From: Bacillota bacterium
GTDB taxonomy: Bacteria; Bacillota; Clostridia; Clostridiales; Clostridiaceae
DNA length: 46,775 nucleotides
Assembly (NCBI GenBank): GCA_021781655.1
Contig: JAJXWJ010000024.1
Coordinates: 1 to 46,775, forward strand
Reading direction: 5' to 3'
The translations under genes and the position numbers were made by a program. The notes beneath the pieces are model-generated. The model saw only the letters and a program-made list of their open reading frames with translations. It did no database searches and was not told where the DNA came from. The first letter of the stretch is position 1, and each line of letters begins with the position of its first letter. Of the stretch, positions 1-46,775 are shown piece by piece.

Positions 1-145
1 TTTTTTAAAGCCTACTTAAAGAGGCTTATTTGTCATGCCTGTTTTTAATATTTTCATTGCAAAAATCAGGCATATTTTAAACTGCATAAAATTTTGTTAT
101 TTATTATTTAGTTTCCGAGAGTACTCAATTAATATTATTTTTAAG

Positions 146-1126
146 TTATATTAACCATTCAATAAGAATAGCACCATAGGTTAAACCTCCGCCAAAACCT
201 ACTATTATTATTTTATCTCCTTTTTCTAACAAACCATCTTTGACCATTTCATCAAGAGCTAATGGAATAGTAGCTGCTGATGTATTTCCATACTTATCAA
301 GATTTATAAAGAATTTATCCATTCCTATTTCCAATCTTTTAGCTGCTGCTTCAATTATTCTTATATTTGCTTGATGTGGAACAATGTATTTTATATCTTC
401 TATAGTATATTTTGTATCCTTTAAAACTTCCTCCACTGATTTAGGAATTATTTTAGCCGCAAATTTAAACACTTCTTTTCCTTGCATGGATACAAAACTG
501 TTTACTCTTTCCTTTTTACCTTCTACATAAGGATTAACTACCCCTGTTGCAGGACAATATATTGCCTTAGCCTTTGTTCCATCTGAGCCAGTATAACAAG
601 ATATTATTCCATTTTCCTCACTTTTCTGTATTATAGCGGCACCAGCACCATCTCCAAAAAGTACGCATGTACTTCTATCTTCCCAATTTAATATTTTAGA
701 TAATACTTCAGCACCAATAACAAGTGCAGTTTTGCTACTCCCAGTCATAACAAATTTTGATGCTGTATTAAGTGCAAAAATAAAACCACTACACGCTGCA
801 CTAACATCAAAGCAAGTTGCATTTTCTGCTCCAATTGCTGCTTGAACAAGACATGCTGTCGATGGTGTGAAAGTATCTGGCGAAGTAGTAGCTAAAACTA
901 TGAGGTCTATGTCTAATGGGTCTATATTACCATTTTTTAATGCTTTTAGTGCTGCTTTTGTAGCCAATTCAGATGTATTTTCTCCAGTGCTTATTCTTCT
1001 TTCTTTTATTCCACTACGAGAAGAAATCCATTCATCACTCGTATCTACTATTAAAGATAACTCTGAATTTTTAACTGACCTCTCTGGTGCATAGCTGCCA
1101 GTTGCTACAATTTTAACGTTATTCAC
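146..1126 (-). CDS. fabH: beta-ketoacyl-ACP synthase III (FabH)
   Basis: Catalyses the first condensation of type II fatty acid synthesis, joining acetyl- or branched acyl-CoA to malonyl-ACP in the cytosol. The 326-aa protein has the usual family length. The active-site Cys sits in FDVSAACSGF (about residues 106-115), with later His in VPHQANIRI and Asn in DKYGNTSAA, giving the Cys-His-Asn triad. The C-terminal GFGGGLTYG is also typical. The start is a GTG preceded by AAGGAG about 9 bases upstream. It lies 4 bases after the MarR-type regulator gene and is probably cotranscribed from the operator-bearing promoter at 1651-1679. No acpP or other fab gene follows within the 145 bases left in the window. 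Confidence 0.96.
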   Translation of the reverse strand: MNNVKIVATGSYAPERSVKNSELSLIVDTSDEWISSRSGIKERRISTGENTSELATKAALKALKNGNIDPLDIDLIVLATTSPDTFTPSTACLVQAAIGAENATCFDVSAACSGFIFALNTASKFVMTGSSKTALVIGAEVLSKILNWEDRSTCVLFGDGAGAAIIQKSEENGIISCYTGSDGTKAKAIYCPATGVVNPYVEGKKERVNSFVSMQGKEVFKFAAKIIPKSVEEVLKDTKYTIEDIKYIVPHQANIRIIEAAAKRLEIGMDKFFINLDKYGNTSAATIPLALDEMVKDGLLEKGDKIIIVGFGGGLTYGAILIEWLI

Positions 1127-1130
1127 ATGA

Positions 1131-1598
1131 TCACTCCTTATTTGCTTTTACCTCTATGCTATACTTTTGTTTAAAAAACATATTTAGCTTTTCTAGTGCC
1201 TTAACTAAGACAACTTCTTCTTCCTCACTAATAGTGTTTATGGTTTCTTTAATCATATTTCTATGAAATCTAGCGTGGATTCTAAAAGCTAATTTACCTT
1301 TTTTGGTGAGATCTAACTTGACAACTCTTCTGTCTGTATCTGATTTTTTTCTTTCTACATATCCTTTTTTCACCAAATTACTTATAGCTATAGTTAAGGT
1401 TCCAACAGTAATGCTGAGGCTTTCTGCAACCTCAGTCATAGTCCTTGGTTCATACATTCCTATCGCTTCAATAGTATGAATTTCTGTAACAGAAATATCA
1501 TTAAATGCACCTTCTTTTAAAGCTGCTTGTTCTATATACAGAATATCATTAAAAATATCTACCATTAATTCATTTAATACACTAAAAGTATCACTCAA
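1131..1598 (-). CDS. MarR-family regulator, FabT-like fatty acid repressor
   Basis: A winged-helix regulator of about 155 aa. The helix-turn-helix region is near residues 50-85 (TMTEVAESLSITVGTLTIAI), followed by the wing KKSDTDRRVVKLDLT typical of MarR proteins. It is sandwiched between an enoyl reductase-like gene and fabH, the setting of FabT in Gram-positive bacteria. Two TTTGATNATCAAA sites overlap its own promoter, pointing to autorepression; acyl-ACP as corepressor is known for FabT and only inferred here. The start is uncertain: GTG at 1607 has no ribosome site, whereas TTG at 1598 follows GGTGG by about 5 bases. Confidence 0.88.
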   Translation of the reverse strand: MSDTFSVLNELMVDIFNDILYIEQAALKEGAFNDISVTEIHTIEAIGMYEPRTMTEVAESLSITVGTLTIAISNLVKKGYVERKKSDTDRRVVKLDLTKKGKLAFRIHARFHRNMIKETINTISEEEEVVLVKALEKLNMFFKQKYSIEVKANKE

Positions 1599-1622
1599 CT
1601 TAACCACCGCTCAAAAAATAAT

Positions 1623-1651
1623 TTTGATTATCAAACAGTTTGATAATCAAA
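1623..1651 (-). promoter_or_regulatory. tandem FabT-like operators at the marR-fabH promoter
   Basis: Two 13-bp sites, TTTGATTATCAAA (1623-1635) and TTTGATAATCAAA (1639-1651), are separated by CAG. Each is palindromic around its centre and the pair is a perfect inverted repeat with 16-bp centre spacing. The sequence closely matches the FabT box known from streptococci. The upstream copy touches the -10 element, so binding should block RNA polymerase. Confidence 0.85.
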
Positions 1652-1679
1652 GTATATAACAATTATCAGGTTCTGTCAA
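1651..1679 (-). promoter_or_regulatory. sigma-A promoter of the marR-fabH unit
   Basis: On the minus strand, TTGACA (1674-1679) and TATACT (1651-1656) are separated by exactly 17 bases. The -10 element runs straight into the FabT-like operator. Confidence 0.85.
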
Positions 1680-1694
1680 TATTTTACAAGTAAT

Positions 1695-2768
1695 TTACAA
1701 ATACTTTTCACATTCTTCAGTCAATTCCTTCATTAAGGCTTTAACTGTTGTTATTTTATCTATTTTATATCCGTTACTTCCTGTAAATATTAATCCCTCA
1801 TCAACATTTCCTTTTACTGCATTAATTAACGCTTTTGATATACAGTATGGTGTAGACTTAGGATTGCAAGGCTTTAAGCAATTATAACATCTAGTTATTT
1901 TTTCGTTGCCATTTTTTAATTTATTTATAAAAGCGTTTCGAATTGCTCTTCCTGGCATTCCAACAGGACTTACAACTATCTCTATATCTTCCTTTTTACA
2001 ATTTATAAAAGCCTGTTTATAGTTTTCGTGTGCATCACATTCTTCTGTAGCAATAAATCTCGTTGCAATTTGAACGCCACTAGCTCCTGCTTTAATATAT
2101 TCTGCCATTTCTTTGCCAGTAGTTATTCCACCTCCGCAAACCACAGGTATTTTTCTTCCATACTTTTCTTCATATGGTTTAACAGCTTCTATAACATCTT
2201 TTACAATTTTTATAAGATCTATATCTTCCTCATGCATTAAATCTTCAAGGGAAAATCCTAAGTGACCGCCAGCCTTTGGTCCTTCTACTACTATTAAGTC
2301 TGGAATTCTATTATGTTTTTTGTCCCATAGCTTGCATATTACTGCTGCCGATTTTCCTGAAGAAGCAACTGGTGCAATTTTTATGTCCGAACCTTCAACA
2401 TACTTAGGAAGCATAGATGGTAGACCTGCCCCAGATACAATAAGGTCTAATTTTTCTTCTACTGCTATTTTTACAAATTGGTCGTAATTATTAATTGCAA
2501 CCATAATGTTTACGCCTATGATTCCATTTGGGCTTATTTCTCTTGCCTTTCTAATATGCCTCCTAAATGCCCTTTCGTTTGCTTCCATAGGATTAGTCTC
2601 AAAATCCGGTTCGTCAAAACCTATTTGAACACAGGATATTATTCCAACTCCACCATTTTTAGCTACAGCTCCAGCAAGATTTGATCTTGATATCCCAACA
2701 CCCATTCCACCTTGAATTATTGGAACTTCTGCTTTTAAATCTCCAATTACTAACGGAGGTAATTTCAT
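1695..2768 (-). CDS. FabK-like / nitronate monooxygenase-family flavoprotein
   Basis: An FMN-binding TIM-barrel protein of 357 aa. PIIQGGMGVGIS (residues 15-26) and the phosphate-binding VCGGGITTGKEMAEYI region followed by GASGVQIATRF are hallmarks of the FabK/2-nitropropane dioxygenase family. It is longer than classical FabK (about 315 aa) and has a Cys-rich stretch, CYNCLKPCNPKSTPYC near residue 295, which might bind metal or form disulfides. Its location beside fabH and a FabT-like repressor, with a matching operator, suggests a role in lipid metabolism, either as enoyl-ACP reductase or as an accessory flavoenzyme. Sequence alone does not separate these, so no gene symbol is given. Confidence 0.85.
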   Translation of the reverse strand: MKLPPLVIGDLKAEVPIIQGGMGVGISRSNLAGAVAKNGGVGIISCVQIGFDEPDFETNPMEANERAFRRHIRKAREISPNGIIGVNIMVAINNYDQFVKIAVEEKLDLIVSGAGLPSMLPKYVEGSDIKIAPVASSGKSAAVICKLWDKKHNRIPDLIVVEGPKAGGHLGFSLEDLMHEEDIDLIKIVKDVIEAVKPYEEKYGRKIPVVCGGGITTGKEMAEYIKAGASGVQIATRFIATEECDAHENYKQAFINCKKEDIEIVVSPVGMPGRAIRNAFINKLKNGNEKITRCYNCLKPCNPKSTPYCISKALINAVKGNVDEGLIFTGSNGYKIDKITTVKALMKELTEECEKYL

Positions 2769-2867
2769 ATTATCTATTCCTCTTTTCTCAATAAAATAAT
2801 TTTGTTCATATTTATGTTAAGTGAAAGCTCAAATGACTATATTATAATTTTTAACTTAAACAGCTAC

Positions 2868-2880
2868 TTTGATATTCAAA
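2868..2880 (-). promoter_or_regulatory. FabT-like operator upstream of the FabK-like gene
   Basis: TTTGATATTCAAA on the plus strand (TTTGAATATCAAA on the coding strand) differs from the twin sites at 1623-1651 by one base at the centre. It sits in the same position relative to the -10 element as at the marR promoter. Confidence 0.8.
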
Positions 2881-2908
2881 GTATAATTAAAAACCATTAT
2901 TTCGTCAA
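2880..2908 (-). promoter_or_regulatory. sigma-A promoter of the FabK-like gene
   Basis: TTGACG (2903-2908) and TATACT (2880-2885) on the minus strand have a 17-base spacer. The -10 shares its last base with the operator, reproducing the layout of the marR-fabH promoter. Nothing else clear was seen in the rest of the 2769-3075 intergenic space apart from the AGGAGG site of the next gene. Confidence 0.78.
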
Positions 2909-3075
2909 GAATAATCAATTATAGTTTCTTAACATTGTTGTCATTAAATTGTAACACATCGTCTATATCATAATACTTACATGTTAAGCTTCACAAAGTT
3001 TTAGCAATTTTAATTTTATCATATTAATCGCAGTTGTAAAATACATTACTTATTTTATCTTAGGAGGAATAAACA

Positions 3076-4500
3076 ATGAAAAAGGCTTTATTAAAAAAGA
3101 TAATCATTGCTGCACTTGTAGTTGTAGTAATTGGCGGTGGAGGTTTTGCAGTATACAATAATTTTTTCAAAACAAAAGCTACTGCTTCTACTAGGTATAT
3201 GACCGAATATGCATCCACAGGAACTTTAAATGTTACAGTTGCTGGTACTGGAACTGTTGTTTCCGCTTCCACAAAGGATATCATAATTCCTAATTCAGGA
3301 ATCGTTTCCGGCATGAGTATAGCAAACGGAACTGTAGTTAAAGCAGGTCAAACTCTAGGAACGATAGAAGACACTACTCTTCAAAATCAAATCAATAGTG
3401 ATAGGGCAAAGCTTACATCTTCGCAGCAGCAGGTAACTCAAGCTACTCAGCAAAAAAATGCTACCCTTCAAGCTGATCAATTGAAATTAACTGAAGCTCA
3501 ACAAAAGCTCTCAAATGACCAAGCTCAGCTAAATTTAGATAATAGTAAAACTACTACTAATGGCTCCTCAAATTCAGCTCAAAACCCAGCTCAAACCTTG
3601 CTTAATGATCAAACTGCAGTACAAAATGATCAAAATAGCATAACTGCTGCTGAAGAAGCAATTACAAATGACACTAATAGTGGAAATAACAATATCGCTT
3701 CTGCTAATGCTTCAGTGTCACAAGCTCAAGCTACTTTAAATACAGATTTAGCATCTCAAAATAACGATACCATAACTGCCCCTATTAGCGGTACAATAGA
3801 AAACCTTACAAATCAAAACGGAGATTCGCTTCAAAGTGGAAAAACTTTAGCTACAATTATGGATTTAACTCATATGCAGCTTCAAGTTCCAGTAGACGAA
3901 TTAGATATTTCTAAAGTTAAAGTTGGTCAAACAGTTAATATAACAGTAGATGACGTTCCAGGCAAAACTTATTCAGGAACAGTAGCTACAGTTCCTGATC
4001 AAGGTACTACTACAAACAATGTTACCGATTATACCGTTATTGTAAACATCAACGACTGTACAGGTTTAAAGCTTGGAATGAATGCCAATGTAACAATAAA
4101 CGTTCAAAGCAAGAGTAACGTTTTAATGGTACCATCTGAAGCTATTACAACAAGAAATGGTTCTAGCTTTGTTATGGTTCCAGCTTCTACTTCTAGTAAT
4201 AGCGGAAATTCAAATACTGGCAATAGCAGCAATGGTTCAAGTAAACGAGGTGGTTTTAGTTCTGCTGGAAAATTGGTTCAAGTACAAACTGGAATTTCCA
4301 ATCAGGATTACGTAGAAGTTACTAGCGGTCTTTCCGATGGCGAAAAAGTTTTAGTTCAGTTACCTAATGTATCCACCACTTCTTCATCCTCTGGCAGGTC
4401 AGGCGGCTTTGGCGGCGGTAGCTTCGGCGGCGGCAGTTTCGGTGGCGGTAGCGGCTTTGGCAGCGGAACTGGCAGCAGTGGTAGCAAGGGTGGCAACTAA
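3076..4500 (+). CDS. HlyD/MacA-like efflux adaptor (membrane fusion) protein
   Basis: The adaptor subunit of a MacAB-type ABC exporter, anchored by one N-terminal membrane segment (residues 6-24, rich in Ile/Val) with the bulk outside the membrane. Order of domains: barrel-sandwich start (GTVVSASTKDIIIPNSG), a Gln/Thr-rich coiled coil (about residues 105-230), return of the lipoyl half (ITAPISGTIENL), then beta-barrel (VGQTVNITVDDVPGKTYSG) and membrane-proximal domain. The last 40 residues are an unusual Gly/Ser/Phe repeat with GGGSF units. AGGAGG lies 8 bases before the ATG. The ATPase and permease genes follow directly, forming one operon. Substrate is unknown; peptides, lipids or antimicrobials are possible. 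Confidence 0.92.
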   Translation: MKKALLKKIIIAALVVVVIGGGGFAVYNNFFKTKATASTRYMTEYASTGTLNVTVAGTGTVVSASTKDIIIPNSGIVSGMSIANGTVVKAGQTLGTIEDTTLQNQINSDRAKLTSSQQQVTQATQQKNATLQADQLKLTEAQQKLSNDQAQLNLDNSKTTTNGSSNSAQNPAQTLLNDQTAVQNDQNSITAAEEAITNDTNSGNNNIASANASVSQAQATLNTDLASQNNDTITAPISGTIENLTNQNGDSLQSGKTLATIMDLTHMQLQVPVDELDISKVKVGQTVNITVDDVPGKTYSGTVATVPDQGTTTNNVTDYTVIVNINDCTGLKLGMNANVTINVQSKSNVLMVPSEAITTRNGSSFVMVPASTSSNSGNSNTGNSSNGSSKRGGFSSAGKLVQVQTGISNQDYVEVTSGLSDGEKVLVQLPNVSTTSSSSGRSGGFGGGSFGGGSFGGGSGFGSGTGSSGSKGGN

Positions 4501-4543
4501 TACATTTTAAGGAGCATAAAAATAATTATGGAGGAAACTTTAT

Positions 4544-5245
4544 ATGATTACTATAGAAAATCTCAGTAAAATATATGAAATGGGAAAAGAAAAAGTTTAC
4601 GCTTTAGATAAAGTTTCGCTTTCTATAAAAGAAGGTGAATTCACTGCCATCGTTGGTCCTTCTGGTTCCGGCAAATCGACTCTAATGAATATTTTAGGTT
4701 GCCTTGATGTTCCGACAGAAGGAAAATATATTTTAGATGGAAATGAAGTTGAAAACATGAATGATAATCAACTAGCCGATATACGTAACAAAAAAATTGG
4801 TTTCATATTTCAAAGATATAATCTTTTAACTAAGCTAAATGTTTACGAAAATGTTGAAATACCTTTAATTTATGGAGGCTTAAGCGCTTCAGAAAGAAAG
4901 GAAAGAATAACGGATGCATTGAAGCAGGTTGGCCTTTTAGATCGTATAAGCCACAAACCAACAGAACTTTCTGGCGGTCAGCAGCAAAGGGTTGCCATAG
5001 CAAGAGCTCTTGCAACCAATCCAGCTGTTATAATGGCAGACGAACCTACTGGAGCCTTAGATAGTAAAACCGGTAAAGAGGTTATAGAATTATTAAAAGA
5101 GCTTCATAAAGCAGGAAGAACTATAATACTTATCACTCACGATTTAGCAATAGCTAATCAAGCAGCTAGACGTATTCAAATACGAGACGGCCATATTATT
5201 TCTGATGATGGAGGTAATAACAATGAAAACATACCAACTATTTAA
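4544..5245 (+). CDS. MacB/LolD-type ABC transporter ATP-binding protein
   Basis: The cytosolic ATPase of the exporter, 233 aa. Walker A is GPSGSGKST (residues 38-46), the Q-loop lies in FIFQRYNLL, the signature is [15 protein letters not shown], Walker B is [12 protein letters not shown] and the H-loop is LITHD. These match the LolD/MacB subfamily, which powers mechanotransmission rather than pumping through a channel. A GGAGG site lies about 10 bases before the ATG. Its 3' end overlaps the permease start by 23 bases, indicating translational coupling. Confidence 0.94.
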
Positions 5246-6413
5246 GATGGCTTTCAAATCTATCATTAGAAATAAAATTCGTTCTCTACTTACTATGCTA
5301 GGCATTATTATAGGCATAGCTTCTGTAATAATTTTAATAGCAATGGGGCAAGGAACTACAAAATCCGTTCAAGATTCTATTACAAGTATGGGAACCAATT
5401 TAATTACAGTAAGTATAATGGGAAATCGGAACGTAACAATTACTACAAGCGACTTAAATTCCCTTAAAACAAAGCCTGGAATTAAAGATATTTCACCAAC
5501 ACTAAGTGAAAGCGTAAATATTAAAGGAAACGACCAAACTAGTTCAACTACTGCACAAGCTGTTGAACCAAATTTTGAAACCATTAGAAATATGTCTATT
5601 GAAAGTGGAAGATTTATTAACCAATCGGACTTAGATAACAGGTATCATTCTGTTGTTGTAGGTACAGATGTTGCTAATAGCCTTTTTAACACTACAAATG
5701 TTGTAGGCCAAACTTTAAATGTAGATGGTGTAGACTTTACCATAGTCGGTGTACTTAATCCAATGGGAACAAGCACAACAGGTTCTGCAGATGATACAAT
5801 ATTGCTACCATTAACTACAGCTCAAAGGCTTTTAAAAACTTCTGAGGTAAAAACCTTTTACGTTCAAGCTACTGATTCTACTACAGTAGATACAGCTATG
5901 TCCTATCTTCAAATCTTCTTGGAGAAAAAGTTCGACCTATTAGGTAGCTCAACAACAAATACGAATAAATACTTTAGGGTTATGAACGAAACAAGTTTAC
6001 TTCAAACAGCTACTTCTACTGAGCAAAGTATGACTAACATGCTTTCTGGAATAGCTATGATTTCTCTTGTTGTCGGCGGTATAGGTATAATGAATATAAT
6101 GCTCGTATCTGTTATGGAGCGTACTAGAGAAATCGGTATTAGAAAAGCACTTGGTGCTAGAAGAATGGCTATACTTTTACAATTCCTCATTGAAGCCGTA
6201 TTTATAAGCGGCATAGGTGGAATAATCGGCATAGGTGCGGGTGTTGGTGGTGCTTTACTTTTACAAACTTACAATCATACATCCATACTTTTATCTGCAA
6301 ATATCTCTTTAGCAGCCTTTGCTTTCTCTGCTGCTGTAGGAGTAATATTTGGATTATATCCTGCAAGTAAAGCTTCTAAACTTAGCCCAATAGATGCTTT
6401 AAGCTACGAATAA
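5223..6413 (+). CDS. MacB/FtsX-family ABC transporter permease
   Basis: Inner-membrane permease of the same exporter, 396 aa. It has an N-terminal membrane helix ([19 protein letters not shown]), a large extracytoplasmic MacB periplasmic-core domain (about residues 45-260), then three C-terminal helices starting near [20 protein letters not shown] and the FtsX motif [15 protein letters not shown]. The ATG at 5223 was chosen because GGAGG lies 7-8 bases before it inside the ATPase gene; an ATG at 5205 has no site. It is the last gene of the operon and is followed by a bidirectional hairpin terminator. Confidence 0.93.
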
Positions 6414-6422
6414 AGAAAAAGA

Positions 6423-6457
6423 GGGTTGCCGCATTAGCTGATTAAATGCGACAGCCC
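6423..6457. terminator. bidirectional terminator between the efflux operon and gshA
   Basis: Stem arms 6423-6435 and 6445-6457 pair with one mismatch and one wobble around a 9-base loop. T-rich tracts follow on both strands, TCTTTTTCTTT on the minus side being the better, so it ends both convergent transcripts. Confidence 0.85.
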
Positions 6458-6462
6458 ATCTT

Positions 6463-7791
6463 TTATTTTAAATATTCTTTTACTTTTTCTAAGTTAAAAT
6501 TAATAAAGGACTTTTCTTTAATCCCTTCAAATATTTTATTGGAAGGGATAATTTTGCTATTATTTATCATGTCTTCAGCATCTTCTACTATACTTTTAAA
6601 GCTATCTAGCGCTAAAAGCTCAATTAATTTGCGCAAGTCTTTAACAGCTTCTAATGCTAATTTCTTAAAATATATTTCAGTCCCATTTTTATCTTTTAAT
6701 TTTAAGCCTTCTTCTCTTCCTTTTAATGCTACTAGATTAGCGTTTATATTTGATATATCATTATGTTTTTTATCTAAATCACTGTCTTCTAGAAATAGCA
6801 TATACAAAATAAATAAATGGACTAAATATAAAACCTCTTTGCTTATCCCTAATCTCTCCAAAGGATTTATATCTAAAATTCTTATTTCTATGTATCTTAT
6901 ACCATCTTCTAATAATTCATTGACCAAAGCATCATTATTTCCTGTCTTAATCCTTACTGGACTATAAAATTCACAGATATCTTGAAGTTCTCCTCTTTTA
7001 ACTAAAGCTTCTATATCAGTTAAATATTGCTCTACTGAATCATAAGAAACATAAAAATCTTCTCTATTTTTATAACCATACTCACTATTTCTTAAGGAAA
7101 TCATATTTTGAAAATAGAAGCTTTCTTTATCTAAACTTTTCCCTCTCTTAACATATTCCGCAATGAATGAACTATGAAATACAGGGCTTGCTCCTGTTAA
7201 GTATATAAGCAGCCATCTATACTTTATAAAATTTCGACATATTTTTAAATAGATTCTATTTTTAAAGCTTTTAAAATCTTCTCCTTCTGAAAGGATGGTA
7301 TAAAGCTTTTTTATTAATTCCTCATTAAAAGAAAAATTATAATGTATCCCACTTATTAGCTGTTTCTTTTTTCCGTATTTTTCTGCAAGAACCTTTCTGA
7401 ATTTTTCCTCTTCAAAGTTACCCATTTTAGCAATTGGGATTTCTTGACCCTTTGGAAGTCTTGGTGGTGCACTTTGCATCCATAAATACTCATCATTTTC
7501 TGCAATAGTATTATAGACTTTTTCATGAAGTTTCCCTAAAAAATCATAAGTTTCTTCTAATGTACTACACACATCTGTAGCTAATTCGATTTGACTTTCT
7601 GAGAAATCAGTTTTTATGTTATAATTTTTAAGCCTATCACCAAAAGCAGCGGGATGTGGGGTGAAAGCTAATGTGCCGTTCTTATCTACGCGGGCATTTT
7701 CTCTTTCAAGTCCAAAATTGCAACTCATTAAATAGGAATATAAATTTTCATTCTTTATTGCTTCAATTAGCTTTATATCAAATTTACTCAT
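6463..7791 (-). CDS. gshA: glutamate-cysteine ligase (GshA-type, single domain)
   Basis: Joins glutamate and cysteine through a gamma-peptide bond using ATP. The 442-aa protein shows FGLERENARV (26-35), the TPHP element and DFSESQIEL (62-70), characteristic of the ligase domain in fused GshAB (GshF) enzymes. The ATP-grasp glutathione synthetase half found in those proteins (about 750 aa) is absent and no gshB lies nearby, so the local product would be gamma-glutamylcysteine. The start at 7791 is supported by GAGGTGA 5 bases upstream; a longer in-frame start at 7827 has no site. It lies 51 bases after metH with no terminator between, so it probably belongs to the S-box operon. Confidence 0.88.
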   Translation of the reverse strand: MSKFDIKLIEAIKNENLYSYLMSCNFGLERENARVDKNGTLAFTPHPAAFGDRLKNYNIKTDFSESQIELATDVCSTLEETYDFLGKLHEKVYNTIAENDEYLWMQSAPPRLPKGQEIPIAKMGNFEEEKFRKVLAEKYGKKKQLISGIHYNFSFNEELIKKLYTILSEGEDFKSFKNRIYLKICRNFIKYRWLLIYLTGASPVFHSSFIAEYVKRGKSLDKESFYFQNMISLRNSEYGYKNREDFYVSYDSVEQYLTDIEALVKRGELQDICEFYSPVRIKTGNNDALVNELLEDGIRYIEIRILDINPLERLGISKEVLYLVHLFILYMLFLEDSDLDKKHNDISNINANLVALKGREEGLKLKDKNGTEIYFKKLALEAVKDLRKLIELLALDSFKSIVEDAEDMINNSKIIPSNKIFEGIKEKSFINFNLEKVKEYLK

Positions 7792-7842
7792 TATTTCACC
7801 TCGAAATAGAAAGAATTTACGAACCAAGTGTGCGTAATATTA

Positions 7843-10233
7843 TTAAACTCCGTAAAACTCCCTAGCTATATTTACAGATACCCTAGCATCCTTTGCATAA
7901 AAATCTGCGCCTATCATATCTGCATATTCCTGATTAAGTACTGCACCCCCTACAAAAACAGTGCAACCTAAATTAGCTTTTCTTAGGGCTTCTATTGTTG
8001 CTTCCATATTTTTTACCGTCATAGTCATTAAAGCACTTAAGCCTATAAGCTTAATATTTTCTTTCTTTGCCGTCTCAACCACAAGTTCTATAGGTACATC
8101 TTTTCCAAGATCAACTACATCGAAACCATAGTTTTGCAGTAATACTTTAACTATATTTTTTCCTATATCGTGAATATCACCATAAACCGTAGCTAAAATA
8201 ACTTTTCCTTTAGAAACTTGTACTTCACCACTTTTTAAAATTTCATCCTTTATTACAGCAAATGAATTTTTAACTGTTTCAGCCGATTGAATAAGCTGAG
8301 GAAGGAAAAGTTCTCCCCTTTCGTATCTTTGACCAACTACATCTAACGCCGGTATCAAAAATTCATTTATTATATCCATACTATCTACGGTTTTTAATAA
8401 CTCTTTTGTTTTATTTGTTGCTTCTTCTTTAAGACCACTTATTACTATTTCTTTAAGATTTTTTTCAAGCTTAGTGCCTACAGGTACTTTTTCTTCTTTT
8501 ATATCTCCATACTTTTTAATATAATTCGTTCCCTCTTTATCTAGTGCTGTAAGCACATTAAATGCTGCTATTGTTTCCATTATTCCTTCAGCTAGGGGAT
8601 TTATTATAGGCGCATCTAATCCAGCATAAAGGGTCATTGCTAAATAAGTCTTATTTAAATTTTGCCTTGCTGGAAACCCAAAGGATACATTGCTTACTCC
8701 AAGCACAGTTTTAACCCCCAACTCTTCTTTTACTAACGTAACAGCCTTTATTGTTTCTTTTGATTCTTCCTGCTGAAAAGAAGCTGTTAATACTAGACAA
8801 TCAATTATTATATCTTTTTTGTCAATACCATACTCCTTTGCCTTTTCAACAATTTTTTGTGCTATCTCCAGTCTTTGTTCAGCTTTAGGAGGAATTCCAT
8901 TTTTATCGAGTGCAAGTCCAACAACTACAGCTCCATACTTCTTAGCTATTGGAAAAATACTTTCCATAATTTCATTTTTACCATTAACTGAATTTATAAT
9001 TGGTTTACCATTATAAATTCTAACAGCATTTTCTATAACCTCTGGTACAACACTGTCTATTTGAAGTGGTAAATCCACAATAGCTTGAATTTCTTTTATA
9101 GCTTTTTTCATCAATTTACATTCATCTATTTCTGGAAGACCTACATTTACATCTAGTATTTTAGCACCTGCTTCTTTTTGATTTATAGCTTCTGTAAGTA
9201 AGTAGTCTAAGTCATTATTTTTTAGAGCTTCCTTTAGCTTCTTTTTCCCCGTTGGGTTAATTCTCTCACCTATAGGGTTTACACCTTCTCCTAAAATAGC
9301 AGTCCTAACTCCAGAAGAAACTAAAGTATGATTTTTAAAGGTTATTTCTTTAGGTTTTAACTTTACTAACTCATCTATAACTGTTTTTATATATTTATCC
9401 GTAGTTCCGCAGCAGCCACCAATTACCGTAACCCCTAATTCAGCCATTTTTTTAACATACATAGTAAATTCCTCTGGCATTACACGGAATACTGTTTTAC
9501 CATTTTCTATTGTTGGTATCCCTGCATTTGCTTGAACCATAACAGGAATAGAAGCATACTCTAATATTTTCTCTACTATAGGCAAAAGTTCCTTAGGACC
9601 TAAAGAACAATTCACCCCTAATGCATCTACCTTAAGACCTTCTAATAATGCAACCATAGTTACTGGATCTGCTCCCGTTAATGTTCTGCCATCTTCTCCA
9701 AACGTCATAGTACAAAATACAGGCAAACTTGAATTTTCCTTTGCAGCAAGCACTGCTGCCTTAACCTCATAAGTATCTGCCATGGTTTCAATTAAAATTA
9801 CATCTGCCCCTGCATTTACTCCTGCAACAACTTGTGTTTTAAAGATTTCATAAGCCTCTTCAAATTTTAGTGTGCCCATTGGTTCTAAAAGCTGTCCAAT
9901 AGGTCCAATGTCTAATGCTATATATCTTTTTTTGTCGTTATTTTTTAGTCCTTCAATTGAAATCCTTGCATTTTTAACAGCAGCCTCAATTATTTGTGAA
10001 GCGGTATATTCTGTGTCTTTAAATTTTAATTCATTTGCACCAAAAGTATTTGTTGTTATTATATCTGAACCTGCTAGCAGATATTTTTCATGGATTTCTT
10101 GAACGATATGTGGATGTGTTATGTTGTATATCTCCGGGATCTCTCCAGCTTTTAATCCGTTAGCTTGAAGCATAGTTCCCATTGCCCCATCAAAAAACAA
10201 AAATTTATCTTTTACTAAAACATTATTTACCAC
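7843..10233 (-). CDS. metH: cobalamin-dependent methionine synthase lacking the reactivation domain
   Basis: Transfers the methyl group of 5-methyltetrahydrofolate to homocysteine through methylcobalamin. From the N-terminus: homocysteine-binding barrel with zinc ligands in GVNCSLGP and GGCCGTT (about residues 200-280), pterin-binding barrel starting near NPIGERINPTG, cap, and a B12 domain with the axial His in YGDIHDIGKN, then GLSALMT and FVGGAVLN. At about 796 aa it lacks the C-terminal AdoMet-binding reactivation domain of E. coli MetH (1227 aa), which is encoded by the preceding gene. The start is uncertain: GTG at 10233 has a GGATGG element 8 bases upstream; ATG at 10245 directly abuts the AAAGG. 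The genes overlap by about 11 bases. Confidence 0.94.
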   Translation of the reverse strand: MVNNVLVKDKFLFFDGAMGTMLQANGLKAGEIPEIYNITHPHIVQEIHEKYLLAGSDIITTNTFGANELKFKDTEYTASQIIEAAVKNARISIEGLKNNDKKRYIALDIGPIGQLLEPMGTLKFEEAYEIFKTQVVAGVNAGADVILIETMADTYEVKAAVLAAKENSSLPVFCTMTFGEDGRTLTGADPVTMVALLEGLKVDALGVNCSLGPKELLPIVEKILEYASIPVMVQANAGIPTIENGKTVFRVMPEEFTMYVKKMAELGVTVIGGCCGTTDKYIKTVIDELVKLKPKEITFKNHTLVSSGVRTAILGEGVNPIGERINPTGKKKLKEALKNNDLDYLLTEAINQKEAGAKILDVNVGLPEIDECKLMKKAIKEIQAIVDLPLQIDSVVPEVIENAVRIYNGKPIINSVNGKNEIMESIFPIAKKYGAVVVGLALDKNGIPPKAEQRLEIAQKIVEKAKEYGIDKKDIIIDCLVLTASFQQEESKETIKAVTLVKEELGVKTVLGVSNVSFGFPARQNLNKTYLAMTLYAGLDAPIINPLAEGIMETIAAFNVLTALDKEGTNYIKKYGDIKEEKVPVGTKLEKNLKEIVISGLKEEATNKTKELLKTVDSMDIINEFLIPALDVVGQRYERGELFLPQLIQSAETVKNSFAVIKDEILKSGEVQVSKGKVILATVYGDIHDIGKNIVKVLLQNYGFDVVDLGKDVPIELVVETAKKENIKLIGLSALMTMTVKNMEATIEALRKANLGCTVFVGGAVLNQEYADMIGADFYAKDARVSVNIAREFYGV

Positions 10234-10891
10234 AGTAATTACCATCCTTTCTAAACATGCAATTATTTCTATTATTACAAACTTCACAGCCTGGATGAAC
10301 CCTTATGATTTCCTTGTCTTGGTATCCTATTATGGCGGTTACCGTCTTTCTTGGGAGTAAAAGAGAATTTTCAGTAACCGTTACTCCAACATATTTATAA
10401 GCACCTACAATATTTGCAATTTCCTTTTGTACATTAATTGATAAATCGCCATATCCAGGACTATATCTATAGGTAATTCCAAGGCCTCTTAGTTTTGCTT
10501 CTTCCTTTATCTTACCTTCCACTTCATCACATAACTCTTCAACAGCAACTGTTGCACAAGAATCTAAAATCATTGCCTTTGTCAAATTAGTTTTTTCATA
10601 ATATCTAATTTTATTTTCTATTATTACTCCAACTGTTGCAACCATAATTGCACAACTGTCAGAATTCATCAAATGCTTTTTTATATTTTCTCCTTCTAAT
10701 ACAAGCTTAGTTCCTTTTACTACAATTCCATCTTTAGTTTTATCTAAATCAAAATTTTTATAAGTATACTTCTCTTTTATATATTGCTTTGCTTCTTCTA
10801 TGCACTCATCAATAATTGAATTCATTTGTTCATCAATTTTTTTGTTTTTGCCGCCTAAATATCTTATCACTTCACCTTTGTCTATATTCAT
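10223..10891 (-). CDS. stand-alone methionine synthase activation-domain protein
   Basis: Encodes the AdoMet-binding domain that reductively remethylates inactive cob(II)alamin in MetH, here as a separate 222-aa protein. The RYSPGYGDLSI segment and VTENSLLLPRKTVTAIIG (about residues 140-195) are the conserved family motifs. Unlike E. coli MetH it ends with four cysteines, CEVCNNRNNC and a last one near GNYCGK, which could bind metal or redox-couple the protein. GAGGTGA precedes the ATG by 5 bases. It is first in the operon downstream of a SAM riboswitch and overlaps metH, consistent with partner function. Confidence 0.9.
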   Translation of the reverse strand: MNIDKGEVIRYLGGKNKKIDEQMNSIIDECIEEAKQYIKEKYTYKNFDLDKTKDGIVVKGTKLVLEGENIKKHLMNSDSCAIMVATVGVIIENKIRYYEKTNLTKAMILDSCATVAVEELCDEVEGKIKEEAKLRGLGITYRYSPGYGDLSINVQKEIANIVGAYKYVGVTVTENSLLLPRKTVTAIIGYQDKEIIRVHPGCEVCNNRNNCMFRKDGNYCGK

Positions 10892-10925
10892 ATTCTCACC
10901 TCATCTTTACTAATATATAAGAAAA

Positions 10926-10949
10926 GCTACTTTTCTTAAGAAAAGTAGC
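10926..10949 (-). terminator. intrinsic terminator of the SAM riboswitch
   Basis: GCTACTTTTC and GAAAAGTAGC form a perfect 10-bp stem with a TTAA loop, followed on the minus strand by TTTTC and AT-rich sequence. It lies between the aptamer and the first gene and is the expected expression platform: it forms when SAM is bound. Confidence 0.85.
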
Positions 10950-10975
10950 AAAAATACCTTTTAATTTGCTTCCTT

Positions 10976-11091
10976 TCCTATCTTCCAGAGAACACTTGTT
11001 TTTCTCTCTCTCTCTGCTGGAATTAACACCGATACATTTTGTTGCCGGTTGTTGAGCTTCATAGGGCCAGTCCCTCCACTTCTCTTGATAG
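10976..11091 (-). promoter_or_regulatory. SAM-I (S-box) riboswitch aptamer
   Basis: Read on the minus strand, the leader contains ATCAAGAGAAGTGGAGGGAC, then CTGGCCCTATGAAGC, a CGGCAAC element and GGTGTTAATTCCAGC, in the order and spacing of S-box P1, P2/kink-turn, P3 and the J3/4 element. The 3' side GGAAGATAGG can close P1 with CTATC. This is a direct match to the consensus of the Gram-positive methionine-gene riboswitch. High SAM should terminate transcription of the metH-gshA operon. Confidence 0.95.
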
Positions 11092-11125
11092 TAATAGAAT
11101 CCACTATTCTTTTTTTATTAATAAA

Positions 11126-11154
11126 ATTGTACCTATAATATATGTTTATGTCAA
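11126..11154 (-). promoter_or_regulatory. promoter of the S-box operon
   Basis: TTGACA (11149-11154) and TACAAT (11126-11131) on the minus strand are 17 bases apart. The inferred start lies about 25-30 bases upstream of the riboswitch P1 helix. Confidence 0.75.
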
Positions 11155-11315
11155 TATATATACTGTAGTATTCCCATATATATTATTTGTCGAAATTTGT
11201 ATTTTAATTTTTTTCATCAATCACTATATTGTGACACCTTTTTGAACAATATTATTATATAATTAATATTATGTAAATAAATTTAGTTATTATATGTAAA
11301 AAGGTAGGGTGAATA

Positions 11316-11828
11316 ATGATGAAAAAAGTAATATCAGCCTTTGCTATAATATCAATAATTATTTCAGTTGTTTTCGTAAAGACTTATACTTCACAACAAA
11401 CTGCTGAGGTTTTATATAAACCTAAAATATACAAATTGACTAGCATAGTTACATATAAATGTGATACCGATCTAACATTTAAAATAAAAGAACCTACTTA
11501 TGAATATAAAAACATGAAAAAAATATCAGAAGAAATAGAAAACAAAAGTAGCTTATTAGGCATTACTCCAGTTTATATAGCTGATTATAAAAGTGAAGAC
11601 AATAAGGAAATACAAATCGAACAATGCGAAGCTGCTGGAAAACCCCAAAAAATATTATCTGAATCACAAAAAATATCTATAGATGGAACTGATGCATGGA
11701 TATATATTTCCACCATTGCTGGAAGCACCGTGAAACAGCTTATGTTTTGGAAAAATGGAATGTATTATAAAATATCTGCTAACATTGAAACTAATGACCT
11801 TATCAATATAGCAAAATCTTTAATTTAA
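11316..11828 (+). CDS. small exported protein, possibly DUF4367-like
   Basis: A 170-aa protein with an N-terminal hydrophobic signal or anchor (about residues 3-22) after MMKK and no other membrane segment, so it is probably surface-held or secreted. The C-terminal pattern, MFWKNGMYYKISANIET followed by a final IAKSLI, resembles DUF4367 domains found in Firmicute anti-sigma or sporulation-linked proteins, but the match is by eye only. GGTAGGG precedes the first of two adjacent ATG codons. It stands alone and ends in its own terminator. Function unknown. Confidence 0.75.
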   Translation: MMKKVISAFAIISIIISVVFVKTYTSQQTAEVLYKPKIYKLTSIVTYKCDTDLTFKIKEPTYEYKNMKKISEEIENKSSLLGITPVYIADYKSEDNKEIQIEQCEAAGKPQKILSESQKISIDGTDAWIYISTIAGSTVKQLMFWKNGMYYKISANIETNDLINIAKSLI

Positions 11829-11833
11829 GCCTT

Positions 11834-11873
11834 TTGCCAGCTATAATTTTATTAGTATTGCTGGCAATTTTTA
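11834..11873 (+). terminator. rho-independent terminator
   Basis: TTGCCAGC (11834-11841) and GCTGGCAA (11860-11867) form a perfect stem followed by TTTTTA, 6 bases after the stop of the small exported protein. Confidence 0.85.
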
Positions 11874-11894
11874 TGTGACATAAGTAAAGACGAA

Positions 11895-12527
11895 CTAAAG
11901 TATTACCTCTTTAAGCAAGTAATATAACATATTTACTGCCTTTTCAAGATAAAGCTTCGTATCTTTTACTGTGTCATCAAATAAAATTTTATGGCACACA
12001 TCATCTATCAATAAATTTGTATAATGAAGAAACAACTCTTCATTATCTTTATTCTTGAAGGGAATATCTATTATTTTAAAAATATTTCTTATATTTTCAT
12101 TACGTGAATTATCATTTTCTAATTTAATTGTAGCTATATCTTTATCTAAAAGCTCAAGTGCTGTTAAATCATCATGAAATAGTTTTGTGAAATTATGACA
12201 ATTCATAATTAATTCTAAAAACAGCTTAAAAATATTTTTAACTTTCTCCATATCTTGTAAATCTAAATTTTTATACTGTTTCCAAAATTCTTTAGTGGGA
12301 TATAAAAAATTATTACTCACCCTTTTAAGCACTTGTATATATATATCTTTTTTATCTTCAAAATATGAATATAGTGATCCTGTAGCTACATCTGCCTTTT
12401 TTGCAATATCTACCGTAGTTATATTATAATATCCTCTTTCATTAAAAAGTTTAAACCCAGCATCTATAATTTTTTCATATTTTTCTAAAGATCTTTTTTG
12501 AGTTGGTTTTCTTACTTTCTTTTCCAT
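11895..12527 (-). CDS. TetR-family transcriptional regulator
   Basis: A 210-aa repressor with an N-terminal helix-turn-helix (about residues 16-60): IIDAGFKLFNERGYYNITT, then VDIAKKADVATGSLYSYFED, the classical TetR signature. The C-terminal ligand domain is Lys/Asp/Leu-rich and not recognisable. It diverges from a drug-efflux-type MFS gene, and the space between them holds a long palindrome covering both -35 elements. It is therefore very likely a ligand-released repressor of itself and the pump. Confidence 0.9.
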   Translation of the reverse strand: MEKKVRKPTQKRSLEKYEKIIDAGFKLFNERGYYNITTVDIAKKADVATGSLYSYFEDKKDIYIQVLKRVSNNFLYPTKEFWKQYKNLDLQDMEKVKNIFKLFLELIMNCHNFTKLFHDDLTALELLDKDIATIKLENDNSRNENIRNIFKIIDIPFKNKDNEELFLHYTNLLIDDVCHKILFDDTVKDTKLYLEKAVNMLYYLLKEVIL

Positions 12528-12576
12528 ACTTATTAATCAACCATCCTTCTATATACCAGGGATTTATATAATTTAA

Positions 12577-12605
12577 ATAATATAATAAAAAAAAACAAAA
12601 GTCAA
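12577..12605 (-). promoter_or_regulatory. tetR promoter
   Basis: On the minus strand, TTGACT (12600-12605) and TATTAT (12577-12582) are separated by 17 bases. The -35 lies inside the left arm of the operator palindrome. Confidence 0.75.
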
Positions 12606-12641
12606 TAATGTGAATTTGATTTCATGTTATTGACTTTTGTT
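12594..12641. promoter_or_regulatory. shared TetR operator between tetR and the MFS gene
   Basis: AACAAAAGTCAATAA (12594-12608) and TTATTGACTTTTGTT (12627-12641) are perfect 15-bp inverted arms around 18 bases that pair further with two wobbles. Each arm carries a TTGACT -35, one for each divergent gene: the minus-strand promoter is clear, while on the plus strand the best -10 is a weak TTAATA at 17 bases. A repressor bound here would silence both directions. Confidence 0.82.
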
Positions 12642-12728
12642 GTATTATGATGTTAATATAAGAATGTGAAATTTGTTTCGTATTATAAATATAATATTTT
12701 TGAAACAATGAAAGGAATAGTGATAATC

Positions 12729-14396
12729 ATGAAAAAATCCCAAAAAATTTTAGCTTTTATATCTATTGCAATTGCTTGTTTTTTAACTGTATTGGATAGT
12801 ACCATTGTAAATGTATCTTTACCTAATATGGCAATTTATTTTAAAACAGACACTGTAGGAATATCTTGGATTAGTACTGCATACTTAATTACCTTTTCGT
12901 CATTACTTATTAATTTTTCAAAAGTTGCTGATATTTACGGAAGGAAAAAATTATTTCTAATTGGACTTGCTTTATTTGGAGTTTCATCTATATGCTGCGG
13001 TTTTGCAAATTCATTGAATATGCTAATTTTATTTAGAATTATTCAAGGTATTGGCGCTGCAATATTAACACCTTTATCAATACCATTAGGCATTGATTTA
13101 TTTGGTAAAAATGCTATGGGTAAGTTATCGGTAGTCATCGGAATGATAATTTCTATTTCAGCTGCTTCAGGCCCAGTAATTGGAGGTATTTTGAATGAGG
13201 CTTTTAGTTATAAAGCTATATTTTATGTAAATATACCTTTTGTCATTATCTCCATAATTTTTGGAGCATTATACGTAAATGAAAGTTATGATGAAACAAT
13301 CGAGAAAAAGATTGACTATATTGGCTGCGTCCTATTAGCTGTAGGATTAGGTACATTAACCTTTTTATTAGTAAAAGGTAATGATTATGGTTGGACTAGT
13401 AGCAAAATAATTTTATTAATCATAGCTTCAGTTATACTAATGGTATCATTTTTTATTTACGAGCAAAAAACAAAAAATCCAATGATTGATTTAAGTTTAT
13501 TTAAAGTCAAAAGCTTCTCTGCTTCAATAATTTTAATAGCTATATTTTTCTTTGCATATATGCCTGTATCTTATCTTTTAAATTTTTATTTTGAAAACAC
13601 ACTAGGTTATTCGGTTCTTAAGGCTGGCCTAATGATGGGAATTCCTAGCTTAGTTGCACTTATAACTGCACCCTTAATTGGCATTTTTTCAAAAAGAATT
13701 TCTTCAAGAGTAATTTCTTTTTTAGGTATACTTTTGGCTACAATTGGAAATTTACTATTTGTTTTTATGAGTAGCTCTAATTACATGCTATTAATAATAA
13801 TTTCTTTTATTTTATTAGGCCTAGGTGTTAGAATAACGACTATGCTATATCAAACTGCCTATGAAGAAATACCAAACGATAAAAATGGAATTGCATCAGG
13901 AATTCAAAATAGTTTTAGACAATTAACAGCCTGCATTGCTATCGCGTTAGTTTCAACTTTGAGCAGTCATTATACTGCAATTGCCATCCAGAATACTAAA
14001 AATAAAATTATTAATGAAATTAACAGCAGTTCAGTTCTTGAACAAAATGTAAAAACTTCTTTCATATCTCAAATAGAAACATCAAATATAAATGAGCCCA
14101 GTAATTTTTCAAAGCAAGCTGTTCATAAACAATTTATGAAAGAAGAACAAGTAGTTTTACTAACTATTCCAAATAAGATGAGAGCTGCTGTTATTAATAA
14201 CTTTAACAAGCAGGAAAAAGAAGTTTATAAAATTATTGATAATTCAAAAATAATTAAAACTAATGAAACTTATAATGTTTATAATAAATGTTTTCTATTC
14301 ACGGGAATGATAGCAGCCTTAGGTTTTATAGTTGTTCCATTCAATAGAAAAAAGAATGAGTTTATTGAGACACTGGAGACAGAAGTAAGTTTATAG
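12729..14396 (+). CDS. MFS drug-efflux transporter, DHA2 (EmrB/QacA) family
   Basis: A proton-coupled exporter of the 14-helix DHA2 group, 555 aa. Helix 1 carries the family motif FLTVLDSTIVNVSLPNM (about residues 16-32); motif A is KVADIYGRKKLFLIG after helix 2, and GAAILTPLSIPLG resembles motif C-region sequence. A roughly 110-residue hydrophilic insertion rich in Asn/Lys lies before the last helix, as in other Gram-positive members. The ATG at 12729 fits the start of the conserved region; an upstream in-frame ATG at 12666 would place non-conserved sequence in front. Divergent from tetR. Substrate unknown. Confidence 0.9.
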   Translation: MKKSQKILAFISIAIACFLTVLDSTIVNVSLPNMAIYFKTDTVGISWISTAYLITFSSLLINFSKVADIYGRKKLFLIGLALFGVSSICCGFANSLNMLILFRIIQGIGAAILTPLSIPLGIDLFGKNAMGKLSVVIGMIISISAASGPVIGGILNEAFSYKAIFYVNIPFVIISIIFGALYVNESYDETIEKKIDYIGCVLLAVGLGTLTFLLVKGNDYGWTSSKIILLIIASVILMVSFFIYEQKTKNPMIDLSLFKVKSFSASIILIAIFFFAYMPVSYLLNFYFENTLGYSVLKAGLMMGIPSLVALITAPLIGIFSKRISSRVISFLGILLATIGNLLFVFMSSSNYMLLIIISFILLGLGVRITTMLYQTAYEEIPNDKNGIASGIQNSFRQLTACIAIALVSTLSSHYTAIAIQNTKNKIINEINSSSVLEQNVKTSFISQIETSNINEPSNFSKQAVHKQFMKEEQVVLLTIPNKMRAAVINNFNKQEKEVYKIIDNSKIIKTNETYNVYNKCFLFTGMIAALGFIVVPFNRKKNEFIETLETEVSL

Positions 14397-14437
14397 TGAA
14401 CATTATTTTATAAAATGTAGCTTAAAGTATAAAAAAA

Positions 14438-14478
14438 GAAGATGAAAGCCTTATGTTTTAAGAGTTTCACCTTCTTTT
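14438..14478 (+). terminator. terminator after the MFS gene
   Basis: GAAGATGAAA (14438-14447) pairs with TTTCACCTTC (14465-14474) with one mismatch and is followed by TTTTG. Confidence 0.65.
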
Positions 14479-14483
14479 GCCAG

Positions 14484-14509
14484 TTCAACACAATTAATAT
14501 TGTGTTGAA
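14484..14509. repeat. perfect short inverted repeat
   Basis: TTCAACACAAT and ATTGTGTTGAA form a perfect 11-bp hairpin with a TAAT loop. It includes the stop codon of the truncated membrane-protein relic on the minus strand. No T-tract follows on either side, so a simple terminator is unlikely. Confidence 0.6.
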
Positions 14510-14820
14510 TCCATGTTATAATTTTTATAGAACTTTGGAGTTAACTGAAATAGCATAATTCCTATAATTATTTTTATAATTGCATCTGCAATCCCAAATA
14601 CAACAAAAGTTGTATTTACAAAATACATACCTAAACAAGAATTTATTATTACTAAAATAGCCAATAATAAAGATAGCCTTCCATGAACTATTGTGAATGG
14701 TATAAAATGAATACCCACTGCTAACAAGATAAGTAACCATATAACCCTAAGATTTCCTGTACTTCTTAGTGATATACCTATTATTGGTACTATTACAGCA
14801 CCACTGAGTCTTACTGTGCT
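14494..14820 (-). pseudogene. N-terminally truncated membrane-protein remnant
   Basis: The frame is open from just after the cinA stop to 14494 and translates as hydrophobic sequence, with about three membrane segments including VIVPIIGISL, LLILLAVGIHFIPFTIV and SLLLAILVIINSCLGMYFV, ending in a Lys/Tyr-rich tail. There is no ATG or GTG start in the frame; the only usable codon is a TTG at 14727 in the middle of a helix, without a ribosome site. The open frame reads directly out of the 3' end of cinA. This looks like the 3' part of a small four-helix membrane protein whose 5' end was deleted. A leaky TTG-started 77-aa peptide cannot be excluded. Confidence 0.6.
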
Positions 14821-14821
14821 T

Positions 14822-16060
14822 TTATAAGCTTAATAGTTCTCTTCTCAATGAATCCAAAACTATTGCTACTGCTCTATCCCTAACCTTTTGCCTATTACCT
14901 GTTAGGTTCAACTTTAATGTTTTTACTTTTCCATTTATATAAATACCTACATATACAAGCCCTACAGGTTTTTCTGCAGTTCCTCCATCTGGTCCTGCTA
15001 TTCCTGTTGTAGATATTCCAATATTTGTTCCAGCAGCTCTTGCTATTCCTTCCGCCATTTCTGCTGCACATTCCCTGCTTACAGCTCCATAATTTCTTAA
15101 TGTTTCTTCCTTTACACCTAATCTTTTTACTTTAGCCTCATTACTATAAGTAACAGCACCTTCAAGAAATACTTTTGATATTCCAGGATAATTTATGAGT
15201 CTTCCTGATAATAAACCTCCTGTACAAGATTCTGCTGTAGCTATACTCATTAATTTTTTAATTAGCATTTCAGAAACTACATCCTCTATAGTCTTTTCTC
15301 CAACTGCATAAATGTTTATGTCTCCTAAAATAGACCTTATTTCCTCTTCTACTGGCTTTATTAAATTGTATGCTTCCTCTTCCTTTTCTGCTTTTGCTGT
15401 GAGTCTTAAAATAACCTCATTATCTTTTGCATAAGGTGCAACTGTTGGATTCTTTTCTCTATCAATAATATGTCCAACTAAACTATCCACATTACTTTCT
15501 CCAATTCCAGTTATTCTAAGCACCTTAGACACTAAAGTACACTTTGTATATTTTTTCAAATACGGAGTTACTTCTTCATTAAACATAGGTATCATCTCTT
15601 TAGGAGGTCCAGGTAATAGTATAGCTATCTTATTATTATCTTCTATAATGCAACCTGGTGCTGTGCCGTTATTATTTTTCAAGATTATGCAACCTTCTGG
15701 AAAGTACGCTTGCTTTTTATTGTTTTCACTAATAGGCCTATTTATAGCCATAAAAAACTTATTTATTTCTTCTAATGATTTTTCATGAAGCACTAGTTTT
15801 TTATTGAAAAATTGTGTTGCAATTTCTTTTGTTAAATCATCTTTTGTCGGTCCAAGCCCACCTGTAGTAATAACTATATCCGCTCTCTCTAAAGCCAGCT
15901 TATATGCTCCTTTAAGCCTTTCATTATTATCTCCAACCACTGTCTGATAATAAACGTCTATCCCTAGAACAGCTAGCTCCTTTGCTATGTACTGTACATT
16001 AGTATTTAATATATCTCCCAAAAGCAATTCTGTTCCGACGGATAAAATTTCTGCTTTCAT
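14822..16060 (-). CDS. cinA: CinA family protein (competence/damage-inducible, NMN amidohydrolase)
   Basis: A two-domain protein of 412 aa. The N-terminal MoCF/COG1058 domain begins KAEILSVGTELLLGDI and contains TTGGLGPTKDD; it is linked to pyrophosphatase activity on nucleotide sugars and NAD relatives. The C-terminal PncC-type domain has TAESCTGGLLSGRL and GISTTGIAGPDGGT, which deamidates nicotinamide mononucleotide in pyridine nucleotide recycling. Full length for the family. ATG at 16060 follows GGAG by 8 bases; a GTG three codons earlier is less well placed. It stands alone between the relic and the M23 peptidase gene. Confidence 0.94.
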   Translation of the reverse strand: MKAEILSVGTELLLGDILNTNVQYIAKELAVLGIDVYYQTVVGDNNERLKGAYKLALERADIVITTGGLGPTKDDLTKEIATQFFNKKLVLHEKSLEEINKFFMAINRPISENNKKQAYFPEGCIILKNNNGTAPGCIIEDNNKIAILLPGPPKEMIPMFNEEVTPYLKKYTKCTLVSKVLRITGIGESNVDSLVGHIIDREKNPTVAPYAKDNEVILRLTAKAEKEEEAYNLIKPVEEEIRSILGDINIYAVGEKTIEDVVSEMLIKKLMSIATAESCTGGLLSGRLINYPGISKVFLEGAVTYSNEAKVKRLGVKEETLRNYGAVSRECAAEMAEGIARAAGTNIGISTTGIAGPDGGTAEKPVGLVYVGIYINGKVKTLKLNLTGNRQKVRDRAVAIVLDSLRRELLSL

Positions 16061-16172
16061 AAAATCCACTCCATTTCCTTCAATAGATTTTTATTATTAA
16101 TTATACTACAAAAAATCCCTATACAAATAATTATAGTTATTGAAAAAAATTTTGTGCCTTATCCGTAATTTA

Positions 16173-16769
16173 TCATTTAATCACTTCTGTAACCTTAGTT
16201 GATTGTAAATAATCTAAAGGATTTACAGCCTTGCCATTTAATCTTACTTCAAAATGAAGGTGGGGTCCTGTACTTTTCCCTGTACTTCCTACCTTGCCGA
16301 TTTCGTTTCCTTCATTTACCATTTCACCGGCCTTCACTTCTATTTTACTGCAATGAGCATACAAGGTTTCAAAACCACTATCATGTTTTAAAATAATAAC
16401 ATTACCATAACCCTCAATAACTCCTGCATAGCTTACTTTACCTCCTCTTGCAGCGAAGATTTTACTTCCCATAGTTGCTGCAATGTCTATACCCTTATGA
16501 ACTTCACTTGTGACTACACCATTTATATTTATTTTCCTGTAACCAAAGGCAGAACTAATAGTCCCAGCTGCTGGAAATAGAAATCCATCATTTTTAGCTG
16601 CCATAGCTGGTACCTCTTTAATACTTTTAGGTTTTATATTTTTGCTTACATTGCTTTTATTTTTAATTATTACTTTATGCTCCGTTGCATTAATTTCCTT
16701 TTGGTTAAGTGCTAAGGTAAGTATAATGCTTAATAGTATTGCACCTAACCCTGTTTTAATTGCTTTCAA
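16173..16769 (-). CDS. M23 (LytM-type) cell-wall endopeptidase, membrane-anchored
   Basis: A 198-aa protein with an N-terminal membrane anchor (about residues 5-24) and a C-terminal LytM domain. Zinc ligands are visible: EVHKGIDIAA (H and D), then LYAHCSK and GPHLHFEVR (HxH), so the peptidase should be active on peptide cross-bridges outside the membrane. The best start is TTG at 16769, preceded by AAAGGAGAG at 6-8 bases. That ribosome site sits in the loop and arm of a perfect hairpin (16768-16800), which may limit translation. Confidence 0.88.
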   Translation of the reverse strand: MKAIKTGLGAILLSIILTLALNQKEINATEHKVIIKNKSNVSKNIKPKSIKEVPAMAAKNDGFLFPAAGTISSAFGYRKININGVVTSEVHKGIDIAATMGSKIFAARGGKVSYAGVIEGYGNVIILKHDSGFETLYAHCSKIEVKAGEMVNEGNEIGKVGSTGKSTGPHLHFEVRLNGKAVNPLDYLQSTKVTEVIK

Positions 16770-16800
16770 TAATATCTCTCCTTTCATATGAGATATTATT
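16768..16800 (-). promoter_or_regulatory. hairpin enclosing the M23 gene's ribosome site
   Basis: AATAATATCTC and GAGATATTATT are perfect 11-bp arms with an 11-base loop. On the coding strand the Shine-Dalgarno AAAGGAGAG spans loop and 3' arm, and the arm runs into the TTG start codon. Confidence 0.5.
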
Positions 16801-16966
16801 GCCATAAAATATTATACATATAACAATGCAGTTAAAAATTTCTTCATTGAAAATATTTTTTTTATGTTATAATATAGCTTTATCAAAACAAAACTCATTT
16901 GATTTTGTTATAATATAATATGTAGCGTTTTTGTTTAAACATTATATTTCGAAAGGCGATGATTTC

Positions 16967-17950
16967 ATGAGTACTTTCATGTTCAAAAATAAATTGAATA
17001 ATTATACTCCTGTTAGTAATATTTTTATAGATAAATATATGCCAAAGGCTAGAGGCGAATATGTTAAAGTATATTTGCTCGGTATTAAATATTGTATGTC
17101 TGGTGAGCCTGGTGCAAATTCTGCCATGCTTTCAGGAACTCTTCATCTACTTGAAACTGATTTAATGAATGCATTAAATTATTGGAATGATGAAGGAGTT
17201 ATTAAGCTTTCACCTATCGATAATATGGGTAATTTCAATATTGAATTTTTAGATTTAGAAGACTCACCTACCGAAGAAAGCGATAATATTAATCTGCTTA
17301 AAGAATTAGATAACAATTCTACCAAGGATATGCTTTCCGATATAGAAAAACTTTTGGCAAGAACCCTCTCTGGCAAAGAAATGCAGATGTATATAAGCTG
17401 GTTAAGCGATTTTAATTTTCCACCTGAATTAATTTTGCTTCTAATTGAATACAGCGTCTCTAAAGGTAAAACCGACTATAGATACATTGAAAGGATTGCT
17501 GTTTCATGGCACGACAATAATATTAAATCTATAGAAGATGCTCAAATGTTTATAAAAAAACATGAAGATAAATGGATTAAAATCAGAAAACTTTTAAGCT
17601 ATCTTGGCATTAAAGATGCTGAAATTATGAAACCACAGGAACAAATGCTGGATAAATGGTTTAATTCCTTTAACTTTAGTTTAGATATGATTTATAGAGC
17701 ATGTGATATTACATTTGCAAGAATAAACAAGGCTGATTTTAAATACATTGATGCTATACTAACTAATTGGTATAAAGATGGCATTAAAACTTTAGCAGAT
17801 ATTGATACAAAAGACTTTAAAAAAGGAAACTACAAAAAATCTAATTCAAATACTGGCGGAGTAAAAACTAACTTTAATGATTACGAACAAAGAAGCTATG
17901 ACTATGACGATCTTGAGAAGAAATTGCTAGGATGGGATAAATATGATTAA
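16967..17950 (+). CDS. DnaD-domain replication/primosome protein
   Basis: A 327-aa protein resembling the DnaD/DnaB primosomal family of Firmicutes, which remodels DNA at initiation and restart. The N-terminal part (residues 1-75) looks like the winged-helix oligomerisation region, with ALNYWNDEGVIKL at its end. Two copies of the DnaB_2/DD2 helical domain follow (about 117-190 and 195-290), each ending in an aromatic motif: YIERIAVSWHDNNIKS and YIDAILTNWYKDGIKT. ATG at 16967 has AAAGG 10 bases upstream. It overlaps the helicase-loader-like gene by 8 bases, so the pair is probably coupled. Confidence 0.9.
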   Translation: MSTFMFKNKLNNYTPVSNIFIDKYMPKARGEYVKVYLLGIKYCMSGEPGANSAMLSGTLHLLETDLMNALNYWNDEGVIKLSPIDNMGNFNIEFLDLEDSPTEESDNINLLKELDNNSTKDMLSDIEKLLARTLSGKEMQMYISWLSDFNFPPELILLLIEYSVSKGKTDYRYIERIAVSWHDNNIKSIEDAQMFIKKHEDKWIKIRKLLSYLGIKDAEIMKPQEQMLDKWFNSFNFSLDMIYRACDITFARINKADFKYIDAILTNWYKDGIKTLADIDTKDFKKGNYKKSNSNTGGVKTNFNDYEQRSYDYDDLEKKLLGWDKYD

Positions 17951-18932
17951 TGGATACAATGAAAAGATAAGCAAAATATATTCAAAAATAAGAGAGGAAG
18001 AAGACGCTAATTTAAAAAAAAGAAAAGAAGAAATTGAAAAAAAACTTCCCGAAGTATTTCAAATTGAAAGGCAAATAGCTAAGCTTTGTATCGATCTTTC
18101 TGTAAGTACTTTTAAAAACATTGAAAATAGGGACTTATACTTAAAAGAATTACAAACAAGCATTACTAATTTAAGAATTAAAAAGTCTGAACTTTTAGTT
18201 GCTAATGGATATCCAATAGATTATGTTAATATGCATTATAGATGTAACAAATGCAAAGATACTGGTTTTATTGGTAGTTCAAAATGCACCTGTTATAAAC
18301 AAAAACAGGTAAAGTTATATTATCAAAATTCTGAACTTAGTTCTATTTTAGTAAATAATAACTTTGATAACTTCGATATTAATCTTTACTCGCCTAATAG
18401 AACAGGAGAAGAACCAAGAAGCCCAAGAAAAAATATGGAGGAAAACATCATTCCTCCAATCAATAACTTTCTTAAAAACTTTGAAACCGTAAATACAAAC
18501 TTGCTTTTTTATGGAAGTTCAGGTACTGGTAAAACCTTCATGTCAAATTGTATTGCTAAGTACCTTCTAGACAAAGGCTTTCTTGTAGTATACAGGACTG
18601 CTGAAGATTTGATTAGAGAGCTAAGACGTATAAAATTTGATAATGATTTTACTTCCGAACAGCTTTTATTAAACTGCGACTTATTAATTATCGATGATTT
18701 AGGCACTGAACAAATTACAAATTTTTCATCTACAGAACTATTTAACTTATTAAACAAAAAACTTTTAATGAATAAAAAAATGCTTGTATCTTCAAATTAC
18801 AGTTTAGAAAAACTTTCAAAAAACTACTCTGAAAGAATATCCTCAAGACTCTTAGGAAATTTTTCGTTATTTAAATTTTATGGGGATGATATAAGAATTA
18901 AATCAAACTTAAGAAATCAACCTAATATTTAA
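17943..18932 (+). CDS. DnaC/DnaI-like helicase-loader ATPase
   Basis: A 329-aa AAA+ ATPase. The N-terminal half has a coiled coil and a zinc-finger-like CNKCKDTGFIGSSKCTC (about residues 100-116), as in DnaI. The ATPase part has Walker A FYGSSGTGKTFM (about 189-200), Walker B LLIIDDLGTE and sensor 1 LVSSNYS. It belongs to the DnaC/IstB group; the preceding DnaD-like gene favours loading of the replicative helicase over a transposition role. AGGATGG precedes its ATG inside the upstream gene. Confidence 0.92.
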   Translation: MINGYNEKISKIYSKIREEEDANLKKRKEEIEKKLPEVFQIERQIAKLCIDLSVSTFKNIENRDLYLKELQTSITNLRIKKSELLVANGYPIDYVNMHYRCNKCKDTGFIGSSKCTCYKQKQVKLYYQNSELSSILVNNNFDNFDINLYSPNRTGEEPRSPRKNMEENIIPPINNFLKNFETVNTNLLFYGSSGTGKTFMSNCIAKYLLDKGFLVVYRTAEDLIRELRRIKFDNDFTSEQLLLNCDLLIIDDLGTEQITNFSSTELFNLLNKKLLMNKKMLVSSNYSLEKLSKNYSERISSRLLGNFSLFKFYGDDIRIKSNLRNQPNI

Positions 18933-18953
18933 ATTTTAAGGATGGTGAAGATT

Positions 18954-19796
18954 ATGCCTCAATTATTTTTAAGATTTCCAGAAGGAAAACCAAAAGCACT
19001 TACTCTTAGTTATGATGATGGGGTAGAACAAGACATAAAACTTGTTGATATTATGAATAAATATGGTTTGAAAGGTACCTTTAATTTAAACAGTGGTTTA
19101 TACGCAGAAGAGGGTACCGTTTATCCAAAAGGACAAGTTCATAGAAGAATGACGAAAAATCAAGTTTTACAGACCTTTAAAGATTCTGGTCAAGAAATTG
19201 CGGTACATTCTTTAACTCATCCTTCACTAGATAAACTTCCAACTAATATGGTAATAAATGAAATACTATTGGATAGAAAAAATCTTGAAGAACAATTTGG
19301 TACTATTGTACGTGGCATGGCCTATCCTTATGGTACCTTAAATGATTCTGTAGTTGAAGCACTTAAGGTATGTGGAATTGCATACGCTAGAACTGTAATT
19401 TCTACTTTTGACTTTAGAATACCTGAAGACTTTTTAAGATTAACTGCCACCTGCCATCATAATAGCCCTGAACTAGAATACCTTTCAAAAAAATTCGTTG
19501 AAGATGAAATATGTTACGAGCCGTATTTGTTTTATTTATGGGGACATAGTTATGAATTTGAAGAAAATAATAATTGGAATTCAATAAAAAACTTTGCAAG
19601 TTATGTTGGGAATCGAGAAGATGTTTGGTATGCAACAAATATACAAATTTATGATTATATCGATGCTTATAGAAGACTTTTATTTAGTACTGATGGTAAA
19701 CTAGTAAAAAATCCATCTAGCATTAAAGTATGGTTTAAATATTCAGAAAAACTTTTAGCTGTCGAGGCAGGAGAAACAATAGATATTTTTAAGTAG
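18954..19796 (+). CDS. polysaccharide deacetylase (NodB-type) family protein
   Basis: A 280-aa CE4-type deacetylase. The metal-binding Asp is in TLSYDDGVEQD (about residues 18-28) and the two His in AVHSLTHPSL, giving the Asp-His-His triad; YPYGTL is the next conserved block. No signal peptide is visible, so it is probably cytosolic or acts on a small intracellular N-acetyl substrate. ATG at 18954 is preceded by AAGGATGG; an ATG at 18942 abuts that site. It follows the helicase-loader gene by 21 bases and is closed by a strong terminator. Confidence 0.9.
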   Translation: MPQLFLRFPEGKPKALTLSYDDGVEQDIKLVDIMNKYGLKGTFNLNSGLYAEEGTVYPKGQVHRRMTKNQVLQTFKDSGQEIAVHSLTHPSLDKLPTNMVINEILLDRKNLEEQFGTIVRGMAYPYGTLNDSVVEALKVCGIAYARTVISTFDFRIPEDFLRLTATCHHNSPELEYLSKKFVEDEICYEPYLFYLWGHSYEFEENNNWNSIKNFASYVGNREDVWYATNIQIYDYIDAYRRLLFSTDGKLVKNPSSIKVWFKYSEKLLAVEAGETIDIFK

Positions 19797-19802
19797 AAAA
19801 TT

Positions 19803-19831
19803 AAAAACCTTAGAGCTTACTCTAAGGTTTT

Positions 19832-19832
<1 letters not shown>
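19803..19832. terminator. bidirectional terminator between the deacetylase and tRNA cluster
   Basis: Arms 19803-19815 and 19820-19832 form a perfect 13-bp stem with a CTTA loop; the arms end in A5 and T5. It serves the deacetylase on the plus strand and the tRNA operon on the minus strand, directly touching the CCA end of tRNA-Thr. Confidence 0.9.
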
Positions 19833-19907
<75 letters not shown>

Positions 19908-19916
19908 TTAAAAATA

Positions 19917-19993
19917 TGGCGACCTGGAAGGGGATCGAACCCTCGACCTCTGGCGTGACAGGCCAGCACTCTAACCATCTGAGCCACCAGGCC
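19917..19993 (-). tRNA. tRNA-Asp (GUC), copy 1
   Basis: Acceptor GGCCTGG/CCAGGTC, anticodon loop CTGTCAC (anticodon GUC), T-loop GGTTCGATCCC. CCA is encoded. Confidence 0.97.
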
Positions 19994-20001
19994 ATATTTT
20001 G

Positions 20002-20077
20002 TGGTGGGCACAACAGGGCTCGAACCTGTGACCCTCTGCTTGTAAGGCAGATGCTCTCCCAGCTGAGCTATGCGCCC
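20002..20077 (-). tRNA. tRNA-Val (UAC), copy 1
   Basis: Acceptor GGGCGCA/TGTGCCC, anticodon loop CTTACAA (anticodon UAC), T-loop GGTTCGAGCCC. CCA is encoded. Confidence 0.97.
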
Positions 20078-20089
20078 ACAAAATTTAAA

Positions 20090-20161
20090 TGACCCATACG
20101 GGAATCGAACCCATGTTACCACCGTGAAAGGGTGGTGTCTTAACCGCTTGACCAATGGGCC
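20090..20161 (-). tRNA. tRNA-Glu (UUC), copy 1
   Basis: Acceptor GGCCCAT/ATGGGTC, anticodon loop CTTTCAC (anticodon UUC). CCA is not encoded (ATTT follows), unlike the other three genes of the cassette. It differs from copy 2 at one D-arm base. Confidence 0.97.
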
Positions 20162-20176
20162 CTAATATATAAAACA

Positions 20177-20252
<76 letters not shown>

Positions 20253-20263
20253 TAAAAAAAATA

Positions 20264-20340
20264 TGGCGACCTGGAAGGGGATCGAACCCTCGACCTCTGG
20301 CGTGACAGGCCAGCACTCTAACCATCTGAGCCACCAGGCC
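20264..20340 (-). tRNA. tRNA-Asp (GUC), copy 2
   Basis: Identical to copy 1 at 19917-19993, anticodon GUC, CCA encoded. Confidence 0.97.
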
Positions 20341-20348
20341 ATATTTTG

Positions 20349-20424
20349 TGGTGGGCACAACAGGGCTCGAACCTGTGACCCTCTGCTTGTAAGGCAGATG
20401 CTCTCCCAGCTGAGCTATGCGCCC
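20349..20424 (-). tRNA. tRNA-Val (UAC), copy 2
   Basis: Identical to copy 1 at 20002-20077, anticodon UAC, CCA encoded. Confidence 0.97.
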
Positions 20425-20436
20425 ACAAAATTTAAA

Positions 20437-20508
20437 TGACCCATACGGGAATCGAACCCATGTTACCACCGTGAAAGGGTGGTGTCTTGACCGCTTGACC
20501 AATGGGCC
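20437..20508 (-). tRNA. tRNA-Glu (UUC), copy 2
   Basis: First gene of the tRNA transcript. Same as copy 1 except for one D-arm base (plus strand CTTGACCGC against CTTAACCGC). Anticodon UUC, CCA not encoded. Confidence 0.97.
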
Positions 20509-20548
20509 GTATATATTCATTGTCTTGCCTTGCGACCTAACAATAAAT

Positions 20549-20577
20549 ATAATACAAAAAAACACAATGACTGTCAA
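20549..20577 (-). promoter_or_regulatory. promoter of the tRNA operon
   Basis: TTGACA (20572-20577) and TATTAT (20549-20554) on the minus strand, 17 bases apart, about 40 bases before tRNA-Glu copy 2. It appears to drive all eight tRNAs. Confidence 0.85.
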
Positions 20578-20624
20578 CAAAAACTTTTATTTTTTTTAAA
20601 ATATTTTTATTTAAGCTACCTGTA

Positions 20625-21428
20625 TCACGATTTTTTACCTATATATTCCAAAATAATCAAAGCTGTATCTTCTATTGCTCTTGTTGTAACATCTATTATT
20701 TTACAACCTAATCTTTTCATTATTCTGTCAGCATATTCAAGCTCCTGTAAAACTCTTTCTGCATTAGCATATTCGATATCATTGGTTAATCTAGAATATC
20801 TGTCTATCCTATGTTTTCTTATATCAATTAATTGCATAGGGTCTATTGTTAATCCAATTATCTTTTTTCTATCTATCTCATAAAGTTCTTGTGGCACTTT
20901 AACCTCAGGCATTAGCGGTACATTTAAAGCCTTTACCCCTTTATTTGCTAGGTACATGCAAATAGGCGTCTTAGAAGTTCTTGATAAGCCTGTCAAAATT
21001 ACATCTGCATGCTTTATTCCACTATTATCTTTGCTATCATCATATTGTATTGCAAATTCCATAGCCTCTATTTTTTTATAATATTCTTCATCCATATCCC
21101 ATACAGCACCTGGCTTGTAATCAGGCATCTTATTTAATGCTATAGAGGCCATACTCACACATGGTCCTAAAACATTACTAATTTGAATAGAATTTTCTAC
21201 GCATCTTTGGACTAGAAATTCACGAACATCAACCAAGACTACTGTAGATATGATCATACAATTACCTTTATCCTCAATACCTTGAATAAACCTATTGACT
21301 TCATTAAAGGTATTTACGTAAGTTATTCTCTTCACTTCAATCTCACATTCAAATTGGCTTGCTGTTGCTCTTGCTACTTGTTCAGCTGTTTCCCCAATAG
21401 AATCCGATACCGCATAAATTGTAAACAT
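20625..21428 (-). CDS. pyruvate,phosphate dikinase / PEP synthase regulatory protein (DUF299)
   Basis: A bifunctional kinase/pyrophosphorylase that inactivates or reactivates PPDK or PEP synthase by ADP-dependent threonine phosphorylation. The 267-aa protein begins with the conserved [17 protein letters not shown] and has the P-loop-like [17 protein letters not shown] near residue 150 and [13 protein letters not shown], all typical of DUF299/PpsR proteins. GGTGGG precedes the ATG. It is 12 bases after the CoA-binding gene, so the two are probably cotranscribed. The target dikinase gene is not in this window. Confidence 0.93.
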
Positions 21429-21440
21429 AATATTCCCACC

Positions 21441-21818
21441 TTATACACCCATATTTGAAAGCTGTACTAATGCACAACCTTCTATTGCTATAATATCATT
21501 ATTTTTGCAATATTCCAATATTTCTAAAGATTCAGCACCTGGCTGTATAAGTACTTTTTTTATATTTAGTTTTTTTGCTACTTCTAATATCTTTATTCCT
21601 TCTTTTGGATTTATGCACAAATCTATTACGTCCACATCATATTCTACTAAATTTAAGTCAGTTAGCACTTCTTCACTGCCTTTTCGAGGATTTATACCTT
21701 TTACATTATAACCTTTACTTTTTAATGCATTAAAAATTTTGAATGCATACTTTTCGCTGTTTGCAACATCTCCAACTACAACCCAATTTTTATAACTCAT
21801 AAATTGTTGTGCCAACAT
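21441..21818 (-). CDS. CoA-binding (YccU-type) protein
   Basis: A 125-aa single-domain Rossmann-like protein. WVVVGDVANSEKYAFKIFNAL forms the nucleotide-binding start, GINPRKGSEEV and VDVIDLCINP follow, and VLIQPGAES and IIAIEGCALVQL complete the family pattern of CoA_binding_2 proteins. Function in the cell is not established; members resemble the CoA-binding domain of succinyl-CoA synthetase without catalytic parts. ATG at 21818 follows AAAGGAGA by 9 bases; an upstream GTG abuts that site. Located just before the DUF299 gene. Confidence 0.88.
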   Translation of the reverse strand: MLAQQFMSYKNWVVVGDVANSEKYAFKIFNALKSKGYNVKGINPRKGSEEVLTDLNLVEYDVDVIDLCINPKEGIKILEVAKKLNIKKVLIQPGAESLEILEYCKNNDIIAIEGCALVQLSNMGV

Positions 21819-21988
21819 ATTTATCACTCTCCTTTTTTTTATTATATACTATTAAGCTATATGAATACAGATTATATTGTTATAGAAATAAATATAGTTT
21901 TAATGTAAAATGAAATATAAACAAAATAAGATGATGCAAGTTTTATATATTACTTTTATATAGCATCTTAAAAAAGGAGAGTTCCATT

Positions 21989-23209
21989 TTGAAACACGAT
22001 ACTATTATAGTTGGAGCTGGTGCTTCCGGAATTATTGCAGCGTTAACTGCAAAAGATATGGGAAAAGATGTGGCTTTAATAGAAGGTAACGACCGTATTG
22101 GTAAGAAAATACTTGTCACAGGAAATGGTCGCTGTAATATTTCAAACAAATGCATAAACTTAAATAGATACCATAGCGATAATGATAGCTTTTTTAAATT
22201 TGCCTTAACAAATTTTAATGCTTATGATACTGAGACTTTTTTTAACTCTATAGGTATGCAGTTAATTACACTAGAAGATGACAAAATGTATCCTATGTCC
22301 CTTCAGGCTTCTTCTGTATTAGATATTTTAAAGATGGCTCTTGAAGAAAGAGAAATACCAATATATTTAAATTCAAAAGTTACGGATATTAAAAAGATAA
22401 AAGATGACTTTAATGTGGAATGTACTTCAGGGGACATTTTTAAGTGTAAAAAATTAATTATAGCCTGTGGAGGCAAATCAGCTTCAAAAACAGGTTCGGA
22501 TGGTTCTGGATACTCTCTAGCGAAAAAATTAGGGCATAAGGTTATAGAACCATTTCCTGCTTTAGTTCAGCTTAAGCTTAATTATAAAAATTTAAAGGCT
22601 CTTTCTGGAATTAAATTTGATGGGTTTGCAGAAATTATTGTAGATGGTACTCCTTTGCAAAAGGAATTTGGTGAAATCCTCTTTACTGATTATGGAATAT
22701 CAGGGCCGCCAATTTTGCAGCTTAGTAGGCTTGCAACTTCATGTTTAATGAAAAACAAAAATACTAGCTTAACAATTGATTTAATACCATCAAAATCTAA
22801 GAAGGAGCTAATGGATTTTCTTGAAAATCACTGGGGAACCTTTAGCTATAGAAGTGTATTTTCCTCTTTTATTGGTATTATTAACAAAAAGCTAATACCA
22901 ATACTTTTAAAAGAAGCAGACGTTATTGATATTCATAAACCTTGTTACGAATTAAGCTGGAAAGAAAAAAGCAATATTTATTCTCTTTTAAAGGAATGGA
23001 AATTTGAAGTTGTGGGAAACAATTCTTTTAATAATTCACAAGTTACTGCTGGAGGTATTGATACTAAAAATATTAACAATAGTTCTATGGAATCAACCTT
23101 AGTTAAAAATCTATATTTTTGCGGAGAAATTTTAGATGTTGATGGCGATTGTGGAGGCTTTAACCTTCAATGGGCTTGGAGCTCCGGATATTTGGCAGGA
23201 AAAAGCTAG
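21989..23209 (+). CDS. HI0933/BaiN-type FAD-dependent oxidoreductase
   Basis: A 406-aa flavoprotein. FAD-binding signatures are IIVGAGASGIIAALTAKD (about residues 5-22), KILVTGNGRCNISN and the C-terminal GGFNLQWAWSSGYLAG, defining the HI0933 family. Relatives include BaiN, proposed in bile acid reduction, but most members are uncharacterised, so no substrate is claimed. The start is a TTG with AAAGGAGAG 7 bases upstream; no ATG is available at that position. It is monocistronic, divergent from the CoA-binding gene and followed at once by an inverted-repeat element. Confidence 0.92.
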   Translation: MKHDTIIVGAGASGIIAALTAKDMGKDVALIEGNDRIGKKILVTGNGRCNISNKCINLNRYHSDNDSFFKFALTNFNAYDTETFFNSIGMQLITLEDDKMYPMSLQASSVLDILKMALEEREIPIYLNSKVTDIKKIKDDFNVECTSGDIFKCKKLIIACGGKSASKTGSDGSGYSLAKKLGHKVIEPFPALVQLKLNYKNLKALSGIKFDGFAEIIVDGTPLQKEFGEILFTDYGISGPPILQLSRLATSCLMKNKNTSLTIDLIPSKSKKELMDFLENHWGTFSYRSVFSSFIGIINKKLIPILLKEADVIDIHKPCYELSWKEKSNIYSLLKEWKFEVVGNNSFNNSQVTAGGIDTKNINNSSMESTLVKNLYFCGEILDVDGDCGGFNLQWAWSSGYLAGKS

Positions 23210-23212
23210 CAG

Positions 23213-23512
23213 TAGTGTCGCAAAAGAAAAAAGATGCGACGCACATTGTTAAGCTATAAAAAGTTTAAAAGTGAACCGCAGAGAGTTTTAATGGACAGTT
23301 GACAATGGACAATTGACAATGATGGTTTTGCTATGCAAAACCTAAAAATAATAATTTGTAGTTTTTCTGCCTGAAAGGAAGAAAAACCTCCTTAATTGTC
23401 CACTGTCCATTGTCCATTGTCCATTGTCAATTAAAACTCAATGCTTTGCACTTACTAAGGATTTTATATAAGCAACTTGCGTCGCCTTCTTATTTTTTGC
23501 CACAGCCCTTGT
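23213..23512. mobile_element. MITE-like inverted-repeat element
   Basis: The whole gap between two convergent genes is a degenerate inverted repeat about 300 bp long. Outer ends match after reversal: GTCGCAAAAGAAAAAAGATG near 23218 against GTGGCAAAAAATAAGAAGG near 23500, both leading into GCGACGCA. Further in, GAGTTTTAAT is followed by iterated GACAATG/GACAATT units (23285-23320) that reappear inverted at 23396-23440. The centre holds smaller hairpins such as GGTTTTGC-TAT-GCAAAACC. There is no ORF of note, so it resembles a non-autonomous MITE or dispersed intergenic repeat; it might also terminate both genes. Confidence 0.65.
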
Positions 23513-23536
23513 TACTTCTTAGACACAATTACTGCA

Positions 23537-24274
23537 TTATTTCCAAATACTCTTTACTAATGTCAATTTTTCATCTTTTTCATTTAAAACTGAGCTAATA
23601 ACAACATATTCATTACCATTATTAATAATTTGAGTCTTAACTTTAACTTCATCGCCATAATTTGTTTCTTTTTCGTAATTTACCTTTAGCTCCTTTAATG
23701 AACAATTGCTTAATATATCAAAAGGAATAGATTCTAGCGACCATGAAATATAAATAACATTGTTCACATGCCTGTTTGTATCAATATCACCATACCTTAC
23801 ATGAAAGTTCTTTACTATTTCATCTTTTTCAGGCTTGTATAACTTTTCAAAAACTAATTCTTTTCCTTCACAATCTTTTAGATCAAATTTCGAAATCATT
23901 TCATCTGATATCTTGGTAGGTCTTCTTTTTGCAAGATTAATCAAAAACCAAAGTGAATTTGCTGTAGCTATTACTTCACCTTCCGAATTAATGACGTCAA
24001 ATTGCCTATATGCGTAAAATTTCTTATATGAAAATGGCCAAGTTCTTACCTTGATTTCATCACCAATTGACGGATAGCTATTTATTTTTACGTCCCATTT
24101 ATATATAACCCAGGCTAAATTATTTTCAATCAAATATTTTATGCCTATTCCCAAATCTTCAGCTTGTTCACACGCCATATCCTGAAGAAAATTCATTAGT
24201 GTAGCAACAAAAACCTTACCATCTCTATCAGCTTCATAATTATGTATTTTATATAAACCTTCTGAAATAATCAT
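23537..24274 (-). CDS. acyl-ACP thioesterase
   Basis: Releases fatty acids from ACP in the cytosol. The 245-aa protein has the double hotdog fold expected of the bacterial FatA-like family: the N-terminal hotdog carries LMNFLQDMACEQAEDLGIG and NLAWVIYKWDVKI, with RTWPFSYKKFYAYRQFDV after it, and the second starts at FHVRYGDIDTNRHVNNVIYISW, which holds the catalytic Asn/His region. Length is normal. GGAGGTGG precedes the ATG by about 4 bases. It appears monocistronic, and no FabT-like site was seen upstream. Confidence 0.93.
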   Translation of the reverse strand: MIISEGLYKIHNYEADRDGKVFVATLMNFLQDMACEQAEDLGIGIKYLIENNLAWVIYKWDVKINSYPSIGDEIKVRTWPFSYKKFYAYRQFDVINSEGEVIATANSLWFLINLAKRRPTKISDEMISKFDLKDCEGKELVFEKLYKPEKDEIVKNFHVRYGDIDTNRHVNNVIYISWSLESIPFDILSNCSLKELKVNYEKETNYGDEVKVKTQIINNGNEYVVISSVLNEKDEKLTLVKSIWK

Positions 24275-24315
24275 ACCCCACCTCCATTAATCCTTAATAA
24301 TATTATAAACCTATT

Positions 24316-24367
24316 GGGGTTTGGGTGGCAACCCATGGAAACATACTAGGGGTTTGGGCTGTGCCCA
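24316..24367. repeat. two GGGGTTTGGG-hairpin units
   Basis: GGGGTTTGGG occurs at 24316-24325 and 24349-24358. Each copy runs into a small perfect hairpin: TGGGT-GGCA-ACCCA and TGGGC-TGT-GCCCA. They look like copies of a short intergenic repeat. G-rich sequence is unusual in this AT-rich genome. Confidence 0.55.
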
Positions 24368-24479
24368 TCTACCCTCATGAACTATATTACTTTGCACTCT
24401 TTCTAAATGCTCAGAGCTTTGACTTTATATGAAAATTATTTTCCGGGCCACCGCTAATGTTTATTTACACAATTTCATT

Positions 24480-24600
24480 AGATTTTACTATAGTGAACTC
24501 ACGCCCACTTGTAGAAGTGGGTGCTTCTTGGGTAATATCCTACAACAAGGACAATGTTACCAAGCTAACAAGGTATGAACCAACCTCTTTTAACAATGTT
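24480..24600 (+). mobile_element. possible IS200/IS605 right-end (omega-RNA-like) relic
   Basis: TATAGTGAACTCACG leads into the hairpin CCCACTT-GTAG-AAGTGGG (24504-24521), then GTGCTTCTTGGG and a conserved-looking stretch with CTACAACAAGGACAATG and AACAAGGTATGAACC. From memory this layout resembles the 3' ends of clostridial IS200/IS605 elements, where the TnpB guide RNA is encoded. No tnpA or tnpB reading frame is present. The family assignment is inference only; a 98-codon ORF here has no recognisable domain or ribosome site and is not called. Confidence 0.35.
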
Positions 24601-24635
24601 AGTGTTTACACTTCTAATAAAATATATACATTTCT

Positions 24636-24716
24636 TTTTATTTTCTTAGATATTGAAACTAAGAAAATAAAATGCTATCCATCTCCAACCTTTAAAGGTA
24701 TGGAGATGGATAGCAT
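24636..24716. repeat. two abutting perfect hairpins
   Basis: The first hairpin has 14-bp arms at 24636-24649 and 24659-24672 (starting TTTTATTTTCTTAG). The second has 16-bp arms at 24672-24687 and 24701-24716 (ATGCTATCCATCTCCA) and a loop that contains the palindrome ACCTTTAAAGGT. They share one base. There is no T-tract after the second. They may be transposon-end structures or part of a structured RNA. Confidence 0.7.
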
Positions 24717-24724
24717 AAATAAGT

Positions 24725-24775
24725 TAAAAAAAACATATCCCAGAAAGGAATAATCCCTTCTGAAATATGTTTTTA
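24725..24775. terminator. bidirectional terminator for the DUF1858 gene
   Basis: AAACATAT...ATATGTTT arms with an inner CAGAA/TTCTG stem form a long hairpin. On the minus strand it is followed by T8, so it is a strong terminator for the DUF1858 gene; on the plus strand T5 follows. Confidence 0.85.
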
Positions 24776-24779
24776 AAAA

Positions 24780-24962
24780 TTATTTGTTTAAAGCTGTAAG
24801 TAAGCTTTCTAAATCCAAACCATGAACTGCTGCTGCCTGTTCTAAAGTTTCTCCTTGTGATGATGGACAGCCAACGCATCCCATACCAAAGCTCATTAAT
24901 GTTTCAACAGCTTCAGGTGTAGTTCTTACGATTTGACCAATTGTCATATCTTTAGTTACCAT
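24780..24962 (-). CDS. DUF1858-domain small protein
   Basis: A 60-aa cytosolic protein consisting of one DUF1858 domain: MTIGQIVRTTPEAVETLMS at the start, then GMGCVGCPSSQGETLEQAA with the conserved CxxC and LESLLTALNK at the end. The domain is often found fused or adjacent to hybrid-cluster, hemerythrin or other redox proteins and its CxxC is thought to be redox active; the exact role is unknown. GAGGAG precedes the ATG by 7 bases. It follows purA-side genes on the same strand but has its own terminator. Upstream purA lies 53 bases away in the opposite sense of flow, so cotranscription from purA is possible. Confidence 0.92.
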   Translation of the reverse strand: MVTKDMTIGQIVRTTPEAVETLMSFGMGCVGCPSSQGETLEQAAAVHGLDLESLLTALNK

Positions 24963-25015
24963 AATAATCTCCTCTTTTCTTAATATAATATAACAATGTT
25001 TATTACATTATACCT

Positions 25016-26311
<1,296 letters not shown>

Positions 26312-26498
26312 TCACTTTCATATAGTGTAAAATAGGTCTTTAAGTATATTACATTGCCCTGAATTTTATTCACCACATATCATATTATCAAAGGGCTAAA
26401 AGGTAGTCAATATAAATTACGAATAATAATCTTAATTTTATATTAAAAGTTCGTATTAATTTCCTTTATATATGCCATAAATTGACTGTCTAAAAAAA

Positions 26499-28046
26499 CT
26501 ATGAAATCATATTTTCCATATCCCAAACTTGATCTACCCAGCCTTCATAAAAGTCTTTTTCATGACATACAAGTATTATACTTCCATGATAAATTTCAAG
26601 GCTCTTCTTTAGTTCATTCTTTGCACTAACATCTAGATGATTTGTTGGTTCATCTAGCAATAGCCAATTGCTTTTTGTGAGCACCAGCTTGCAAAGTCTA
26701 ACCCTCGCCTGCTCACCGCCGCTTAGCTTAACCATCTTTTCAAATATATGTTCCTCTTTTAGACCACACTGAGCTAGTGCTGCTCTTATATCTTTTTGCA
26801 CCATATCAGGGAAGTGATTCCATATATATTCTATAGGCGTTACATCATTGTTATCATAACATTCTTGCTCATAATAAGCAGGATACAAAAAATCTCCGTA
26901 CTTAATATCACCGTTTAGTTTCGGAATAATTCCCATTATTGTTTTAAGTAGCGTAGACTTGCCTATTCCATTACAGCCTGTTATGGCGATTTTTTGGTTT
27001 CTTTCAAGCTTAAAATTGAGTCCATCCATAAGCGGAAAATTGTATCCTATAGCAAGCTTTTTAGTTTCAAATACAACGCTACCAAGCTCCCTTGCTTTTT
27101 TAAATAAGAATTTTGGTTTTGGTAGATTCTTAGGTTTTTCAAGACGCTCTATCTTTTCAAGTTGCTTTCTCCTGCTTTTAGCGCTCTTTGTAGTTGACAC
27201 AGCGACTATATTTGATTTTATGTACTGCTCCATCTTCTTTATTGTTTCTTGTTGTCTGTTATATTTCTCTTCATAAAGTTCCTTTGCAAGCTTTTGTTGC
27301 TTTAAGAAATTCTCATAGTTTCCTTGATAGCGTGTTATTGTTGTGAATTCAAGATGATATACCACATTTACTACACTATTTAAAAATTCAGCATCATGGG
27401 AAATAATGATATAACTATTTTTATAACTTTTAAGGTATTCACTCAGCCATTCAATATGCTCTTTATCAAGATAATTTGTAGGTTCATCTAACATCAATAA
27501 TTGTGGTCCTGATAATAAAAGTTTAGCAAGAAGCACCTTTGTTCTTTGGCCTCCGCTTAATTTTTCAACAGGTGTATTAACACCTATAGCATTAAGTCCT
27601 AAACCCATAACAACGTTATTTATTTTCGTATCTATTCCATAAAAATCTTTTCTATCAAGCTCATCCTGTAAAGAACCCATTTTTTTAACGGCTTTTTCAA
27701 TCTCTACATCTGATGCATTTGATAAGCCCTCTGCTATGTTTGATATTTTTGCTTCAATAGCATAAAGTTCATTAAAGGCTTCCTTAAGTGTTTCTAAGAC
27801 AGTATGACCCTCCTTAAGACTTGAATGTTGATCAAGATAACCTATCTTGATAGAAGGAGCCCATCTTATTGCTCCATCATCTGCTAGTATTTTGCCAGTT
27901 AGAATATTAAAAAGTGTTGATTTTCCTGTTCCATTATTTCCTACAAGTCCAACCTTTTCACCTTTTACCAATCTAAAATTAACATTTCTAAATAATACTT
28001 TTTCGCCAAATCCATGGCTTATATTTTTAACTTCTAATATACTCAT
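26499..28046 (-). CDS. ABC-F family ATPase, probable ribosome-acting (antibiotic-resistance type?)
   Basis: A 515-aa protein with two ABC domains and no membrane part. Domain 1: Walker A VGNNGTGKST (about 36-45), signature KLSGGQRTKV, Walker B LLMLDEPTNYLD. Domain 2: Walker A TGCNGIGKST, signature KLSGGEQARVRL, Walker B LLLDEPTNHLD. A basic coiled linker (about residues 245-330) separates them, the part that enters the ribosomal E site in this family. The leader carries an upstream ORF, a long-range stem and a terminator just before the gene, as in drug-induced ABC-F resistance genes (VmlR/CplR type). Housekeeping YbiT-like function is the alternative. Confidence 0.9.
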   Translation of the reverse strand: MSILEVKNISHGFGEKVLFRNVNFRLVKGEKVGLVGNNGTGKSTLFNILTGKILADDGAIRWAPSIKIGYLDQHSSLKEGHTVLETLKEAFNELYAIEAKISNIAEGLSNASDVEIEKAVKKMGSLQDELDRKDFYGIDTKINNVVMGLGLNAIGVNTPVEKLSGGQRTKVLLAKLLLSGPQLLMLDEPTNYLDKEHIEWLSEYLKSYKNSYIIISHDAEFLNSVVNVVYHLEFTTITRYQGNYENFLKQQKLAKELYEEKYNRQQETIKKMEQYIKSNIVAVSTTKSAKSRRKQLEKIERLEKPKNLPKPKFLFKKARELGSVVFETKKLAIGYNFPLMDGLNFKLERNQKIAITGCNGIGKSTLLKTIMGIIPKLNGDIKYGDFLYPAYYEQECYDNNDVTPIEYIWNHFPDMVQKDIRAALAQCGLKEEHIFEKMVKLSGGEQARVRLCKLVLTKSNWLLLDEPTNHLDVSAKNELKKSLEIYHGSIILVCHEKDFYEGWVDQVWDMENMIS

Positions 28047-28086
28047 AATTTTACCTCCAAAAATGCAATAATCTAATTTTATTTGT

Positions 28087-28128
28087 TCAAAAAATAAATA
28101 AAGGAAAGAAGATATATATCCTCTTTCC
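28087..28128 (-). terminator. leader terminator (attenuator) upstream of the ABC-F gene
   Basis: On the minus strand GGAAAGA...TCTTTCC with inner GATA/TATC forms a hairpin followed by TTTATTTATTTTTT, ending about 40 bases before the ABC-F start codon. It lies downstream of the promoter and upstream ORF, so it would stop transcription unless an alternative fold is made. Confidence 0.8.
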
Positions 28129-28154
28129 TTATTAACAAAAGTTACTTTTAATTA

Positions 28155-28319
28155 GGCTTTCTGCCCTTTAACTATAAAGAACCGAAATAGATTTCAAAAA
28201 CATCACACAAATGCACATGAAAATGCATAATGCAAAGATTAACCTAAATTCGTTAAAAGAGTATTATCATTCAAATTATCGTTCTTATTAACTTAACTTA
28301 AAAAAGGGCAGACTTCGCC
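28155..28319 (-). promoter_or_regulatory. long-range stem in the ABC-F leader RNA
   Basis: TCTGCCCTTT, just after the upstream ORF (plus coordinates 28303-28312), can pair perfectly with AAAGGGCAGA at 28160-28169. A GGC/GCC extension lies beyond (28317-28319 with 28155-28157). The 5' arm begins within about 10 bases of the upstream ORF stop, close enough for a stalled ribosome to influence it. Confidence 0.6.
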
Positions 28320-28324
28320 AATTA

Positions 28325-28363
28325 TTAAGCTAAACCAATTGCAAGAACCATAATTTTACACAT
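28325..28363 (-). CDS. 12-codon leader peptide of the ABC-F gene
   Basis: An upstream ORF in the ABC-F leader encoding MCKIMVLAIGLA. GAGGAG (28377-28382) lies 13 bases before its ATG, rather far; a GTG at 28370, six bases from the same site, would instead give a four-residue peptide (VYYV) overlapping it. Either could serve as a stalling sensor for ribosome-targeting drugs. It is too short for composition evidence; the case rests on its position between promoter, stem and attenuator. Confidence 0.5.
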   Translation of the reverse strand: MCKIMVLAIGLA

Positions 28364-28400
28364 AATACACTCTCAACTCCTCTAAATTATTCTATAAGTT

Positions 28401-28429
28401 ACTATAGCACTATTGGTTTGTTTTGTAAA
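28401..28429 (-). promoter_or_regulatory. promoter of the ABC-F leader
   Basis: TTTACA (28424-28429) and TATAGT (28401-28406) on the minus strand with a 17-base spacer, giving a leader of about 345 bases before the ABC-F gene. Confidence 0.72.
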
Positions 28430-28462
28430 TAATATGTATTTTATTTCAGTTAATATAAAGAA

Positions 28463-28513
28463 ATACATCCTACAAAGCAGACATGTAGAGCTGCCTGCTT
28501 TATAGGATGTATA
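28463..28513 (-). terminator. terminator of the reverse rubrerythrin gene
   Basis: ATACATCCTA...TAGGATGTAT with inner AAAGCAG/CTGCTTT gives an 18-bp stem with one wobble, followed on the minus strand by TTCTTTATATT. Confidence 0.75.
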
Positions 28514-28531
28514 ATAACAAAAACCTTTTTA

Positions 28532-29080
28532 TTATTTACCAAAATATCTGTCTAATAAGCCTTTGAAAGCAGAACCATGTCTAGCTTCATCTTTACACAT
28601 TTCATGAACTGTATCATGAATAGCATCGTAGTTCAATTTTTTAGCTAATGTAGCTAAATCTTTTTTACCTTGACAAGCACCATGCTCTGCATCAACTCTT
28701 AATTGTAAATTTTTCTTTGTGCTGTCTGTTACAACTTCTCCTAAAAGTTCTGCAAATTTTGAAGCATGTTCTGCTTCTTCAAAAGCTATTCTCTTATATG
28801 CTTCAGCGATTTCTGGATATCCTTCTCTATCTGCTTGACGACTCATAGCAAGATACATTCCAACTTCAGTACATTCTCCAGTAAAGTTAGCTCTTAATCC
28901 TTCTAAAACTTCAGCATCAACATCTTTTGCTATTCCAATCTTATGTTCATCAGCCCATGTAAGTTTATCATCTGATTTTTCAACAAATTTATCTTTTGTA
29001 GCTTTACAAACTGGACAAACTTCTGGAGCTTCTTCCCCTTCATAAACATATCCACATACTGAACAAACAAATTTTTTCAT
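28532..29080 (-). CDS. reverse rubrerythrin (rubredoxin domain first)
   Basis: A non-haem iron peroxidase or oxidase that detoxifies H2O2 and O2 with electrons from NADH via rubredoxin-type carriers. The order is reversed relative to classical rubrerythrin: a rubredoxin-like Fe(Cys)4 domain, [10 protein letters not shown] and CPVCKATK (residues 5-25), precedes a diiron four-helix domain with ligands in [32 protein letters not shown] and [17 protein letters not shown]. At 182 aa it matches the clostridial reverse rubrerythrins known to be PerR-controlled. ATG at 29080 follows GGGAGG by 8 bases. Its promoter contains a palindrome suited to PerR. Confidence 0.93.
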
Positions 29081-29145
29081 AATTATATCCTCCCAAACAA
29101 TAATCAAATTTTTATTTTATTAATTCTGTCTTACGACTTATGTTT

Positions 29146-29174
29146 ATTATATAATAATTATTATTAAATAGCAA
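29146..29174 (-). promoter_or_regulatory. reverse rubrerythrin promoter with PerR-like palindrome
   Basis: TTGCTA (29169-29174) and TATAAT (29146-29151) on the minus strand are 17 bases apart. The spacer contains the perfect palindrome ATAATAATTATTAT (29151-29164), close in composition to PerR boxes (TTATAATnATTATAA). A regulator there would directly compete with RNA polymerase. The PerR assignment is inference. Confidence 0.6.
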
Positions 29175-29256
29175 GCAATTTTTTTCCCTATTTTTCGTCA
29201 AAATAATCTTTTATTTTTATTTTTATTATAAATATTATAAATTTTGATAAATATTA

Positions 29257-29285
29257 TTGACTTTAAATGTAACCTCTGGTATCAT
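29257..29285 (+). promoter_or_regulatory. promoter of the AbrB-type gene
   Basis: TTGACT (29257-29262) and TATCAT (29280-29285) with a 17-base spacer, about 45 bases before the ATG. Confidence 0.75.
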
Positions 29286-29330
29286 TTAATTAGAAATAAG
29301 TCGATTTTTGTTATTTTAGGAGGATTAATT

Positions 29331-29573
29331 ATGAAATCAACAGGTGTTGTTAGAAAAGTAGACGAGTTAGGAAGAATTGTTATTCCTATAGAACTAAGAA
29401 GAACTTTAGAAATTGCTGAAAAGGATGCATTAGAAATATATGTAGATGGTGAACATATTATTTTAAAGAAATACCAACCAGCATGTATTTTCTGTGGTGA
29501 TGCAAGAGATGTTGTAAACTATAAAGGCAAAAACATTTGCAAAAATTGTTTAGCTCAATTAAAGAACGATTAA
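29331..29573 (+). CDS. AbrB-family transition-state regulator
   Basis: An 80-aa DNA-binding protein. The N-terminal swapped-hairpin (SpoVT/AbrB) domain is seen in STGVVRKVDELGRIVIPIEL and RRTLEIAEKDALEIYVDG. The C-terminal half has CIFCG and CKNC (two CxxC pairs about 18 residues apart), typical of clostridial AbrB paralogues and probably zinc binding. In clostridia such proteins act at the shift from growth to sporulation and solvent formation; a specific role here is inference. GGAGG lies 8 bases before the ATG, and the longer upstream frame is non-conserved leader. Confidence 0.93.
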   Translation: MKSTGVVRKVDELGRIVIPIELRRTLEIAEKDALEIYVDGEHIILKKYQPACIFCGDARDVVNYKGKNICKNCLAQLKND

Positions 29574-29612
29574 TTTTAACCCCACATTAACGTATTTTTT
29601 ATAAATACATAA

Positions 29613-29643
29613 AAGAGCTAGTTTTTACTAGTTCTTTTTTTTT
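29613..29643 (+). terminator. terminator after the AbrB-type gene
   Basis: AGAGCTAGT and ACTAGTTCT pair (one wobble) around TTTT and are followed by a run of at least eight T. Confidence 0.85.
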
Positions 29644-29752
29644 AACTTTTTTATAAAAGCTTTTAGTGTTCAAATTAAGTTTGTTGAATAAAAATCGTTT
29701 TCCATATATAATTATCATTATAAAACATAGCACAGAAAGAAGGGATTACGAA

Positions 29753-30133
29753 ATGTCTACAATTATTAATACAACTAATGCACCGAAGGCAATAGGTCCT
29801 TATTCACAAGCAGTAAAAGCAGGTAATTTTTTGTATATTTCTGGTCAGATACCATTAGACCCTTTAACTGGTGAGTTAGTTGAAAATAATATACAAGCTC
29901 AAACAATTCAAGCTTTTAATAATATTAAAGCAATACTTACTGCAGCAAATATGGACATGTCGCATATTGTCAAAGTTAATGTTTCTCTTTCAGATATTAA
30001 TAATTTTAATGAAATGAATAAAATATATGAAACCTTTTTCACTAATAACTATCCTGCGAGAGCTGCTTTAGAGGTTTCAAAACTTCCTAAAAATGCACTA
30101 ATTGAAATTGAAGCTATTGCTTATAAAGAATAA
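29753..30133 (+). CDS. RidA/YjgF-family enamine/imine deaminase
   Basis: Hydrolyses reactive 2-aminoacrylate-type enamines made by PLP enzymes, in the cytosol. The 126-aa protein has the full family pattern: [25 protein letters not shown] near the N-terminus, [21 protein letters not shown] in the middle, and the C-terminal [24 protein letters not shown] with the catalytic Arg and Glu. AGAAGGG lies about 9 bases before the ATG at 29753. The TSCPD gene follows after 14 bases, so they are probably one transcript. Confidence 0.95.
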
Positions 30134-30147
30134 GGAGAGATAAAAAA

Positions 30148-30390
30148 ATGTATAATTATAAAACATCAGGAGTATGCAGTAAAGAAATCAACTTTGAAAT
30201 TGAAAATAATAAAATTAAATCAGTCCAATTTATTGGAGGCTGTGCTGGAAATACACTTGGGCTATCTATGCTTCTAAAAGATATGGATATAAATGAAGCA
30301 ATTAAGAGACTTAAAGGGGTAAAATGTGGCCATAAGGATACTTCTTGCCCAGACCAACTTGCTAAGGCTTTGGAAAGTCAAATAAAATAA
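30148..30390 (+). CDS. TSCPD-domain protein (TIGR03905 type)
   Basis: An 80-aa protein that is essentially one TSCPD domain: YKTSGVCSKEINFEIENNK, then VQFIGGCAGNTLGLSMLL, VKCGHKDTSCPDQLAKAL. The Cys residues and the SCPDQLA motif match the domain found at the C-terminus of B12-dependent ribonucleotide reductases and in small orphan proteins. Function of the stand-alone form is unknown; metal binding is plausible. GGAGAG precedes the ATG. Confidence 0.88.
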   Translation: MYNYKTSGVCSKEINFEIENNKIKSVQFIGGCAGNTLGLSMLLKDMDINEAIKRLKGVKCGHKDTSCPDQLAKALESQIK

Positions 30391-30473
30391 TCTCTCGATA
30401 ATTATGTATTAATTAAAGTTCTAATTTAAATATTATATTCTCTATACTATTTAGTTTGAGGGCGGTGTTTAAT

Positions 30474-32435
30474 ATGAGTTTGAAAAAAAAGTTTTTGGCA
30501 CTCATTATTGTTGTTATTATTTTACCAATGATTGCTGGCATATCGGCTACTTATTTTTTAATTGGAAACAGTATAAACAAAATCGAAACAGAGAAAGCTA
30601 AACAAAATATAACTCACACCACAAATTTTATTAATACTCTTTTGTCATCACAAAGGGCATCCATGACCTCATGGGTTCCATGGAACGACCTTTACAATGC
30701 GGTTAGTTCTAAAAATTTAACTTGGATTGAAACCAATGTAGAAAGTAGTGCTGCAGAGAACACTCCAAATGAAATCATAGCAGTGACGGATAATAATTTT
30801 AATTTGCTCCAAATTAATAGCAGTGCTCCATCAGAATGGCAAACTTTAAATCCAAAAACATTAAATCTTACTAAAATGGCCTCTCAAAATATTTTTGCAA
30901 GCAATATTATATTACTTGGTAAAAATGTATACGTAGTTTCCACTGCTAAAATTTATAAAGATAATGATCCTAATGCTTTAAACTCTGATGGCTACTTGAT
31001 TACAGCTAGAAAGCTTACCGATAATATGCTTTTACAATGTAAAAATATTGTTGGTGTGGATGTATCTATGACTTTTACTAATGGTTATAGCCTTACCACC
31101 TCTAAAAGTACTAAAACATCTTCAACTTCAATTTCTTCTTTGGGGAATAATACATTAGTAAACTATTCTAACCTTAACAATGGGACAGTTATTAAAACTG
31201 ATAGTGTATATAAAGATTCAAATGGAACTCCCATAGCTATTCTTCATGTTGAAACTTATAGTAGCTCAGAAATAAGCACCTTAAATACCTTACAATATTG
31301 CTCTATTTTTGTTATAGCCGCTATATTAGTATTATCAATTATTATTTTACTTTGGCTAAATAATAATATAATAAATCCAATTAATAGAATGATTTCGATA
31401 ATAGGGAAAAAAGATTTAAATAGTAGATTAAATCTTTCTAATAACGATGAAATTGGAACATTAGCATCAAAATTTGATGACTTTATTGATTCCCTTCATG
31501 CAAACTTTAAAAAAATTGGAGAAATATCATCTATTGTTGAAAACTTGAGCACTAATTTTGTGGATACTTATGATATATCTATACAAGCTTCAGAAGAAAT
31601 CTCAACTTCAATAGAAGAAAGTTCCTTAACCTTAAATAATAATGTTATTGAATTAAAAACTATTAGTGAAAATGTTGATGAAGCTAATGTAAACGGAAAT
31701 AATATTGTTGCAATTGCAAATAAATTGAGCACAGAAGCAGAAAACATAGCAGAGAGAGCAAATAATGGCTTAACAATTTTAAATGATTTATCTACAAGTA
31801 TGAATGCAACCAAAGAAAAAATGAATTCAACTGTTAGTTCTATAGAAAATTTCACTAATTCCATAGACAGTATGCACCAGTTCATAGATACTATTACCGA
31901 ACTTTCTGTTCAAAGCAACCTTCTATCTTTAAATGCATCTATAGAGGCCGCAAGGGCTGGTGAAGCTGGAAAAGGCTTTGCTATAGTAGCTGAAGAAGTA
32001 AGAAATTTAGCATCTGAAAGTGAAAAAGCAGCACAGCAATTAGGAGACTTTATAACCAATTTAGTTAAAAACTCCAGTCATTATAGTACTGAATTTAATT
32101 ACGTACAAGATGAATTTGATACTGCTAATGCTTCCTCAATGGAAACCTACAATGAAATTTATGAACTCATAAACAACATTGTAAATGTATCTGTACTGAT
32201 TATGGAAATTCTGGAGCAGTCCAGTATTCAAGAAGGCTCACTAACAAATATCAAAGATAAGATATCCGTAATAAAAGATGATTTCATTAGTGTAGGTAAT
32301 AATTTCAGCAATATCAGTACTAATTATTTAGAACAATTAAATAAAACTCATGATCTATCTAAATTGGGCGATAATTTAAATAGTTCTATACAAAACTTAA
32401 ATGATATAGTCAAACAATTTGAGGGACTAAATTAA
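30474..32435 (+). CDS. methyl-accepting chemotaxis protein with CHASE4-like sensor
   Basis: A membrane chemoreceptor of 653 aa. TM1 is residues 7-29, the extracellular sensor about 30-272 contains [11 protein letters not shown] (about 67-77), the WxxxNDxY-type start of CHASE4 domains, TM2 is about 274-297, and a HAMP region follows ([11 protein letters not shown], then [13 protein letters not shown]). The signalling hairpin tip is [20 protein letters not shown] (about residues 480-500), with [10 protein letters not shown] after it. It should signal to CheA/CheW; no che genes are nearby. ATG at 30474 follows GAGGGCGG; an upstream in-frame TTG is less likely. The ligand is unknown. Confidence 0.93.
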
Positions 32436-32437
32436 CT

Positions 32438-32474
32438 AAAAAGGACTGCCGCTATATATGCGATAGTCCTTTTT
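32438..32474 (+). terminator. terminator after the chemoreceptor gene
   Basis: AAAAAGGACT (32438-32447) and AGTCCTTTTT (32465-32474) pair perfectly, with an inner CGC/GCG step, and end in T5. Confidence 0.85.
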
Positions 32475-32582
32475 AATCTAACTTTATTGATAAAATTGTT
32501 AACTCTTTCGTCATATATTTGCAATAAATTATGACTATTTTATATCGATAATAAATACATGCTATATTGGAGGATGAAAACA

Positions 32583-33662
32583 ATGAAAAAAACTGACTTT
32601 ATTTCAAAAGTTAATCCATTAATCATACTATTAATTTTTATTTTTATTCTTACTGGCTCTGGCTCAATTATTATGATTAAATTGTTTTCAGCCTCATCTA
32701 ATTTAGCCGATAATAGCTTAAATAAAACTGTCTTAGCCTTTTCAACTTATTATTCATCTAATGATGTTTCTTCATACAATTCACTAATAAAAAACAAAAA
32801 TTTTATTTCTGAAATTGCAGCAGATACTTACACTGCCGATGGAAATGGCAATGTTTCAGGGCTTGTACCTAATAATCAAATTTCTTATTCTAATGCCCAC
32901 GGAATAAACACCTACGCTATGATAACTAATAATTTTAGTTCTAGTATTGCAAAAAAAATACTAGAAAGCAAAGCTAATAGAGACAGTTTAATTAATAACA
33001 TTCTTAAAGCTGTTGAAAAAAACGGATATAAAGGTGTAAATATAGACTTTGAAAACGTATATTCCTACGATAGAGCTTATCTAACAACTTTTATGAACGA
33101 ACTTTACACCTTATTACATTCAAATGGATACATCGTTACCATATCTGTGCCAGCAAAAACTGATAATGATACTAAGAATGAGTGGTATGGTGCTTTTGAC
33201 TATAAGAGTCTTTCAAATTACTGTGATGAATTAATTATTATGGCATATGACGAACACTACCAAGGCGGTAGTCCTGGACCAATAGCCTCCATTGGATGGG
33301 TACAGAATATAATTGATTATGCGATAACTGTTATCCCTAGATCTAAAATACTTATAGGAATAGCCGCTTACGGATATGATTGGTCCTCTAAAGGTACAAA
33401 AGCATATGGAATGGATGGAATCAATACCATAGCTTCTACCTATAATGCTAAAATAAAGTTTGATGCAACTTCAAAAAGTCCTTATTTTAATTATATAGAC
33501 AAAAATGATATTAAACATACTGTTTGGTTTGAAAATAGTACAAGCATTGGCTACAAGCTTGATTTGGTTAACAATTACGACTTAAAGGGCATTGCATTTT
33601 GGAGATTAGGTTTAGAAAGCAGTGATTTCTGGACTACTATAAATTCTAGATTTAAAAAATAA
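32583..33662 (+). CDS. GH18-family glycosidase, membrane-anchored or secreted
   Basis: A 359-aa protein with an N-terminal membrane or signal segment (residues 12-33) and a glycoside hydrolase 18 barrel. The catalytic strand GYKGVNIDFENVY (about 147-159) keeps the Asp-x-Glu core, with Glu as the acid; IIMAYDEHYQGG and GIAFWRLGLE are other GH18 blocks. Relatives without LysM domains act on chitin-like or peptidoglycan glycans, for example spore cortex enzymes; none of these is specified by the sequence. GGAGG lies 10 bases before ATG 32583. It is monocistronic. Confidence 0.9.
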   Translation: MKKTDFISKVNPLIILLIFIFILTGSGSIIMIKLFSASSNLADNSLNKTVLAFSTYYSSNDVSSYNSLIKNKNFISEIAADTYTADGNGNVSGLVPNNQISYSNAHGINTYAMITNNFSSSIAKKILESKANRDSLINNILKAVEKNGYKGVNIDFENVYSYDRAYLTTFMNELYTLLHSNGYIVTISVPAKTDNDTKNEWYGAFDYKSLSNYCDELIIMAYDEHYQGGSPGPIASIGWVQNIIDYAITVIPRSKILIGIAAYGYDWSSKGTKAYGMDGINTIASTYNAKIKFDATSKSPYFNYIDKNDIKHTVWFENSTSIGYKLDLVNNYDLKGIAFWRLGLESSDFWTTINSRFKK

Positions 33663-33747
33663 ATTTATAATTGTATCCATACATTTTTATATTGCCATAG
33701 TGTATTATATAATATTTCTAAATAAGCATTAGGCGAGGTGTTTTTTA

Positions 33748-34314
33748 ATGAATATTTCTAATAATAAATTTGATGTGAAAGATATAGTTTATATTGCTTT
33801 TATGGCAGCTGTAGTATTTGTAACTACTTTTATGATACAAATTCCTACTCCAACTGGCGGTTATGTCAATGTTGGGGATCCAATGGTATTTTTAGCAGCT
33901 GTTCTCTTAGGTGGCAGAAAAGGTGCTATAGCTGCTGCTATAGGTGGATTTTTGTCTGATTCTATTGGAGGATATTATATTTATGCTCCTTTCACCTTAG
34001 TAATTAAAGCTGGAATGGCCTTAATCGTAGGTGCAATAATTTATAGGAACAGCTCTAAGGTTAGTAGTCCATTAAATAATATTTTTGCATTTGTTTCTGC
34101 TGGAATTTTTGAAGTTATCGCATATTTTGGAGCAGGAATTGTAGCATATTACTTTACCGGTTCTCCACATCTTAGCATTGCTGTAATTAAATCCACAGCA
34201 GATGTATTTGGAAATATAATTCAAGCTGGTTTTGGAGTTGTTGTCGCTGTTCCTTTAGTGACTCTTTTAAACAAAAATAGTTTTTTCCTAAAAATCAAAA
34301 GGATTCCACAATAA
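33748..34314 (+). CDS. ECF transporter S component (vitamin-binding subunit)
   Basis: A membrane protein of 188 aa with about six hydrophobic helices. Helix 1 contains the AxxxA-like IAFMAAVVFVTTF used to contact the EcfT coupling subunit, followed by PTPTGGYVNVGDPMVFLAAVLLGGRKGA and GGFLSDSIGGYYIYAPFTLVIK, typical of the S components of energy-coupling-factor importers. The substrate (a vitamin or precursor) cannot be set from sequence, and no adjacent biosynthetic gene or riboswitch helps. EcfA/A'/T would be encoded elsewhere (group II arrangement). AGGCGAGGTG precedes the ATG. Confidence 0.9.
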   Translation: MNISNNKFDVKDIVYIAFMAAVVFVTTFMIQIPTPTGGYVNVGDPMVFLAAVLLGGRKGAIAAAIGGFLSDSIGGYYIYAPFTLVIKAGMALIVGAIIYRNSSKVSSPLNNIFAFVSAGIFEVIAYFGAGIVAYYFTGSPHLSIAVIKSTADVFGNIIQAGFGVVVAVPLVTLLNKNSFFLKIKRIPQ

Positions 34315-34320
34315 CAAGAT

Positions 34321-34360
34321 GATGCACTTTATATCGGTAACAATCGCTATAAAGTGCATC
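34321..34360 (+). terminator. hairpin terminator after the ECF S gene
   Basis: GATGCACTTTATA and TATAAAGTGCATC form a perfect 13-bp stem. The downstream tract (ACTTAAATATTTAAT) is AT-rich but not a T-run, so efficiency is uncertain. Confidence 0.55.
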
Positions 34361-34412
34361 ACTTAAATATTTAATACGATAAAATCCACATTAACTTTTC
34401 TTATTTTTCAAT

Positions 34413-34988
34413 TTACTGCATAGAATTTGCCGGAACACATATTATTTTCTTCTTCTTTAAAAAAATCTCCTTGCAGTTATCAATATATACATTTGCATAC
34501 ATATTATTAACATTAGATGAAATTATACCATTGCCTAATAATTCATATACATTATATTCATCTACATCTTCTATGTTAGGATCTCCTGAATTAATATTAT
34601 CCTGCTCTATTTCTGTGCTTTTGCTATCAAATTCTTGTATATTTCCTCCAATATTAACTTTATATTTTAATCCACCTGAACTATTATCTTCTTCTACATA
34701 AATTTTGCTACCTTCAGAAATTGGCTTTATAGAAGTTATGTTAACAACCTTATCCTCTATTTGATATCCTTTTGCTCCAAAATTCCACATTAAATATGGA
34801 AAGCCATAAACTATAAAAACAAACAAAATTAAAACAATAATTAAGTTCATAAATAAAAAACCATATAGTTTCTTAACAAATAGCTTATAATCCAATTTCT
34901 TCTTAGCTAAATTTCTTATTTGTAAATTAAGTAAAAATATAAAAATAGGTATTGCTATAATTATTGCAGAATACATAAAAACAATCAT
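34413..34988 (-). CDS. hypothetical two-helix membrane protein
   Basis: Not recognised. The 191-aa protein has two N-terminal membrane segments (about residues 5-24 and 45-68) separated by a Lys-rich loop, followed by a hydrophilic domain of about 120 residues with acidic, Asn-rich sequence (EIEQDNINSGDPNIEDVDEY) and a Lys-rich stretch, KEIFLKKKKIICVPANS, near the end. GGAGAAG lies before the ATG, so translation is likely. It follows the ECF S gene convergently and precedes the CooS-family gene's 3' end on the same strand, but the 130-base gap and A-rich sequence suggest separate transcripts. Confidence 0.7.
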   Translation of the reverse strand: MIVFMYSAIIIAIPIFIFLLNLQIRNLAKKKLDYKLFVKKLYGFLFMNLIIVLILFVFIVYGFPYLMWNFGAKGYQIEDKVVNITSIKPISEGSKIYVEEDNSSGGLKYKVNIGGNIQEFDSKSTEIEQDNINSGDPNIEDVDEYNVYELLGNGIISSNVNNMYANVYIDNCKEIFLKKKKIICVPANSMQ

Positions 34989-35119
34989 TGAACTTCTCCT
35001 AAAACTATTCAGTAAATTTTAAATGCTATTAAATATATTTAAAATTATATCAAAGGATTTTAATTTTTAATATATTTAATTTAAAAAAAGACGAATATTT
35101 TAGGTTAAAAAAGGTTATA

Positions 35120-37033
35120 TCAACTCAATCCTAATTTTTTTCTTTTATTAATTATGTGTGCTTCTATATTGTTTGCCACTTCAACTGGATTGTCCCCTAA
35201 TGCAATTTTTCCGCCTGTTAAACCTTCCACATCTTCTGTTAAAAGCTTTACAAGATTTGCTGCTCCTGTTAAAAATGGAGTTGGTGACAAATGGGTATAG
35301 GTTCCGTAGGCTAAAGCAAATATTCCGTCTATTGTAGCCTTTTGCTCCATCCATTCAGGAGCAGTAACTGCAATTGGAAGATCTTTTGTGTCCAAATCTA
35401 AATGATCTGCCAGTGCTGTTACTAGCATTGACATCCTTCCTGTATCCGTACATGTTCCAAAACTTAAAGCTGGTGGTATATTAAGCATTTTACAAACCTC
35501 AGCTAACCCTTTACCCGCACCTTTTATAGCTTCCAAATTGCATAGTCCTGCCACCTCTAATGCATGATTTCCACAACCTCCAGCTATTACTAAAATATCT
35601 TTTTTAATTAGTTCCTTTACTAAGTTTACAGTATTCCAGTCTTGAGGTCCATTTCTTAAGGTTGAACAATTTGCTAATGCAACTATTCCTTTAAGTTTAC
35701 CTGCTTTAATGACCTCTACTAATGGATCTAACTTATTACCTAGTACCTTTAATACCGCTTCGGTAGAAAATCCTGCAATTGCTTTTTGAATAATGTGAGG
35801 TACCTTTGATTCTATTTTATCCTTTCTTTTTATAAAGTTATCTATAGCATAATCTATAATTTTATCTACTGTTTCCTCAACCTTTTCAGGATAATATGGG
35901 AGCATATGACTCATTCCTGGTATTCCTATAATGGTACTTATGCCCACCAAGGTCACTTGATATTTTTCAGCATATTGATCTATATAAGGCGGAGAGCAGT
36001 TTTCATCCATAGCTATGACATCTACTGTTCCAGTAGCCAATAATGGCTCAATAGTTAGCCAATTTCCCATAAGCCCTACAAAAACATCATCAACTTCAAA
36101 TCTTTGTAAAAGCTCCTGACCTGTCTCAATTGATCCTACAATTCTAATACCTTTTGCTCCAGCTTTTTTTGCTTTTTCTTGAATTTTTTCCATCCTTGCC
36201 TTTTCTATTGTTGCTGCTCCTATAAAAGGCTGATGTCCATTAAATACGATATTAACATAGTTTGGATCCATTATTCCTAAATCCACATTTACCTCATGGG
36301 GAGTTGGAGTTCCAAACAAAATATCCTGTACCATTTCTAAGCCTATCTGAGCTGAATAAATCGTTGCAATTCCAAGCCTTAATGCTTTTTTAGCTAAAGA
36401 GATATAGTCTCCATCTACATTTGTTAAACAGCTCGCTACACAGTTTTGCTCCTCATGCAAAACTCCACTTGGAAATATGTCTAGCTCTTTCCAAACAATT
36501 TTTCTTTTTCTAGGAGCAAAAGCATCCACCATGGCACTTTTCTCTCCAGCACCTTTACTCATCTCTTCATTTAAAAAATCAGCAAGCTTTATTGCCATTT
36601 GATTTACATCACAATTAGTATCTATTCCTAGCTTTTCACACATCCATTTTAATTTATCTACATCTTTAATTTTAAAAGGTGTCTTTCCTTCTCCTGTTTT
36701 TCTAAGGGTTCTAAAAGCTTCATACGCATGATGACTATATGTACCAGCTCCCATAATATTTTTCAGTAGCATATTTCTCATTGCCATAGCATCTGGTCCT
36801 ATACCACAAACACCATTTTGCTGCTCACCCTTTAAATTAATTCTGCATGGTCCTTGTGAGCAGAGCTGACAGCTCATTCCTTCTAAACAAAATTTACATC
36901 GTATCTTTTCTTGTGCTATCCACCTATCAAAAACATTAGACATGCCATCTTTTCTAATTCTTTTTAACATTTCCTCTACTGAATCATGGTAGCTTACTCT
37001 TCCTTCAGCTTTTTCTAATATAGTTTCTGTCAT
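35120..37033 (-). CDS. CooS-family (CODH-like) protein with substituted C-cluster ligand
   Basis: A 637-aa homologue of the Ni,Fe-carbon monoxide dehydrogenase catalytic subunit. B-cluster cysteines C55, C58, C63 and C76 are present; the D-cluster motif is C46-x2-C49. C-cluster ligands by alignment with Carboxydothermus CODH-II: H267, C346, C456, C487 and C528 are kept, as are SHHAY (H101/H102) and K565 in PEWMEQKA. At the position of Cys295, however, the usual GICCTGNE block reads GSIETGQE, placing E303 there. A Glu ligand recalls hybrid-type clusters, so CO oxidation is doubtful and the symbol cooS is withheld. No cooF, cooC or acs genes are adjacent; it stands alone on the minus strand. 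Confidence 0.88.
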   Translation of the reverse strand: MTETILEKAEGRVSYHDSVEEMLKRIRKDGMSNVFDRWIAQEKIRCKFCLEGMSCQLCSQGPCRINLKGEQQNGVCGIGPDAMAMRNMLLKNIMGAGTYSHHAYEAFRTLRKTGEGKTPFKIKDVDKLKWMCEKLGIDTNCDVNQMAIKLADFLNEEMSKGAGEKSAMVDAFAPRKRKIVWKELDIFPSGVLHEEQNCVASCLTNVDGDYISLAKKALRLGIATIYSAQIGLEMVQDILFGTPTPHEVNVDLGIMDPNYVNIVFNGHQPFIGAATIEKARMEKIQEKAKKAGAKGIRIVGSIETGQELLQRFEVDDVFVGLMGNWLTIEPLLATGTVDVIAMDENCSPPYIDQYAEKYQVTLVGISTIIGIPGMSHMLPYYPEKVEETVDKIIDYAIDNFIKRKDKIESKVPHIIQKAIAGFSTEAVLKVLGNKLDPLVEVIKAGKLKGIVALANCSTLRNGPQDWNTVNLVKELIKKDILVIAGGCGNHALEVAGLCNLEAIKGAGKGLAEVCKMLNIPPALSFGTCTDTGRMSMLVTALADHLDLDTKDLPIAVTAPEWMEQKATIDGIFALAYGTYTHLSPTPFLTGAANLVKLLTEDVEGLTGGKIALGDNPVEVANNIEAHIINKRKKLGLS

Positions 37034-37219
37034 TTACCTATCACCTATCCTTTCAAACATAGTATGAGCAGTATAACAAAAAATATTTATTGAATTATTT
37101 TAATAGCTTTTAAAAATATTTTACTTTCTGTAATAAAACCGACACAAATTTATGTTATAAATTATGTATTGATGTCTATAATTATTTATATGCACACTTC
37201 TAGCATTGGAGATGGTACC

Positions 37220-38632
37220 TTGAAACAAACAAAATATAATTTAAACTATTTAATCATTACAATATACGTACTAGCATTCTTATTTTTTGTATTTAAAATG
37301 TTTTTTTATTCTGAATTTGTAACAGGCTTTCCTGATGAAATACAGCATATTTCTTATATTGCTTATCTGGAAAAAACAAATGCCATTATTCCTAATTTTA
37401 AGGATATGACGGTTTTGCAGCCAATTACAGATAATTCATTTAATATAGGTTCTATGACCAGTGTTGCTAAAAATTTTACCTTTAGCAGTAGCTTCAACTA
37501 CCTTTGTCATCCTCCACTTTATTATGATATCATGAGATTAAGTGGTGGCGTCACAATAACAAACAATATCGTATCAGTTAATATATTTAGACTTAGACTT
37601 TTCAATATTATACTTAGCAGTATTGCCATGCTTATTGTTTTATACATAGGTTACACACGAATTAGAAAAAATCCTTTATTACACCTTTTATATTCAGCTA
37701 TTGCCATTTCTGTCCCAATGCTTGCCTTTGATTCAGCAGGAGTAAATAACGACACGTTAGCATTTATAGGCGTATCCATATTTATATTAGGTCTACTGAG
37801 ACTTGCAGAAAAAAACAGAACACTTAAAACATTTATTGTAATAAGTATTGGAGTATTTCTTGCATTTTTAGCTAAGCTTACTGCTGGGCTTATAGTATTA
37901 CTAGCTATGATTATATTTTTGATTATAACTATTGTTAAAGAAAGAAATTTAAAGTTTTTACTTTCGAAAAGTTTTCTTGTAACTACACCAGTATATTTAG
38001 TAATAGCTGCTTATTATATGATGGTTCGACTACAAACCGGAAGTATTTTACCGGGCTTTAGACTGCTAAGCCCTGAGCAGTTTTATAAATCTACCTTTTA
38101 TGTACCTGTAGTTGCAAGAGTTCATATGAATTTTATACAATACTCAACATATTATATTGGAAGTTTTTTAAGGACATGGACTGGTATTGCATCAGCTGTT
38201 TCCTTGCTAAAGGTTGGAAGTATTTTTTCTTTTGGTAATATAGCCTTGTTTTCTTTGTTAATTTTACCTATTTTATTACTTTTTTCACTTAAAAGAAACA
38301 ATAAAAATATGCCGATTATTTATGCCTCCATTTCTGTATATTTAGCTTTAGTAATATCAGCAACAATACAATGGCTTAAAGCTTACGATGAGTACGTACA
38401 TATATCTGGATATTTAGGTGCCTATCAATCCCGTTACTACCTGTGTGGAATAAGTGCATTAGCTTTAGCTATTACTTATGTTGTAGATAATTTAATCTAT
38501 GGTAATAACAAAAAAAGCGGACTTTTTAAATATAAAAAAACATTACTCTATTCTATTTGTATCATTTTTATAGCTTTACTTTTTTATGAAGATTTTATTT
38601 ACTTTTTAATACATTTCAAAGACTACATTTAA
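37220..38632 (+). CDS. GT-C-type membrane glycosyltransferase / mannosyltransferase-like
   Basis: A 470-aa integral membrane protein with about ten to twelve helices. The first extracytoplasmic loop has GFPDEIQHISYIAYLE, and later HPPLYYDIM, resembling the acidic DE...HPP motifs of polyprenyl-phosphate-dependent GT-C enzymes (ArnT/PMT or DUF2142 type). It would transfer a sugar from a lipid carrier on the outer face of the membrane. TTG at 37220 has GGAG 8 bases before it and begins LKQTKYNLNYL; an upstream TTG/ATG at 37169 has no site. It is first in a four-gene operon with a polyprenyl-phosphate sugar synthase-like GT2, matching the donor it would need. Confidence 0.82.
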   Translation: MKQTKYNLNYLIITIYVLAFLFFVFKMFFYSEFVTGFPDEIQHISYIAYLEKTNAIIPNFKDMTVLQPITDNSFNIGSMTSVAKNFTFSSSFNYLCHPPLYYDIMRLSGGVTITNNIVSVNIFRLRLFNIILSSIAMLIVLYIGYTRIRKNPLLHLLYSAIAISVPMLAFDSAGVNNDTLAFIGVSIFILGLLRLAEKNRTLKTFIVISIGVFLAFLAKLTAGLIVLLAMIIFLIITIVKERNLKFLLSKSFLVTTPVYLVIAAYYMMVRLQTGSILPGFRLLSPEQFYKSTFYVPVVARVHMNFIQYSTYYIGSFLRTWTGIASAVSLLKVGSIFSFGNIALFSLLILPILLLFSLKRNNKNMPIIYASISVYLALVISATIQWLKAYDEYVHISGYLGAYQSRYYLCGISALALAITYVVDNLIYGNNKKSGLFKYKKTLLYSICIIFIALLFYEDFIYFLIHFKDYI

Positions 38633-38660
38633 AAGACGGCTTTAGTGAAAGGAGATTAAA

Positions 38661-39632
38661 ATGAAACTTATTATACAAATTCCATGTTATAATGAGGAAA
38701 AAACACTTCCTCAAACCTTTATAGACTTACCATCTCAAATCGATGGGGTAGATGAACTAGAATATTTAATAATAGATGATGGGAGTATAGATAATACTGC
38801 AGAAACAGCTAAAGAGCTTGGCATACATCACATAGTTCGTTTTAAACAGAATAAAGGACTAGCTGCTGGTTTTATGGCTGGTATAGATGCTTGTTTAAGA
38901 CTTGGTGCTGATATTATTGTTAATACCGATGCTGATAATCAATATTCAGGAAAAGATATTGAAAAGCTAATCACTCCAATTTTGGATGGCCAATATGATA
39001 TTGTCATTGGAAGTCGCCCTATTGATGATACTGAACATTTTTCAAAAAACAAAAAAAGATTTCAGCATCTAGGAAGTTGGGTAGTAAGAAAAGCATCTAA
39101 TACAGACATACCAGATGCTCCAAGTGGATTTAGAGCTTACTCAAGACAGGCTGCCATGAGATTGAATGTAATTAATAAATATACTTACACTTTAGAGACA
39201 ATTATACAAGCAGGTCAAAACAAAATGGCAATAACTTCTGTTCCAATTAGTACAAACCCACAAACTCGAAAATCTCGTTTATTTAAAAGTATGTATAGTT
39301 ATATGAGTCGTTCTTCTATTACGATTTTACGTTCATATATGATGTATAGCCCACTAAGATTTTTTTCCATATTAGGAACCATTATTTTTATCATTGGTTT
39401 TTTATTAGGCGTGAGATTTTTATACCTTTTCTCTCAACATAGCGGGAAAGGTCATATACAATCACTAATACTTAGTGCCGTATTAATACTTCTTGGATGC
39501 CAAACCATTTTTATGGGACTACAAGGAGACTTGATAGCTTCAAACAGAAAAATTTTAGAGGACATTCAATATCGAGTACGAAAATTTGACTATAACGCTG
39601 AGCTTAAACCTTCAAAAAAAGAGGAAAATTAA
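38661..39632 (+). CDS. GT2 glycosyltransferase, polyprenyl-phosphate sugar synthase-like
   Basis: A 323-aa protein with a GT-A domain (about residues 1-230) and two C-terminal membrane helices (about 235-258 and 270-292). The nucleotide-sugar site includes IIQIPCYNEEKTLPQTF, YLIIDDGSIDNTAETA and NTDADNQYSG (the DAD metal motif). It is similar to dolichol-phosphate mannose synthase relatives, which load a sugar onto undecaprenyl phosphate at the inner membrane face. A GGAG site precedes the ATG. The next gene starts 3 bases after its stop, a tight operon. Confidence 0.9.
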   Translation: MKLIIQIPCYNEEKTLPQTFIDLPSQIDGVDELEYLIIDDGSIDNTAETAKELGIHHIVRFKQNKGLAAGFMAGIDACLRLGADIIVNTDADNQYSGKDIEKLITPILDGQYDIVIGSRPIDDTEHFSKNKKRFQHLGSWVVRKASNTDIPDAPSGFRAYSRQAAMRLNVINKYTYTLETIIQAGQNKMAITSVPISTNPQTRKSRLFKSMYSYMSRSSITILRSYMMYSPLRFFSILGTIIFIIGFLLGVRFLYLFSQHSGKGHIQSLILSAVLILLGCQTIFMGLQGDLIASNRKILEDIQYRVRKFDYNAELKPSKKEEN

Positions 39633-39634
39633 CT

Positions 39635-40651
39635 ATGGATACTACTGTTTTAGATGATAACAATCCTTTTTGGCTTAAAAACAAAAAAGTTTTATTTATA
39701 ACTACTAAAAATATAGATTATATAAGAAATTCACAAGAACTAGATATGTTAAAAAAATATGCTGATACCCTTTCAATTATCGGATATAAGGACAAAAAGT
39801 ATATTGGGAGAATACTTAAAATATTTTTTCGACTTTTAGTTACAAATATGAATGGCTTTGATACAATATTCGTTGGATTTTCTCCTCAATTAATATTGCC
39901 TATATGGGCCTTTCGATTTAAAAACAAGTTGATTATCGAAGATTTTTTTATTTCACTTTATGATACAATGGTAAATGATAGAAAAAAAATAAAAAGTGGA
40001 AGTATTTTCTCCAAATTATTGTTATGGCTAGACAAAAAAACCCTTACTCAGGCAGACGTAATAATAACTGATACTATTGCCCATAGTCATTATTTTATCA
40101 AAGAGTTAGGTGCAGATAAAAATAAAATAAAGGTTATATATCTAAAGGCTGACCATTCCATATACTATCCTAGAATAATTTCTAAAGATAAACTTTATAG
40201 TGATAAATTCGTAGTAATGTATTTTGGAAGCATTTTACCACTGCAAGGTGTAAATGTGATTTTAGAATGTGCTATGCTCATGGAGGATAACCAAAATATT
40301 GCTTTTGAAATTATCGGTCCTATTACTTTAGACGTTCAAAAACAATATGGAAAATTAAAAAATATAACCTTTATACCATGGCTTTCTCAAGAAGCCTTAG
40401 CACAGCATATTGCAAAAGCAGATTTATGTCTTGCAGGACATTTTAATAATGCTATAGCTAAAGCAAAAAGAACAATTCCAGGAAAGGCTTATATTTATGA
40501 CTCAATGAAAAAGCCTATGATTCTTGGCGATAACAATGCTAATAGGGAATTATTTGTTGAAGATAATGAAAATTATTTCTATGTTGAAATGGGTAATCCT
40601 AAACTTTTAAAAGAAAAAATACTTTTCGTCATGAAAAAAATTTTAAATTAA
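39635..40651 (+). CDS. GT4-like glycosyltransferase
   Basis: A 338-aa cytosolic GT-B-type protein. The N-terminal Rossmann part begins KKVLFITTKNIDYIRNSQEL; the C-terminal donor half has VVMYFGSILPLQGVNVILEC (about residues 190-210), FEIIGPI and FIPWLSQEALAQHIAKADLC, the usual GT4 pattern. The E-x7-E motif near the end is not obvious, and the sequence is diverged. GAGGAAAA lies before the ATG. It sits between the GT2 and flippase-like genes, so it probably adds a sugar to the same envelope glycan or glycolipid. Confidence 0.78.
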   Translation: MDTTVLDDNNPFWLKNKKVLFITTKNIDYIRNSQELDMLKKYADTLSIIGYKDKKYIGRILKIFFRLLVTNMNGFDTIFVGFSPQLILPIWAFRFKNKLIIEDFFISLYDTMVNDRKKIKSGSIFSKLLLWLDKKTLTQADVIITDTIAHSHYFIKELGADKNKIKVIYLKADHSIYYPRIISKDKLYSDKFVVMYFGSILPLQGVNVILECAMLMEDNQNIAFEIIGPITLDVQKQYGKLKNITFIPWLSQEALAQHIAKADLCLAGHFNNAIAKAKRTIPGKAYIYDSMKKPMILGDNNANRELFVEDNENYFYVEMGNPKLLKEKILFVMKKILN

Positions 40652-40689
40652 ACTAAAAATTATTAAGTGCAGTAAGGAGCGTTTCAATC

Positions 40690-41601
40690 TTGAAAAACAA
40701 ACTTTTTAAATATATCGGATATTTAATAACCTTAATAGCGTTTATTTTTATAGGCAAATCTATTATGTCTGTGAACTTACAAATAAAATATATTAAAAGT
40801 CCCATTTCTACTGCTCTTTTAGTTATATTTATTTCACTTTGTTATTCATTAATCGTTTTTGTATCTTCCTGTGCTTGGAAAATCACATTAGAGTTTATTA
40901 AAAGTGGAAAGCTTTCCTACAAGGATATCATTCCAATCTACGCCAAATCAAATATTGGTAAGTATTTGCCTGGTAATGTGATGCAATTTGCCGGCAGAAA
41001 CATATTAGCTAGTAAACTTGGCTTTAAACAATTAGATGTTACCTTTTGCAGCTTAATTGAAATATTAATGTTACTTATTACTGATTGTATTTTATCTTTT
41101 ATATTTGCAATGAAAACCTTCAGAAACATATTAAGCGATATACCATTAAAAATACCTCCTGTAATTTTTATATTAATTTGCCTTTTAAGCTTAGCAATTG
41201 TCATATTTTTTATACTTAAAAGTAAAATAATAAAACAATATAGACATTTTTTTAGTGTTAACTTTATTAAATTATTATTGAAATTATTTGTGGTGTATAG
41301 CTTTACTTTAATTATACCTGGCATATTTTTATTCTTACTTTTAAAGATATCTCTATACTGCAAAATTTCCCTTAGCCTTTTCTTTGTTATTATTTCTTCT
41401 TACACTATTTCTTGGGTGCTAGGTTATATAGTACCTGGTGCACCAGGTGGAATAGGCATACGAGAATCAATTTTAATATTAATACTTGGACCATTTTTTT
41501 CAAATAACATTGTATTATTAGCAGCTTTACTATTAAGAATTTCCTCCACTGCTGGTGATTTATTAGCATTTTTAGCTGCATATTTTATATTTAAAACTTA
41601 A
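40690..41601 (+). CDS. lysylphosphatidylglycerol-synthase TM-domain (UPF0104) protein
   Basis: A 303-aa integral membrane protein with about eight helices. It matches the flippase domain of MprF-like proteins: KSNIGKYLPGNVMQFAGR (about residues 88-105) and the late YIVPGAPGGIGIRESIL. The synthase half of MprF is missing. Stand-alone members are thought to move or handle lipid-linked glycans or glycolipids, consistent with its place at the end of the glycosyltransferase operon. The start is TTG at 40690 with AAGGAGC 12 bases upstream. Its stop overlaps the convergent GT51 gene's stop by 4 bases. Confidence 0.88.
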   Translation: MKNKLFKYIGYLITLIAFIFIGKSIMSVNLQIKYIKSPISTALLVIFISLCYSLIVFVSSCAWKITLEFIKSGKLSYKDIIPIYAKSNIGKYLPGNVMQFAGRNILASKLGFKQLDVTFCSLIEILMLLITDCILSFIFAMKTFRNILSDIPLKIPPVIFILICLLSLAIVIFFILKSKIIKQYRHFFSVNFIKLLLKLFVVYSFTLIIPGIFLFLLLKISLYCKISLSLFFVIISSYTISWVLGYIVPGAPGGIGIRESILILILGPFFSNNIVLLAALLLRISSTAGDLLAFLAAYFIFKT

Positions 41602-42377
41602 TTATTATAGGCTGCAAGCTCTATTTTAAATTTAATAGCACTTTCATATTGTGCTTCTGTAATATAATTATTTTCCTTCATTGCCTTCAATATCAAATCT
41701 CTTCTTTGTAGAGTATTATTTGAATGTTTTAAAGGATTATAATAAGTTGGATCATTTGGTATTGCTGCTAAAAAACATATTTGAGATAAGTTTAAATCTT
41801 TTGGTGCTTTATTAAAATATTTCTCAGCAGCAGCTTCAATCCCATAAGCACCGTTGCTATAATTTATATTGTTTATATAAAATTCTAAAATTTGATTTTT
41901 AGTAAACTTTTGCTCTAGTTTAATAGCAATAAACATCTCTTCTATCTTCCGCTTGTAATCTTTGTCAAAATTTAGAAACACATTTCTTGCTAATTGTTGA
42001 GTAATAGTACTCCCTCCTTGAGTAATTTTACCTCCATTAACAATAAAAGAGTAACACGCCCTAAATATAGCTTCAGCACTTATTCCTCCATGATTATAAA
42101 AATTTCTATCTTCAATAGCAATAAATGCATCTTTTACATATAGAGGAATGTCATTAAAGGTTAAATACTTATCTTGATTATTATTTAAAGCAATACTATT
42201 ATTTACAAAGGTATCCCTTGAACAATCATTAACCTTTATTGTTGCATCATCATACAAAGCCTTCACTGTAGGATAATATTCATATGCCATGACTGAAGAA
42301 ACCAATATTATTAATGTGAATGTTATGGTAAATAATCTTGTTATAAACCTTTTAGTCCTGCTCTTACTCTTCTTCAT
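41598..42377 (-). CDS. monofunctional GT51 peptidoglycan transglycosylase
   Basis: A 259-aa enzyme that polymerises lipid II outside the membrane. It has one N-terminal membrane anchor (about residues 10-30) and a GT51 domain: catalytic Glu in FIAIEDRNFYNHGG (about 86-99), GGSTITQQLARNVFL, KRKIEEMFIAIKLE and ILEFYINNINYSNGAYGIEAA. The transpeptidase half of class A PBPs is absent, so it is the monofunctional (MtgA/Sgt-like) type. AAAGGG precedes the ATG. It shares its 3' boundary with the convergent flippase-like gene without a terminator. Confidence 0.93.
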   Translation of the reverse strand: MKKSKSRTKRFITRLFTITFTLIILVSSVMAYEYYPTVKALYDDATIKVNDCSRDTFVNNSIALNNNQDKYLTFNDIPLYVKDAFIAIEDRNFYNHGGISAEAIFRACYSFIVNGGKITQGGSTITQQLARNVFLNFDKDYKRKIEEMFIAIKLEQKFTKNQILEFYINNINYSNGAYGIEAAAEKYFNKAPKDLNLSQICFLAAIPNDPTYYNPLKHSNNTLQRRDLILKAMKENNYITEAQYESAIKFKIELAAYNN

Positions 42378-42434
42378 AAACGTACCCTTTCACCAATAGC
42401 AACAATTATAACTAAAACTTCTACAGCTAAATAT

Positions 42435-43307
42435 TTATATTTTTTCTGAGTTTATGCTCTTTTTTATATTCATTAATTGCAAGGGTTTATCGGTTATAAT
42501 GCCGTCGATATTTAACTTTAATAAATTATTCATATCGCTCTTTTTATCAACTGTCCAAACATATATTTCTTTATTGCTTTTATGGATATCTTCTATCATC
42601 TTACTGTTTACTGCTTTTTCCTCTACACTAAAAAAATTAACATTTAAAGCTCCTATATTGCTTATGGGTCTGCCTATGATGTATCCTGTCTGAATATTAG
42701 GATTTAACTGTTTTACATTTAATAAAATCTTATAACTAAGAGAATGTACCTTGCACTGATTAACAAAATTATTTTTATTTATAATATTTACTACCTTATT
42801 TGTAAGATCTGTTGTGTTAGCATACGGCTTTATTTCTATTATTAAATTTAACTTTCCTTCACATTCCTTAATAACCTGCTCAAGTGTAGGTACCCTTTCT
42901 ACCATATCTCCTGGCATTTTAGCTGCAATATTTTGCTTTTCAATTTGAGCAAAAGTTAACTGGTCTACATTTTTATTTAAACCTGTCAATCTTTTAAGAC
43001 TTCTGTCATGCATTAATACAACTACGCCATCACTTGTTTCTTGGACATCTATCTCTGCATAATCCACCTTATATTTTATCGAACTCTTAATTGCAGACAT
43101 TGAATTTTCTACTTCCCCTAAACATTGTCCTCTATGCGCTATAACTTTAACTTTTTTTATTTGTGCTAAATTGCTAAAATTATATTTATTTATTGTATTT
43201 TTATTTTCATTTACTTCATTATTTCCCTTTAATTGAACAATAGCAACTATACATGCCATGGTTACAAAAGTAATAACCGAAAAAACTACATATTTCCCCC
43301 TAAGCAA
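42435..43307 (-). CDS. glycerophosphodiester phosphodiesterase family protein
   Basis: A 290-aa protein with an N-terminal signal anchor (about residues 8-25) and a GDPD TIM barrel. Catalytic motif HRGQCLGEVENSMSAI (about 58-73; His, Arg, Glu/Asn), DYAEIDVQETSDGVVVLMHD with the metal-binding Glu and Asp and second His, and IIEIK are visible; ITDKPLQLM ends the barrel. It would hydrolyse glycerophosphodiesters or teichoic-acid-like polymers outside the membrane. The start is an in-frame TTG with AGGGGATG before it. It is 57 bases upstream of the GT51 gene on the same strand, possibly cotranscribed. Confidence 0.9.
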   Translation of the reverse strand: MLRGKYVVFSVITFVTMACIVAIVQLKGNNEVNENKNTINKYNFSNLAQIKKVKVIAHRGQCLGEVENSMSAIKSSIKYKVDYAEIDVQETSDGVVVLMHDRSLKRLTGLNKNVDQLTFAQIEKQNIAAKMPGDMVERVPTLEQVIKECEGKLNLIIEIKPYANTTDLTNKVVNIINKNNFVNQCKVHSLSYKILLNVKQLNPNIQTGYIIGRPISNIGALNVNFFSVEEKAVNSKMIEDIHKSNKEIYVWTVDKKSDMNNLLKLNIDGIITDKPLQLMNIKKSINSEKI

Positions 43308-43428
43308 ATAATCATCCCCTTAATATTTAATTATATTATAATTTATGCTAAACGATAATAATTAAATTTTAATTAAATAAATATAAACATTTTAGATATT
43401 ATTCATTAATATATTATTTCCAAATCAA

Positions 43429-43477
43429 AATCAGGGTAATCATTGTCAATTAAAATTAACAACAATCACCCTGATTT
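43429..43477 (-). terminator. terminator of the ferredoxin gene
   Basis: AATCAGGGT...ACCCTGATT with inner GATTGT/ACAATG pairing forms a long stem just beyond the ferredoxin stop, followed on the minus strand by TTGATTTGG. The T-tract is weak. Confidence 0.65.
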
Positions 43478-43486
43478 ATAGCTTTC

Positions 43487-43675
43487 TTACTCTACTGAAA
43501 TTGCTCCTACTGGACAAGAGTTACAAGCTTCCTCTGTAGCTTCAGCATTTACTTCTTCAATTTCCTTATTAATTGCCTCAGCCTTCCCATCATCACCCAT
43601 AGAAAATACTACATCACAAATAGACGTACAAAGTCCACAACCAATGCAGGCATCCTTATCTACAAAAGCTTTCAT
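43487..43675 (-). CDS. single-cluster [4Fe-4S] ferredoxin
   Basis: A 62-aa electron carrier. The cluster is bound by CIGCGLCTSIC (first three of the canonical CxxCxxC, with one more Cys) and CNSCPVGAI for the fourth ligand; the usual second-cluster motif of 2[4Fe-4S] clostridial ferredoxin is absent, so it is a mono-cluster type. Acidic sequence rich in Glu/Ala. ATG at 43675 follows GGAGG by 9 bases; a longer start at 43690 abuts that site. It lies downstream of hcp on the same strand but has its own leader with the palindrome at 43772-43785. It may deliver electrons to Hcp. Confidence 0.93.
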   Translation of the reverse strand: MKAFVDKDACIGCGLCTSICDVVFSMGDDGKAEAINKEIEEVNAEATEEACNSCPVGAISVE

Positions 43676-43771
43676 AATATACACCTCCATGTTATATGTT
43701 TAATCCTACAAAATACAATAGGACTACTTATTTCTTTACTTTTATTATATTTATTTTATTTTTAATAATCA

Positions 43772-43785
43772 GTGATTTAAATCAC
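43772..43785 (-). promoter_or_regulatory. palindromic operator upstream of the ferredoxin gene
   Basis: GTGATTTAAATCAC is a perfect 14-bp palindrome between hcp and the ferredoxin gene. Its 12-bp core TGATTTAAATCA recurs exactly at 45314-45325. The TGA-N6-TCA pattern suits an FNR/CRP-superfamily regulator such as HcpR; the regulator is not encoded in the window. Confidence 0.6.
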
Positions 43786-43818
43786 ATTGTAAAATGATGA
43801 GCTATCCTGAAAATACTA

Positions 43819-45183
43819 TTATGCCATGAATTTTTCAAGATCAGCCTTTGCATCTCCACTTATTAATTGAAGATTAAAGTTATCTTGTAAAACTTTTAAT
43901 ACTCCAGGTGTAATAAATTTTGGTGCACTTGGTCCTACATGAATATTTTTTACTCCTAAGCTGAATAATCCAAGTAATATTGCTACAGCTTTTTGCTCAA
44001 ACCAAGATAATATTATGCTTAGTGGTAGTTCATTTACTGTACATCCAAAAGCTTCAGCTAATGCAAGAGCTATTTTAACAGCTGAACCTGAGTTGTTACA
44101 TTGGCCTAGGTCGATATATCTAGGAATATCTGTTCCCGGTACTGTTCCATAATCTACATCATTAAATCTAAATTTTCCACAAGAAGTTGTTAACAAAACC
44201 GCTTCCTTTGGCAACGATAGTGCTAATTCTCTATAATAATCTCTTCCTTTTGTTGGTGCATCACAACCAGCAATTACAAAAAATCTCTTTATCTTTCCTG
44301 TTTTAACAGCTTCAATTATTTCTGGGGCTATATTTAATACAGTATTATGATGGAAACCAGTTACAACAGTTTTAGTGGATTCTACATTTTTAACGCTTAA
44401 AGACAATGCTCTTTCTATTAGTGGACTAAAGTCTTCATTTTGTATTTTCTTAACTCCTTGAAGTCCTGCAGTACCATAAGTCCAAAACCTGTCACTATAC
44501 GTTCCTGTAGTTATTGGCATTAAGCAATTCGTAGTACCTAATATTGCTCCTGGGAATTCTTCAAAAAGCTTTCTTTGGTCATACCATGCTTTACCTACGT
44601 TTCCTTTTAAATGTGAATACTTTTTAAGTTCTGGATATCCATGTGCTGGAAGCATTTCTGAATGGGTGTATATATTAATTCCTTTTCCTTCTGTTTGTTT
44701 TAATAATTCTTCTAGGGCATATAAATTATGACCAGTTACTAATATGCAGTGTCCTTCAATTTTATCTTGAGATACAGCTACTGGTGTTGGCACTCCAAAT
44801 TTACTAGTATGTGCATTGTCAAGAGAATCCATTATTTTAACTGTTGCCTCACCAACTTTTAATGCCATACCTATGTTTTCTTCCAAACTGAAGTTTGAAT
44901 TTGTCAAAGTCGTATATAAAGCCTCATGAGTTATAGCATTTACTTCTTCATTATAAATACCTAATTCTCTTGCATGTGTAGCATAAGCTGCTACTCCTTT
45001 TAATCCGAAAATCATTATATCTTGAAGGCTAGCAATATCAGGATTTTTGCCACATACTCCAAACTTTGTGCATCCAGTTAAAGGTGTTTGCTCACACTGA
45101 TAACAAAACATTGGATTTGGCTCGCATTTATTTACCTCTTTATTTTCATTTTCTTTTTCATTATTTTTAAATAAACCAAACAT
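43819..45183 (-). CDS. hcp: hybrid-cluster protein (hydroxylamine / NO reductase family)
   Basis: A cytosolic Fe-S protein that reduces NO or hydroxylamine under nitrosative stress. The N-terminal cubane ligands are in CYQCEQTPLTGCTKFGVC (residues 27-44). Hybrid-cluster ligands seen in order: TGHNLYAL (His), HSEMLPAHGYPEL (Glu), GTTNCLMP, AGCDAPTKGRDYY (persulfide Cys), TTSCGKFRFN, DLGQCNNSGSA and LSWFEQKAVAIL (Glu), so the active site is complete. At 454 aa it is about 100 residues shorter than class I proteins, matching the shorter class III. AAAGGAG precedes the ATG. It is divergent from the hemerythrin gene. Confidence 0.95.
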   Translation of the reverse strand: MFGLFKNNEKENENKEVNKCEPNPMFCYQCEQTPLTGCTKFGVCGKNPDIASLQDIMIFGLKGVAAYATHARELGIYNEEVNAITHEALYTTLTNSNFSLEENIGMALKVGEATVKIMDSLDNAHTSKFGVPTPVAVSQDKIEGHCILVTGHNLYALEELLKQTEGKGINIYTHSEMLPAHGYPELKKYSHLKGNVGKAWYDQRKLFEEFPGAILGTTNCLMPITTGTYSDRFWTYGTAGLQGVKKIQNEDFSPLIERALSLSVKNVESTKTVVTGFHHNTVLNIAPEIIEAVKTGKIKRFFVIAGCDAPTKGRDYYRELALSLPKEAVLLTTSCGKFRFNDVDYGTVPGTDIPRYIDLGQCNNSGSAVKIALALAEAFGCTVNELPLSIILSWFEQKAVAILLGLFSLGVKNIHVGPSAPKFITPGVLKVLQDNFNLQLISGDAKADLEKFMA

Positions 45184-45247
45184 ATTATCTTTCTCCTTTT
45201 ATCTCTAAATTACTTTTTTATATTACAATATATAATTATAATATTCG

Positions 45248-45261
45248 GTAACATAGGTTAC
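45248..45261. promoter_or_regulatory. inverted repeat in the hcp promoter region
   Basis: GTAAC-ATAG-GTTAC (on the coding strand TGTAACCTATGTTAC) lies about 65 bases upstream of hcp, just before a TATAAT on the minus strand with seven bases between. It covers the -35 region and could be a regulator site of a different type from TGATTTAAATCA. Confidence 0.45.
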
Positions 45262-45313
45262 ACATCTTTTATAATTCAAATAAGTTTTATAGGATTTTTT
45301 TTAAAGAATAGTA

Positions 45314-45325
45314 TGATTTAAATCA
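45314..45325 (+). promoter_or_regulatory. palindromic operator upstream of the hemerythrin gene
   Basis: TGATTTAAATCA, a perfect 12-bp palindrome in the hcp-hemerythrin gap, identical to the core of the ferredoxin site at 43772-43785. It is nearer to the hemerythrin gene (about 75 bases) than to hcp (about 130 bases) but could serve both. Confidence 0.6.
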
Positions 45326-45397
45326 CATAAATTAATACTATTTAGGTGTAAGATTGAGACAAATATAAATCGAATAAAAAACAGGAGGTACATTTCC

Positions 45398-46162
45398 ATG
45401 TATAACGTAACCGAAGATCGAATCCAAAAGCTTACTACACTTTTAACTAAACTTAATAATGAAGGTATTACTGAAGATGCTAGAAGAGACGCCTTAAATA
45501 TAGTAGCAAATATAGACCCAATAGAATTATCTATAGCTGAGCAAAGATTAATTGAAGAGGGTATGAATCCTGAAGATTTACGAAACCTTTGTGACATTCA
45601 TATGGAAGTATTAAGTGATGAACTGGTTAAACTTAAGATGAAGCTTAAACCAGGTCATATGCTAGATACACTAATAATTGAACATGAAAAAATAAAAGAA
45701 TTTTTAACAGAATTAGAAGCATTAAATTTTGAAGTTCAAAAATTAACCTCATTTGATGAAAATAAACAACTATTTTTAACACTTTCCCAATTAGCAAAAA
45801 ATATAATCGATGCAGAAAATCATCACAAACGTGAAGAAGATGTTCTTTTCCCAGAACTTGAAAAAAGAAATATTACAGGTCCAACTAGAATTATGAGAAT
45901 GGAACACGATCAATTAAGAAGTAAAAAAAGACTTCTTAAAGCTACTGCTGAAAATACAACTACTGAAAATTTTGATAATTCAAAGAAAGAAATAGATGAA
46001 CTTGCCAAATATATAGTTTTCAATCTTAGAGACCATATTTATAAAGAAAACTATATTTTATATCCAACAGCAATCGATGCGTTGCAAGATAATGGTTTAT
46101 GGGAAGAAATGAAGCATAGAAGTGACGAAATTGGTTATTGCCCTTGGACCCCAAAAAATTAA
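45398..46162 (+). CDS. DUF438 plus hemerythrin-like diiron protein
   Basis: A 254-aa cytosolic protein. The N-terminal 80 residues form a DUF438 domain (VTEDRIQKLTTLLTKLNNEG, SIAEQRLIEEGMNPEDLRNL), followed by a four-helix hemerythrin domain with putative iron ligands in IIEHEKIKEF, ENHHKREEDVLFPELE, RMEHDQLRSKK and RDHIYKENYILYP. Such proteins bind O2 or NO or protect Fe-S clusters. CGYPWTP-like sequence near the C-terminus (GYCPWTPK) is typical. It is divergent from hcp, shares a palindrome with the ferredoxin gene, and is followed after 18 bases by a DUF2249-like ORF. AGGAGG precedes the ATG. Confidence 0.92.
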   Translation: MYNVTEDRIQKLTTLLTKLNNEGITEDARRDALNIVANIDPIELSIAEQRLIEEGMNPEDLRNLCDIHMEVLSDELVKLKMKLKPGHMLDTLIIEHEKIKEFLTELEALNFEVQKLTSFDENKQLFLTLSQLAKNIIDAENHHKREEDVLFPELEKRNITGPTRIMRMEHDQLRSKKRLLKATAENTTTENFDNSKKEIDELAKYIVFNLRDHIYKENYILYPTAIDALQDNGLWEEMKHRSDEIGYCPWTPKN

Positions 46163-46180
46163 AGGAAGGATGAATTTAAA

Positions 46181-46312
46181 ATGGAGCTTATCAATAACCA
46201 TGATCCAAGACCTCTCCATTATCAATTTTTAGCAGAATATGAAGGTAAATTTAAGTGGCAGTATCTTGAGGAAGGTCCTGAAGTGTGGAGAGCTTATATA
46301 AATAAAATATAA
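46181..46312 (+). CDS. 43-aa DUF2249-like half-domain protein
   Basis: A short ORF encoding a 43-aa protein, preceded by AAAGGAAGGATG with good spacing. It starts MELINNHDPRPLHYQF and ends KWQYLEEGPEVWRAYI, matching the C-terminal half of DUF2249 (TusA-like) domains, whose pattern is DPRPL...WEYLEEGPEVWRV. The N-terminal half of that domain (about 30 residues) is missing. It lies 18 bases after the hemerythrin gene, before a shared terminator, so it is in one operon. DUF2249 domains commonly accompany hemerythrins and DUF1858 proteins; function unknown. Confidence 0.82.
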   Translation: MELINNHDPRPLHYQFLAEYEGKFKWQYLEEGPEVWRAYINKI

Positions 46313-46329
46313 ATTTATTCAGTATTTTT

Positions 46330-46371
46330 AATATGGGTAGCTGCAAGACGTATTAGGCAGCTACCCATATT
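46330..46371 (+). terminator. terminator of the hemerythrin operon
   Basis: AATATGGGTAGCTGC and GCAGCTACCCATATT form a perfect 15-bp stem with a 12-base loop, followed by ATTTTAC. Confidence 0.8.
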
Positions 46372-46555
46372 ATTTTACATATAGCATTTTATAACAAATT
46401 ATTTTTATATAATCACTAAAGAATTTTTGAAATATAACGAATAATATAATATTATTTAAAATTATTTTATTTATATTCCATCCTGTGCAACTTAAGTAAC
46501 ATTTTATTTTTTTCTGATATATTTACCAATTAATATTTCAGGAGGTATCGTTTAC

Positions 46556-46775
46556 ATGATAAAAATACTAAAAAACATTAAAATCACAAACAGCATTATA
46601 ATAATGCTTATAATTTCAATAATTTCAACCTTAATTATTGCAATTATTGGATACACAAATACCTTAGGTATGTATCAAACATCAAATAGCATGTATACTA
46701 ATGTTATTCCAAAACTAAAAGATTGGGAAGACGTAAAAGGAAACTTTGGGGTAATGCGTAATACTTTAACTAAAA
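46556..46775 (+). CDS. methyl-accepting chemotaxis protein, N-terminal part (runs off the window)
   Basis: The first 73 codons of a gene cut by the window end, with AGGAGG 10 bases before the ATG. They encode a short cytoplasmic start (MIKILKNIKITNS), one membrane helix (about residues 14-34, IIIMLIISIISTLIIAIIG) and the beginning of an extracellular helical region, TNVIPKLKDWEDVKGNFGVMRN. This is the pattern of the four-helix-bundle (4HB_MCP) ligand domain of chemoreceptors. Histidine kinases can have the same sensor, so the class is likely but not proven. Confidence 0.75.
   Translation, partial: MIKILKNIKITNSIIIMLIISIISTLIIAIIGYTNTLGMYQTSNSMYTNVIPKLKDWEDVKGNFGVMRNTLTK

What the first reader, a model, noticed from the sequence alone, without database searches (positions are those of the whole stretch)
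35120..37033. CooS-family protein with Glu in place of the C-cluster cysteine: possible hybrid-cluster enzyme
All other recognisable C-cluster ligands are kept (H267, C346, C456, C487, C528) and so is the catalytic-site Lys (K565), but the GICCTGNE block that carries Cys295 in CODH-II reads GSIETGQE, with E303 at that position. Hybrid clusters in Hcp use Glu plus His and Cys ligands. From memory, Carboxydothermus CODH-V has been reported to hold a morphing Fe/S/O cluster in a CODH scaffold with hydroxylamine-reducing rather than CO activity. The same window encodes a true Hcp. The protein may be an N-oxide reductase or redox sensor misannotated as CO dehydrogenase; there is no cooF, cooC or acs partner.
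Basis: partly seen in the sequence, partly recalled or inferred. Interest (0 to 1): 0.75.

Follow-up and report, generated by a model that had tools for sequence, protein, structure and literature searches.

The report
Hybrid-cluster CO-dehydrogenase look-alike protein
This protein looks like a carbon-monoxide-oxidising enzyme but belongs to a known side branch whose metal centre has been rebuilt for other chemistry, and its gene carries what looks like a spore-formation switch, which would give this orphan branch a first testable biological role.

Summary
In detail: the 637-aa CooS-type protein at 35120-37033 (-) has Glu303 in the column of CODH Cys295. The kind is already known. Its best solved relative by far is Carboxydothermus CooS-V (7B7Q, 860 bits, 60.8% identity; next 417 bits), which has the same Glu295, a Ni-free Fe/S/O hybrid cluster and no CO activity. 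The window protein shows the sequence marks of structural group D-1 and lies inside a Glu clade with 100/100 support. It is a new member of a known kind.

Two results go beyond the papers I saw. In 24 of 55 Clostridiaceae genomes with this gene (this one included) it is the only CODH gene detected and ACS is absent, whereas the CooS-V paper says such genes occur only beside other CODHs. And the orthologs share an upstream element, TacATAt-N12/13-tGagaAAACT, that resembles forespore (sigma-G/F) promoters of the same family; Hcp, Cys-type CODH and spoIVA controls lack it. The window has a weaker site at 37061-37089. Best reading: a low-potential hybrid-cluster reductase or redox protein, probably made in the forespore. 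The chemistry rests on homology, the spore role on promoter sequence; neither was tested.

The parts
35120..37033 (-). Glu-type CooS (structural group D-1, CooS-V type), 637 aa
36125..36127 (-). codon of Glu303, in the column of CODH Cys295
   Evidence: coordinate computed from the ORF start
36737..36739 (-). codon of Tyr99, in the column of the CODH acid-base His
   Evidence: coordinate computed from the ORF start
35345..35347 (-). codon of Glu563, aligned with CooS-V Glu556
   Evidence: ligand role from PMC9311411; coordinate computed
36806..36898 (-). D- and B-cluster cysteines C46, C49, C55, C58, C63, C76 (type III D-cluster C-x2-C-x5-C)
   Evidence: coordinate computed
37061..37089 (-). 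predicted forespore-type promoter TAAATAT-N12-TGCTCATACT, first base 56 nt before the ATG

Best explanation
A CooS-V-type (structural group D-1) protein. SHOWN here: sequence, ligand set, clade, distribution, promoter resemblance. INFERRED from the solved homologue CooS-V: a homodimer with a bridging [2Fe-2S] cluster, a [4Fe-4S] B-cluster, and an Fe/S/O hybrid cluster where true CODHs hold Ni, with His267, Glu303, Cys346, Cys456, Cys487, Cys528 and Glu563 as the counterparts of the CooS-V cluster residues, and no CO oxidation. In CooS-V reduction opens a gas channel to the cluster and oxidation closes it, so the protein would act as a low-potential reductase or redox switch for a small oxidant not yet identified. 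INFERRED from promoter sequence: in the lineage of at least 70% identity the gene is transcribed in the forespore by sigma-G or sigma-F RNA polymerase, so the protein would be packed into the spore for redox protection; it is not part of CO metabolism. My odds by step: D-1 member 0.95; hybrid cluster without CO activity 0.9; forespore transcription in that lineage 0.65; in this genome 0.5. The confidence below is for the whole statement.
For: Best PDB match CooS-V, 860 bits against 417 for the next; 60.8% identity with all cluster residues kept. Glu clade 100/100 with window and CooS-V inside. No other CODH over cut-off in 24 of 55 Clostridiaceae genomes with the gene, and no ACS in the 25 tested. 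No conserved neighbour (at most 13 of 81 loci). Forespore models built from SASP and spoIIR genes score 80 ortholog upstreams above 582 flanking-gene upstreams (AUC 0.753 joint, 0.766 SASP, 0.695 spoIIR; spoIVA 0.49). De novo motif on 92 upstreams: log-likelihood 344 against -59 to -66 shuffled and -61 to -70 control genes; its -10 matrix correlates 0.88 with SASP, 0.69 with spoIIR, 0.20 with spoIVA. Transfer between lineages AUC 0.759 and 0.908; ortholog model finds SASP 0.815 and spoIIR 0.898 but not spoIVA 0.36 or Cys-type CODH 0.546. 17 further orthologs of at least 70% identity, overlaps removed: AUC 0.957, 14 above the controls' 95th percentile. Hcp upstreams 0.52-0.58. Window site: 99.7th percentile (joint model), 98.6th with the window left out of training. 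C. difficile sigma-G regulon holds sodA, cotG catalase and rubrerythrin (PMC3789822 passages).
Against: No protein or RNA was measured. Orthologs at 52-66% identity show little of the promoter signal (AUC 0.619, 10 of 41 above the 95th percentile), and the nearest relative L006 has no good site. The window's site is only at the 84.7th percentile with the spoIIR model. The SASP model alone puts 0 of 80 ortholog upstreams above the controls' 99th percentile. Sequences are related, so p-values overstate. CODHs of unknown type are seen in growing cells: CTK_C21760 of C. tyrobutyricum, falling later, and CooS-1 of C. ljungdahlii, called abundant in a proteomic sample. A Glu-type gene also lies on a contig labelled Calditrichales (L053), a group not known to sporulate (recalled).
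Confidence: 0.5

Rival explanations
1. Hybrid-cluster CooS expressed in growing cells as an N-oxide (NO, hydroxylamine) or peroxide detoxifying reductase, alongside Hcp.
For: Hydroxylamine oxidises the CooS-V cluster and is turned over slowly; an Hcp and a DUF438-hemerythrin gene lie in the same window; clade D and HCP co-occur (PMC13056359 passages).
Against: Turnover is very low and NO reduction was not detected; Hcp is in 58 of 59 family genomes, so co-occurrence is uninformative; Hcp upstreams lack the shared element.
Confidence: 0.25
2. The conserved upstream element is real but belongs to another sigma factor or regulator that resembles forespore promoters; the protein is a vegetative redox sensor or electron buffer.
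For: Related sigma factors share promoter features (recalled); the window site is weaker than many; orthologs of lower identity mostly lack it.
Against: The -10 matrix correlates 0.88 with SASP promoters of the same family at zero offset, and the ortholog model finds SASP and spoIIR promoters in turn.
Confidence: 0.2
3. A working Ni,Fe-CODH that tolerates Glu at position 295.
For: Five of six C-cluster ligands and the Lys are kept.
Against: CooS-V with the same ligand set has no Ni and no CO activity; C295E of CODH-II is Ni-deficient and inactive; the acid-base His is Tyr.
Confidence: 0.03

Closest known systems
CooS-V (CODH-V) of Carboxydothermus hydrogenoformans, PDB 7B7Q
   Same: Same Glu, Tyr, type III D-cluster and second Glu; all other cluster residues; full-length match at 60.8% identity; same clade
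   Different: In this genome no other CODH was found, whereas C. hydrogenoformans has four more; a forespore-type promoter is predicted here
Ni,Fe-CODH (CooS clades with Cys295, e.g. 6ELQ)
   Same: Fold family; five of six C-cluster ligands; Lys565
   Different: Cys295 is Glu303; acid-base His is Tyr99; 35.5% identity to 6ELQ
Hybrid cluster protein (Hcp)
   Same: Prismane family; Glu at the Hcp Glu494 site; hybrid-type cluster expected
   Different: Scores 46.5 bits against TIGR01703, cut-off 360.8; keeps the CODH D-cluster; Hcp upstreams lack the promoter element

Membership tests
CooS structural group D-1 (CooS-V type) | first C-cluster Cys replaced by Glu | tested here: met
   E303; definition from PMC6344411 passages
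CooS structural group D-1 (CooS-V type) | type III D-cluster, C-x2-C-x5-C | tested here: met
   C46, C49, C55
CooS structural group D-1 (CooS-V type) | Tyr at the acid-base His | tested here: met
   Y99
CooS structural group D-1 (CooS-V type) | falls in one clade with CooS-V | tested here: met
   30 Glu rows one side of a branch, 100/100; weaker, 68, with Hcp outgroup in a quick tree
CooS structural group D-1 (CooS-V type) | Fe/S/O hybrid cluster, no Ni, no CO activity | not testable with these tools
   inferred from CooS-V
Ni,Fe-CODH | Cys at position 295 | tested here: not met
   E303
Ni,Fe-CODH | acid-base His | tested here: not met
   Y99
Ni,Fe-CODH | maturation partners CooC, CooJ, CooT | not tested
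   no genome-wide search made
Hcp | score over the curated cut-off of TIGR01703 | tested here: not met
   46.5 bits, cut-off 360.8
forespore (sigma-G/F) regulon | forespore-type promoter | tested here: inconclusive
   strong for the lineage of at least 70% identity, moderate for the window gene, weak beyond
forespore (sigma-G/F) regulon | transcription lost in sigF or sigG mutants | not testable with these tools
   needs mutants and RNA-seq

The most novel reading that the evidence does not exclude
Clostridial CooS-V-type proteins are forespore proteins: a hybrid-cluster enzyme of the CODH family, cut loose from CO metabolism and put under sigma-G/F control to protect or sense the redox state of the spore. 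This would be a first physiological role for group D-1.
Probability: 0.5. Interest if true: 0.7.

Novelty: new member of a known kind. Interest (0 to 1): 0.5.

Why it matters
Group D-1 CooS proteins are common in the Clostridia sampled here (55 of 187 Clostridiaceae genomes), score as CO dehydrogenases in NCBI's family model, and have no established function in the papers I saw. Finding them as the only CODH gene in ACS-free genomes separates them from CO metabolism. A shared forespore-type promoter gives a hypothesis that spore proteomics or a sigG mutant can test directly.

Tried and rejected
Gene neighbourhood: 1081 ORFs around 81 loci clustered; no conserved partner (best 13 of 81). Palindrome and word search upstream: no palindrome clearly above shuffles, but TACATATT and GAAAACTT exceeded them and led to the promoter test. 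Hcp co-occurrence: dropped as evidence, Hcp in 58 of 59 genomes. Sporulation co-occurrence: all 65 genomes of the phylum draw with a match of at least 47% identity are in the spoIVA list (read by eye; 339 of 398 overall; chance 1e-5 if independent), but so are the 13 genomes with only weaker, Cys-type-range matches, so I give it little weight. 0 of 7 SASP-less Clostridiaceae have the gene (chance 0.068). C. difficile CD0174 (sigma-B regulon, PMC7494833 passages) was set aside: its operon with two oxidoreductases suggests clade C, but its sequence was not checked. AlphaFold model: mean pLDDT 69, poor at 1-82 and 559-589; Foldseek ranks CooS-V first (TM 0.82 against 0.78 or less among the 50 rows shown), rmsd 9; used for ranking only. 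One search is void: minus-strand loci were not turned and the motif fell on the ribosome site in two of three sets; one search replaced it.

Limits: L043 dropped as too short, 80 of 81 upstreams used; 7 of 99 dropped as redundant; 1 of 30 Hcp upstreams unusable. Of the 60 upstreams fetched as independent, 2 (L281, L282) proved identical to named rows and were removed; still hold them. By shuffles (joint model, p at most 0.05): named orthologs 29 of 80, independent 13 of 58, Cys-type CODH 1 of 20, flanking genes 21 of 200, so the controls themselves exceed 5%. The spoIVA model scores Hcp upstreams high (AUC 0.70), unexplained. Glu was read directly in 49 of the 55 Clostridiaceae orthologs (20 of the 24 lone ones) and in the 12 fetched Glu-range loci; the others are assigned by identity. 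That SASP genes are sigma-G-driven is supported by PMC3789822 passages; spoIIR as sigma-F and spoIVA as sigma-E are recalled.

Literature: no forespore role of this protein was found in the searches (open library only; listings, and passages of some papers); 'spore' and 'sporul' do not occur in the main texts of PMC9311411, PMC13056359 and PMC10502027.

Full report
What is there. The ORF at 35120-37033 on the minus strand encodes 637 aa from an ATG. It matches TIGR01702 at 874.9 bits over residues 14-636. Against solved structures the best match is 7B7Q, CooS-V of Carboxydothermus hydrogenoformans, at 860.4 bits; the next is 6T7J at 417.1. E303 aligns with Glu295 of CooS-V and with the second Cys of the CCTGNE block of 6ELQ.

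More than chance. I aligned 146 distinct rows: the window protein, 143 loci and two PDB chains. 117 have Glu in this column and 29 have Cys. Loci were chosen by similarity to the window, so these are not frequencies in nature. The Glu rows have Tyr at the acid-base His column (117 of 117), Cys49 of the type III D-cluster (116 of 117) and Glu at column 563 (115; one Asp, one gap). Inoue et al. 2019 (PMC6344411, passages) describe structural group D-1 by Glu for the first C-cluster Cys, a type III D-cluster and Tyr for His. In a 59-row tree the 30 Glu rows are one side of a branch with 100/100 support and hold both the window protein and CooS-V. Cys-type relatives fit Inoue's other groups: GSMCTGQE proteins with a type II D-cluster and Tyr look like D-3/D-4, and GHVCEGQ proteins with type III and Asn look like D-2 (assignment mine).

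What is known. Jeoung et al. 2022 (PMC9311411; parts 1-4 of 5 read) solved CooS-V: an Fe/S/O hybrid cluster without Ni, no CO oxidation or CO2 reduction, hydroxylamine reduction at 0.13 per s, no NO reduction above background, and a cluster that rearranges on reduction and opens a channel. They name the Cys-to-Glu exchange as the mark of a subclade. Its chemistry is inferred from 60.8% identity with the cluster residues kept; nothing was measured here.

Distribution. 55 carry an ortholog, at 73-83% identity for the 54 besides the window's own; every other match listed at E 1e-100 or better has at most 39%. For 25 of the 55 the listing, which stops near 496 bits, showed no second CODH. re-searched those 25 and found one more (G127, 493.7 bits), leaving 24 of 55 with no other match over the cut-off of 478; the weak matches left (25-39 bits) are in the range of Hcp. 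Four of the 24 (G171, G132, G106, G108) are single-contig genomes, so draft gaps are not the cause there. ACS (PF19436) was found in 0 of the 25, and PF03598 not in the own genome. The own genome has this CooS and three Hcp genes. Cdh-type CODHs of the archaeal kind were not searched for separately. 30 of 55 do have another CODH, in line with the co-occurrence others report (PMC13056359 passages).

Context. Clustering ORFs within 8 kb of 81 orthologs finds no conserved neighbour; the most frequent family is in 13 loci. This agrees with the report that 64% of clade D genes have no associated neighbour (PMC13056359 passages). In the window 18 of 48 listed ORFs were scanned; apart from this CooS and the Hcp none matched a CODH-related model. 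cooC and cooF were not searched for in the genome.

Upstream element. The words TACATATT and GAAAACTT recur before the gene. I built promoter models from 30 SASP, 30 spoIIR and 30 spoIVA upstreams of the same family. On 80 ortholog upstreams against 582 upstreams of flanking genes the joint SASP+spoIIR model gives AUC 0.753, SASP 0.766, spoIIR 0.695 and spoIVA 0.49. De novo, 92 non-redundant upstreams give TacATAt-N12/13-tGagaAAACT with log-likelihood 344, against -59 to -66 for five shuffled sets and -61 to -70 for four draws of control genes (these with 15 starts each, the real set with 25). The -10 matrix correlates 0.88 with SASP, 0.69 with spoIIR and 0.20 with spoIVA. AAACT in the upstream stretch of about -80 to -30: 46 of 92 orthologs, 61 of 582 controls, 22 of 30 SASP, 5 of 20 Cys-type CODHs, 0 of 30 spoIVA, 2 of 29 Hcp. 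A model trained on the 22 Desulfosporosinus-type and related rows finds the 57 others (AUC 0.759), and the reverse holds (0.908). The ortholog model finds SASP (0.815) and spoIIR (0.898), not spoIVA (0.36) or Cys-type CODH (0.546). On 17 further orthologs of at least 70% identity, two overlaps removed, it gives 0.957 with 14 above the controls' 95th percentile; on 41 at 52-66% only 0.619 with 10. Hcp upstreams give 0.52-0.58 with the forespore models and 0 to 2 of 29 above the 95th percentile.

The window's own site is TAAATAT-N12-TGCTCATACT at 37061-37089, minus strand, first base 56 nt before the ATG. It stands at the 99.7th percentile of the controls with the joint model, 98.1st with SASP, 84.7th with spoIIR and 92.3rd with spoIVA; 98.6th with an ortholog model trained without it; shuffle p 0.01 joint, 0.03 SASP, 0.23 spoIIR, 0.06 spoIVA. 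It scores below the best ortholog sites, and the nearest relative L006 has no good one. The own genome has SASP, spoIIR and spoIVA genes.

Reading. The best account is a low-potential hybrid-cluster protein made in the forespore, where C. difficile places superoxide dismutase, a catalase and rubrerythrin under sigma-G (PMC3789822 passages). The substrate is unknown; a small oxidant that reaches the reduced cluster through the gated channel is the simplest guess. A role outside ordinary growth would also fit the report that deleting the clade D CODH of C. autoethanogenum had no immediate effect beyond a moderately lower biomass yield (cited in PMC13056359). Steps shown: sequence, clade, distribution, promoter resemblance. 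Steps inferred: cluster type, lack of CO activity, transcription by sigma-G/F, place in the spore, protective role.

Open point. Jeoung et al. see the Glu form as derived from CODHs; Fujishiro and Takaoka (PMC10502027 passages) see CODH-V as an early form on the way from Hcp to CODH. In a quick tree with seven Hcp rows as outgroup the root falls between the Glu and Cys groups, with SH-aLRT support of 68 for the Glu and 90 for the Cys group and a very long outgroup branch. This does not settle it.

Noticed in passing
43819-45183 (-) and 45398-46162 (+): A short 454-aa Hcp that lacks profile positions 36-119 of TIGR01703, next to a divergent DUF438-hemerythrin gene; the same short Hcp form appears in six other family genomes sampled (G080, G081, G104, G105, G087, G136).
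   Followed up: partly
28532-29107 (-): Rubrerythrin gene; a rubrerythrin is in the sigma-G regulon of C. difficile.
   Followed up: no
L173 (G356:C21): Glu-type CooS with a degenerate cluster site: GSCETGQE, Asn345 to Gly, Cys346 to Ser, Glu563 to Asp, on a long branch.
   Followed up: no
L053: A contig labelled Calditrichales carries a 76% identical Glu-type CooS; transfer or mislabelling.
   Followed up: no
L156, L157, L158, L166 and L149, L159, L161, L162: Other non-standard CODHs of the family: the first four (FYGICCSG block) have Asp at column 346; the second four (GCTCVGQ-type block) have Gln at the Lys565 column.
   Followed up: no
G301:C18:120876-122786: An ortholog at 74% identity with one in-frame TGA.
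   Followed up: no
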